Shown here in pieces: positions 1-45,531 of a stretch of 45,531 nucleotides of DNA. The stretch covers positions 1-45,531 of the forward strand of contig JBDRUN010000010.1 in assembly GCA_039801365.1 (NCBI GenBank), given 5' to 3'. Source of the stretch: a candidate division WOR-3 bacterium. Lineage in GTDB: Bacteria; Hydrothermota; Tepidihabitantia; Tepidihabitantales; Tepidihabitantaceae. Each line of letters begins with the position of its first letter. Position 1 is the stretch's first letter. Under the pieces are notes generated by a model. That model had not been told where the DNA came from. It was given only the letters and a program-made list of their open reading frames with translations, and did not search any database. The translations under genes were made by a program, and so were the position numbers.

Positions 1-444
1 TTTGCCGAGAGTGACATGATTCACAAAGCTCAGCTCGGCATCGCCACGGCAGACATCGTCGCGGGCCTGTGCGACGCAATCGTCCGAAACTACATGAACA
101 CCGTCGCTCGAGGAAAGGTTATCCAGCCGATGATTCTGTTTCAGGGCGGTGTCGCAGCCAACGTCGGGGTCAAGGACGCATTCGAACGCGCTTTGGGTCA
201 AAAGATTGTCGTGCCCGAGCATTTTCTCGTGATGGGTGCGATCGGCGCAGCCATTTTGGCGGCCGAGGAAACCTGCGGCAGGGGCACAAAGTTCGCCGGC
301 TTCGAAACCGCGGACATTGAGTTTGAAACAAGAGCTTTTGAGTGTGACGGCTGTCCGAACAAGTGCGAGGTAGTCGAAACCCTGCGCCAGGGTCAGGTCA
401 TTGATCGGTACGGCGACCGGTGCGGAAGGTGGTCACAGGTGTAG
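1..444 (+). CDS. 2-hydroxyacyl-CoA dehydratase activase, C-terminal part (5' cut by window)
   Basis: This is the C-terminal part of an ATPase of the BadF/BadG/BcrA/BcrD (HgdC) family, which drives ATP-dependent electron transfer into 2-hydroxyacyl-CoA dehydratases or benzoyl-CoA reductase-type partners. The frame is open from base 1 and begins FAESDMIHK, a typical internal stretch of these activases, so the ATG at 16 is not the start. A glycine-rich segment (FQGGVAANVGV) and the closing GAIGAAILA segment match the second half of the actin-like ATPase fold. After it comes a Cys cluster, CDGCPNKCEV and then DRCGRW, as in activases that continue into a DUF2229 region; here the protein stops just after it. 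The family is clear, the partner dehydratase is not visible. The CoA-transferase and acyl-CoA dehydrogenases at 23.7-28 kb would fit the same kind of pathway, but that link is inference. Confidence 0.85.
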   Translation, partial: FAESDMIHKAQLGIATADIVAGLCDAIVRNYMNTVARGKVIQPMILFQGGVAANVGVKDAFERALGQKIVVPEHFLVMGAIGAAILAAEETCGRGTKFAGFETADIEFETRAFECDGCPNKCEVVETLRQGQVIDRYGDRCGRWSQV

Positions 445-458
445 GTCGCTCCATCGCG

Positions 459-485
459 TTGACAGTGACACCGCCGACGTATAAG
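459..485 (+). promoter_or_regulatory. Promoter of the MEMO-AMMECR1 gene, predicted leaderless
   Basis: A consensus -35 TTGACA (459-464) and a -10-like TATAAG (480-485) are separated by 15 bases. Only five bases lie between the -10 and the TTG at 491, so transcription would begin at about the start codon and no Shine-Dalgarno site would be present. This is inferred from sequence only. Confidence 0.5.
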
Positions 486-490
486 ATGAG

Positions 491-1978
491 TTGATATTGA
501 GGACTGCATTGCTGGTGTTGCCGATTGTGCTTGGACTGTTTTGTTCGAGCCCCAAGGAGTCGAGCATGGTTAGAGAACCCGTTGTCGCTGGCCAGTTCTA
601 TCCTGCGGACGCCGAGGCCCTTGCCAAAATGGTTGACCAGATGCTTGCCGATGCCGAGCCGCCGGCCCTGACTGGTCGAGTTGTCGGCATTCAGGTACCG
701 CACGCCGGGTACCCGTATTCCGGTTCGACCGCGGCCTGTGCGTTCAAACTGCTTTCTGGACTGGATTCGGTCACAATCGTGATGGTCGGGCCGAGCCATC
801 ATATTCCCATCAACAAGGCTGCAGTGTTTGACAGGGGGAAATGGAAGACCCCGTTGGGTGAGGTTGAGGTAGACGCTGATTTGGCAAGTCGGATGATTGC
901 CGAAGACGACTATCTTACGGCGATGCCTGCATCCCACTGTCAGGAACACTCGCTCGAAGTTCAACTACCTTTTCTGCAACGGGTCATACCGCAATTCAAG
1001 ATTGTGCCAATAATGCTGCTTCACCCGACTTGGGAGCAATGCAGGAAGGTAGGCCGGGCGATTGCCACTGCAGCTAGGCATAAAAAAACCGTGCTTCTTG
1101 CATCTACTGACCTGTATCACGGCCACGACTATAGTGCGGCCAGACGTACTGACAGCCTCACAGTGAGTCTTATCACGCAGTTCGAGCCCAAGGCGCTGTA
1201 CGAGGCCTTGGATGCCAGCAGGGCGCAGGCGTGCGGCGGGTATCCAGTTGTCGCGGTAATGACTGCGGCACAGGAGTTGGGGGCAAACAGTACGGTGCTT
1301 CTTGCTCAAACTAACTCCAACGATGTAACCGGAGTACGCGACGGGTACTGCGTCGGGTACAGCGCCACAGCGTTTGTGGTCGGGAAGAACTCTGGCCTTG
1401 ATACGAATGCAGACACAAGCCATGAACTGACCATGGCGGAGAAGAAGAGCCTCCTGGATATTGCGCGGCGCACACTGGAACGTTACATCAGGACCGGCAT
1501 GGTGCCAGAGGCGAAACCCGTGACGGCGAAACTGTCCGAGAAACGAGGTGTTTTCGTTACCCTGCACAGGAAAGGCGAGTTGCGTGGGTGTATTGGATAT
1601 GTCGAGGCAGTAAAGCCGTTATATCAAGCGGTGCGTGATATGGCAGTTGCGGCCTCGACCGAGGATCCGAGGTTTCCGCCGGTTGAGACGACGGAACTCA
1701 GTGACATTGACATAGAAATAACAGTACTCAGTCCTCTGAGCCGAATCCTCGACCCGGAGTCGGTTACCGTAGGCAAGCACGGCCTAGTTGTGCGTCGCGG
1801 AGGCCACTCCGGCCTGCTGCTTCCTCAGGTGCCGGTTGAGCAAGGATGGAACCGCGAAGAGTTTCTTGCACACACGTGCCTGAAGGCCGGCCTACCCACT
1901 GATGCCTGGAGGGACAGGGCCACCGAGCTGTACGTTTTCACCGGCCAGGTCTTCGGTGAGAAAGTCTTGGGGCGATAG
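491..1978 (+). CDS. MEMO1-AMMECR1 fusion protein (AmmeMemoRadiSam proteins B and A)
   Basis: A two-domain fusion. Residues about 26-300 form a MEMO1 domain, a dioxygenase-like fold; it starts MVREPVVAGQFYPAD and holds the His-rich segments GPSHHIP, SHCQEHSLEVQLPF and TDLYHGHDY. Residues about 315-490 form an AMMECR1 domain with RGVFVTL, LRGCIGY and DPRFPPV. The two are usually separate genes near a radical SAM gene; none lies in this window. Two starts are possible. TTG 491 adds a hydrophobic stretch ending in Cys (LRTALLVLPIVLGLFCSS), resembling a lipoprotein or secretion signal, and sits 5 bases after a promoter -10. ATG 566 has a good AAGGAG six bases upstream and gives the bare MEMO start. 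I favour 491 as the primary start because promoter and signal-like sequence agree, with 566 as a serious alternative. The biochemical role of the system is not settled. Confidence 0.85.
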   Translation: MILRTALLVLPIVLGLFCSSPKESSMVREPVVAGQFYPADAEALAKMVDQMLADAEPPALTGRVVGIQVPHAGYPYSGSTAACAFKLLSGLDSVTIVMVGPSHHIPINKAAVFDRGKWKTPLGEVEVDADLASRMIAEDDYLTAMPASHCQEHSLEVQLPFLQRVIPQFKIVPIMLLHPTWEQCRKVGRAIATAARHKKTVLLASTDLYHGHDYSAARRTDSLTVSLITQFEPKALYEALDASRAQACGGYPVVAVMTAAQELGANSTVLLAQTNSNDVTGVRDGYCVGYSATAFVVGKNSGLDTNADTSHELTMAEKKSLLDIARRTLERYIRTGMVPEAKPVTAKLSEKRGVFVTLHRKGELRGCIGYVEAVKPLYQAVRDMAVAASTEDPRFPPVETTELSDIDIEITVLSPLSRILDPESVTVGKHGLVVRRGGHSGLLLPQVPVEQGWNREEFLAHTCLKAGLPTDAWRDRATELYVFTGQVFGEKVLGR

Positions 1979-2019
1979 CGGTCAAACGGCGCTTGGCGCC
2001 TTGTGCCATCACCCTAAGG

Positions 2020-2042
2020 CTTGTTGTATCCTCTGCAACAAG
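2020..2042. repeat. Inverted repeat between the MEMO fusion gene and fabD
   Basis: CTTGTTG (2020-2026) and CAACAAG (2036-2042) form a perfect 7-bp stem with a 9-base loop. A shorter hairpin, GGCGC-TTG-GCGCC, lies at 1988-2000. Neither is followed by a T-run, so a role as terminator is possible but weakly supported. Confidence 0.35.
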
Positions 2043-2086
2043 GGACAACATTCATAAATCTCGGCGCAGGTCTGAGAGGAACCCGG

Positions 2087-2114
2087 TTGACACCCCGGTG
2101 ATGGATTCTATTAT
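2087..2114 (+). promoter_or_regulatory. Promoter of fabD
   Basis: TTGACA (2087-2092), a 16-base spacer and TATTAT (2109-2114). Predicted transcription start near 2121, giving a leader of about 16 bases that contains the AGGAG ribosome binding site at 2126-2130. This places the real fabD start at ATG 2137, not at the upstream open frame. Confidence 0.65.
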
Positions 2115-2136
2115 TGCATCTGAACAGGAGAAGCCA

Positions 2137-3054
2137 ATGAGCAAACGTTACGGATTTCTTTTTCCCGGTCAGGGCGCCCAATATGTCGGAATGGGCGCAG
2201 ATTTGTACGACAAGTACGCTAAGGCTCGCGATACCTATGAACGTGCTACTGACATCCTCGAATTCGACCTGAAGGAGGTGTCGTTTCAGGGTCCGGAAGA
2301 GAAATTGCGGCAGACCCGCTACACCCAGCCTGCGATCCTCGTGCATTCGCTGGCGGTCTTGTCGGTTCTCGGACAGGTCGAACCGATTCTAGTTGCTGGC
2401 CACAGCCTCGGCGAGTACTCGGCGCTGTACGCGGCCGGAGCGCTTGATTTCGGGTCGGTACTCCGTCTGGTAAAGCGCCGGGCCGAACTGATGGCCGAGG
2501 AAGGTGAAAAGAACCCAGGTACGATGGCTGCGATTCTCGGACTGGACGCTGCCGTGGTCGAAGAGCTCTGCCAAGAGGCCGGTGGCGTAGTCGTTTGTGC
2601 GAACTACAATGAGCCTAAGCAGACTGTAGTGTCGGGAGAAGTTCAAGCAGTCAAGAAGGTTGCCGAGCTTGCACAAGCGAGGGGAGCACTCAAGGCGGTA
2701 ATGCTACCCGTCTCGGGTGCCTTTCACTCACCGCTGCTCGCCCGGTCGGCTCGGGATTTTGCCGAGTTTCTGGCGCTGTTTCCCATCAGCGAACCCCGCT
2801 GCCCGGTCATCGCGAACGCGACGGGCCGGCCGGCTTCGACCGCGGCCGAAATAGGGGAATGCCTTGCCGCGCAACTGCGTAGCCCGGTTCGCTGGGTGCA
2901 GACGATGCAGAGCGCGAAGGAACTAGGTTGCACGGCGTTCGTTGAGGCCGGGCCAGGCCGGGTCCTGGCCGGGCTTGCTCGCAAGATTGACCGGGACTTT
3001 GAGGTCATACCGGTTGGCACCGCTGACCAGGTGGCCGCAGTTCTTGCAAGCTAG
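2137..3054 (+). CDS. fabD: Malonyl-CoA:ACP transacylase FabD
   Basis: Transfers the malonyl group from malonyl-CoA to acyl carrier protein, the entry to type II fatty acid synthesis in the cytoplasm. The 305-residue length matches the family. The N-terminus reads FPGQGAQYVGMG, the nucleophile is Ser90 in GHSLGEYS, and the partner His is near residue 197 in GAFHSP. The open frame extends upstream to 1993, but AGGAG (2126-2130) six bases before ATG 2137 and the promoter at 2087-2114 fix the start. No other fab genes lie beside it. The stop codon overlaps the ribosome binding site of the next gene, so the two are co-translated. Confidence 0.95.
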   Translation: MSKRYGFLFPGQGAQYVGMGADLYDKYAKARDTYERATDILEFDLKEVSFQGPEEKLRQTRYTQPAILVHSLAVLSVLGQVEPILVAGHSLGEYSALYAAGALDFGSVLRLVKRRAELMAEEGEKNPGTMAAILGLDAAVVEELCQEAGGVVVCANYNEPKQTVVSGEVQAVKKVAELAQARGALKAVMLPVSGAFHSPLLARSARDFAEFLALFPISEPRCPVIANATGRPASTAAEIGECLAAQLRSPVRWVQTMQSAKELGCTAFVEAGPGRVLAGLARKIDRDFEVIPVGTADQVAAVLAS

Positions 3055-3062
3055 GAGCAACA

Positions 3063-3338
3063 ATGGACTGGAGACTTTTGGCCGCAACGTTTGGAACAGT
3101 ATTCCTAGCTGAGCTGGGCGACAAGACCCAGTTGGCCACTTTGTGTTTCGCCGCGTCCGGTCGCTCGTTCTGGAGCGTGTTCCTTGGCAGTTCTCTTGCC
3201 TTGGTGTTGACTTCGTTAGTCGCTGCACTCAGTGGTTCAGGCCTTGCTCGGATTGTCCCGGTTCGATATGTTTCAATCGCGTCTGGCGTACTATTCATCG
3301 TCATCGGTGTATTCGTCATCATTCGAAATGTCAGGTAA
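3063..3338 (+). CDS. Half-size UPF0016 (GDT1/TMEM165) membrane transporter
   Basis: A 91-residue integral membrane protein of the UPF0016/GDT1 family, whose members move Mn2+ or Ca2+. It has one copy of the family signature, ELGDKTQ (residues 17-23), where full-length members have two, and about three hydrophobic segments. Single-motif bacterial members are thought to pair up to make a full transporter. AGGAG at 3053-3057 overlaps the fabD stop codon and lies six bases before the ATG. The 168 bases between it and truD contain no convincing gene. Ion specificity cannot be read from the sequence. Confidence 0.8.
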   Translation: MDWRLLAATFGTVFLAELGDKTQLATLCFAASGRSFWSVFLGSSLALVLTSLVAALSGSGLARIVPVRYVSIASGVLFIVIGVFVIIRNVR

Positions 3339-3506
3339 TTCCAGAGGCACACGCGAGGAGGAGTGAAGACGGATATCAAATGTACAAACAGAATAGCCTG
3401 ACCATACTTCCGCTGAGCCAGAGTTCCTATTTTCTACACGCCTATCATTGTTCAGTCTTTCATCGTCGGTGTCATCGGTTGCATCGGACTTTTTTCGTGT
3501 GACCTG

Positions 3507-4661
3507 ATGAAGCTGAAGTGCCGGCCAGAAGACTTCGTCGTTGAGGAGAAGGTTCGGCTTCGCCTGAAGAGACGGGGGGCCTATTCGATCTACCGCCTGG
3601 TGAAACGTTGCTGGAACACACTTGACGTCATAAGGGAGCTTGAGGCCCGCCATCGGCTGCACAGGATCGGACGCGCTGGTCTTAAGGATCGGTATTCTCT
3701 ATCGGTGCAGTACATTTCGGCCCCCGGTCAGGGACCGAAGAGTGTCGCGACGGAGAACTACCGGCTCACTCTGATAGGTATGTCAGATAAACCGGTTTCC
3801 CGGGACCTTGCTTTGGGTAATCGGTTCGCAATCACACTGAGGTCTCTGTCAGAGAACGAGGTTGAGACTGTCCGAGCTGCGGTACCACGAGTCCGGCAAG
3901 ACGGTGTTCCCAACTATTACGACGACCAGCGTTTCGGTTCAGCCCGACACGGCCTGGGCTTCATCGGCCGGAAATTGATAGACGGACACTTCAACGGTGC
4001 TCTCAAGTTGTTATTGGCAACGCCTTCTGCTGCAGACGATTCGCGTACTCGAAGAACCAAGCAGTATTTGGCCGAGCACTGGGGCGACTGGAACCGGTGT
4101 CTCGAGGCAGCGCCGGAAGATGCGAGGCTGGCACTCAGGCATCTCAGTAAACATCGCTCAGACTTCAAGACTGCGGTCAAGCTCCTACCGCGTGGGCTGC
4201 TTGAGTTGTTCATCAACGCTTACCAGTCATACCTGTGGAATGAGACTCTGGCTGGTCTGCTTGCCCGACTCAGGATTCCAGCCCGGAAAGTCGAATACTC
4301 AGTCGGTGCCCTGCTTTTCTATGAACGGCTCGCACCGGACAAACTTTCCTATCTGCGTCGGCTTCTTATACCGGCCCTGGCTCCCAGCACCAAGTTCAGA
4401 AGCGACCGGGTGGCCTCGGTTGCCGCTGAGGTACTTGACCGGGAGGGACTGGAGCTGGGCAGGTTGAGGCCGAAAGTCAGGCTGGGCGGGCTGTACTTCA
4501 AACCGTATGAGCGGGCGGCAATCGTAGTACCGAGTGAGCTTGAGTTGTCCGAACCCAGACCGGATGACATGTATCCGGGTCGGTACAAGATGGAGCTCAG
4601 ATTCTTCCTGCCACCCGGTTCTTATGCGACCGTGGTTTTGAAGCGGCTCGCCCTGGGCTGA
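3507..4661 (+). CDS. truD: tRNA pseudouridine(13) synthase TruD
   Basis: Isomerises a uridine (U13 in E. coli) of certain tRNAs to pseudouridine. The family N-terminus CRPEDFVVEE is present, the catalytic Asp is residue 61 in the motif AGLKDRYS, and the TruD-specific block NYYDDQRFGSAR follows near residue 137. At 384 residues it is of normal length. There is no Shine-Dalgarno sequence before ATG 3507; upstream, the same frame is open back to a stop at 3414 and encodes hydrophobic residues but offers no ATG, GTG or TTG start. The next gene begins six bases after its stop codon, suggesting co-transcription. Confidence 0.92.
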   Translation: MKLKCRPEDFVVEEKVRLRLKRRGAYSIYRLVKRCWNTLDVIRELEARHRLHRIGRAGLKDRYSLSVQYISAPGQGPKSVATENYRLTLIGMSDKPVSRDLALGNRFAITLRSLSENEVETVRAAVPRVRQDGVPNYYDDQRFGSARHGLGFIGRKLIDGHFNGALKLLLATPSAADDSRTRRTKQYLAEHWGDWNRCLEAAPEDARLALRHLSKHRSDFKTAVKLLPRGLLELFINAYQSYLWNETLAGLLARLRIPARKVEYSVGALLFYERLAPDKLSYLRRLLIPALAPSTKFRSDRVASVAAEVLDREGLELGRLRPKVRLGGLYFKPYERAAIVVPSELELSEPRPDDMYPGRYKMELRFFLPPGSYATVVLKRLALG

Positions 4662-4667
4662 ACGTTC

Positions 4668-7496
4668 GTGGTGTTCGTCGCTGTGCTAATTACAGTAGCT
4701 CTGCCTGGTATGCTCGATTTCGACCCCAGCAGCTCGTGGTACACGCTGGAGACTGAGCACTTCGCGGTTCACTTTTCTTCACGTGGCATGTTCAAGCCCG
4801 AACAAAAGGAATTGGTAGAACATGTTGCCCGGCTGGCTGAGGATGTCCACGCCCAGCTCACCGCGCTTATTGGTTGGGCGCCTGCGTCAAGAACGCAGGT
4901 TGTGATTAGCGAGTCCTTCGACTATGCAAACGGCTGGGCCGCGCCGTTACCGGATAACACCATCACGTTGCTGCTTTTCCCACCGGCTGGCGAGAGGAGT
5001 GGATACGACGACTGGTTGCGGACTCTGCTCGTGCACGAGTACTGCCATGTCATCCAGATGGATATGGCAAGGGGACTACCAAGAATGCTACGCCGGATGT
5101 TCGGCCGGGCAGGGCTGACGAACCCCTTTGTTCCAGTCTGGCTGCTTGAAGGTTATGCACTTCACACCGAGACCAGGGTCTGCGGATATGGCCGGGCTGA
5201 GAGTGCCGAGTTTGATATGATGGTTAGGGCCGCGGCCGATGCCGGGGTCCTATTGCCGATTGACCGGTGCTGTAACTATGAGCTCATGCGGTGGCCGGCC
5301 GGCAGCGCACCGTACCTTTACGGCAGTCTTTTCTGTCGCTATATCGCAGCAAGAGCGGGACAGGAAGTCTGGGACCGCTTCAGCCTGGCGCGGAGCTCCG
5401 GGTTGCCTTTCTTTGACAACTGGTATGCCCGCCGACTGCTCGGAGCGGGATTCGATTCGCTATGGCGGGAGTGGCAAGCAGAGCTAAACAGGCACGCTGA
5501 TTCGGTTAGTCACGTTATACAGCTCGAGCCATTGACCAGTTTTCGCCAGCTGACTGAGGAGGGTTTCTATACCGGTTCGCCGTTGTGGTCACGCAGCGGC
5601 GAGGAGGTGTACTACATATCCAACAATGGTACGGGGTTTCCCGCGATAAAGGCAGTGAATGTGGCGAGCCGTGCTGTCAGGGTTGTATTTCGGGGGCGGG
5701 TGTCGGGCAACCTGTCACTGTCAGCAGACGGCCGGTGGCTGGCTTTCTCGCAGTTCGAGCGCAACAACTACTCAGACCATTCCGATATCTTCTGCGTCAA
5801 TCTTCGCTCAGGCGAACTGCGACGTCTCACACGAGGCATGCGGGCGCGGGACCCTGACTATTCGCCGGACGGCAGGACTCTTGCGTTCATTTCTGTCGAG
5901 CACTGCCGCAGCAGCTTGATGCTAATGGACCTGGCCACTGGAGAGGTTGAGAACCTTGTTGAAGGAGACGCCTACGCTGTCTACTCAAACCCTCGCTTCT
6001 CGCCGGACGGGCGGTACGTTACGTTTGCGGTCGGTCGGCCAGACGGTCACTCAGATATCGAAATATTGGACCGCTTGACTGGCTGGGTCGTACCAGTTAC
6101 CGAGGATGCTGCCGTTGATCTCTCCCCGTGCTGGTCACGCACCGGCCGTCACCTTTTCTTTGTCTCAGACCGTTCTGGCGTTTTCAATCTCTATGCATTC
6201 TCACTCGAGACTCGGCAGGTGCGGCGCTGCACCAACGTGCTGTACGGTGCTTTTGGACCTGCTGTGTCTCCGAGTAACCGGGAGCTGGCTGTAGTCTTGC
6301 ACTCGTTCGAGGGCGATGACATTGCCGTTACTTCACTGGACGCTCGAACTTGGGGTCCGGCCCTGTCCCCCCTTGACAGCATTCGTAGTGTATCGGTCGG
6401 ACCAAACGAATCTAATGTCCAGCCACTTAGGACTGTGGCGTCTCTGAACCTTTCCCCAGTATACTACTACAACCCTTTTCCCACAATCCTGCCCAAGTTG
6501 TGGCTGCCGTTCGTCTGGCCTGACTCGCTTTGGAGCCTAGGCGCATTTACGTTCGGGTGGGATGCGCTGCAAATTCACCGGTACTCCGGCGCAGTCGGAT
6601 ACCGTCCCGGCGCGGGGCCATTCATGGCGCTAGAATACCGGTTTAACAGATTTCTGCCTCTGTTAAGACTGAGGCTGAACACCGACCCCAGGCTCCAGAC
6701 TGGAGAGCTCTCGTTTGGTGTGCCGGCGCTATCCAACCGTCGTTCTTCAATATTCGAACTGACGGGCCGAGTTCGGCGCGATACGGCATTCGCGGCTCGA
6801 TACATGCTGGGATTTGCGACCTCTAATGCGTTTGCCTACCGGTTCGACGTAGCGCCGAGAGAGGGTGCGGTGTGGGGAGCATACTCGGACCTCGAAGCTA
6901 GGTCGCTACTGGGCCAGCACGAGCGGGTTCGCGTTGTGTCATACGTGTCAGGTTTCGTCGGTAACTGGCCATCCTCCCCTGCTTCTCCTGTGTTTTCCCG
7001 CTGGAGTGTACGTTTGCGAGCCGCAGCCGGTTCTGCATTCGGCGATGCCTCACGGGACAGCGCTTGGCAGACAGTCGCGCGTGATGGTATCTTCGGTGTC
7101 CGAGGTCCGAGAGCGGAGTCAGTCTTGGGGTGTAACACTGCTGCTGCCGGGGTCGAGTATCGCATGCCCATTTCCTGGCTGGAGCGAGGACTGTCAACCG
7201 CACCGGTGTTCCTGCGCAACCTAAACGGAGCGCTGTTTGCCGACTGGAGGATGACTTGGAGCCACTGGCAGCCGCGTGGCAGTGACCTCGAGAGATCACT
7301 ACTTGGACTCGGTGCAGAAATCAGGGCTGATCTGGTCTTTTTCCACCTGTTGCCGGCGAGCTTCGCGGTCGGCTACGCCCGGGGCGTCAGACCTGCACCC
7401 GCAAACACTGTCTATTTCAGGCTGGAGAGCTCGATGCTTGGGGAACTGATGGACCAGACGCAGGAACGCTTCGAGCCGGTTTTACTGCGCGACTAA
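4668..7496 (+). CDS. Secreted gluzincin-like metallopeptidase with TolB-type propeller and C-terminal barrel
   Basis: A 942-residue exported protein with three parts. After a signal-like N-terminus (about 1-16), residues 24-275 resemble the peptidase MA family: HEYCH at 123-127 is a HExxH zinc motif and Glu161 in LLEGYA is the likely third ligand, a gluzincin layout. Residues about 290-570 hold TolB/PD40-type propeller repeats (SPDGRTLAF, SPDGRYVTF, SRTGRHLFF). Residues about 600-942 are rich in alternating aromatic and polar strands and look like an outer-membrane beta-barrel. The likely location is the outer membrane with the protease and propeller exposed. It starts at GTG 4668, six bases after truD, without a clear ribosome binding site. 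Substrate unknown; the barrel is inferred from strand pattern only. Confidence 0.75.
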   Translation: MVFVAVLITVALPGMLDFDPSSSWYTLETEHFAVHFSSRGMFKPEQKELVEHVARLAEDVHAQLTALIGWAPASRTQVVISESFDYANGWAAPLPDNTITLLLFPPAGERSGYDDWLRTLLVHEYCHVIQMDMARGLPRMLRRMFGRAGLTNPFVPVWLLEGYALHTETRVCGYGRAESAEFDMMVRAAADAGVLLPIDRCCNYELMRWPAGSAPYLYGSLFCRYIAARAGQEVWDRFSLARSSGLPFFDNWYARRLLGAGFDSLWREWQAELNRHADSVSHVIQLEPLTSFRQLTEEGFYTGSPLWSRSGEEVYYISNNGTGFPAIKAVNVASRAVRVVFRGRVSGNLSLSADGRWLAFSQFERNNYSDHSDIFCVNLRSGELRRLTRGMRARDPDYSPDGRTLAFISVEHCRSSLMLMDLATGEVENLVEGDAYAVYSNPRFSPDGRYVTFAVGRPDGHSDIEILDRLTGWVVPVTEDAAVDLSPCWSRTGRHLFFVSDRSGVFNLYAFSLETRQVRRCTNVLYGAFGPAVSPSNRELAVVLHSFEGDDIAVTSLDARTWGPALSPLDSIRSVSVGPNESNVQPLRTVASLNLSPVYYYNPFPTILPKLWLPFVWPDSLWSLGAFTFGWDALQIHRYSGAVGYRPGAGPFMALEYRFNRFLPLLRLRLNTDPRLQTGELSFGVPALSNRRSSIFELTGRVRRDTAFAARYMLGFATSNAFAYRFDVAPREGAVWGAYSDLEARSLLGQHERVRVVSYVSGFVGNWPSSPASPVFSRWSVRLRAAAGSAFGDASRDSAWQTVARDGIFGVRGPRAESVLGCNTAAAGVEYRMPISWLERGLSTAPVFLRNLNGALFADWRMTWSHWQPRGSDLERSLLGLGAEIRADLVFFHLLPASFAVGYARGVRPAPANTVYFRLESSMLGELMDQTQERFEPVLLRD

Positions 7497-7539
7497 ACAT
7501 GGTCCTGCGGCTGGCAGAGCAAACACGGGGCGGAAGCGA

Positions 7540-7857
7540 TCACTTGCCGCAGACTGGGCACTTGTAGTCGGGTGCGCTTGGTGTGGGGTGGGTAGCGTCA
7601 GCCAAACCGCCGTTGCCAATCTGCTTATGATACCAGTAGCAGTGAATACTGTAGCACTCACGCGGGGTGAGGGCAGGCTCGAACCAGAAAAACTGATACT
7701 GGTTCCAGTAGGCTCTAATGGCTTCCCGGAGGTTGGCTTCGGCCCGGCCCACGACCGCTACATGCCTGGGGTCTTTACCCAGACAGTACACCCCGCCCAC
7801 CTTTGTGGGGACAGAAATGTCGATCTGCAGCGGCCTCAGAAGATACGGACCACGCAT
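7540..7857 (-). CDS. Small GIY-YIG-like protein with C-terminal CxxC
   Basis: A 105-residue protein preceded by a perfect AGGAGG six bases upstream of ATG 7857. GVY (22-24) followed by VVGRAEANL (35-43) matches the GIY-YIG nuclease core, with Arg38 at the conserved Arg position. FWFEPALTPRECY (58-70) supplies Glu60 and Glu67 as candidates for the metal-binding Glu, and His72 and His77 follow. The tail CPVCG (100-104) looks like half of a zinc site. The fold call is by pattern; activity and substrate are unknown, and such small proteins can be non-nucleolytic. It stands alone and convergent to the surface protease, and its leader carries a terminator-like hairpin, which suggests regulated read-through. 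Confidence 0.7.
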   Translation of the reverse strand: MRGPYLLRPLQIDISVPTKVGGVYCLGKDPRHVAVVGRAEANLREAIRAYWNQYQFFWFEPALTPRECYSIHCYWYHKQIGNGGLADATHPTPSAPDYKCPVCGK

Positions 7858-7870
7858 TACGCGCCTCCTG

Positions 7871-7897
7871 AAAAACGGCGAGACTGCTCGTCTCGCC
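7871..7897 (-). terminator. Intrinsic terminator in the leader of the GIY-YIG-like gene
   Basis: On the minus strand GGCGAGAC, a 5-base loop and GTCTCGCC make a perfect 8-bp GC-rich stem followed by GTTTTT (7876-7871). It lies between the promoter (7946-7973) and the AGGAGG ribosome binding site at about 7864-7869, so it can only act on this gene's own transcript: a likely attenuator. Confidence 0.65.
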
Positions 7898-7916
7898 CCT
7901 CTGCCGGTCTCTCGAT

Positions 7917-7939
7917 GTAACCCGCGGTTACTTACCGCG
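7917..7939 (-). promoter_or_regulatory. Overlapping alternative hairpins in the leader of the GIY-YIG-like gene
   Basis: Two perfect stems cannot form together: CGCGGT/ACCGCG with a 5-base loop (7923-7939) and GTAACC/GGTTAC with a 3-base loop (7917-7931). They lie just after the predicted transcription start and upstream of the terminator hairpin. Further on, GAGAC around 7908 could compete for GTCTC of the terminator. This has the layout of an attenuator or riboswitch but matches no class I know. Confidence 0.45.
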
Positions 7940-7945
7940 CATCTA

Positions 7946-7973
7946 ATGTTACTACCACAACACCGCTTGTCAA
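7946..7973 (-). promoter_or_regulatory. Promoter of the GIY-YIG-like gene
   Basis: On the minus strand TTGACA (7973-7968), 16 bases, TAACAT (7951-7946). The start of transcription would be near 7939, giving a leader of about 80 bases. A perfect palindrome CCGCTT-GTC-AAGCGG (7963-7977) covers the -35 box and could be an operator. Confidence 0.6.
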
Positions 7974-8112
7974 GCGGCCGCGTTGCCTCACTAAGAATGT
8001 ACTCGAAGCTACCCTGTTGCCTCGGTTGAGAGAGTACTCAAAAGGAGACGTAATTTGCCGAAAGGATTTGGTCAAATGGAACTGACCAATACGTGAGAAA
8101 CAGGCCCTAAGA

Positions 8113-8697
8113 ATGGAGCTGACCCGCCAATGTTCCCCAGCTGACAGAAAGACGAAGGCTGCTATCATCAACCAGGTGACGCGGCTCACCGGATACAACC
8201 GTTTCTACACCACACCCCTGCTGCGGGTTTCCAATCGCCACGTTCTCTTACCGCAGGCCGCCAGCCCACACCTCGTGCTAACCCGCCGCTCCACAGGGCT
8301 ACGCCAGGACTAAGGCCCGGCCAAACCCGCCCCGACGCTCCTGCGGCAGACGCCAACTGTCACTCATGCTGAGCGCCGGACCGACCAGGGTATGTGCAGT
8401 TCGACCTTGTTGATCACAACGGCGGCTGTGCCCGGGGCGAATCCTGTCAACCGCTTGATGTTACACACCGTTATTATAGTGGCTGGACCGAAACTCGGGC
8501 GGTACGCAACAAGGTGCACTGCTGGATGTTTGCCGCGATGCGTGACATTCGGGGCCGGCTGCCCTTTCCCCTAATGGTGATTCACTCGGACAGCGGCCCC
8601 GAATTCATCAATGGGGCGCTATACGAGTATTGTCTGGCGAACGGGCTCGAGTTTAGCCGCTCGCGACCGTACCAGAAGAACGACGACTGCTACTTAA
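8113..8697 (+). pseudogene. Remnant of a DDE (integrase core) transposase gene
   Basis: Pieces of an insertion-sequence transposase occur in two frames. 8113 onward reads MELTRQ and then KAAIINQVTRLTGYNRFYTTPLLR, like the N-terminal helix-turn-helix region of integrase-core transposases. From about 8390, in another frame, PGYVQFDLVDHNGG, SGWTETRAVRNK, GRLPFPLMVIHSDSGPEFI and FSRSRPYQKNDDCY match the catalytic core. The first two acidic residues (Asp in DLVDH, Asp in HSDSG) remain. The usual continuation after the NDDC-type motif, which carries the catalytic Glu, is lost at about 8695, and frameshifts interrupt the middle. The element is dead. AAAGGAGA at about 8040 may be the relic of its ribosome binding site. 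Confidence 0.75.
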
Positions 8698-8804
8698 CTC
8701 GTCCGTTCTCAAGCTGGACGAGGTTTGTGATCCGAATAGAAGTGCATTCTGAGGCGCGGGGCTTAGTACCCTGGATAGGCAACAGGCTCTGCTTCCCAGA
8801 ACGC
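8698..8804. repeat. Two adjacent inverted repeats after the transposase remnant
   Basis: 8698-8722 is CTCGTCC, 11 bases, GGACGAG (perfect 7-bp stem). 8744-8804 is a long imperfect hairpin whose arms start GCATTCTG and end CAGAACGC; read on the minus strand several mismatches become G-U pairs. They begin exactly where transposase similarity ends, and the rest up to 9028 shows no credible gene. They may be an element end or a structured RNA; I tested a tRNA fold and it does not fit. Confidence 0.4.
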
Positions 8805-9028
8805 AGCTTGCGAGATTCTTTCTCTCTTATACGGCCCAACCAAGCGCAACCAGGGGCTACCGAGCATTGGCAGCCGCAGACACTAGGATACTGGGCAAAC
8901 AAAAATGCGATGACTGACGCCCCTCTCTTTCTGACTTGCCGTGCACGCTGGTCTGTGTTGGTGAATCCAAGAATTCAGTTCCCAGCAACTAGCGACCAGC
9001 TTTCACAAGCACAGTTAGTTCATTCAGC

Positions 9029-9056
9029 TTGATTCCCGCTTGGCAAAAGCTATCAT
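9029..9056 (+). promoter_or_regulatory. Promoter of the DUF4321 gene, predicted leaderless
   Basis: TTGATT (9029-9034), 16 bases, TATCAT (9051-9056). ATG 9065 follows after eight bases and has no Shine-Dalgarno sequence, so the mRNA probably starts at the AUG. Confidence 0.5.
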
Positions 9057-9064
9057 TGGCCGAC

Positions 9065-9346
9065 ATGCGTAACCGACGTACTCAGACTGGTGGACGTTCC
9101 CTTGGTCTTCTGGTGCTAGCTGTACTGGTCGCGGGCATTGCCGGCAGCGCCATATCCTACTTTCTCGCCGGAGTGTTTCCAGCTGGTCCAGTCCGAGATT
9201 TCTTCTTCAAATCCGTCGACGTCGGCGTGCCGGTCTTCACCGTGAGCCTGGGGTTTGCCAGGCTGACGTTCGGACTATCTTTCACGATTACCACCTTTAC
9301 AGTTGCTCTGATCGTCCTAGGCACTTACCTCTGGTATAAATTCTGA
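9065..9346 (+). CDS. DUF4321 family small membrane protein
   Basis: A 93-residue protein with a hydrophobic N-terminal segment (about 13-33) and a hydrophobic C-terminal half, ending LGTYLWYKF. The pattern, an N-terminal transmembrane helix, a FPAGPVRDFFF-like stretch, then LGFARLTFGLSFTIT, matches DUF4321 proteins, which have no known function. The open frame reaches back to TTG 9029, but that TTG is the -35 box of the promoter, so ATG 9065 is preferred. No ribosome binding site is seen. It is a single gene between an insertion-sequence relic and a convergent giant gene. Confidence 0.65.
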   Translation: MRNRRTQTGGRSLGLLVLAVLVAGIAGSAISYFLAGVFPAGPVRDFFFKSVDVGVPVFTVSLGFARLTFGLSFTITTFTVALIVLGTYLWYKF

Positions 9347-9434
9347 TCCTGCACGCCAGTGCGCCAGACCTAGACCCGTAAGAATGGCGAATGCGAACGC
9401 ATTTCATCATGCAAAGTGCGATTCACCATCAAGA

Positions 9435-9452
9435 CGGGCAGCGGATTGCCCG
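9435..9452 (-). terminator. Possible terminator of the Kelch-protein gene
   Basis: On the minus strand CGGGCA, a 6-base loop and TGCCCG followed by TCTT lie about 60 bases beyond the stop codon of the Kelch gene. The T-tract is short, so support is modest. Confidence 0.35.
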
Positions 9453-9510
9453 CACCGCGACTACGAGGCTTGTGGCTGCGAGATCGCCCGCAAGTCGCAC
9501 AACTACCTAG

Positions 9511-12500
9511 CTATTCTTCCTGCACGACCAACTTACTAGTCAGGACAACACCACTAGTGATCTCCATCCTCAGGACATACACACCTGCAGGAACTCTCTG
9601 GTTACGCTCGTTGACTGCGTCCCACCGGACTGAATTTCGGCCCGGCAGGGAGGTAGCGTCATATAGCGTCCTGACCAGCCGTCCGGTCCGGTCGTAGACC
9701 CTGAGCCGGACATGGGTCGAGCCGGGTGCTGAGTAACTGATGAGAGCCCCGGTCTTGGTCGGGTTAGGCCAAGCCTGAAGAAGCGGTACGCTCGATGGAT
9801 GGCCGGACTCGGCCATCGTGCCGGCACGCGTTTCCCAAGATCCCGAGACCGATCCGGCCGAATCAGCCGATGGCATGTACTCCCAGAACTCGTTGCTATA
9901 GGAGCCCTTGAGACAGAAGATGGTTGAATCCACCGCGGCCATGGCTGACCCGCGTTTGACTTTGCGGTGCCGACCAGCAATGGCTATAGGAATGCCAGTC
10001 CGCTGAAGCCAGGAATCACCGCCGGCCGTGTTGTAACTCCAAAACTCCTGGGTATTGCCGCCCTTGAGCACATAGAGCGTCTTGTTGAGATAGCTCATCG
10101 AGGCACCAGCCTTCACTCGCTTATTGCGCGGCCCAAGCAGCGAAACCGGGTCTAGCGTGTCAACCCAAGCATTTGTCAGAGGGCTGAAGGCAAAGACGTC
10201 TAGAGTACCCGAACCTCTCATTACGTACAAACGATCCTCGCCGTCATAGACCATGTCTGAGCCATGCTTGCAGGTAGCGAACACGCGGTTCGGATTCTTG
10301 GGCACAGCGATCGGCTGGCCAAGAAGGTCAAGTGGTATTTCCCACCTATTTGTGCTGATGTCGTACCGATAGAAGTTGTTGGAATTATTGCCTGGGATAC
10401 AATACACTGAACCAGCTGCTCCTCGGCTCGGTACAAACGCAATCGCTGCACCCTTCTTAGGAGGTCGGTAGGTCCAGGCGGGGATGTACACCGGAGCCCG
10501 ATGAATCCAGGTGTCAGCGGCAATGTCATAAGCGTAGAAATCAGGCTGGCCACCGGCCTTGATCGCCCATAGGTAACCTTTGTTGCCGTGAAGCGGGTCA
10601 AAGGTCAGGTCGCAGCCGTCCTTGGCCCTCCGACCAGATGAGTCAAGCGGCATCGAACGCAGAGAGTCCCATTTGCCGGTACTGAGGTCATAGCACCACA
10701 GCTCATTGGAGTTGGCCCCTTTCATTGCGTAAAGGCGATTCGTCGTCGGGGCATAGACTAGAGTTGCACTCTTGACTTTGCGGCGGAACCAGCCGAACGG
10801 GATATCTTCGCGCTGGACCCAGGGCGAGGCGATGACCACCTTGGAAATTACGTCATTAGTATCCACTGCGTCGTCGCGCATCGCGGTCGAGCAGGTCACG
10901 GTGTAAGCCCCGAGCGCAAGTGTACACGGCCGGAATGAAACCTCGGCGGAGTCACCAGGTCTGAGGTCGGCGACGATTACAGAATCATCGTATGGAGCCG
11001 GCGTCGGTCGTATGCGCAGAAAGACCTTGATAGTATCGCGCACTGTACCGGCATTCTGAACCCTCGCAACCGGGGTGAGTGGGCCGGGAAACAAGTACCG
11101 GTCAGGGACGGTGATTTCCAACGCCGCAGCATCGCGATAGATCTTGGACAGCCGGATGGCGCGGCCGGCCCGAAGACGGTTGGCGAGACCATTCACAGCA
11201 GAACTCATCGGCGGCCGCGCGTAGAGGTAACAGAGACCATCAGTGCCATCATCGTTTTCAAGTCCAACCGCCGAGTAACGGCCATTGTCAAAGTTCAGGT
11301 CACCGGTCGTGACATCGGCGTACTGGAATAGGATGGACCCGTTTTCGTGCAGTGTCACCTCGAAACTGATAGGCTCCGAGCTATCTCCACCTGGCAGCTC
11401 GCGCCACACGTCCTGCCAGATGACGGTGAAACGGCGATTTGGTTGCGTACCTTCGTTCTTGAAGCAGATGCGGCTGGTGCCGGTCGGATTGCCGACTGCC
11501 AAATTGTCCCACCAAGGATAGATGCAGCGGTTAGGCGGAGTAGGGGCCGGCATGACTGTAGGCAACGATTCATTCGTGCCCTGGTCTTTCCCTAACGCCA
11601 GCCAGCCATTGGTGCAAACGTAGACATAATTGTAGGATGTGTCGTAGTAAGGAAAGTGGAACCCAATCGGCACAAAGATACGGGCTTCGGTTCCAGCAGC
11701 AATAGCGACATCCGCCCCCGCCGTATCAATCCAAGCGTAGGTCGGGCCATCTAAAGTATCGGAATCAATCCAGCCGTAGCCCAGAGTGCTCGCGCCGGTA
11801 TGGACGCCTTTGATAATATCCACCGTAAAACGCTTGTCGTCGTTCTCGGGAACCACATCTGAGCCCAGAGGCAGGACCTGATTGTGAACGATAACCGAGC
11901 AGCGCTCCGAAACCTCTGGTGTCCAAGGTCGGAAGGCTACCAGTGTGTCTGCGCCGTTGGCCAGCCCCTCAATCGGAACTGCATCCCAATAGCGGAGAAT
12001 ATTCCCTGTTCCAAAAATCGAGCAGGTCACCACGAGGTCGGAGAACCGGTCAACAGTAGTCAGGTTCTCAACAAGCGCTGTCGGGATAATGGGCGCATCG
12101 TAAGGTCTCTGCACAAAGTCATACCAGGGCGTGCTAACGAACAGCGTGCGGGCATCAACCGTCGGCGGCACAAGCGCAGTGTGGTTGACGGACGCGCGGA
12201 TCATAATATCGCCCGGCGGAGTCTCCTCCTGACAGGTTCCTGCCCGGTACTGCCAGTACCGACCTGGGTTATTTAGCGTTCCGTCAACACCGAGTCGCGG
12301 GCATTCCGGTGGTTCCCCGACCTGGAAGTAAAATAGGTAGAATCGGCCGGGTGCGTCAAACACAAGTTGTTCACCAACGTCGGCCATAAAGACGGAGTTC
12401 CATCCGTCAGTACCCTCGAGCACCGGCGACTTCCAGTACATCTTACCCGGCCCTCCGCCCGATGCTTCCTTGAATACCGCCAGCTGATAACGGCAGTGCG

Positions 12501-13539
12501 AAGGGTTGGCAGGGCAGTCGAGGTAAACCTTTGCCGACTCCAGGTAGACCGGGTAGGGAGCAGGCGCATCAAAACGCACACCCCAGCCGAAGTGACCGAC
12601 CGGCCAATCACGATAACTGGCTGGAGTACCCCCACAGTAGGACAGATTCTCGGTCCAGGTGACAGTAAAGTAGCGGTCAAGCGTATCATTTGAACGGTCG
12701 TCGTCAAGGGGCGCAGCACACCAAAACTTGATGTAGTAACGGCCAGCCGCAAGTGGAAACGGAGGGTTGAAAAATGTGACTCGCTCCCGCTCGCCAACCA
12801 GAAGCTGAGGTATCACGTCGCTCCATTCAGCAAGCGGATTCATTGCCTCGTCATATAGGCTACATGCCACTGGAATGTTCGTCTCGTCGGTAAGACCAAC
12901 GTTCTGGAACGCGGCACGGGGTTCAAGGTCTCCCGGATACATCGTCGCTCCCGGTACCACAATACGGCGGCACATGACATCGTGTGTAAGCATCGGCTCT
13001 GCCTCAACCCTGACGTCATCAATGCACCACCATTTTATGTTTGCCAGATCACCGTCGAAGACCCAGATGATTGTAACATTCGCCTTGTTCTGGGCGTTGG
13101 GCAGATCAAAGACCTCTGCGACCGAGTCCACATTCTGGTCGTAGTAGTCCCGAAGCGTGTCGAGTGTCACTCCCCCATCAACCGAGTAGCACAGCAGCGC
13201 CTTGTAAGGCCGGGACAGCAAGCGGTTGAACAGCGTCGTGACGTAGAGCCTCACGTTGCGGTACCCGGAACAATTGACCTCGGTAACAAGAGAATCGGGT
13301 GGTGCACCCGGGTACAGATTCCAGAAGATCGCAGCATACGGAGTAGGATTTGTAAGCCACGGTGCGGCGTTCGCCTCCTCACGATGCCAGTCGTCGGAAC
13401 CCTCAGGCGGCGTATAGGATATGCGCCATCCCGTAGGCGGCGACGCTGTGCTCCACGCTGAATTGAAATCCTCGCTCAGCAGGACATCGCCGAGCGTCAA
13501 ACTTGCCAACACGGTCAGACCGACAACAAAACGATACAT
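9511..13539 (-). CDS. Giant secreted protein with Kelch repeats and type IX-sorting-like C-terminus
   Basis: A 1342-residue exported protein of unknown function. A signal peptide (about 1-17, ending TLG) is followed by a jelly-roll-like region (25-180, LLSEDFNSAW... GW) and CARDB-like adhesion modules. A nidogen/choice-of-anchor-like block around 590-780 contains TNGWLALG. Kelch-type propeller repeats occupy about 915-1240 (LWCYDLSTGKWDSL, FYAYDIAADTW, FYRYDISTNRWE, FWSYNTAGGDSW). The last 85 residues, from AWPNPTKTG to YVLRMEI, match the FlgD-like/type IX sorting domain that anchors or exports surface proteins. AAAGGAGG lies 5 bases before ATG 13539. Its promoter is divergent from that of the CARDB protein, suggesting coordinated expression of two surface proteins. 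Partner and substrate cannot be told. Confidence 0.8.
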   Translation of the reverse strand: MYRFVVGLTVLASLTLGDVLLSEDFNSAWSTASPPTGWRISYTPPEGSDDWHREEANAAPWLTNPTPYAAIFWNLYPGAPPDSLVTEVNCSGYRNVRLYVTTLFNRLLSRPYKALLCYSVDGGVTLDTLRDYYDQNVDSVAEVFDLPNAQNKANVTIIWVFDGDLANIKWWCIDDVRVEAEPMLTHDVMCRRIVVPGATMYPGDLEPRAAFQNVGLTDETNIPVACSLYDEAMNPLAEWSDVIPQLLVGERERVTFFNPPFPLAAGRYYIKFWCAAPLDDDRSNDTLDRYFTVTWTENLSYCGGTPASYRDWPVGHFGWGVRFDAPAPYPVYLESAKVYLDCPANPSHCRYQLAVFKEASGGGPGKMYWKSPVLEGTDGWNSVFMADVGEQLVFDAPGRFYLFYFQVGEPPECPRLGVDGTLNNPGRYWQYRAGTCQEETPPGDIMIRASVNHTALVPPTVDARTLFVSTPWYDFVQRPYDAPIIPTALVENLTTVDRFSDLVVTCSIFGTGNILRYWDAVPIEGLANGADTLVAFRPWTPEVSERCSVIVHNQVLPLGSDVVPENDDKRFTVDIIKGVHTGASTLGYGWIDSDTLDGPTYAWIDTAGADVAIAAGTEARIFVPIGFHFPYYDTSYNYVYVCTNGWLALGKDQGTNESLPTVMPAPTPPNRCIYPWWDNLAVGNPTGTSRICFKNEGTQPNRRFTVIWQDVWRELPGGDSSEPISFEVTLHENGSILFQYADVTTGDLNFDNGRYSAVGLENDDGTDGLCYLYARPPMSSAVNGLANRLRAGRAIRLSKIYRDAAALEITVPDRYLFPGPLTPVARVQNAGTVRDTIKVFLRIRPTPAPYDDSVIVADLRPGDSAEVSFRPCTLALGAYTVTCSTAMRDDAVDTNDVISKVVIASPWVQREDIPFGWFRRKVKSATLVYAPTTNRLYAMKGANSNELWCYDLSTGKWDSLRSMPLDSSGRRAKDGCDLTFDPLHGNKGYLWAIKAGGQPDFYAYDIAADTWIHRAPVYIPAWTYRPPKKGAAIAFVPSRGAAGSVYCIPGNNSNNFYRYDISTNRWEIPLDLLGQPIAVPKNPNRVFATCKHGSDMVYDGEDRLYVMRGSGTLDVFAFSPLTNAWVDTLDPVSLLGPRNKRVKAGASMSYLNKTLYVLKGGNTQEFWSYNTAGGDSWLQRTGIPIAIAGRHRKVKRGSAMAAVDSTIFCLKGSYSNEFWEYMPSADSAGSVSGSWETRAGTMAESGHPSSVPLLQAWPNPTKTGALISYSAPGSTHVRLRVYDRTGRLVRTLYDATSLPGRNSVRWDAVNERNQRVPAGVYVLRMEITSGVVLTSKLVVQEE

Positions 13540-13651
13540 CTAAACCTCCTTTACTGTTCACATAGGAGTCACGTAACCCAAAACCGCGGAATAGCGTTGC
13601 CCGCAAAGCCTACCTTGACTTTGTCTGCGCGTAGGTAACCACGGTAATTCA

Positions 13652-13679
13652 ATTATAGACCCAGTCCACGGACTGTCAA
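13652..13679 (-). promoter_or_regulatory. Consensus promoter of the Kelch-protein gene with embedded palindrome
   Basis: On the minus strand a perfect TTGACA (13679-13674), 16 bases and a perfect TATAAT (13657-13652). The leader would be about 105 bases. CAGTCC-AC-GGACTG (13662-13675) is a perfect palindrome filling most of the spacer and touching the -35 box, a good place for a repressor. Confidence 0.75.
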
Positions 13680-13707
13680 CAATACGCTCCTGTCGGCTAG
13701 ACCCCTA

Positions 13708-13735
13708 TTGACGACCGCCCTGAGGTTGCTATAGT
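13708..13735 (+). promoter_or_regulatory. Promoter of the CARDB-repeat gene
   Basis: TTGACG (13708-13713), 16 bases, TATAGT (13730-13735). Transcription would start near 13742, about 100 bases before ATG 13843, whose ribosome binding site AAAGGAG is at 13830-13837. Confidence 0.65.
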
Positions 13736-13842
13736 AACAGCGAAGCAGGCCAGATGTTGTTGGGTAAGATTCTATCTTCACTGGATGCAGCAATAGCAGC
13801 AAGCTGCAAGTCTCGACCTGCTAATCAGGAAAGGAGACAACA

Positions 13843-16455
13843 ATGAAACCGGCAGTGTACTTGACCTTGGTACTCGTAGTGAGTGTCAACTTGTCGCCTG
13901 GGGCCGAAGGCTTCCAACCCAAGTCAGGCCTTCATAACTTCGGACTGGAGATACGCTATGACCCGATACCGGGCGTGCCTCTGGTTCAGTCGCGGGTTTC
14001 TCCCCTCCCGGCTGACCCGATCAAGCTGCGGACGGTGAACAGAGCCCTGCCAATGGATAGCCCCTCAGGGACAATTGTCGCATCCGGCAGTTCTGGCGAC
14101 GGCTGCGCCGAGTTGCCCCTTTCCGGAAGCGAAGGAACCGGCCAAGTCGAGGAAACACCAGTCGTGCAGTTGTCTGCTACCGGTCCTGAAACAGAGGTCA
14201 TTGTGGCCGGCACCGGCATTGCCTCAATCCTGGACAGGCCGCAGGATCAGGAATACGGACTGCCGAACCTCGTTTTCTACAAGCCGACCGGCTGGGATTA
14301 TCCAATTGTGCCCTCGAGCGTGCGCAACACCCACACTGTTGGCCCAGACCTGAATGACGGCGATACCACTTTCTTCGATTTTGCAGTAGCGAACAACGGC
14401 AGCTCAACCGCAAAGCCACGGTTCTATACTTACCTCTACTGGGACGGACGTATCCTCGGTGGTTTCTATACCGAGTCGTTACCCGCTGGCTGGTACACGT
14501 ACTACAACGACTATCCGTTCCGGATGCCATCAGGTTCACATCTCATCGCCGGGTTCACCGACTCCACAAACGTCATCGCCGAGTCGCTTGAAAACGATAA
14601 CCGCTGGTCCGCGACTTTCAGTTGGCGCAATACTGGCACGGCCTTGCCCAACCTGCGGCCGTACGCACCAACTGGCTGGGACTTTCCGGTCGTGCCGTCC
14701 AACGTGCGCGGTACGCACACAGTGGGCCCCGACCTGAACGACTACGATACGACCTTCATTGACTTTGCGGTGCTAAACGACGGCAACGCAACTGCCAAAC
14801 CAAGGTTCTTCATTTACATGTACTTGGACGGCAGAGTCATCGGCGGCTGGTATGCGGACTCGCTCCCACCCTACTACTATGGCTACGTAGACGACTACTG
14901 GGCATTCGTTCAAGCCGGAACGCACTCACTCGGCCTTGTTGCCGACTCTACCAACACCGTCCTTGAGTCAAACGAAGCCGACAACTGGTTCAGCCGAACC
15001 TTTACCTGGCGCCACGACCCGGCAACACTGCCCAACCTGACCTACTACACGCCAGACACAAGCTGGGACTATCCGGTGGTTCCCTCGAGCGTACGGAGCA
15101 CGCACCATGTCGGGCCGAACCTCAACGACCGCGACACGACCTTTCTGGACTGGTGCATTGCCAACCTAGGCAACTGGGTGGCTCAGCCCAGGTTCTACAT
15201 CTACCTGTTCCAAGACGCCGTGCCATTTGCTGGTTGGTATCTCGATTCGTTACCAGCCCGGACGTATGTCTACCTCGAAGACTACACCCGGTTTTTCCCC
15301 TCCGGCCTTCACGCCATCGCAATGTTTGTGGACTCGACCAACGTCGTTCTAGAGTCCAACGAAAACGATAACCGTTACACAAACACCTACTTCTGGAACC
15401 ACGTGCCGGTGCCGGACCTTGCTCCTTACGCGCCGTCCGGCTGGGAGTTGCCACTAGTACCGTCGAACGTGCGCAACACCCATTCGGTCGGGCCGGACCT
15501 CAATGACTTGGACACAACGTTCATTGACTGGGCGGTGGCCAACTTCGGTAGCGCAACCGCGCGCCCCAGATTTTACACCTACATTTATCAGGACGGCGTG
15601 CCATTCGCCGGCTGGTATGCTGACTCGCTACCGGCCGGTTACTACGTATCAGTTGCCGACTATCCGCGGATTATCACCCAAGGTTCACACCGACTTGGGC
15701 TGTTTACTGACTCAACAAACGCGGTCACCGAATCGCTTGAGACCAACAACAAGTTCGACCAGAGCTTTGTCTGGCGTCATAGATTGCCGGCTATGCCGAA
15801 CCTTGTGCCCTACGCGCCCACAGGCTGGGACTACCCGGTTGTTCCCTCAAACGTACGCAATACCCACACAGTCGGGCCAGACCTGAACGACCGCGATACG
15901 ACGTTTGTCGACATGGCCTTTGCAAATATCGGCCGGGCTGTGGCCAAGCCTAGGTTCTACACCTACCTGTACTCGGACGGTACTCCCTTTGCTGGGGTAT
16001 ACATGGACTCACTGCCCGCAGGTTACTACGGCTATGCTGAGGACATCGCGCGAATGTTTACGGCTGGTAACCACTTACTGCGACTTCTCGTGGATTCAAC
16101 CAACACTGTGGTCGAGTCCCTTGAAACTGACAACGAATGGGAACGTAACTTCGACTGGCGGCCCGGTACAGGACTCGAAGAAAATTGCCGGTCAGCATCC
16201 GGAGCTGGACGTCCCCTCGTTGCAAGCGTAGTGGCTGGCAGGACAAGAGTGCGGTTCAAACTGTCAGTCCCGGCTAGCATCAGACTCCGAGTTCTTGATA
16301 TACTGGGTCGTACAGTGACAGTGCTGGCTCAAGGACACTACGCAGACGGTTTTCACGAAGTCGACTGGGACTGTGCTGGTGCGGGCGGCATTTATGTCCT
16401 CGAGCTGGAGACTCCGTACCATCGCAGGCAAGTAGCACTAGTCGCGAAACCATAG
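13843..16455 (+). CDS. Secreted protein of five CARDB repeats with type IX-sorting-like C-terminus
   Basis: An 870-residue exported protein. A signal peptide (about 1-22) and a low-complexity linker lead into five near-identical domains of 127-128 residues starting at about residues 140, 268, 396, 524 and 651. Each contains P-N-L, GWDYPVVPS, VGPDLND-DTTF, PRFYTYL, DSLPAGYY and DSTN-V-ES-E--N, which fits CARDB-type Ig-like adhesion modules. The end (about 785-870, with LRVLDILGRTV and GGIYVLEL) resembles an FlgD/type IX sorting domain. It is probably a cell-surface or secreted adhesin; the ligand is unknown. AAAGGAG precedes ATG 13843. The gene is divergent from the Kelch-protein gene. Confidence 0.8.
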   Translation: MKPAVYLTLVLVVSVNLSPGAEGFQPKSGLHNFGLEIRYDPIPGVPLVQSRVSPLPADPIKLRTVNRALPMDSPSGTIVASGSSGDGCAELPLSGSEGTGQVEETPVVQLSATGPETEVIVAGTGIASILDRPQDQEYGLPNLVFYKPTGWDYPIVPSSVRNTHTVGPDLNDGDTTFFDFAVANNGSSTAKPRFYTYLYWDGRILGGFYTESLPAGWYTYYNDYPFRMPSGSHLIAGFTDSTNVIAESLENDNRWSATFSWRNTGTALPNLRPYAPTGWDFPVVPSNVRGTHTVGPDLNDYDTTFIDFAVLNDGNATAKPRFFIYMYLDGRVIGGWYADSLPPYYYGYVDDYWAFVQAGTHSLGLVADSTNTVLESNEADNWFSRTFTWRHDPATLPNLTYYTPDTSWDYPVVPSSVRSTHHVGPNLNDRDTTFLDWCIANLGNWVAQPRFYIYLFQDAVPFAGWYLDSLPARTYVYLEDYTRFFPSGLHAIAMFVDSTNVVLESNENDNRYTNTYFWNHVPVPDLAPYAPSGWELPLVPSNVRNTHSVGPDLNDLDTTFIDWAVANFGSATARPRFYTYIYQDGVPFAGWYADSLPAGYYVSVADYPRIITQGSHRLGLFTDSTNAVTESLETNNKFDQSFVWRHRLPAMPNLVPYAPTGWDYPVVPSNVRNTHTVGPDLNDRDTTFVDMAFANIGRAVAKPRFYTYLYSDGTPFAGVYMDSLPAGYYGYAEDIARMFTAGNHLLRLLVDSTNTVVESLETDNEWERNFDWRPGTGLEENCRSASGAGRPLVASVVAGRTRVRFKLSVPASIRLRVLDILGRTVTVLAQGHYADGFHEVDWDCAGAGGIYVLELETPYHRRQVALVAKP
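14260..16173 (+). repeat. Five tandem 381-384-bp coding repeats
   Basis: Repeat units begin at 14260, 14644, 15028, 15412 and 15793, spaced 384, 384, 384 and 381 bases. They encode the CARDB-like domains. Units 1, 2, 4 and 5 share the block VP-S/N-VRxTHxVGPDLND; unit 3 is the most diverged (DTSWDYP, VGPNLND), consistent with serial duplication and drift. Confidence 0.85.
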
Positions 16456-17064
16456 AACCCGGAGGGTTGTGGAACATTCTCTGCAGTCCTCTTGAAAAGT
16501 CTTGCCACTAGGTCAGCGCATGCTGTCTGTGTTGTAGCGATAACAACACCGTACCTTTGCGGCACGGAAACTGAGTAATTCAGGACCAAAAGAGTAGACG
16601 ATAGGCTCGAAAACCTGGTTACATCCGCATGTGGCCAGCGAACTCTCCCTGAAAACGGTACCAGTCCGCATTGCCAGCCCCACACGGAGGCACCGTCTGG
16701 TCTTCGAGGCCTACTGGGTCTGAATGCGACGTCAGCTAACTCATATCCGCATGCGCGCTTCTTTTCAACCAACTGCTACCGAAGCACCGGCTTGGACTCT
16801 GCGCTGCGCCACCTGTTCTAATACCGAAGGCACGATGCGATATCTCCGGTCTGCTGTGACAGGTGTGCTACCGGTTTTCCGTGTCATCTGTTTACCCGGT
16901 TCGCACTCGACGCAGCGAAGGTGCCCAGGAACTGCTGCCAATCTCACTAGTTCGGCTTCTCCCGTTTCCTTGCGCTTTGTCGGCGTGCACAATGCACTAG
17001 TGGTGTGTTTTCGAGGGGCTCGCTGCCAGTTTGCTGTTCGCGGCCCGAGGTAACCAGACCCAGA
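16456..17064. other. 609-base gap without a recognisable gene
   Basis: This lies between two convergent genes. It opens with a short hairpin, AACCC-GGA-GGGTT (16456-16468), without a T-run. Open frames here (for example 16724-17053 plus) have no ribosome binding site, odd composition and no similarity I recognise. I looked for tRNA, tmRNA, RNase P and SRP RNA signatures and saw none. Confidence 0.6.
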
Positions 17065-18114
17065 TTACCGCACCAGGCTAGACTGCAGCACAAGGCCGGC
17101 AATCCGTCCCATCGCACCGCCAGGTCCAAGCATTTTTCTGAGTCGTTCTGCATGCTCTTTGGCCCGGTTTCTGGTTCCGGCATTTTGCAGAAGGGATAGC
17201 ACGGCCGCGGTTAGTGTATCAGCCGACGGATCAAGCAGTTCGCACACTGTCCCAGGACCAAGCAGTATGTTAGGCAGGGCGAACTGACCGACCCGAACCA
17301 GTGCCTGGGCAAGCAGCTGCGAACCCCAGGACAAATGGTAAGTCACGACCTGTGGAGTTCCGAGCAGCGCGGTTTCGAGTGCGGCTGTACCGGATACAAC
17401 GACCGCACATTCAGCATGGCGGATGATTCCATAGCGACTGGCAACCCTGGCCAGGATGTCGTTGCCCGGACCATTAATCATGACTCCACTCAGGCCAGGG
17501 TGTAGCGTATGCAATCCGCCGAACACCCGCGCAAACAGTGGCCGGTGGAACCGCCTCTCCTGCGGCCTGGACCCGGGCAGGAAGACAATGTAACGTTCGG
17601 TCTCGACCAGTCCAAGTTCACTGAACGTCTCGGTCCTTTTTCCGACTCGGTCGAGGAGGTCGAGCAGCGGATACCCAAGAAAGATGGCATCCAATCCATG
17701 CCGCCGCAGTTCAGCTTCCTCAAATGGAAACAGGCACACAACCCGGTCTGCCGCGCTGGCAATGGCCCGCACCCGCCATCTGCCCCATGCCCAGAATTGA
17801 GGCGGGGCGAGATACACGACCGGAATCCCCAGTCTTCGACATCGCTCTCCCAGCACCAGATTGAAGCCAGGGTATCCGACAAGCACGACCCGATCCGGCC
17901 GGTCCAATGCCAGTCGGGCCAGTATATGCTCAAGCCGGGCTTTTTCCCGGGGTGCTGACCGCAAACCCTCAAGAAAGCCAAGTGCCGGATCGACCTTTCG
18001 GCCAGGCCTGATACATTCGACAATTGTCTCTGGTACGATTGCGGTCAGTGCCCGCCTGAGCAAAACTGCAAGGAGGAAGCCCGAAGGCTCGCCGGCCGAG
18101 ATGAGAACACGCAT
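17065..18114 (-). CDS. lpxB: LpxB-like glycosyltransferase (lipid-A-disaccharide synthase family, GT19)
   Basis: A 349-residue homologue of LpxB, which condenses UDP-2,3-diacylglucosamine with lipid X at the inner membrane during lipid A synthesis. Family landmarks: N-terminal ISAGEPSG, YLAPPQFWAWG near residue 105, FPFEEAELRRHG, FLPGSRPQE, and the sugar-binding region VVSGTAALETALLGTPQVVTY. Two acidic positions usual in the family are changed: the SGD of the N-terminal loop reads SGF (Phe13), and the D-x-P-x-F-N block reads VGYPGFN. It is also shorter than the usual roughly 380 residues. Catalysis may be altered or the acceptor different. ATG 18114 lies eight bases after a -10 box and has no ribosome binding site. 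No other lpx gene is in the window. Confidence 0.75.
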   Translation of the reverse strand: MRVLISAGEPSGFLLAVLLRRALTAIVPETIVECIRPGRKVDPALGFLEGLRSAPREKARLEHILARLALDRPDRVVLVGYPGFNLVLGERCRRLGIPVVYLAPPQFWAWGRWRVRAIASAADRVVCLFPFEEAELRRHGLDAIFLGYPLLDLLDRVGKRTETFSELGLVETERYIVFLPGSRPQERRFHRPLFARVFGGLHTLHPGLSGVMINGPGNDILARVASRYGIIRHAECAVVVSGTAALETALLGTPQVVTYHLSWGSQLLAQALVRVGQFALPNILLGPGTVCELLDPSADTLTAAVLSLLQNAGTRNRAKEHAERLRKMLGPGGAMGRIAGLVLQSSLVR

Positions 18115-18122
18115 CCCGCAAG

Positions 18123-18150
18123 AGGCTAGAAATCAGACCTTGACTGTCAA
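18123..18150 (-). promoter_or_regulatory. Promoter of the lpxB-like gene, predicted leaderless
   Basis: On the minus strand TTGACA (18150-18145), 16 bases, TAGCCT (18128-18123), then eight bases to the ATG. Its -35 box overlaps that of the divergent agmatinase promoter in the palindrome TTGAC-T-GTCAA (18140-18150). Confidence 0.5.
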
Positions 18151-18168
18151 GCTGCATGACCATAGACT
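18140..18168 (+). promoter_or_regulatory. Promoter of the agmatinase gene
   Basis: TTGACT (18140-18145), 17 bases, TAGACT (18163-18168). It shares its -35 region with the opposite promoter. The upstream candidate start ATG 18156 would lie inside this promoter, which favours ATG 18195. Confidence 0.5.
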
Positions 18169-18194
18169 TTGTCCTGTCCTGTGAGACGAATCGG

Positions 18195-19025
18195 ATGACA
18201 TTTGACTTCGTGCGCGCCGACCCGGCGCAAGCCTCAGTCGTCATCGTCGGTGTGCCGCTCGACCGTTCCAGCTCGTTCATTCCCGGCACCCGGTTCGGAC
18301 CTGATGCCGCCCGCCTCGGCTCGGTCAACATCGAGTCCTTCAGTCCGTATCAGAAACGCGACGCTGCCGAACTGGCAATCGCCGATGCCGGTGACGTGTG
18401 CTTCACATTTTCGAATCCTGATGCCCCATTTGAGCAAATCCGCAGCGTCACTCGCTCGAACATCGAAGCCGACCGCAAGCAGCTTGCGGTCGGCGGTGAA
18501 CATACCATTACACCGGCGATCGTATCCGAGTTAGTGCGTGCACACCCTGACCTCTGTATTGTGCAGTTTGACGCCCATTCAGACCTGCGTGATGATTTCC
18601 TCGGTGAGAAATGGTGTCATGCAACTGCCATGCGCCGCGTGCTTGACTTTGTGCCGCGCTACCGGCTGTTTCAGGTCGGCATCCGTTCGTTCAGCCAGGC
18701 CGCGGAAATGGACGTGCCCGAGTTGTTCGCATTTGACGTCCTGGACTCGATTGGAACTGTCCGGCAGCGTATCGGCTCGCGGCCGGTGTATATCAGTCTT
18801 GACGTGGATGTGCTCGACCCGTCGGTACTACCGGACGTCCAGACCCCGCAGCCTGGCGGTGTCACTTATCAGGAACTGGCAAAAGCCTTGGCCGGACTGG
18901 CAAAGCTCGGCGTCGTCGGAGCCGACATCGTCGAGTTCTGTCCGCGGGGTCCGCATCCGACTGCCGGCGCACCGGTTGTCGCCGAACTGGTGCGCGAACT
19001 TGCCATCGTCCTAGGAACAAGCTGA
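18195..19025 (+). CDS. speB: Agmatinase (arginase/ureohydrolase family)
   Basis: Hydrolyses agmatine to putrescine and urea, or a related guanidino substrate, with a binuclear Mn2+ centre. All metal-binding blocks are present: GGEHT, FDAHSDLRD and SLDVDVLDP, with the family tail GADIVEFCPRG. From ATG 18195 it has 276 residues, normal for small bacterial agmatinases. ATG 18156 would add 13 residues but overlaps the promoter. No arginine decarboxylase or spermidine synthase gene is nearby, so whether the substrate is agmatine rather than, for example, formiminoglutamate rests on family resemblance. The stop codon overlaps the ribosome binding site of a tiny Cys-rich gene, so the two are likely an operon. 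Confidence 0.85.
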   Translation: MTFDFVRADPAQASVVIVGVPLDRSSSFIPGTRFGPDAARLGSVNIESFSPYQKRDAAELAIADAGDVCFTFSNPDAPFEQIRSVTRSNIEADRKQLAVGGEHTITPAIVSELVRAHPDLCIVQFDAHSDLRDDFLGEKWCHATAMRRVLDFVPRYRLFQVGIRSFSQAAEMDVPELFAFDVLDSIGTVRQRIGSRPVYISLDVDVLDPSVLPDVQTPQPGGVTYQELAKALAGLAKLGVVGADIVEFCPRGPHPTAGAPVVAELVRELAIVLGTS

Positions 19026-19042
19026 AAGGAGGTAAGTCCGTA

Positions 19043-19204
19043 ATGTGTTGTCATGCCTGCCCTGGGTATGAGCTGTGCCGAACCAAGAAGAACCTCAAGC
19101 AGGATGACTGCTGCCCGCAATGCCCCTACTTCTCGTCGTGCATGGAGGAAACCCTCGAGGAGGATGTGCGAGTGCCGCGTAGTCACCCAGCGCGCCGCTC
19201 CTGA
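19043..19204 (+). CDS. Tiny Cys-rich protein (53 aa), possible metal or Fe-S binder
   Basis: A small gene directly behind agmatinase. AAAGGAGG (19025-19032) overlaps the agmatinase stop and lies 10 bases before ATG 19043. The 53-residue product has eight cysteines at positions 2, 3, 6, 12, 23, 24, 27 and 33, in the pattern CCxxC, x5, C, x10, CCxxC, x5, C: two matching halves, each a CCxxC followed six residues later by another Cys. This could make two zinc knuckles or hold an Fe-S cluster. The tail is acidic and then Arg-rich (TLEEDVRVPRSHPARRS). I do not recognise a named family. The coding call rests on the ribosome binding site, the repeated Cys spacing and its position. Confidence 0.65.
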   Translation: MCCHACPGYELCRTKKNLKQDDCCPQCPYFSSCMEETLEEDVRVPRSHPARRS

Positions 19205-19250
19205 CGATACCCGGCAACTGCCCCATTACCAGTCCGGGTCGAACGTCCGG

Positions 19251-21440
19251 TCAGTGACCGACAAGTGCCAGCCGCTCGACTCTGATGCCGGCCGGACTCA
19301 GTACCTCAACAAGGTAAACCCCGGTCGCGACCCTTCCCGGTTTCCACACAGCCCGCCGCATACCTTGGTCCACAATCGGCTGGGCGACGAGCATGCCGGT
19401 CAGTGTCCTGATTTCAACCCTCGACTGCTCAGGCAATCCGGAAATCACAACCCGGTCGTTCACCCCGAGTACACAGGGATTGGGATACACCAGAATATGC
19501 AAACCTGAAACCGTGTCTTGGCCCGGCACGATGTTCAGAAGCGAGACCCCGCGCTGGGTTCCGACCACAACGATTCCCCTTATCGTACCAATCTCCAGTG
19601 CCTGGTAAAAGTCGGTTATCCCTTCTTCGCTCTTGATAAGTCCACTGTTCTGCGCGGTGTAGTTGTTCCAGCGACCTGAAATCCGGTCGTACATCGAAAG
19701 CCCGCTCTGACAGAGAAACCACACCCGGCCGGACCGGTCGGCTCGTACACGGTAGACGTTATTGTCCAGCAGCCCGGAGTTAGCGCTGGTGTAAACCCGG
19801 AACCCAGCACCATCCCACACTGCTACGCCCTGGGGCGTGGCGAGCCAGATGTTGTCTTCCGGATCGGCTGCGACCGAGCGGACCTCGGTTGCCGGTAGGC
19901 CATTCGCGATGATGGAATACGAATCGTCGGCCCGGTTCCGGAGCGTACCCCTGGTATCAATCCTGACCAGTCCGACGGTCAGGCCGAGCCACACGCAGCC
20001 GCGCGAATCAAAGGCGAAGTCAAACCCGCCCCGCGGTGGCGGCACAAGACCGGGAATGTCAAACTCCACCCGGGTGCCTGAGGAATCAACCGCAACCACC
20101 ATACCCTCGCCGTTGAACACCCACTTGGTGTCATAACGATCAATGCCAAATGCATCGATCACGTTCCAGCCGGAGTTCGGTCCCCACTGAACCCTGCCCC
20201 ATGTATCAGCACCGGGGTCATAGACACTCAGGCCGCCGTCACTCGCAAAGTGGGCGAACCATACCCGGCCCCGCGAATCGCAGCTCACCTCAATCGGGTT
20301 GATAAGCGGACTCGACCTGGTGTGAATTGAACCATCCGGCCTAATCTCCGTGACCGCGCTGTAACCCCAGGAGGTAAGATAGTGACACAGGTGCAAACTG
20401 CCGGTGACCGGATCGAAGGCAAGCGCCGATACTTGGGCTGACTTGATGCCCGGTAGGCCGAGTACACTCCAGGACTGACCGGTTGCTGCGAACGCAAGAC
20501 CCTGGCCCGCCTGCACGTTACCGCCCAGGCCGACCCAGACCGTGTCGCGAACCAGCAGCGAGCGGGCATCAGCGGAGAGGATCAGCTCGAAGCGATACTG
20601 ACTCATTCCGTCACCCCGGAACAGACCGGTATCGGTCGCCACGTAGATGTCCAGACCGGAAACCGCAACATCAGACACCGTCCGCGGTTTGGCAAAGGTG
20701 AACACCGGCCTGAAACCACTCGACTCAAGCACGGCGAGCCCGCGCTCGGTAGCAACCAGCAAACTGTCGCGCCAGAACGCCATCGCCTTTACTGAATCAC
20801 CAAGAGGCCGACGATACCCGGTCCAGCTCTCCAGGCTGCGGCAAACTGATGTCACACCCTGGTTAGTCCCGACCCAGTAGCGGTCACCGACCTCCAGCGA
20901 GAGCACCCGGTCGCTAAGCAGTTCTCTACGGGTCGCGACCGAGTAGTGTTTTATGATGTCGTCCGAGAAGTCAAGCGGGGTATCCGGGTCTTCAACTACA
21001 TAAAGCCCGCGGTCAGTACCAAGAAGCAGCCGGTCGCGGTCCCAAGCCAGCGCTGTGACCTTTTCCGGGAGGTCGTTTGGACGATACACCAGTGCGAAAC
21101 TCGATTCCTTCGGGACAACAGCAAGACCACCGCCATCAGTCCCGACCCACAGGTTGCCAGCTGAATCGAATGCGGCTGCAAGGCAGTTGTTTGCCGGCAG
21201 CCCATCGGTGTTAACCAGCTTCTGCAACGCCCAGACCCGACCCGGGTCAAACCACACGAGCCCGCCCCGGGTCGCTAGGACGAACATCGAGTCATCGGCT
21301 ACGATGTCGTTGATGTAGTTGGTGTTGGTGTAGGTCTGCCACATGGACTCTTTGCCCAGGACAGAGCATGTTGACAGAAAGCCGAGGGCCAAAACGGCCG
21401 CACTGATCGCGGCTCTTGCCGGACGTATGTTCGTAACCAT
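19251..21440 (-). CDS. Secreted propeller protein with sensor-type repeats and type IX-sorting-like C-terminus
   Basis: A 729-residue exported protein. The N-terminal signal (about 1-30, AAVLALGFLSTCS) may be cut by signal peptidase I or be a weak lipobox. The body repeats the two-component-regulator propeller motif: GNLWVGTDGGGLAVV, RLLLGTDRGLYVV, RYWVGTNQGVTSV, NIWLATPQGVAVWDG, RVWFLCQSGLSMYD. There is no kinase or transmembrane output domain after it. The last 80 residues (LVYPNPCVLG to GVYLVEVLS) form an FlgD/type IX sorting-like domain, so it is probably surface-displayed. ATG 21440 has no clear ribosome binding site but lies 15 bases after a -10 box. Ligand unknown. Confidence 0.78.
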   Translation of the reverse strand: MVTNIRPARAAISAAVLALGFLSTCSVLGKESMWQTYTNTNYINDIVADDSMFVLATRGGLVWFDPGRVWALQKLVNTDGLPANNCLAAAFDSAGNLWVGTDGGGLAVVPKESSFALVYRPNDLPEKVTALAWDRDRLLLGTDRGLYVVEDPDTPLDFSDDIIKHYSVATRRELLSDRVLSLEVGDRYWVGTNQGVTSVCRSLESWTGYRRPLGDSVKAMAFWRDSLLVATERGLAVLESSGFRPVFTFAKPRTVSDVAVSGLDIYVATDTGLFRGDGMSQYRFELILSADARSLLVRDTVWVGLGGNVQAGQGLAFAATGQSWSVLGLPGIKSAQVSALAFDPVTGSLHLCHYLTSWGYSAVTEIRPDGSIHTRSSPLINPIEVSCDSRGRVWFAHFASDGGLSVYDPGADTWGRVQWGPNSGWNVIDAFGIDRYDTKWVFNGEGMVVAVDSSGTRVEFDIPGLVPPPRGGFDFAFDSRGCVWLGLTVGLVRIDTRGTLRNRADDSYSIIANGLPATEVRSVAADPEDNIWLATPQGVAVWDGAGFRVYTSANSGLLDNNVYRVRADRSGRVWFLCQSGLSMYDRISGRWNNYTAQNSGLIKSEEGITDFYQALEIGTIRGIVVVGTQRGVSLLNIVPGQDTVSGLHILVYPNPCVLGVNDRVVISGLPEQSRVEIRTLTGMLVAQPIVDQGMRRAVWKPGRVATGVYLVEVLSPAGIRVERLALVGH

Positions 21441-21455
21441 CAGAGCTGCTGACAG

Positions 21456-21483
21456 ATTCTAACCCTACAACCGCTCCAGTCAA
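21456..21483 (-). promoter_or_regulatory. Promoter of the secreted propeller gene
   Basis: On the minus strand TTGACT (21483-21478), 16 bases, TAGAAT (21461-21456). The ATG at 21440 is 15 bases further on, so the leader would be only about 8 bases and lacks a Shine-Dalgarno sequence. Confidence 0.5.
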
Positions 21484-21611
21484 TTCCGCTGGCCACAGTG
21501 CCGAGCAGCAACACCAAGCCGCACAACACGAAAGGTAGCAATACAGGGCTGCCTTCCAGCTTTGCAGCTCTTTTCCACTTGTCTCGTGGCGTCAGTGATT
21601 GCGTAGTAGTT

Positions 21612-22655
21612 CTATCTCGGTTCCTGGACGGAGCTGCCCCGCCGTCCGGAAAAGAAAAGCAGGAAACAGGCTGCGACCAGTGTGACAATGAACAGCGCCG
21701 ACATCCTGGGCCCAGTCGCAAGCAGCAACGCGATACCGCCAAGCAGGGCTGAAACCAGATACAGGAGCACCACGGTACGGCGGTACCCCAGACCGAGCGA
21801 GAGCAGACGGTGGTGAATGTGCCTCCGGTCGGCCTCAAAGATACTGCGTCCCCGATATGTCCGGCGAATTATCGCACCAATAGTATCAAGAATAGGTATT
21901 CCAAGCGCAATGAATGGAACAAGCAGGCTAACGAGCGCAACATTCTTCCCCGCACCGACAAGAGCGATAACCCCGAGCACAAATCCGAGCACGGTTGAAC
22001 CGGAGTCGCCCATGAATATCCGGGCCGGGGGAAAGTTGTAAGGCAGAAAGCCAAGGCAGGCACCGACAAGGGACGCGGACAGCGCCATCGTGACGACAAA
22101 CCCGGCACGGAAAGAGGCAATCATGAACACAACTCCGGCAATCGCCGCAATACCAGCGGCCAGTCCGTCCAGGCCGTCAATGAAATTGATCGCATTGGTT
22201 GTCAGAACTAGCCAAGCTACAACCAAAGGATACGACCAGAACCCAAGTTCAAACGTGCCGACCAGAGGCAGGTTGAGCCGGTCCATTGGCGGGACGATTA
22301 CTGCAAACAGACCGGCACCCACCGCCTGCACGCCAAGCCGTACCCACCAGGGCAAACTCTTGAGGTCGTCCCATAATGAGACCAGGAAGACCGGCGCCAG
22401 TCCGATCCCCAGTCCAGAGGCGAGGCGGCCGGTGAAAGGGTAATCACCCCACTGCATGGCAGCGAGCCCAGCCAGCCCCAAGGCCGCGGTAATTCCGATA
22501 CCGCCCAGCCGTGAGATACCATGCGGATGAACCTTCCGGTCATCTGCTTCATCGTAGAGCGAGTACCGGCGGCCAAGCCGGATAAGTAGCGGTGTAACCG
22601 CGACCACAACCAGCGCGGCGAAGACTAAAGGAATCAGGGCATAGCCGATGTTCAT
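21612..22655 (-). CDS. Undecaprenyl-phosphate sugar-1-phosphate transferase (WecA/TagO/MraY family)
   Basis: A 347-residue polytopic membrane enzyme that moves a sugar-1-phosphate, probably GlcNAc-1-P from UDP-GlcNAc, onto undecaprenyl phosphate to begin a surface glycan. The cytoplasmic loops carry the family signatures: DRKVHPHGISRLGG near residue 40, NAINFIDGLDGLAAG near 155, FMGDSGS near 215 and the His motif RRHIHHRLL near 285. The HIHH motif and the absence of MraY-specific blocks favour the WecA/TagO branch. ATG 22655 overlaps the TGA of the preceding glycosyltransferase gene (ATGA), so the two are translationally coupled. They probably build the same glycan. Confidence 0.88.
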   Translation of the reverse strand: MNIGYALIPLVFAALVVVAVTPLLIRLGRRYSLYDEADDRKVHPHGISRLGGIGITAALGLAGLAAMQWGDYPFTGRLASGLGIGLAPVFLVSLWDDLKSLPWWVRLGVQAVGAGLFAVIVPPMDRLNLPLVGTFELGFWSYPLVVAWLVLTTNAINFIDGLDGLAAGIAAIAGVVFMIASFRAGFVVTMALSASLVGACLGFLPYNFPPARIFMGDSGSTVLGFVLGVIALVGAGKNVALVSLLVPFIALGIPILDTIGAIIRRTYRGRSIFEADRRHIHHRLLSLGLGYRRTVVLLYLVSALLGGIALLLATGPRMSALFIVTLVAACFLLFFSGRRGSSVQEPR

Positions 22656-23569
22656 TTCCTACTCTCCGTGGCTTGCAGTCTGCGTTTCCCCTGCCTCCAC
22701 GAATGCTCGTATTCCTGGATCCCGATTGTCTGCGCGGCGAATAATGCCGCCGTATAGGCAACGAACAGAAGGTCAAGCAGAATCCGGCGTCCGTAACCAG
22801 CCCCGTCAATGAAGAAGAGCCGGTGAGACCTCAGGCGATGGAATTCACTCAAACGCTGCGCTCGGCGTCGACTTGCTCCAACTGCGTGCACGACCCGGGC
22901 CTGCGGCAGGAAATATACGCCCCAGTTGCGGCCCAGCCGCCGACAGATGTCCACGTCCTCGGCAAACATGAAGAACCGTTCATCGAACCCCCCGACTTCA
23001 TCAAACGCTTGGTGCCGAAACACCATGAACGTGCCCACTACCGCCTCAACTTTGACCGGTTCGCGTGTATCCTCAGCCCCAAGATATAGGAACTTCCTAG
23101 CCTGTGGATATCCGGGCCAGATTCGACTGAGCAGCGACCGTCGACCAGCCAACACGTAGCGAAGTCTCGGCAGTCTGCGGGCCGACGGATGAAAAGTGCC
23201 ATCCGGGTATTCAAGCCTGGGGCCGACAACTCCGGCGTGCTCGTACTCATCGAGAAATCTAACTAGCGCTGAGACCGCTTCGGGCAGAAACTCAACGTCC
23301 GGATTCGCAACCGCGAGATACCGCGCCCGCGCCAGTCTGGCGCCGCGATTGGCGGCCGCACCGTATCCCAGGTTCCGGCCAAGCTCAACAAGCCTCGCCC
23401 CTGCGTTGCCACACGCCATCCGAAGCGAAGCTTGGTCATCTGAACCATTGTCAACCACAATAACCTCAACTCCGACGTCGCCACGCGTGTGCTCAAGCGA
23501 TGCCAGCGCACGCACTAGAGAATCGGTCGAATTGTAGTTCACAAATACGACGCTTAGCTTGGGGTCCAT
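22652..23569 (-). CDS. Family 2 glycosyltransferase (rhamnosyltransferase-like)
   Basis: A 305-residue GT-A fold enzyme. After VVFVNYNSTDSL come VVDNGSDD, NLGYGAAANRG, LAVANPDVEF (the DxD-like NPD) and the GGFDERFFMFAEDVDICRR block typical of WbbL-type rhamnosyltransferases. The C-terminal 50 residues include a hydrophobic stretch (LLDLLFVAYTAALFAA), likely membrane association. The frame is open to 23692, but the extra 41 residues do not resemble the family, and a promoter (23584-23611) lies between, so ATG 23569 is chosen. Donor and acceptor sugars are unknown. Coupled to the downstream WecA/TagO gene by ATGA. Confidence 0.82.
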   Translation of the reverse strand: MDPKLSVVFVNYNSTDSLVRALASLEHTRGDVGVEVIVVDNGSDDQASLRMACGNAGARLVELGRNLGYGAAANRGARLARARYLAVANPDVEFLPEAVSALVRFLDEYEHAGVVGPRLEYPDGTFHPSARRLPRLRYVLAGRRSLLSRIWPGYPQARKFLYLGAEDTREPVKVEAVVGTFMVFRHQAFDEVGGFDERFFMFAEDVDICRRLGRNWGVYFLPQARVVHAVGASRRRAQRLSEFHRLRSHRLFFIDGAGYGRRILLDLLFVAYTAALFAAQTIGIQEYEHSWRQGKRRLQATESRK

Positions 23570-23583
23570 TGCCGGGCCACGAG

Positions 23584-23611
23584 AAGATAACCACTGCAAC
23601 TTTGGAGTCAA
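23584..23611 (-). promoter_or_regulatory. Promoter of the glycosyltransferase-WecA/TagO pair
   Basis: On the minus strand TTGACT (23611-23606), 16 bases, TATCTT (23589-23584), with ATG 23569 14 bases beyond. It is divergent from the CoA-transferase promoter 20 bases away. Confidence 0.5.
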
Positions 23612-23630
23612 GGACGCCCAAAGCTCAGTG

Positions 23631-23658
23631 TTGACAGACAGGCTGTCTCGTCTAACAT
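23631..23658 (+). promoter_or_regulatory. Promoter of the CoA-transferase genes with palindromic spacer
   Basis: TTGACA (23631-23636), 16 bases, TAACAT (23653-23658). AGACAG-G-CTGTCT (23636-23648) is a perfect palindrome within the spacer, a plausible operator. The leader of about 67 bases ends in AGGAGG. Confidence 0.65.
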
Positions 23659-23731
23659 GCAGTCTGCGCTGAAGCCACCTTATGATTGCCATTGCTCACC
23701 AGGCTCCGGTCCCGAAAAACAGGAGGATACA

Positions 23732-24703
23732 ATGGAAGTTATTGAATCGGGCACAGCCGAGCTGTTCCAGCCGCCTGACCCGGATGGCTTCCGGGAATGG
23801 GTTCACACTAGGAAGAACACCGGCATGACCGACAAGGTCATGTCCGAGCATGAAGCGATCAGTCGTTTCGTGTCCGACGGCGATTACATCGGCACCGAGC
23901 TGTACGGTACGGTCCGGGCACCGATGTCACTCGTGCGCGAGCTCGTGCGTCAGGGCAAGAAGCATCTCCGCGTCGCGGGCCAGGGCATCCACGAGATTGA
24001 CCTCCTGCTTGCCGCCGACCTGGTGGATACTCTGGACATCACCTATGTCGCTTGGGAAGTTTACGGTATTTCGTCATGTCTGCGCCGGGCCGTGGAGTCC
24101 GGCCGGGTCAAGACCGCAGAATGGTCTAACGGTGCCATCACCTGGCGCTTCAAGGCTGCGGCAATGGGCGTACCGTTTCTGCCGGTGCGCTCGATGCTCG
24201 GTACCGATACCCTGAGGTATTCAGCCGCAAAAGTGGTGCCCGACCCGTTCACCGGCAAACCCGTGTGTCTTATTCCCGCGCACTATTTAGACGTGGGACT
24301 GATTCACGTTCACCGGGCCGACCGCTATGGCAACTGTCAGATTGATGGCATTTCTGGCTTCGCGGCTGAAATGGCCCGGGCTTCGAAAAAGCTCATTGTC
24401 TCAACGGAGGAAATCATCTCAACCGACAAGATCCGCAAGTACCCCGAACAGACCATCATCCCGTATTACCTGGTTGATGCTGTAGTGGAGGCCAAGTATG
24501 GGTCTCATCCGGGCGAGATGTGCTACCGATACTGGCGAGACGGTGAGCACTTGCAACAGTTCCTCAAGGACTCTGCCGACCCGGTCAAGACCAAGGCGTA
24601 CTTGGATAAGTGGGTTTATGGTCCGAAGAATCACCAAGAATACATCGAGCTGGTCGGCTTGGACCGCTTGCGCGAACTCGAAGCCCAGATTGGAGGCAGG
24701 TAA
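23732..24703 (+). CDS. gctA: Family I CoA-transferase, subunit A (glutaconate CoA-transferase-like)
   Basis: The alpha subunit of a heteromeric class I CoA-transferase, which moves CoA between acyl groups, for example glutaconyl-CoA and acetate. AGGAGG (23721-23726) precedes ATG 23732; the frame is open further upstream, but those codons overlap the promoter. The 323 residues carry KVMSEHEAISRFVSDGDYIGTELYG, LRVAGQGIHEIDLLL, MLGTDTLRYSA and IHVHRADRYGNCQIDG, matching GctA. Its last codons overlap the start of subunit B (TAATG), the usual arrangement for equimolar subunits. The true substrate may be another dicarboxylic or branched acid; the adjacent acyl-CoA dehydrogenases do not decide it. 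Confidence 0.85.
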   Translation: MEVIESGTAELFQPPDPDGFREWVHTRKNTGMTDKVMSEHEAISRFVSDGDYIGTELYGTVRAPMSLVRELVRQGKKHLRVAGQGIHEIDLLLAADLVDTLDITYVAWEVYGISSCLRRAVESGRVKTAEWSNGAITWRFKAAAMGVPFLPVRSMLGTDTLRYSAAKVVPDPFTGKPVCLIPAHYLDVGLIHVHRADRYGNCQIDGISGFAAEMARASKKLIVSTEEIISTDKIRKYPEQTIIPYYLVDAVVEAKYGSHPGEMCYRYWRDGEHLQQFLKDSADPVKTKAYLDKWVYGPKNHQEYIELVGLDRLRELEAQIGGR

Positions 24704-25479
24704 TGAATCAGACAATGGCACCGTACAATGACACCGAGTTTCTCATCTGTCTTGCTTCTCACCTGATGGAGGATTCGAAGACCGCGTTCGTCGGCACTGG
24801 CATTCCAATGCTTGCCGCTGCTCTTGCCAAACGCACTCACGCGCCGAATCTCCAGGCAATATTCGAGTTCGGTGGCACCGGGGCTTCGCTCAAGCAGTTG
24901 CCGCTTGGGGTCGGTGACTCCCGGACGTTCCACCGGGCAGTAGCAGCCTCGGGAATCTGCGACATCATGGAAACCGCCTGCCGCGGGTTTGTGGATTATG
25001 GATTCTTGGGCGGCGCACAGATTGACATGTATGGCAACCTGAACACGACCGTCATCGGCCCATACTGGCCGCCCAAAGTCCGCCTGCCTGGGTCGGGCGG
25101 AGCCAACGACGTCGCTTCGTTCTGCTGGAAGACAATCACCGTCATGCGTCGGCACGATACCCGTTCGTTTGTCCCAAGGGTGGACTTTGTGACATCGCCC
25201 GGGTACCTCTCCGGTCCAGGCGCACGCGAAGCAGCCGGTCTCCCTCCTGGTACCGGGCCCTATCGCGTAGTCACGAATCTGGCTCTTATGGATTTCGAGC
25301 CAGTGTCAAAACGCATGCGTCTTATCGCGGTCCATCCTGGGGTCACGGTCGAGCAGGTAAAAGCGGCGACTGGCTTTGAACTGCTGGTTGCGGACAAGGT
25401 CGGTATCAATCGCAAACCGACTAAGCGAGAACTCCGACTCCTGCGCGAAAAGATCGACCCCGAACACTACTACATATGA
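24703..25479 (+). CDS. gctB: Family I CoA-transferase, subunit B (glutaconate CoA-transferase-like)
   Basis: The beta subunit, 258 residues, which carries the catalytic Glu that forms the enzyme-CoA thioester. Glu55 in IFEFGGTGA fits the position known for GctB. TAFVGTGIPMLAA, GFLGGAQIDMYGNLNTT and LPGSGGANDVAS are further family blocks. ATG 24703 shares a base with the TAA of subunit A and has GGAGG at about 24692. The gene is followed by a 130-base gap and then the first acyl-CoA dehydrogenase on the same strand, so the four genes probably act in one pathway. Confidence 0.87.
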   Translation: MNQTMAPYNDTEFLICLASHLMEDSKTAFVGTGIPMLAAALAKRTHAPNLQAIFEFGGTGASLKQLPLGVGDSRTFHRAVAASGICDIMETACRGFVDYGFLGGAQIDMYGNLNTTVIGPYWPPKVRLPGSGGANDVASFCWKTITVMRRHDTRSFVPRVDFVTSPGYLSGPGAREAAGLPPGTGPYRVVTNLALMDFEPVSKRMRLIAVHPGVTVEQVKAATGFELLVADKVGINRKPTKRELRLLREKIDPEHYYI

Positions 25480-25609
25480 AGCACCAGATTCTAAGGGCGA
25501 GGCACGAACCGAGAAAACCCGTTACCGGTGTCTGTCTCCCAATCCCAGCCCCAGGTTCCTTTGCTGCTGCGCTCCTCAGACTTCGTCCCTCCTGGATTTC
25601 CAGCGTGCG

Positions 25610-26743
25610 ATGATTCTGTCAAAGCAACACCAATCTTTCAGGGAAGAACTGCGGCGCTTTGCACTGGACCACGTTGCGCCAAATGCCCGCTCTTGTGATG
25701 CTTCCGGCGACTTCGTCCGGCAGAGTGTCCAAGCAATGGCCGAACGCGGCTATTTGGGAATACCGTGGCCTAAGGAACTGGGCGGCATGGGACTTGATTA
25801 TCTGTCGTATTCGATTGCGGTTGAGGAAATATCTCGGGTCTGCGCCTCGACCGGCATCACGATTGCGGCCCACACATCGCTCGGTACCTATCCGATCTAC
25901 AAGTTCGGCACAAGGGAGCAGAAAGAGAAGTACATTCCACGCCTGGCCCGGGGTGAGTTCCTTGGGTCTTTCGGCCTTACCGAGCCTAACGCCGGCTCAG
26001 ACGCCGCCGGCATCGAGACCACTGCCAAGAAGACCGATTCGGGCTACATCCTCAACGGCTCCAAACGCTTCATAACCTCGGCATCGTTTGCCGGCACGGT
26101 CATCGTTGCGGCCTCGCTTGACCGTTCGCTTGGCCGCAAGGGCATCACTTGCTTCATCGTCGAAACCGCCACACCCGGTTTCACCGTCGCTTCGGAGGAG
26201 AACAAGCTCGGACTTCGGGGTTCAAATACGGTTGAGCTTGCATTCGAAGACATGCTAGTACCAAAGGAGAATCTGCTCGGCCAGGAATACGACGGTTACC
26301 GTATCTTCATGGAGACCCTGGACGGTGGCCGCATCTCAATCGGCGCATTCTGCCTGGGCATGGCTCAAGCTGCCCTGGATGACCTTGTCAAATGGTTCGG
26401 CCAGCAGAAAAAAGTCAGTCAGATGCAGTCCAAGACAATTTCCGACGTAGCGATGGAAGTCGAGGCCGCCCGTCAGCTTGTCTATCACGCCGCGGTGACG
26501 AAGGATGCTAACATCCGGGCCGATAAGGAATGCGCCTTTGCCAAGCTTTACGCCTCTGAGGTCGCGGTTCGAGCCACGGGTGCGGCCATCGCTGCAATCG
26601 GCTGGCCAGCCCTCTCGGACGAACTTTCCCTCGGCCGCGTATACCGGGATGCCAAGCTTGGTGAAATCGGCGAGGGCACCTCCGAGGTCATGCGGATGAT
26701 AATCGCCAAGGAAGTTCTGAAAGAAGCAGCAAAAGATGCATAG
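25610..26743 (+). CDS. Acyl-CoA dehydrogenase 1
   Basis: An FAD enzyme that makes the alpha,beta-double bond in an acyl-CoA, passing electrons to electron-transfer flavoprotein. 377 residues, the normal size. Blocks: GYLGIPWPKELGGMGLDY, LGSFGLTEPNAGSDA (flavin and substrate contact), NGSKRFITSASFAG and the C-terminal GEIGEGTSEVMRM, whose Glu before GTSE is the usual catalytic base. Compared with its neighbour it has a less usual tail (LSDELSLGRVYRDAKLGE) and lacks the SKERKQFG signature (QQKKVSQM instead), so it may serve a different substrate. The frame is open to 25376, overlapping subunit B; ATG 25610 begins the conserved N-terminus. No strong ribosome binding site. Confidence 0.85.
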   Translation: MILSKQHQSFREELRRFALDHVAPNARSCDASGDFVRQSVQAMAERGYLGIPWPKELGGMGLDYLSYSIAVEEISRVCASTGITIAAHTSLGTYPIYKFGTREQKEKYIPRLARGEFLGSFGLTEPNAGSDAAGIETTAKKTDSGYILNGSKRFITSASFAGTVIVAASLDRSLGRKGITCFIVETATPGFTVASEENKLGLRGSNTVELAFEDMLVPKENLLGQEYDGYRIFMETLDGGRISIGAFCLGMAQAALDDLVKWFGQQKKVSQMQSKTISDVAMEVEAARQLVYHAAVTKDANIRADKECAFAKLYASEVAVRATGAAIAAIGWPALSDELSLGRVYRDAKLGEIGEGTSEVMRMIIAKEVLKEAAKDA

Positions 26744-26853
26744 GACGGGGACCAGAGGCTTTAGGGTTTCTTGGTTCAGGTGCAGAAGCAGGCCTTGCTT
26801 TTCGCCAGCAGACCTGACTCTCGGTCCCTCGAACGTTTTCCGAAGGAGGAAAG

Positions 26854-27996
26854 ATGGATTTCAACCTGACTGAAGAACAGAAGATGGTCCAGGATATGGC
26901 CCGGGATTTCGCCACTAACGAGCTGGAGCCTAGAGCCGCAGAGATCGACAAGACCGGCGAATTCCCTCATGAGTCGATCAGGAAAATGGCCGAGCTCGGA
27001 CTACTGGGTATGGTAATTCCAGAACAGTATGGCGGCGCTGGCTTCGACTTTATCAGCCTGGCGATTGCTGTCGAGGAGATATCCCGCGCCTGCGGCTCAA
27101 CTGGCGTCATCACCGCAGTCCACAATTCGCTCGCCTCTTGGCCCATCGCGAACTGGGGCACCGACGCTCAGAAGCAGCACTACCTGCCTAGAATGGCCAA
27201 AGGCGAACTGCTGGGTGCGTTCGGTCTAACCGAAGCGAACTGCGGCTCAGACCCGGCTGCAATGGAGACGAAAGCTGTGCTCAAGGGAGACCACTATGTT
27301 CTGAACGGCTCCAAGCGCTTCATTACCAACGGTGGCGCCGCAGACGTGTTCATCGTTTTTGCCAAGACCGACCCGGGCGCTGGTGCGAGAGGCGTGACTG
27401 CATTCATCGTCGAGAAGACATTCCCAGGATTCTCGGTCGGCAAGCATGAGGAGCTTCTTGGACTGCGAGCCACCGCCAACTGTGAACTCATTTTCGAGGA
27501 CTGCCAGGTTCCGAAGGAAAACATTCTCGGCGAAGTCAACCAGGGTTTCAAGGTTGCGATGGGTACCCTCGACGTATCGAGAATTGACATCGGCGCACAG
27601 GCAGTTGGTATTGCTCAGGCCGCGCTTGACAAGGCGCTTGCTTATTCAAAGGAGCGCAAGCAGTTCGGTCGGCCGATCTGCGAGTTTGAGATGATTCAGG
27701 ACAAGTTTGCTCAGATGCACTCGCGTATAGTCGCATCCCGACTGCTCGTGTACAATGCGGCGTTTCAGAAGGAAGCTGGTCGGAAGCGGTTCTCGCTTGA
27801 GTCAGCAATGGCCAAGCTGTTCGCAGCCGAAACCGCAGTCTTCGTCACCAAGGAGGCGGTCCAGATTTTCGGCGGGTACGGTTACACCAAAGACTATCCA
27901 GTTGAGCGCTACTTCCGCGATGCGAAGTGCATGGAAATATACGAAGGCACGTCGGAAATTCAGAAGATCGTCATTGCCCGCAGCCTCCTAGCATAG
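26854..27996 (+). CDS. Acyl-CoA dehydrogenase 2 (butyryl-CoA dehydrogenase type)
   Basis: A 380-residue acyl-CoA dehydrogenase closer to the short-chain/butyryl-CoA type. MDFNLTEEQKMVQDMARDFA, LGAFGLTEANCGSDPAAM, NGSKRFITNGGAADVFIVFAKTD, SKERKQFGRPICEFE, FGGYGYTKDYPVERYFRDAK and IYEGTSEIQKIV are all typical; the Glu of YEGTSE is the catalytic base. AGGAGG lies 5-6 bases before ATG 26854. It follows acyl-CoA dehydrogenase 1 after 110 bases without a visible terminator. With the CoA-transferase it suggests use of dicarboxylic or short-chain acids through their CoA esters. No electron-transfer flavoprotein genes are in the window. Confidence 0.9.
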   Translation: MDFNLTEEQKMVQDMARDFATNELEPRAAEIDKTGEFPHESIRKMAELGLLGMVIPEQYGGAGFDFISLAIAVEEISRACGSTGVITAVHNSLASWPIANWGTDAQKQHYLPRMAKGELLGAFGLTEANCGSDPAAMETKAVLKGDHYVLNGSKRFITNGGAADVFIVFAKTDPGAGARGVTAFIVEKTFPGFSVGKHEELLGLRATANCELIFEDCQVPKENILGEVNQGFKVAMGTLDVSRIDIGAQAVGIAQAALDKALAYSKERKQFGRPICEFEMIQDKFAQMHSRIVASRLLVYNAAFQKEAGRKRFSLESAMAKLFAAETAVFVTKEAVQIFGGYGYTKDYPVERYFRDAKCMEIYEGTSEIQKIVIARSLLA

Positions 27997-28118
27997 CGGG
28001 CTGCAGGACTGCTGCGGCACACCTTTGTCCCTGCTGAGAACGTTGTACTGCCGCTCGTCCGACATTCTTGGTGCCCCGGCTCTCTGCCTACCACACGAAG
28101 TAGAAATCTCGAGCGAAG

Positions 28119-28532
28119 CTATTCGTCTGTAAACGGCGGACGCCTCAACTCTTTGGTCTCGGCCCGCCGGCGCTTGGCCGCAAGCACCTTTTCCTGGGCC
28201 CGCTTTGACCGCTTGCGCTTCTGCTTACGCAGCCGGTCAATCATTGCCTGTTTCTCGGTTCTGCGCCTGAGTACCGCGGCCTCAAACCGGTCAGCTAGCA
28301 CCTGCCTGGCCCGATAACGGTTCAGTGCCTGAGACCGTTCCTGCTGCATCTTTACCTCAATGCCGGACGGAATGTGCCTGAGGTAAACACCGGTCTCGAC
28401 CTTGTTCACGTTCTGCCCCCCAGGCCCACGCGAGCGCACGAACCGCTCGACAAGATCCTGCTCCCTGATACCGAGTGCCTGGAGCCGGCGCTCCAGAGCC
28501 TGCTCCTTGGCCGAGCTGACCCCGAACTTCAT
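28119..28532 (-). CDS. Peptide chain release factor-like protein (GGQ domain only)
   Basis: A 137-residue protein with the catalytic RF-1 domain: RSRGPGGQNVNKVETGVYLRH contains GGQ near residues 38-40, the motif that triggers peptidyl-tRNA hydrolysis on the ribosome. There is no codon-recognition domain, and the C-terminus is a long basic helix (KQKRKRSKRAQEKVLAAKRRR) suited to rRNA or mRNA-channel binding. This layout is that of ribosome-rescue factors of the ArfB type or of the C12orf65-like group. It probably frees stalled ribosomes. AGGTGA lies about 4 bases before the ATG. The ABC-F gene lies upstream on the same strand. Confidence 0.82.
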   Translation of the reverse strand: MKFGVSSAKEQALERRLQALGIREQDLVERFVRSRGPGGQNVNKVETGVYLRHIPSGIEVKMQQERSQALNRYRARQVLADRFEAAVLRRRTEKQAMIDRLRKQKRKRSKRAQEKVLAAKRRRAETKELRRPPFTDE

Positions 28533-28649
28533 CGCTCACCTGTCACGAAAAAACATTGATTACGTTGACAAACGAGTCTGTCCGGCTCTCGTGACCGGCC
28601 TCCCAATATTGTGCTGTCTTCTTATGTTTCCTCATATTGTGCAAGTCTC

Positions 28650-30554
28650 TCATCCGCGTCGATCCGGAGCTTCGCTCTCAGCCCCACTGTCTTCGAACTC
28701 GACTGCCCTGGCCCGGATGAGTTCCTCCTGGATGCTACGTTCCTCAAGCGCAAGCTCCCGCGCCCGGCCAAGGTCGAACTGCTCCCTGGCCTGATAGTAT
28801 TCTTCCCGCACTACGGCAAGCCTGCGCTCAAGCTCTGCAACCCGGCCGGCATAGGATAAAGTGGTTCCTGATCCTGGCGACCGATTCTTAGATTCCCTGA
28901 TACCAGATTCTCGTTTCTGCCTCTTGATTTCTACGCCCGCCCTAACGCTTTGCCCCCTCTTGACCTGAGCAGCCGCATACGCGTAATTTCCCGGAAACAG
29001 CACAACCTCACCGCCCTCAACTCGCACAGTCTTGTCCGCGACGCGGTCAAGCATGTATCGGTCGTGAGCCGCAAACACCACAGTCCGCCGGTAACGGCTG
29101 ATGGCATCAACCAGCACCTGACGCGATTGGATATCCAGATGGTTTGTCGGTTCATCTAGAATCAAGAGGTTCGAAGGTGTCAAGAGTACTTTGATGATTG
29201 CCAGCCGCGACCGCTCTCCACCGGAAAGCACCCGAACCTTCTTCAGGATTTCATCGCCTTTGAACAGAAACACTCCAAGAATTCCCTTCAGCTGGTTCTC
29301 AGTGTATCCGGACCCGGCGATCATCACCGTCTCCAGTACGGTCAAGTCTTCCTCCAACCGGTCTTCTGCGCCCTGTTCGTAGTACGCTGTCCTGGTTTTC
29401 CGGCTCAACCAAACCTCGCCGGTTGTGGGTTTGAGACGACCGGCAAGAATCCGCAGGAACGTCGTCTTACCCGAGCCGTTAGCCCCGAAGACCCCGACTT
29501 TCTCTCCTCCTCCGACTGTGAGGTTTACGTTCGCAAACACCCGATGTCCACCGAACGCATGCGCCACACCCCTCAGTTCGAAGGCCCGGCCGTACACTGG
29601 CTCTGATTCGGGAAACGCGATTCTTATCGTCTTTGCATCCCGGACCGGCTCGATGCGCTCCAGTTTGTCGAGCATCTTCTGGCGTGACATCGCCCTGGGC
29701 GCCGTATCTTTACGGCCCTTGAACTTGGCGATAAAAGCCTCTGTACGCCGGATGAAAGCCTGCTGCTGCTCGTATGCCTCCTGCTGCCGCTGCTCCCGCT
29801 GTTCCCTGTCGGCAAGATACTGCGAATAGTTGCCCTTGAATACAAGCACTTTCGGCTTTTCGATGGCCCAGATACGCTTTACCAGACTGTCCAGCAGATA
29901 CCGGTCGTGGGCAACCATGATCAGTGCGCCACGATACCGGGAAAGATAGCCCTCGAGCCATTCAATCGAACGGATGTCCAAGTAGTTCGTCGGCTCATCC
30001 AGTAGCAACAGGTCCGGCTCGGAGAGAAGCATCCGCGCCAGCATCAGCCGCACCTGAAACCCACCACTCTGAGTTTTTACCCGCTTACCAAGGTCCTCCT
30101 GCCCGAATCCCAGACTCGTTAGCACCTTCTTAGCCCGTGCTTCGCAATCGTAGCCCGCAACCTCATACTGATGCTGAAGATGCGCGTACTGGTCAAGCAG
30201 AACTCGCAGCTGAGATTCCTCAAGGTCCTGCTTGGACATTTTCTGCTCGCACTCAACCATCTGACGACGCACCCGGTCCTGCGAAGCGAATGCTGTCATC
30301 GCTTCCTCAAGCACTGTTCGGTCTCCCACCACCGCACCCGTCTGGGGTAGGTACCCGATGCGCAGACCCCGAGCTATTTGCACCCTACCTGAACAGGGTC
30401 TCACCTCACCGGCAATCAACTTCAGAATCGTTGACTTACCTGATCCGTTCGGGCCCACAAGTCCCACTCGATCCTCTGAACCGAGCACGAGATTCACATC
30501 CCGATACAGTAGTTGGGTCCCAAACTCGACCGCAACGTTGACCAAGCTGACCAC
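28650..30554 (-). CDS. ABC-F family ATPase (ribosome-associated)
   Basis: A soluble protein of two ABC ATPase domains in one chain, about 634 residues. Domain 1 has GPNGSGKST, the signature QSGGFQVRL and LLLDEPTNYLD; domain 2 has GANGSGKTT, LSGGERSRLA and LLILDEPTNHLD. The linker between them (REQRQQEAYEQQQAFIRRTE) is the charged ABC-F P-site tRNA-interaction arm. A Uup-like coiled coil (LERRLAVVREEYYQAREQF) ends the protein. ABC-F proteins act on the ribosome, relieving stalls. The frame allows TTG 30560, but GTG 30554 lies five bases after a -10 box, so that leaderless start is preferred. Which ABC-F subfamily is uncertain. Confidence 0.88.
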   Translation of the reverse strand: MVSLVNVAVEFGTQLLYRDVNLVLGSEDRVGLVGPNGSGKSTILKLIAGEVRPCSGRVQIARGLRIGYLPQTGAVVGDRTVLEEAMTAFASQDRVRRQMVECEQKMSKQDLEESQLRVLLDQYAHLQHQYEVAGYDCEARAKKVLTSLGFGQEDLGKRVKTQSGGFQVRLMLARMLLSEPDLLLLDEPTNYLDIRSIEWLEGYLSRYRGALIMVAHDRYLLDSLVKRIWAIEKPKVLVFKGNYSQYLADREQREQRQQEAYEQQQAFIRRTEAFIAKFKGRKDTAPRAMSRQKMLDKLERIEPVRDAKTIRIAFPESEPVYGRAFELRGVAHAFGGHRVFANVNLTVGGGEKVGVFGANGSGKTTFLRILAGRLKPTTGEVWLSRKTRTAYYEQGAEDRLEEDLTVLETVMIAGSGYTENQLKGILGVFLFKGDEILKKVRVLSGGERSRLAIIKVLLTPSNLLILDEPTNHLDIQSRQVLVDAISRYRRTVVFAAHDRYMLDRVADKTVRVEGGEVVLFPGNYAYAAAQVKRGQSVRAGVEIKRQKRESGIRESKNRSPGSGTTLSYAGRVAELERRLAVVREEYYQAREQFDLGRARELALEERSIQEELIRARAVEFEDSGAESEAPDRRG

Positions 30555-30559
30555 GGCCA

Positions 30560-30587
30560 AGGCTACTCACAACCGGGCTCAAATCAA
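30560..30587 (-). promoter_or_regulatory. Promoter of the ABC-F gene, predicted leaderless
   Basis: On the minus strand TTGATT (30587-30582), 16 bases, TAGCCT (30565-30560), then five bases to GTG 30554. The -10 is identical to that of the lpxB-like gene. No ribosome binding site is present. Confidence 0.5.
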
Positions 30588-30626
30588 GCCTGGTGGTGTA
30601 CTCGATCATCACCGGCACAAGGGCCA

Positions 30627-30654
30627 TTGACAAATCCTGCTGCCCGGCTAGCAT
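30627..30654 (+). promoter_or_regulatory. Promoter of the serA operon
   Basis: TTGACA (30627-30632), 16 bases, TAGCAT (30649-30654). Leader of about 30 bases with AAAAGGAG ahead of GTG 30691. Confidence 0.6.
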
Positions 30655-30690
30655 TGGACTACAAACAAGACCAGACCAAAAGGAGAATCC

Positions 30691-31590
30691 GTGAAGATAA
30701 TCATCACCGACCCAATCGCCAAGAAAGGTGTCGAACTGCTCAAGGCCGCCGGGTTCGAGGTTGACGAACGCCCAGGCCTGCCGCCGGACGAACTTAGGAA
30801 GGTGATCTCGGCTTATGACGCCATCATTGTTCGTAGTGCTACCAAAGTCACTTCCGATATCATCGCCGCCGGCACAAACCTCAAGGTCATCGGCCGCGCT
30901 GGTGTTGGCCTCGACAATGTTGACAAGAAAGCGGCCGATGAACGCAAGATCAAGGTCGTCAATACACCTGCTGCAACATCAGTCTCGGTCGCCGAACTGG
31001 CACTCGGCCTGATGCTTGCCTGTGCCCGTTCGATTCCCCAGGCAACTGCATCACTCCGCGCCCAGAAATGGGAGAAAAAGGCGTTCAAGGGCACTGAGCT
31101 ATACGGCAAGACACTCGGACTCATCGGTTCGGGCCGTATTGGTACCGAGCTTGCCAAGCGCGCAGTCGCAATGGGGATGAACGTCATGGTTCTTGACCCG
31201 TTTGTCAAGGAGTGCTCATATGGCACGAAATGTGAACTTGGCGAACTCCTCGCTCAGGCTGACTACATATCGCTCCACGTGCCGAAAACTCCCGAAACCA
31301 CGCACATGATAAACCGGGACACCATCGCCAAGATGAAAAAGGGTGTGGTCATCGTAAACTGCGCCCGTGGCGGCGTGGTTGACGAAGAAGCACTCTACGA
31401 GGCACTTGTATCCGGTCATGTCGGCGCAGCTGCACTTGACGTATTCGAGTCCGAACCGCCGAAGGACTACAAGCTCTTCACACTGCCCAACGTAATAGGT
31501 ACTCCCCATATCGGCGCTCAGACCAAAGAAGGCCAGGACCGGGCCGGCGTGCAGATCGCCGAGCGGGTAATTGAGGCACTGCAGAACTAG
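30691..31590 (+). CDS. serA: D-3-phosphoglycerate dehydrogenase, short form without ACT domain
   Basis: Oxidises 3-phosphoglycerate to phosphohydroxypyruvate with NAD+, the first step of serine synthesis. The 299 residues include the nucleotide-binding block GLIGSGRIGTELA, the catalytic Arg in NCARGGVVDEEAL, the Glu after it and the His in GTPHIGAQT. The C-terminal ACT and intervening domains of longer SerA proteins are missing, so serine feedback through ACT is not expected. GTG 30691 has AAAAGGAG about 6 bases upstream. The next gene, DUF1015, starts 21 bases after its stop. A hydroxyacid dehydrogenase with another substrate is possible but less likely. Confidence 0.85.
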   Translation: MKIIITDPIAKKGVELLKAAGFEVDERPGLPPDELRKVISAYDAIIVRSATKVTSDIIAAGTNLKVIGRAGVGLDNVDKKAADERKIKVVNTPAATSVSVAELALGLMLACARSIPQATASLRAQKWEKKAFKGTELYGKTLGLIGSGRIGTELAKRAVAMGMNVMVLDPFVKECSYGTKCELGELLAQADYISLHVPKTPETTHMINRDTIAKMKKGVVIVNCARGGVVDEEALYEALVSGHVGAAALDVFESEPPKDYKLFTLPNVIGTPHIGAQTKEGQDRAGVQIAERVIEALQN

Positions 31591-31611
31591 TCGGAAAGGA
31601 CCGAGAAACCA

Positions 31612-32895
31612 ATGGCTGATATAAGACCATTTCCGGGTATTCGTTATAACATCAAGAAAATCGGCAAACTGGATAACGTCGTAACTCAGCCCTACGACAA
31701 GATCACGCCCGAGATGCGTGACGACTACCTAAAGCGGGACCCTGCCAATTTCGTCCGACTGATACTTTCGAGTGAGCCAGACCCCTATGCCAGCTCTGCC
31801 GCATTATGCCGGCAGTGGCTTGAGGACGGCACTCTTATCCGCGACCAGCGTCCAGCCTTCTACGTACTACACGAGGAGTTCGAACATGCTGGCAGACGAC
31901 TCATCCGGAAGGGCTTTGTTGGCGCGGTAAGGGTCGAAGAGTTCTCGCGGGGCACGGTCATGCCCCATGAGTTTACACTATCCAAGCCCAAGGCCGACCG
32001 CCTCAACCTGCTCCGTGCCACCCGCAAGGACTACGAGCAGATATTCATGCTCTATGCTGACCCGGAACACAGGGTTGACGAGCTGCTTGCCTCATCCAAG
32101 GAACCGGACGTCCGAGCAACCGACGAGTATGGCGTTGTCCACAGCATGTGGATCATGACTGACCCGGAAAGGCTTACTGCGGTTCGTCGCGAGATGGCCG
32201 GCAAAAGACTGCTTATTGCCGATGGACACCACCGGTACGAAACTGCGCTCACATACCGGCAGGAATGCGAACGTCAGGGTACTGTGCCACAAGAAGCCGC
32301 TGTGCGGTTCAAGACTTCGGCCTTTGTCAACATCGTAGACCCAGGACTCGTCATTCTGCCAACTCACCGGCTTGTCTTCGGGCTTGCGAACCTTGACTTG
32401 AGCTCGTTATTTGCCCGGCTACGCGACGCTTTTACTATAACCCCGATGTCAGAACAAGTCACCCAGGCTGAACTCGCCAAGTACCGGAACGGTATCGCCT
32501 TCGTCCTGTACGCCGGTCGCGGCAAGGCCCACCTTCTGCGCTTGGCCGAGCCCTACCGCATTGCCCGCTTCTTCAGTCCGGACCGAAGCGAAGACTATCG
32601 CCAGCTTGATGTCTCGGTTCTGCACTCGGTGATTATCGAGGGGATATTAGGTGTCACGCAGGACGCAATTGAGAATCACGTCCGGTACGAACGCTATTGG
32701 GATAAGGCCATGGCACGGGTTGATTCGGGCGAAAACCAGTTGGCGTTCCTTTTGAACCCAACCCGGCCTGAGCAGGTGGAGAAACTCGCTGCCCGGGGCG
32801 AGCGTATGCCCCAGAAGTCAACTGACTTCTACCCGAAACTCATCTCCGGGCTCGTGTTCATGGATATCGAACCCGGGCTTCTGCTCCAGCCGTGA
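31612..32895 (+). CDS. DUF1015 family protein
   Basis: A 427-residue cytoplasmic protein of the DUF1015 family, of unknown biochemical function. It begins with the family N-terminus (IRPFPGIRYN, VTQPYDKITPEM) and has the conserved His-rich block ADGHHRYETAL near residue 205, which looks like a catalytic or metal-binding centre. Purine-like spacing GGAAAGGA lies upstream of ATG 31612. It directly follows serA in the same transcript, so a role in serine or phosphoserine metabolism is a reasonable guess from position only. A strong hairpin follows its stop codon. Confidence 0.85.
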   Translation: MADIRPFPGIRYNIKKIGKLDNVVTQPYDKITPEMRDDYLKRDPANFVRLILSSEPDPYASSAALCRQWLEDGTLIRDQRPAFYVLHEEFEHAGRRLIRKGFVGAVRVEEFSRGTVMPHEFTLSKPKADRLNLLRATRKDYEQIFMLYADPEHRVDELLASSKEPDVRATDEYGVVHSMWIMTDPERLTAVRREMAGKRLLIADGHHRYETALTYRQECERQGTVPQEAAVRFKTSAFVNIVDPGLVILPTHRLVFGLANLDLSSLFARLRDAFTITPMSEQVTQAELAKYRNGIAFVLYAGRGKAHLLRLAEPYRIARFFSPDRSEDYRQLDVSVLHSVIIEGILGVTQDAIENHVRYERYWDKAMARVDSGENQLAFLLNPTRPEQVEKLAARGERMPQKSTDFYPKLISGLVFMDIEPGLLLQP

Positions 32896-32899
32896 ACGA

Positions 32900-32934
32900 C
32901 CGCTTGCCACCACTCAACCAGCTCTGGCAAGCGG
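32900..32934 (+). repeat. Strong hairpin after DUF1015
   Basis: CCGCTTGCCA (32900-32909) and TGGCAAGCGG (32925-32934) form a perfect 10-bp stem with a 15-base loop, five bases after the DUF1015 stop. No T-run follows, so it may protect the mRNA 3' end or end transcription in a factor-dependent way rather than act as a classical terminator. Confidence 0.5.
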
Positions 32935-32982
32935 CATTGCGTCTCTTGCGAGTGGTAGCCGGCAGTTGCTCCTTTTCCCTCA

Positions 32983-33972
32983 ATGCCTGCCAATCTTTCG
33001 CCTGAGTACAAAAAAGCTGAGGAACGGTTCCGACTGGCGGTTGCACCGGAAGAGAAACTCGCCTGCCTTGAGGAGATGCTCTCGGCAATTCCCAAGCATA
33101 AGGGCACCGAGAAGATGCAGGCTGACATCAAGTCTCGAATCGCCCGGCTTAGGAAAGAACTCTCGGCCCCAGGAAAAAGTGGGACCAAACGCTCCGACTG
33201 GTATCACGTTGACAAACAGGGTGCCGGACAGGCCGCGGTATTCGGTGCTCCGAACTGTGGCAAGTCCGCACTGGTAAGCGCGCTCACCGGCCTGCCTGCA
33301 GTCGTCGCGCCCTATCCTTTCTCCACCACTGTCCCGGCTGCTGGCATGATGCCGTACGAAGACATCCAGATTCAGCTCGTTGACACGCCGCCAATTGTCG
33401 CTGACTCGCCAGCCTGGCTCTACCACATCATTCGCACTGCCGACCTAGGGGTCTGGCTCCTTGACGTCTCGGACGACGCCGTGCTTGAAACAACCGAACA
33501 GACCCGCGCGTTCCTTGCCGCTGCCCGTATCCCGGTCCCGGTTCCCCAGCCGCCGCAGAACTCAAAGCCGGTCATTCTCTGCGGTTCCAAGAGTGACGAC
33601 CCGGCCGCTGCTGACCGGCTGGCGGTCCTCCGTGAACTCCTGCCCGGCACCGATATCCTGCCAGTCTCGGTCCAGTCCGGTGCCGGACTGGAAGAACTCA
33701 AGCGTCGGCTATTCGTCTCGCTCGGCATTATCAGGGTTTACACCAAGAAGCCCGGCAAGCCGCCCGACCTTACTGACCCGGTCATCCTAAAAGCCGGTGC
33801 CACAGTCATAGACGTGGCATACCACCTGCACAAGGACATTGCCGCATCCCTGAGTTTTGCCCGTCTCTGGCGTGCCGGTGGCACAGGACGCTCACCCGGC
33901 CCGCACGATGGTCAGCGGGTCGAACGCAACCACGTATGCCAGGACCGGGACATTCTCGAATTCCACACCTGA
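32983..33972 (+). CDS. TGS-domain GTPase of the Obg/DRG type
   Basis: A 329-residue GTPase. The first 75 residues form a helical region like the N-terminus of DRG proteins (SPEYKKAEERFRLA, MQADIKSRIARLRKEL). The G domain has G1 FGAPNCGKSAL near residue 87, the T of FSTTVP as G2, G3 DTPP and a G4-like GSKSD. The last 80 residues (RVYTKKPGKPPDLTDPVILKAGATVIDVAYHLHKDIA) are a TGS domain. Related proteins bind ribosomes or RNA. It differs from Obg by lacking the glycine-rich N-terminal domain. No ribosome binding site is seen at ATG 32983; a nearby alternative start is possible. Confidence 0.82.
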   Translation: MPANLSPEYKKAEERFRLAVAPEEKLACLEEMLSAIPKHKGTEKMQADIKSRIARLRKELSAPGKSGTKRSDWYHVDKQGAGQAAVFGAPNCGKSALVSALTGLPAVVAPYPFSTTVPAAGMMPYEDIQIQLVDTPPIVADSPAWLYHIIRTADLGVWLLDVSDDAVLETTEQTRAFLAAARIPVPVPQPPQNSKPVILCGSKSDDPAAADRLAVLRELLPGTDILPVSVQSGAGLEELKRRLFVSLGIIRVYTKKPGKPPDLTDPVILKAGATVIDVAYHLHKDIAASLSFARLWRAGGTGRSPGPHDGQRVERNHVCQDRDILEFHT

Positions 33973-34007
33973 CTGTAGTCCCGACCGGTGCCCAGACTGC
34001 TCTTTGC

Positions 34008-34035
34008 TTGACTTTGCCGGTGCAGCAAATATAGT
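34008..34035 (+). promoter_or_regulatory. Promoter of the ugd-uxs-ftsEX cluster, predicted leaderless
   Basis: TTGACT (34008-34013), 16 bases, TATAGT (34030-34035), then six bases to ATG 34042. No Shine-Dalgarno sequence. It is the only good promoter seen ahead of the closely packed genes up to 40688. Confidence 0.6.
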
Positions 34036-34041
34036 GCCGAT

Positions 34042-35331
34042 ATGAAAATCGCAATGGTCGGAACCGGGTATGTCGGCCTTACCTCAGGCGCTTGCCTGGC
34101 CAAGGTCGGCCACGAAGTAGTCTGCGTTGACAGTGACGCCGACAAGGTAGCCGTCCTCACCCGCGGTGAAATGCCGATTTACGAGCCCGGACTTGAAGAC
34201 GTTATCCGGGAGACGGTCCGGGCTCGCCGACTCAGATTCACAACTGACATCAGGAGCGCAGTCCAGGACTCGGTCGTCTGCTTTATCGCGGTCGGTACCC
34301 CGACTCTTGAATCGGGCGAGCCCGACCTGTCCTCAGTTGAAAACGTATGTCGGGAAATTGCTGCAAGCATGAACGAATATCATCTCATCGTGGAGAAATC
34401 CACGGTTCCAGTCCAGACCCACAAGTGGATCCGTACGACAATCGAACGCTACAACCGGGCCGGCGTCCAATTCGATGTGGCCTCGAACCCCGAATTCCTG
34501 CGCGAAGGTTCAGCGGTGAAAGACTTCCTCGAACCGGACCGCATCGTCGTCGGCGTCGAATCTGACCGTGCGCGGGACCTGATGAGGGAAGTGTATGCAC
34601 CAATCAAAGCACCGCTCCTGTTTACCGACCTCGCCTCGGCCGAGCTCATCAAGCACGCATCCAACGCCTTTCTTGCGATGAAAATCTCGTTTGCTAACGC
34701 CCTTGCCATCATCTGCGAGGCATCAGCCGCGGACGTACGTCGGGTAACCGAAGGCATGGGCATGGACCACCGTATCGGCCCGGAATTCCTGGCGGCCGGC
34801 ATCGGCTACGGAGGATTCTGCTTTCCAAAAGACCTGCGTGCTTTCATCCGGATTGCCGAGGAGCTCGGCTACGACTTCGCCCTCCTGCGCGAGGTTGAAC
34901 GTATCAATGCCGACATGAAACGGCGCTTTGTACGTAAAGTACAGAACGTCCTCTGGAACCTGAAGGACAAGAACATCGGTGTGCTGGGTCTCGCGTTTAA
35001 ACCCAACACCGACGACATGCGATTCGCGCCCTCGATTGACATCATTGCCGAGTTCGTGGCAAAAGGTGCCCACGTACGCGCCTTTGACCCGCGGGCGATG
35101 GAACGGGCCCGTCGCCTCATACCCGGTATCGAATTCACACAGACCGCTGAAGCGGTGGCCGACGACGCCGACCTGCTGGCAATCTTGACTGAATGGCCTG
35201 AGTTTCGCCGGCTCGACCTTACCGACCTCAAGCGGCGCATGCGTGTACCCATCATCTGCGACGGTCGTAACCTGTTCGAACGACAGGAGGTCGAGAGGTT
35301 CGGTTTCACCTACATCGGAGTCGGCCGGTGA
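34042..35331 (+). CDS. ugd: UDP-glucose 6-dehydrogenase
   Basis: Oxidises UDP-glucose to UDP-glucuronate with two NAD+. The N-terminal Rossmann motif is [14 protein letters not shown], the catalytic Cys260 lies in [12 protein letters not shown], and the [11 protein letters not shown] and [12 protein letters not shown] blocks are present. 429 residues, usual length. It has no ribosome binding site but a -10 box six bases ahead, so the first gene of this cluster is probably read from a leaderless mRNA. Its product is the substrate of the next enzyme, UDP-glucuronate decarboxylase. Confidence 0.93.
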
Positions 35332-35365
35332 TTGCCGGTTGGCGATCGGAGAACCGAGAGCGAAA

Positions 35366-36307
35366 ATGAGGGCGCTGGTTGCAGGCGGAGCTGGCTTTAT
35401 CGGCTCCCATTTGTGCGAGCTGCTGCTCACGCACGGATTCAGAGTGACCTGTCTGGACAACCTCATCACCGGCCGCCGCGACAACATCAGTCACCTGCTG
35501 CACAACCGTTCGTTCGAGTTCATCCGGGCAGACATCGCTCGTCCGCTGCCGGCACTCAAGACCCCGGACGTCATCTTCAACCTCGCATCACCGGCCTCAC
35601 CCCGAGACTACCTCGCGCTGCCGCTTGCCACCCTAGCGGCTGGTGCCGTCGGAACGCGCAACCTGCTCGAACTTGCCCGTCGCCGAAAGGCGGTTTTCGT
35701 CCTTGCTTCAACATCCGAAGTGTACGGCGACCCTCTGGAACACCCCCAGTCTGAAACGTACTGGGGCAACGTCAACCCGGTCGGCGTGCGTTCGGTCTAT
35801 GACGAGGCAAAGCGCTATGCCGAAGCACTGACTATGGCATATCACCGGTGCTACGGTCTTCCAACACGCATTGCGCGGATATTCAACACCTACGGCCCAC
35901 GCATGAAGCTTGGCGACGGCCGGGTAGTACCAAACCTCATCCATCAGGCCCTGACCGGCCGGCCGATGACGATCTACGGCTCTGGCCGCCAGACCCGCAG
36001 CTTCTGTTTCGTATCCGATATGGTCAGCGGGCTCTTCAAACTGTCCGCCTGCTCTGACCCGATGCCCGTGAATCTTGGCAACCCGCAGGAATTCACCATC
36101 CTGCGGTTTGCCCGTATCGTCCAAGAGCTGACCGGCTCCAAGAGCCGACTTGAGTTTCTGCCCCTGCCTGAAGACGACCCAAGACAGCGCCAGCCTGACA
36201 TATCCCGGGCCGGTCGGCTCCTCGGCTGGACTCCAGCCGTTTCTCTGGAACAGGGCCTTCGCACCACCATCGCCTGGTTCGAACAGCACGTGAAAGCTCG
36301 CAGATGA
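35366..36307 (+). CDS. uxs: UDP-glucuronate decarboxylase (UDP-xylose synthase)
   Basis: A short-chain dehydrogenase/reductase-type enzyme converting UDP-glucuronate to UDP-xylose with bound NAD+. The 313 residues begin with [25 protein letters not shown] is the UXS-specific block, the catalytic pair is Tyr and Lys in [10 protein letters not shown], and [10 protein letters not shown] follows. The open frame extends back to 35243 inside ugd, but ATG 35366 is where the fold begins; GAGAGCGAAA upstream is a poor ribosome binding site. The gap to ugd is 34 bases, and its stop overlaps the next start. A related nucleotide-sugar 4-epimerase is possible but the SPASP block favours UXS. Confidence 0.88.
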
Positions 36308-37344
36308 ACCATCGAGCACGCTCACAGCGCGAAGACTCGGGCCGATACGGGCCTGGCGACCTGACTGTGCCTGTCCAGACCGAATCCGGTGTAAGACAAC
36401 GCCGGCAGCTTGAAGTCGGCATCGTAGGTCTTGGTCGTTGGGGCTGGAACTACGCCCAGGTACTGGCCCGGATTCCCTCCTGTAGGGTAGAGGCCATGGC
36501 CGACACGAACCCTGCCGCTCTCAGTCCGAACTCTGAAATCCGGTCTTGCAGACAATCAAGACAGGTCCGTCTGTATACAGGGCTTGAGCCGCTACTCGAA
36601 GATAGACTTGTTGGCGCGATAGTCATCGCCACCCCGGATTACACTCACTTCGACCTTGCCAGCCGTTGTCTTGAGGCCGGGCTGGACGTTCTCGTCGAGA
36701 AACCGATGTGCCATACTGTCAGCCAGGCACGTCGGCTCGTTGCGCTCGCGGCGGCACGCGGCCGAATCCTTGCGGTCAGTCACACCGCGCTTTACCAACC
36801 GCAGTTCACCGTCCTTGTCTCAGCGCTCACCCAAGGCAGCCTGGGCCGTCCGCTTCGGGTTGAATCGGTACGTACGTCAACCGGGCCTGCGGAGCGAGAG
36901 CGTGCCGACGTGCTCTTTGACCTGGGCCCTCATGACATTGCGATGGTGGTGAGCCTGTTCGGACTCCCGGTCGCGAGCCGCGCCCTGGACTCTGGACCGA
37001 ACTGTGCCGAATTCGAGCTCCTGTTTGTGGACGAAGTACGCGCTCGATGTCGGGTCGCATGGCAGCGTCAGCGTATTCGGCGCTTCGCACTGACCGGCAC
37101 ACTCGGTACTCACACCATTGTCGAACAGCAAAGTCCGGCACCTGCCGACCAGCCGCTTTTTCGGCAGTGCTGCGACTTTGTTACCTGCTGCCTGATGCGC
37201 ACAGCACCGCAGAGCAACGACCGGCTTGGTCTGAACGTCATTCGCTGCCTTGAGTCAGTGGCTTGTTCGCGGCGCGAAGCAGGCCGCTGGGTGTCGCTGG
37301 ATGAACTCCCGGCGGCGCACGAAGCATATGCTGGAATGCAATGA
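36304..37344 (+). CDS. Gfo/Idh/MocA family oxidoreductase
   Basis: An NAD(P)-dependent sugar oxidoreductase of 346 residues. The dinucleotide fold begins at about residue 37 with [13 protein letters not shown], and VEKPMCHT near residue 133 is the conserved EKP motif. DLGPHDIAM near residue 200 is the family substrate-site His block. The first 35 residues ([15 protein letters not shown]...) are not conserved and a start nearer the fold cannot be excluded, but ATG 36304 overlaps the uxs stop (ATGA), which is a strong coupling signal. Gene context suggests a nucleotide-sugar substrate, for example UDP-linked uronic acid or amino sugar, as in WlbA/WbpB. That is inferred from position. Confidence 0.83.
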
Positions 37345-38000
37345 AACTCTCGGTCGTGATGCCGGTGTATAACGAAGAGGCTTCTGTTGCCGATGTCATC
37401 GAACAGGTGAAGCGCGTGCCGGTAGAAAAGGAGATAATTGCGGTGGACGATCACTCTCTGGACCGCACGCTCGAAGTACTCAGAAGCATTCCGGGTATCA
37501 GCGTAGTCACCCATGCCACGAACCAGGGCAAGGGCGCGGCAATTCGAACCGGTCTTCGCGCCGCATCGGGCGACGTCGTCATTATTCAGGACGCGGACCT
37601 GGAATACGACCCAAACGACTATCCCAGACTACTCGCACCGTTCGCGGACCAGGATGTAGACGCCGTCTATGGCTCGCGTTTCCGGGGGCGAAGCAAATTC
37701 CTGTTTTTGAGCCGCCTTGCCAACTACTTCCTCACGTTCCTCACCGACCTGCTGTTCGGCGGCCGGATTACCGACATGGAGACCTGCTACAAGGCAATCC
37801 GCCGGCCACTGTTTCTGCGTCTCAACCTTACCGCGCGCCGTTTCGAGGTCGAGCCGGAAATCACTGCCAAGCTCTTACGACTTGGTGCCCGCATCGTCGA
37901 GGTTCCAATCGCTTACCGTGCACGCCGCGTCGGCAAGAAAATCGGGCCCCGGGATGGCATCATGGCATGCCGGGCTCTGCTCAAATGGTACTTCAGCTAG
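37341..38000 (+). CDS. Family 2 glycosyltransferase, dolichyl-phosphate mannosyltransferase-like
   Basis: A 219-residue GT-A enzyme that probably moves a hexose from a nucleotide sugar to a polyprenyl phosphate. SVVMPVYNEEASV, VDDHSLDRTLEVL, GKGAAIRTGL, IIQDADLEYDPNDY (the DxD-type metal site) and YGSRF match DPM1-like enzymes; DMETCYKAIRR and the C-terminal RVGKKIGPRDG are typical of the bacterial short forms without membrane helices. It starts in an ATGA overlap with the oxidoreductase gene and ends three bases before ftsE, so it links the sugar genes with the division genes in one transcript. Confidence 0.87.
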   Translation: MKLSVVMPVYNEEASVADVIEQVKRVPVEKEIIAVDDHSLDRTLEVLRSIPGISVVTHATNQGKGAAIRTGLRAASGDVVIIQDADLEYDPNDYPRLLAPFADQDVDAVYGSRFRGRSKFLFLSRLANYFLTFLTDLLFGGRITDMETCYKAIRRPLFLRLNLTARRFEVEPEITAKLLRLGARIVEVPIAYRARRVGKKIGPRDGIMACRALLKWYFS

Positions 38001-38003
38001 CAT

Positions 38004-38699
38004 ATGTCTGACCACCGTGTCTCGGACTCCTCCCTTGCCATTGAGCTTGAGGGCGTTTCTAAACTGTATCACAACTCGTGGCCAGCGCTGACCGATGTCA
38101 GTCTGCGGGTTGGCAGAGGCGACTTCGTGTTCGTGCTCGGCGCAACCGGTGCGGGCAAGACTACCCTGCTCCGCCTCTTGTATCGAGCCGAGCTGCCCGA
38201 CTCGGGTAAGATTTCCGTACTCGGTTACGACCTCGGCAACATCTCGAAGCGCGAGATTCCGGCTCTGCGCCGGCGCATCGGCGTCATCTTCCAGGATTTC
38301 AAGCTGCTTGCCGGCCGCACGACCTACGAGAACCTGGAGTTCGTCCTGCGGTCAATCGGCATGAAGGAAGAGCAGATTCCCGCAAGGATTCAGGAAACAC
38401 TGATCCAGCTCGGTCTCACGCACCGCCGGGACGCCTATCCCCACGAGCTCTCCGGCGGTGAACAGCAAAAGGTATCCATCGCCCGGGCACTGGTCAAGGA
38501 GCCGGAGCTTCTGCTTGCCGACGAACCGACCGGCAACATTGACCCCAAAGGTGCAGCTGACATTCTCAACCTGCTCAAAGATGCAAACTACCGTGGCGCA
38601 ACCGTTGTCATGTGCACACACAACTCCGAGCTCGCTCTGGGTTCGCACCGGCGATGCGTCACACTCGACGCCGGAAGGATTGTACGCGATGTCGGCTAG
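38004..38699 (+). CDS. ftsE: Cell division ATP-binding protein FtsE
   Basis: The cytoplasmic ATPase of the FtsEX complex. Walker A is GATGAGKTTLL, the Q-loop VIFQDFKLL, the ABC signature LSGGEQQKVSIARAL and Walker B LLLADEPTGNID. GRTTYENLEFVL is FtsE-like. 231 residues, usual length. FtsE uses ATP to drive FtsX, which in turn switches on periplasmic murein hydrolase activation at the septum. It starts four bases after the glycosyltransferase stop and overlaps ftsX by 11 bases. No ribosome binding site of its own is obvious, consistent with coupling. Confidence 0.93.
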   Translation: MSDHRVSDSSLAIELEGVSKLYHNSWPALTDVSLRVGRGDFVFVLGATGAGKTTLLRLLYRAELPDSGKISVLGYDLGNISKREIPALRRRIGVIFQDFKLLAGRTTYENLEFVLRSIGMKEEQIPARIQETLIQLGLTHRRDAYPHELSGGEQQKVSIARALVKEPELLLADEPTGNIDPKGAADILNLLKDANYRGATVVMCTHNSELALGSHRRCVTLDAGRIVRDVG

Positions 38700-39537
38700 G
38701 CACATTCTTTCTGAAACCGGCCGCAGCATCAGCCGCAACCGGGCGACCTTCGCCCTTGCTACCACAGTCCAGGCAATCTGTCTCACCCTGCTCGGCATCT
38801 TCCTGGTCTTGGCGGTGAACTTGGGCGTTGTTGTTCGTTCCGCAGGCCGGAACATCGAACTGCACGTATTCCTGACCGAAGATGCGGATGCCCAGTCTCT
38901 TGGGGACCGTATTCGCTGCATAACCGGGGTCGCCGATACCAGATTCGTATCAAGGGAAGAAGCACTGGCCGAACTCGTTGCCGAGCTCGGCGAAGACTCC
39001 TCACTTGTCACCGCGCTTGGCTCCAATCCCCTGCCCGCATCGATCCGCGTCTCGCTCCAGCCCGGCTTCTCTAACCCGGCGCTTCTGGCTGACATCGAAG
39101 CCAAGGTACGACTTCTGCCTGGCGTCAGTGAAGTCTGGTCCAGCCAAGAAGGTCTTGTCCGGCTAAACCGGCTCTTGCGCGCAACGGTCTGGCTTGGTCT
39201 CGGAATCCTGGCCATCGTATCGCTTGCGGTCGCCTTCATTGTGTTCCAGACCGTGGACAGCTCAATCTCAAGTCGTGCCCGGGAGATCGAAATCATGGAA
39301 CTCGTCGGCGCGAGCCGTTCGGTCGTACGTGCGCCGTTCATTCTCGAGGGCATAGTCCAAGGAATCCTGGCCGGCGCCTGCGCCTTTACCGCTGTTCTCC
39401 TTCTTGCTTGGGTTGCAGCCACAGTTCTGCCTGCTCCGGTCGTTCCGGTCTGGACTCTATTGGCCGCGAACCTCGGACTTGGAGCCCTGCTCGGACTCGC
39501 CGGGTCGCTTGTTGCTCTTGACCGGATCTCACGGTGA
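38689..39537 (+). CDS. ftsX: Cell division membrane protein FtsX
   Basis: The membrane subunit of FtsEX, 282 residues. One transmembrane helix near residues 20-45 is followed by a periplasmic domain (45-160, IELHVFLTEDADAQ) and three more helices (about 165-282), the FtsX layout of four segments. The open frame runs back to 38458 inside ftsE, but ATG 38689 lies in the right place with GGAAGGA upstream and starts MSARHILSETGRSISRN, a typical FtsX N-terminus. Its TGA overlaps the GTG start of the LytM gene (GTGA). Confidence 0.92.
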   Translation: MSARHILSETGRSISRNRATFALATTVQAICLTLLGIFLVLAVNLGVVVRSAGRNIELHVFLTEDADAQSLGDRIRCITGVADTRFVSREEALAELVAELGEDSSLVTALGSNPLPASIRVSLQPGFSNPALLADIEAKVRLLPGVSEVWSSQEGLVRLNRLLRATVWLGLGILAIVSLAVAFIVFQTVDSSISSRAREIEIMELVGASRSVVRAPFILEGIVQGILAGACAFTAVLLLAWVAATVLPAPVVPVWTLLAANLGLGALLGLAGSLVALDRISR

Positions 39538-40688
39538 ACCCGCGTCGCCTCACCTGGCCCATACTGACGGTCCTCGCGCTCTGTGGACTCGTGCTGTCAT
39601 CAGCCGGTGCCGACCTCGCTGAACTTGAACAGCGCATCAAGGAACACCAGCGCGAGCTCGGCGAGACCAAACGCGAGCTTGAAGATACCCGGCAACAGAT
39701 CGAACGCCTGACCGAAACCGAGAAGACCAGCCTGGCCCGACTCGAAGCCCTGCGCGCACAAATCGCTGCAGCCCGGCGCTACATCAACCAGCTTGACGTC
39801 CAGCTTGCTGACCGAACCGAGCAGGTCGGCCAGGTTGCCCGTCAGGTCGAGGAAACTGCAAGAAGAATCGAGGCACGCCGGCAGGACCTGGCCGAGCGTC
39901 TGACAGACATCTACAAATACGGCCGGCTGGTGCCGCTTGAGGCGGTACTGGCCACCGACCAAGTCGAGAACGTCTATCGTCGTCTGATGCACTTGCGCTG
40001 GGTTGCACGGGCCGATCGCCGAACTGCCGAAGAACTGATCCGGCTCCGGGCCAGCCAGCTCGAACAGCAATCTCGACTGATTGCGGCTCGCGACGACCTC
40101 GTAAAGCTGAAGGCTGAACGGCTCGCCAGCGAATCGCTGCTCGCCTCGTCCTGTCGAGCCGAGTCAGCGATGGTCGCAAAAGTCCGTACCGAACGGGACG
40201 CCAAACTGAAGCTCGAACGCGAACTCGACGAAGCGGCCCAACGACTCCAAGCGCTGATTGCCGACCTCGAAAAGGAACGTGCACAGGCATCCGCTGGCGG
40301 TCATTTCTTCGAACAGAACCGCGGCAAGTTACCTTGGCCGGTTCGAGGCGAACTCATCACCCGTTTTGGTCCTCAGACCCACCCCGTTTATAAGACCAAG
40401 ACGACAAGCTCGGGTATTGACATCCGGACATCGGCCGGAACACCGGCCCTGGCGATCGCTTCCGGCAAGGTAGTGTACGCAGACCAGTTCATGGGCTACG
40501 GCCGACTTGTGATACTGGACCACGGTGGTGGATTCTACACACTTTATGGCAACCTCGAAGATATTCTCGCGCGGCCGGGTGCGGAGATACCTGCCGGTTC
40601 GCCGGTCGGCCGAACCCGGGACTTTCTTCACTTCGAAATCCGCCGACAAGGCCAACCAACCGACCCATTACTCTGGCTCGCACCATAA
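39534..40688 (+). CDS. EnvC-like murein hydrolase activator with degenerate LytM domain
   Basis: A 384-residue periplasmic protein: signal peptide (about 1-26), a long coiled coil (27-270, ELEQRIKEHQRELGETKREL and onward) and a C-terminal LytM/M23 domain (275-384, GELITRFGPQTHPVYK). Active M23 enzymes have His-x-x-x-Asp in the HxGIDI position and a HxHFE motif; here the first reads SSGID and the second FLHFE, so two metal ligands are lost. This is what is known for EnvC, which does not cut murein but activates amidases when FtsEX pulls on it. The GTGA overlap with ftsX supports the assignment. No amidase gene is in the window. Confidence 0.87.
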   Translation: MNPRRLTWPILTVLALCGLVLSSAGADLAELEQRIKEHQRELGETKRELEDTRQQIERLTETEKTSLARLEALRAQIAAARRYINQLDVQLADRTEQVGQVARQVEETARRIEARRQDLAERLTDIYKYGRLVPLEAVLATDQVENVYRRLMHLRWVARADRRTAEELIRLRASQLEQQSRLIAARDDLVKLKAERLASESLLASSCRAESAMVAKVRTERDAKLKLERELDEAAQRLQALIADLEKERAQASAGGHFFEQNRGKLPWPVRGELITRFGPQTHPVYKTKTTSSGIDIRTSAGTPALAIASGKVVYADQFMGYGRLVILDHGGGFYTLYGNLEDILARPGAEIPAGSPVGRTRDFLHFEIRRQGQPTDPLLWLAP

Positions 40689-40815
40689 GTAAGCTACACA
40701 TCCGGAAAGCCGGTCTCCGGCTCCGCTGCCTGGTGTCGGGACCTGCGAGACGAGGCTTGCCGGTTTTGAAACGAGCAAGTTTCACTGCACCCGTTATCCC
40801 GCCGCCAAAACTCTG

Positions 40816-42015
40816 ATGTCCAGCGCCAGGAGTTCGGCTCCAAGAGTCAACTACGGTCTCATCGGCCAGGAACGAACTGTGGCACTGCTCGACGCGATCC
40901 TCAAGGTCGGGCGCTTTCCTCCTCTTCTCTTTGCCGGCCCGCCTGGTGTAGGAAAACGCACTGCGGCCCTGCTCCTAGCTCGGGCCGCAAACTGCGAAAC
41001 CCGACCGCCGCTCACCTCAGCGGAGCACAAAGCCCCAAAGCCAGAACTGAAATCCGGGACTAGACTGCTGGCCGAAAACTCGAAATCCAAGAGCCAGAGC
41101 CTGGTATCCTGTGGCCGTTGCTCCTCCTGCCGCACCATTACGCTGCTCCACCATCCTGACGTCCGGGTGTTCTTCCCTGTCCGCCCTGAGAAACGCACCG
41201 CCGATGACGAAGACGAAATGGCAGGCGCGCTCCAGAAGACGCTCGAAGCATCCGAGCGTTACCAGCTCGGTAAGGCTCAGCCCGAACCCGACCCGAAGCA
41301 CACCATCTCCATCGAAGTGGTCCGCTGGCTACGACAGGAAATGACCAAGCCACCACTGCTCGCTCGACATCGCTTCTTCGTAATCCTTCACGCCCACCGG
41401 ATGACCGCGGAGGCGGCCAACGCATTCCTCAAGACTCTCGAGGAACCGCAGCGCCAGACCGCCCTCATCCTTACTACCGACCGTCCAACCCTGCTGTTCG
41501 AAACAATTCGGTCAAGATGCCGACTGGTTAGATTTTCACCCATTACTCCAGAAAAACTGCAGCAATGGCTGACCGAAAAGACTGGCATCAAACCCGAGGA
41601 AGCCGAACTCGCCGCGCTGGTCGCAGACGGCTCTCCGGGCCGCGCCCTGCGCTTCCTGAACGAACCCGATGACTTCCTTGCCGCTCCGGTGCTGGAATTC
41701 TTCTCGCTTCCCCGGGCCAGTGAACGGGACGTGCTTGTGACAATGACGCGGCTCGACCAAACCCCACTGGCCACCGTCACTTTCACCCTGCTATTTCTTT
41801 TCCGTCAGGCCCTGCTCGCCAAGCTCGGCATTGGCACCGGCTATGCCCGCCACAACCCTGCAATCAGAGCCAAGGCGGCAGCATCCTCCCTCGACTACCT
41901 GCACCAGGAAAACCTCTTCCTCGCCAGCCGGCTTGAAGACTGCCGTCTGAACATCAACCGTCGGCTCTTCCTCTACACTCTGCTTGCCGACGTGCGCCGG
42001 CATGGTTCAGACTGA
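40816..42015 (+). CDS. holB: DNA polymerase III delta-prime subunit-like AAA+ ATPase
   Basis: A clamp-loader subunit of 399 residues. Walker A is FAGPPGVGKRTAALLLA, sensor 1 lies in LILTTDRPTLLFETIRSRC, and AEAANAFLKTLEEPQ is the family Walker B/EEP region; the SRC Arg finger motif is present. The usual zinc module is there (NC, then CGRCSSC), with a long charged insert between NC and CGRC (KPELKSGTRLLAENSKSKSQ) and a second acidic insert (TADDEDEM). It follows the ftsEX-envC genes after 127 bases, which hold a small hairpin AGCCGG-TCT-CCGGCT (about 40700). No ribosome binding site is obvious. Confidence 0.85.
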   Translation: MSSARSSAPRVNYGLIGQERTVALLDAILKVGRFPPLLFAGPPGVGKRTAALLLARAANCETRPPLTSAEHKAPKPELKSGTRLLAENSKSKSQSLVSCGRCSSCRTITLLHHPDVRVFFPVRPEKRTADDEDEMAGALQKTLEASERYQLGKAQPEPDPKHTISIEVVRWLRQEMTKPPLLARHRFFVILHAHRMTAEAANAFLKTLEEPQRQTALILTTDRPTLLFETIRSRCRLVRFSPITPEKLQQWLTEKTGIKPEEAELAALVADGSPGRALRFLNEPDDFLAAPVLEFFSLPRASERDVLVTMTRLDQTPLATVTFTLLFLFRQALLAKLGIGTGYARHNPAIRAKAAASSLDYLHQENLFLASRLEDCRLNINRRLFLYTLLADVRRHGSD

Positions 42016-42019
42016 ACCT

Positions 42020-42904
42020 CTAGAAACGGACGTACAGAATTACCACCACTGTTGCCATCCACAGGAAGATATCAACCAGCAGCGGTACGTCAGAAAACAA
42101 CACCTTCTCCGGTGTTCCGCCCAGGTCCTTGCGATATACAAGATAGAGATACCGGCAGATACCGTAGAGCACGAACGGAAAAGTCAGATACAGCTTGTTG
42201 GTCCCGAACTTCTCCACGGTTTCGGGTGCGATCGTGTACAGACAGTAAGCAACGACGGTAGCCGAAGTCGCCACCGCAATCATCTGGTCCAAAAGCGTCT
42301 CATTGTACTTACCAAGCACGCTGCGGTGTGATATCCCTCCACCCTCCAGGAATACAAGCTCATGCCGGCGTTTGGCCAATGCCACAAACAGCGCCAGAAG
42401 AATGGTACAGATAAACAGCCACGGCGAAATTCGCACATGCACTACGTAGGTACCCGAAATCGCCCGCAGGGCAAACCCAAGCGCAACGATGAGCACGTCC
42501 AGCACAACCACCTGCTTCAACTTCAGCGAGTACGCAAGCTGCATGACGAAGTAAACAAGCCCGACAAAACCGAATCGCCAGTCAAGGGCAAACCCGACCA
42601 CAAATGCGACACCGACCGCAAGACCGGCGCCGGTGAGCGCAACCGGCCCTGGTACCCGTCCTGAGGCAATTGGCCTATCCTTCTTGGTCGGATGCCTTCG
42701 GTCCTGCTCCTTGTCAACCAGGTCATTGATGATATAGACCGCACCAGAGAGAAGACAGAACGAAACAAACCCGGCAAATGAACGCAACACACTCGGTCCA
42801 TGCATAAGGTTCTTCGAGAAAATCAGGCCCGCAAAGACAAGCAGGTTCTTAACCCACTGCTTGGGCCGCATAGATACGACGAGTGCGCCCAACATTACAG
42901 GCAT
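42020..42904 (-). CDS. UbiA family prenyltransferase, decaprenyl-phosphate phosphoribosyltransferase-like
   Basis: A polytopic membrane enzyme, about 294 residues from ATG 42904. It begins MRPKQWVKNLLVFAGLIFS (from residue 12), and the first Asp motif is YIINDLVDKEQDRRHPTKKDRPIASG. The second region YSLKLKQVVVLDVLIVALGFALRAISG closes the active site. These match UbiA-superfamily enzymes that transfer phosphoribose from PRPP to polyprenyl phosphate, a route to arabinose- or ribose-linked glycans. The frame is open to GTG 43078 with a 58-residue Ala/Thr/Gly/Glu-rich extension that no relative has. A promoter-like TTGACT-16-TAGAAG (42906-42933) argues for a start at 42904 or 42895. Convergent with holB four bases away. 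Confidence 0.8.
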   Translation of the reverse strand: MPVMLGALVVSMRPKQWVKNLLVFAGLIFSKNLMHGPSVLRSFAGFVSFCLLSGAVYIINDLVDKEQDRRHPTKKDRPIASGRVPGPVALTGAGLAVGVAFVVGFALDWRFGFVGLVYFVMQLAYSLKLKQVVVLDVLIVALGFALRAISGTYVVHVRISPWLFICTILLALFVALAKRRHELVFLEGGGISHRSVLGKYNETLLDQMIAVATSATVVAYCLYTIAPETVEKFGTNKLYLTFPFVLYGICRYLYLVYRKDLGGTPEKVLFSDVPLLVDIFLWMATVVVILYVRF

Positions 42905-42905
42905 A

Positions 42906-42933
42906 CTTCTACCCGATTGCGCACAAAAGTCAA
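42906..42933 (-). promoter_or_regulatory. Possible promoter of the UbiA-type gene
   Basis: On the minus strand TTGACT (42933-42928), 16 bases, TAGAAG (42911-42906). The -10 lacks the final T. If real, the first usable start would be ATG 42895, ten bases beyond, and the upstream open frame is not translated. Confidence 0.35.
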
Positions 42934-43406
42934 CCAGTGCTTCACCCCCGGTACTGCCCTGGGCACCACCTGCGGCGGTAACGGCCTTGGTCGCCAATTC
43001 GACACCGACTTCTGCGCCTGCTTCGGTTAGTGCTTCCCGGCCTGCCTCGGCCACTGCGTCGGTGCGCGTACGAGTCACTGCACCTGAACCTGCCCCTGCA
43101 ACCGCAAAGGAACTAGTTTCGAGAAAAGCCTGCGAACTCGTGTCGGCCGTCGCCCAAGTCCGAGTCTGAGAAATTGTTCAGAAGCCGGCCTCGACAATGG
43201 CCAGGGCGGTAGCCGCCTACCGAACGACCCCTACCCTTGAATTGCCGGCCTGTGACTATGTCGAAACCGACTGATAATCAGAGCGTTACTCATGCCTGGC
43301 CAGACTTGCTCAACTGCTGTTTCTTGCAACGCCCCTGAACGCAACACCGGCATACAGGGCACAAAGCAACAACGACCTTAAGTCCTGAACCACCAGACCG
43401 CGGGAG
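42934..43406. other. Gap between UbiA-type gene and ymdB; low-complexity stretch
   Basis: From about 42940 to 43170 both strands are open in one frame and would encode Ala/Thr/Ser/Val-rich peptides. Two imperfect 24-base units begin at 43016 and 43040 (GCCTGC-TCGG---TGC). A hairpin GGCGG-TAG-CCGCC lies at 43205-43217. The rest, up to 43406, shows no gene, T-run terminator or known RNA. Confidence 0.5.
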
Positions 43407-44207
43407 CTAACTGATGTCAACCTCAACCCGGCGTGTGATGCGCTCGATTGACTCGGCCCGGCCGGTCTCGGTGTCAATCGTCACTAGGACACCGTTGACC
43501 CGCAGGTCGGTCTTGGCCGGGTGAAGTCTGACCGGTAGTGAATCCAGAACCCGGCTCAGGGCCTCCTCCTTTCGCATTCCCAGCACCGAGTCGAACGAGC
43601 CGCACATGCCGACGTCAGTGATGTACGCCGACCCCTGCGGCAGCACCTGTTCGTCTGCAGTCTGAACATGGGTATGGGTGCCAAGCACGGCAGAAACACC
43701 ACCGTCCAGGAACCAGCCCATCGCCTGTTTTTCCGCGGTCGCCTCGGCGTGGAAGTCAACAATAATCGCCCGGGTTTGGGTCCTCATTTCAGCTACGAGC
43801 TGTTCGGCCCGCTGGAACGGGCAGTCCAAAGGCTTCATGAACACGCGGCCCTGAAGATTGACAACGCCAACCATCCAGCCGTCACGCTCATATACTGCGC
43901 AGCCCCGGCCCGGAGCTCGTGACGGAAGGTTTGCAGGCCGAAGCAGTCGGGATTGAACTGGAAAGTACTCCCATGCCTCCTTGCGGTCGAATGCGTGGTC
44001 TCCGGTTGTCAGACAATCAGCCCCGGCCGCGAAAAGCTCTTCGGCCAGCCTTGGCGTGATGCCGTAACCGGCGGCGGCATTCTCGGCGTTGACGATGACG
44101 AAATCCGGCCGGCAGGTCTCCCTCAACCCGGACAGCGCCGCCTTGACCGCAAACCGGCCCGGTTCAGCGCAGACATCGCCGAGAAAAAGCACTCGTCTAA
44201 CGGGCAT
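43407..44207 (-). CDS. ymdB: YmdB family metallophosphoesterase
   Basis: A 266-residue phosphodiesterase of the YmdB type, which in known members hydrolyses 2',3'-cyclic nucleotides and affects RNase Y-linked RNA turnover. The metal site is spread over LFLGDVCAEPGR, NAENAAAGYGIT, GDHAFDRKE, VDFHAEATAEKQA and GTHTHVQTADEQ. GDH replaces the more common GNH. Translation from ATG 44207 gives MPVRRVLFLGD; the ATG lies inside the last codons of rny (11-base overlap), so the two are coupled. The frame also allows 44228. This rny-ymdB order is the common one in bacteria. Confidence 0.92.
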   Translation of the reverse strand: MPVRRVLFLGDVCAEPGRFAVKAALSGLRETCRPDFVIVNAENAAAGYGITPRLAEELFAAGADCLTTGDHAFDRKEAWEYFPVQSRLLRPANLPSRAPGRGCAVYERDGWMVGVVNLQGRVFMKPLDCPFQRAEQLVAEMRTQTRAIIVDFHAEATAEKQAMGWFLDGGVSAVLGTHTHVQTADEQVLPQGSAYITDVGMCGSFDSVLGMRKEEALSRVLDSLPVRLHPAKTDLRVNGVLVTIDTETGRAESIERITRRVEVDIS

Positions 44208-45531
44208 AGTCAACCGCCCGGGTTTCACGCACGACCATCACCTTTATCTGTCCCGGATACTTGAGCTCGCTCTGAATCTGGCTTGCGACCTTTGCCGCAA
44301 GCTCGCTGGCGTCCTGGTCCGAGACTTTGTCCGGTTCGACCAGCACGCGGATTTCCCGGCCGGCTTGAATCGCGTACGCCTTTTCCACACCTGGGAATGA
44401 CGATGCAATCGTTTCCAGGCTCTCGACGCGCTTGATGTAGGCATCGAAGCTCTCGCGTCTGGCCCCGGGCCTTGACCCTGAGATGCTGTCGGCGGCTGCG
44501 ACCAGAAATGCATAGGGCGATTCCGGAGTTACTTCCTCGTGGTGCGCGGCAATCGCATTCACTACCACCGGGTCCTCAGCGTACTTGCGGACCAAGTCGG
44601 CGCCGATGCGTGCATGAGTCCCTTCAACCGAATGGTCCAGCGCCTTGCCGATGTCGTGCAGCAGCCCGGCCCGCTTGGCAACCGAGGCATCCAGCTCAAG
44701 TTCCTGGGCCATCAGCGAGGCAAGGTAGGCAACTTCCTTTGAATGAAGCAGAACGTTCTGACCGTAGCTTGTGCGATACCGGAGCCGGCCAAGCATCCGG
44801 ACGAGCTCATCGGCAAGGCCGACGATCCCCATCTCCAGTACCACCGACTCGCCCGTTGTTCTAATCGCAGCATCCAGCTCTTCGGTTGTACGGGCAACCA
44901 CCTCCTCGATTCGAGCCGGGTGAATCCTGCCGTCCTGCACCAGTTTCTCCATTGCGAGCTTGGCCACCTCGCGTCGTACCGGGTCGAAACCGGAAATGAT
45001 GATGGCGCCGGGCGTGTCATCAATCATGACCTCGACCCCGGTCAGGGTCTCAAACGTCCTGATGTTACGGCCCTCGCGGCCGATTATTCTGCCCTTGAGC
45101 TCGTCGGACGGCAGGCTGACGACCGACACCGTTGTCTCGGCGGCATGCGAAATCGCGCACCGTTGGATCGCGGCAACGATTATCTCTCGTGCCTCGATCT
45201 CAGCCCGTGCCCTGGCCTCGTCCTTGATGTCCTTGATCATCTGCGCGGCCTCGAGTCGCGCCTGATTTTCCAGATTACGGAACAGCTCCCTGCGCGCCTC
45301 CTCGGTTGACAACCCGGAAAGTCGCTCGAGCTTTGCGTTTTCAAGCGCAATGAGCTGGTCAAGCCGCTCCATCTTGGCTTTGAGAATCTTCTCCCGCGAA
45401 GCAAGTTCGCGGTCCTTCCGGATAAGGTCGGCCTCCTTCTGCGTCAGCACGCTGTCGCGCCGCGCCAGAAAACCCTCCCGGCTTGCCAGTCTTTCCTCAA
45501 TTCGGGCCAGCTCGCGCCTGGTCGCCGCGGT
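44197..45531 (-). CDS. rny: Ribonuclease Y (5' end beyond window)
   Basis: A membrane-anchored endoribonuclease that starts mRNA decay. The frame is open to the right edge and continues the coiled coil (LARIEERLASREGFLARRD), so the N-terminal membrane helix lies outside. In order: coiled coil, KH domain (GRIIGREGRNIRTFETLTGVEV) that binds RNA, and HD domain with LLHDIGKALDH and AHHEE as the metal and catalytic residues, then the conserved C-terminal region ending YPGQIKVMVVRET. The first in-frame GTG inside the window, 45450, is internal. Followed by ymdB with an 11-base overlap. Confidence 0.95.
   Translation of the reverse strand, partial: TAATRRELARIEERLASREGFLARRDSVLTQKEADLIRKDRELASREKILKAKMERLDQLIALENAKLERLSGLSTEEARRELFRNLENQARLEAAQMIKDIKDEARARAEIEAREIIVAAIQRCAISHAAETTVSVVSLPSDELKGRIIGREGRNIRTFETLTGVEVMIDDTPGAIIISGFDPVRREVAKLAMEKLVQDGRIHPARIEEVVARTTEELDAAIRTTGESVVLEMGIVGLADELVRMLGRLRYRTSYGQNVLLHSKEVAYLASLMAQELELDASVAKRAGLLHDIGKALDHSVEGTHARIGADLVRKYAEDPVVVNAIAAHHEEVTPESPYAFLVAAADSISGSRPGARRESFDAYIKRVESLETIASSFPGVEKAYAIQAGREIRVLVEPDKVSDQDASELAAKVASQIQSELKYPGQIKVMVVRETRAVDYAR

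Follow-up and report, generated by a model that had tools for sequence, protein, structure and literature searches.

Trans-acting base-pairing sRNA regulons exist in bacteria, sRNAs acting on outer-membrane protein mRNAs being one example. Signals of the rRNA leader can themselves be reused in mRNA leaders, as happens in suhB and other mRNAs under boxA/Nus-factor control, which carry a sense boxA that binds NusB/S10 (PMC5725501). Within pre-16S rRNA, leader-trailer helices and the boxA and boxC elements have also been described (PMC10250234). The locus considered here lies in a stretch of 45,531 nucleotides from a candidate division WOR-3 bacterium, called the window below. As in sRNA regulons, several mRNAs for envelope or secreted proteins have in their 5' leaders a short site that is complementary to one RNA; unlike in those regulons, the candidate partner is the 5' leader of pre-16S rRNA and not a dedicated sRNA, and its pairing with the mRNAs is a prediction from sequence. 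As in suhB control, an rRNA-leader signal reappears in mRNA leaders, but the WOR-3 leaders have the boxA region in antisense and not a sense boxA. As in the leader-trailer helix, the leader segment GGAUGUAAC pairs with GUUACAUCC, a partner that in the WOR-3 family normally sits in the 16S trailer, whereas the complement described here sits in mRNAs and fits the leader (GGG, anti-boxA) better than the trailer does. In the collection of literature searched, no mRNA leader was described as antisense to a pre-16S leader, the nearest case being the boxA control of suhB (PMC5725501).

The gene that drew attention to the locus encodes a protein of 105 amino acids, which the initial annotation called GIY-YIG-like. 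This protein matches no Pfam (GIY-YIG included), NCBIfam or PHROG family; its fold bears the description out, since a confident AlphaFold2 model (pLDDT 94.8) found the UvrC GIY-YIG domain as its top PDB matches in Foldseek (1yd6, probability 1.00, E=5e-3). At the likely catalytic position it appears to have exchanged E for H (alignment A1, in which the His was placed at the likely Glu by eye). Relatives of the protein occur in 23 of the 147 genomes of the phylum that were searched, and the records that bear a name belong to candidate division WOR-3 MAGs. The viral contigs searched yielded a single relative, which has no leader element. It had also been stated that no minus-strand gene lies upstream, and there is indeed none until the gene ending at 9511. 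A degraded transposase/integrase-like reading frame (8394-9032, plus strand) lies between the two, and in the G002 orthologue (L010 / L037) a masked repeat-rich stretch with TTTGGGAAGCA-type repeats lies immediately 5' of the GIY-YIG promoter. The window promoter has 10 of 12 consensus matches, its -10 being imperfect, and from its sequence the transcript is expected to start near 7938-7941. The leader folds better than its shuffled versions (z = -3.1; 1 of 200 shuffles equally good), and the arrangement first reported for it, a promoter followed by two mutually exclusive hairpins and an 8-bp hairpin with GTTTTT before AGGAGG, is present in full (Table 1). The palindrome seen over the -35 (CCGCTTG-A-CAAGCGG) is likewise there in the window, but it is not conserved in the relatives.

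Table 1. Features of the GIY-YIG gene and its leader, and the second complementary box of the window
Feature	Position in window	Strand	Basis and remarks
-35, TTGACA	7968..7973	-	sequence; TTGACA promoters also precede orthologues
-10, TAACAT	7946..7951	-	16-nt spacer to -35
Alternative hairpin 1, GCGGT-AAGTA-ACCGC	7924..7938	-	sequence; leaves GGGUUAC free
Alternative hairpin 2, GTAACC-GCG-GGTTAC	7917..7931	-	sequence; would hide GGGUUAC
Anti-rRNA-leader box 1, GGGUUACAUC	7914..7923	-	complementary to own pre-16S leader GAUGUAACCC over 10 nt without mismatch
Anti-rRNA-leader box 2, CAGAGGG	7897..7903	-	predicted pairing with rrn boxA CUCUUUG, two G-U pairs
Intrinsic terminator hairpin, GGCGAGAC-GAGCA-GTCTCGCC	7877..7897	-	8-bp stem; sequence and conservation
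Terminator U-run, GTTTTT	7871..7876	-	sequence
Shine-Dalgarno, AGGAGG	7864..7869	-	sequence
Gene for 105-aa GIY-YIG-fold protein, C-terminal KCPVCG	7540..7857	-	ATG at 7857-7855
Second anti-rRNA-leader box, GGGTTACGTG	13570..13579	-	leader of secreted kelch/sorting-domain protein gene 9511-13539

Instead of the alternative hairpins, what the orthologue leaders keep is GGGUUACAUC together with a degenerate CAGAGGG box (window 7897-7923), the latter overlapping the base of the terminator stem in the window leader. GGGUUA is present in all ten orthologue leaders, whose proteins are 34-71% identical, and the second box in most of them. The element reads GGGUUAUCCGAAUUAUCAAAG in sister genera and GGGTTACAGTTATCGGCAGAG in the GIY-YIG leader of G018 (L013; family f2), and four paralogue leaders carry a related GGGTTRCATCC (GGTTACATCC in one). 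A comparison by eye gave no common register for a conserved small stem around GGGUUAC. A sequence-only covariance model of the element held too little information for finding it genome-wide, and a box pattern allowing two mismatches mainly picked up coding sequence, Gly-Tyr codons for example.

When GGGTTRCATCC matches rRNA loci it does so upstream of 16S and on the opposite strand, and the mRNA elements are the reverse complement of the pre-16S leader. From boxA to boxC this leader reads GCUCUUUGAUAAUUCGGAUGUAACCC in the family, boxA being followed by the segment whose usual partner is the 16S trailer. Every rRNA leader recovered in the family contains GCTCTTTGATAATTCGGATGTAACCC or a near variant, and leaders outside the family differ. 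GIY-YIG leaders that match the complement include L008 (GGGTTATCCGAATTATCAAAG) and L006 (TGGGTTACAACGATTATCAAAGAAATTTCTGTAA), and in L006 and L007 the complementarity extends over about 40 nt, through boxA, and stops at the rRNA start. Measured against 5000 shuffles, it reached p = 0.0002, the floor of the procedure, in five of nine GIY-YIG leaders, with low sense controls; the values for L001, L002, L003 and L009 were 0.003, 0.004, 0.04 and 0.12. For the window leader, where the longest contiguous match to its own rRNA leader is 10 nt and the second box is rich in wobble pairs, p depended on the scoring (0.003 with the stricter scheme vs 0.09 with the looser). Among 392 leaders of genome G007 the orthologue leader scored best (17.0; mean 6.4, sd 1.2), the next leader and the best sense score both standing at 10.5. 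In the window the 105-aa gene and the secreted gene at 13539 shared second place among 42 leaders, each scoring 10.0, and the best sense score was 8.0. Leaders L227-L229 contain GGGTTACATCCGAA and GAGCGATA or close versions, which complement the rrn leaders of G007 and G001 over 14+8 nt, and L240 is complementary to the rrn leader of its own genome over 14+6 nt. Predicted duplex energies were better than those of shuffles for the four leaders with a terminator (p 0.002-0.018), and the window leader with its own rRNA leader is predicted at -13.6 to -14.9 kcal/mol, against -6.9 +/- 3.1 for shuffled rRNA; unconstrained RNAduplex over whole leaders was uninformative where leaders are GC-rich. Mimicry of the 16S trailer was considered and rejected, since the mRNA sites have GGG where the trailers of G007 (there GTGTTACATCCG) and G004 have GTG or ATG, and since the sites extend into anti-boxA.

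The idea that the element belongs to the GIY-YIG gene family alone was overturned by matches before genes for secreted proteins. Searches with GGGTTACAT-N-GGCA and with GGGTTAC-N-AAGGAGG matched leaders of large secreted proteins, among them that of the window gene 9511-13539. This minus-strand gene has a leader (13540-13680) with TTGACA/TATAAT, a transcribed part of about 115 nt and GGGTTACGTG followed by AAAGGAGG, and its orthologues in several family genomes have GGGTTACAT at the equivalent place. GGGTTRCATCC has 49 matches in 13 genomes of the WOR-3 family and none in eight outside genomes, compared with three in all 21 genomes for the reversed motif, which served as control. Sorted by hand, the 49 comprise 16 mRNA leaders, two possible ncRNA starts, 11 rRNA leaders, 17 coding sites and three others, the codons for Gly-Tyr-Ile yielding a coding background. 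The mRNA targets are mostly secreted proteins (C25 peptidases, beta-propeller and kelch-type proteins) and also include a GNAT acetyltransferase and the GIY-YIG genes; in G003 the element precedes a C25 peptidase gene, though no GIY-YIG gene of the window's family was found in that genome. A complementary site is thus shared by several unrelated mRNA leaders in a single orientation, the pattern of an sRNA-type base-pairing regulon. A general leader motif of the genome was rejected as an explanation, GGGTTAC occurring only once in 392 sampled leaders. Secreted "anchor" leaders chosen by protein homology are individually weak, and several lack the box. Outside the family, 400 kb of G025 held no anti-leader sites in mRNA leaders, so that no cross-family covariation could be drawn from it.

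Because the element is complementary to the pre-16S leader and is common to other genes, we think it likelier that it pairs with another RNA than that it binds a ligand. On balance we hold it slightly more likely than not, judging from the sequences, that these mRNA leaders form a regulon and that its members pair in trans with the pre-16S leader, either nascent or already released. The main rival is a DNA-binding regulator that recognises GGGTTRCATCC just downstream of the rrn and gene promoters, the RNA complementarity being incidental. Such a regulator would suit a family-specific site common to several promoters, rrn included, and the sites of the short leaders, which lie about 25 bp or less from the promoter. 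However, all 16 mRNA sites and both ncRNA-like starts are antisense to the rRNA leader, the 11 rRNA sites being on the opposite strand, and the mRNA sites are all transcribed, at distances of 7 to about 100 bp downstream of the -10. The match of L006 and L007, spanning boxA and ending at the rRNA start, also speaks against it, as do the differences between sites, which are mostly pair-preserving (19 of 25 hand-aligned differences leave a G-U or Watson-Crick pair; the sequences are related, so that the count is indicative only). One boxA-region base differs between sister species in both partners, the rRNA having CGTTCTTTG and the mRNA CAAAGAA in G009, and the rRNA CGCTCTTTG and the mRNA CAAAGAG in G004. 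This is the one clear compensatory change, and covariation is thin, there being so little variation in the rRNA leader within the family. Orientation, position and the pair-preserving differences together favour RNA pairing, and we consider the DNA-site explanation unlikely, if still a serious one.

What these mRNA leaders contain is the complement of the beginning of their own organism's pre-16S rRNA, a segment that opens with the rRNA start, includes boxA and stops just short of boxC. That a single RNA is matched by sites in many mRNAs suggests the pre-16S leader as the regulator and the mRNAs as its targets, whose expression would then be tied to rRNA synthesis. The putative pairing site stops at the base of the terminator in the window gene and in three relatives, so that pairing could alter termination there; in the remaining relatives the site lies upstream of the Shine-Dalgarno sequence and the effect would be on translation. 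Taken as isolated pieces, the duplexes of the window group are predicted at -25 to -30 kcal/mol, against -14 to -17 for the hairpins. When the whole window leader was cofolded with its own rRNA leader, GGGUUACAUC was paired and the terminator stayed closed, which weighs against the model; an effect of pairing on termination in the window gene is therefore no more than possible. From the sequences we infer pairing in cells, the direction of its effect and termination as the controlled step. Pairing might also serve the reverse purpose, with short terminated leader RNAs binding the pre-16S leader and boxA and so tuning rRNA antitermination or processing. Promoter, antisense element and terminator would in four species give an RNA of about 70-80 nt, and the element does cover boxA; but many unrelated mRNAs with a site for one RNA are the usual layout of targets, and six of the ten orthologue leaders have no terminator, which makes this direction rather improbable.

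The terminator and the alternative hairpins had been read as a ligand- or protein-controlled attenuator. In order of promoter, leader, intrinsic terminator and Shine-Dalgarno sequence, the locus does resemble attenuators and riboswitches, and a single-gene device of this kind, including autoregulation by the GIY-YIG protein, would also make use of the hairpins of the window genome, which exclude each other by their common bases. The terminator pattern by itself is near chance in the region (4 seen vs 3.1 expected), so its support must come from conservation. A G+C-rich stem with a U-run between promoter and Shine-Dalgarno sequence is indeed conserved: of the ten orthologue leaders compared, those of four species (L001, L002, L003 and L009) keep the stem GGCGAGA/TCTCGCC, and GGCGAGA-N3-12-TCTCGCC occurs elsewhere in the 21 genomes at two places only, both coding, which makes it leader-specific. 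The alternative hairpins are not conserved before orthologues, the 5' arms of both being missing in the orthologue leaders. Unlike in attenuators and riboswitches, no conserved aptamer and no conserved pair of mutually exclusive terminator and antiterminator was found among the orthologue leaders. Rfam gave no match to aptamer models in the window at the gathering threshold and only an unrelated match (E=2) among 14 loci at a relaxed threshold, in agreement with the initial annotation, which could name no known riboswitch class. With the element also preceding secreted-protein genes, and the C25 peptidase gene of a genome where the GIY-YIG family gene was not found, the attenuator reading is not supported for this leader, and we regard any such single-gene device as very improbable. 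In the window species, hairpins 1 and 2 may instead expose or hide GGGUUAC as a local refinement. Least credible of all is a leader with no regulatory use, in which a hairpin stabilises constitutively and the conserved 5' sequence plays no part in control: the stem ends 7 nt before the Shine-Dalgarno sequence and could protect the mRNA 5' end, but the persistence of GGGUUA across such divergent proteins and the leader-specific stem speak against it.

If trans pairing is correct, a spacer of the rRNA precursor that is usually taken as processing waste would be a direct trans regulator, envelope and secreted protein output would be coupled to ribosome production without an intermediary protein, and the sites listed here would be the first regulon map for this uncultured WOR-3 family. 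A broader version, which we put forward tentatively and hold to be somewhat less than an even chance, is that the secreted-protein and GIY-YIG mRNAs sense ribosome synthesis by direct pairing with nascent pre-16S rRNA between boxA and boxC, or with pre-30S particles that keep the leader; precursor rRNA would then regulate termination or translation globally and in trans. Pairing gives a falsifiable rule, namely that in each species the mRNA elements should change with that species' rRNA leader rather than staying GGGTTACATCC; it predicts, for example, a near-complement of the L013 leader, such as CTCTNNCGATAACTGTAACCC, in the pre-16S leader of G018, a genome whose assembly yielded no 16S start.

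Several further observations were made in the course of the searches. G004 and G009 contain a possible structured ncRNA of about 270-300 nt (L138 1441-1830, plus strand; L148, minus strand), which has a promoter, the 5' end GGGTTACATCCGAGAGCGGATGTAA, long pairing arms and a terminator-like end, and for which Rfam gave no match. Near 1500-1590 of L227, L228 and L229, in the leader of the GNAT acetyltransferase gene, a large stem GGGATGGCCCA/TGGGCCATTCC encloses GGGTTACATCCGAAGGAGCGATAA, the 14+8 nt complement of the rRNA leader. The 16S gene is apparently a single unlinked transcription unit, with a hairpin and T-run soon after the trailer (L272, L273, L274 and L275). Elsewhere in the window, at 16615-16629 on the plus strand, TGGTTACATCCGCAT, in non-coding DNA without a clear promoter or gene, is complementary to the rRNA leader over 11-12 nt.
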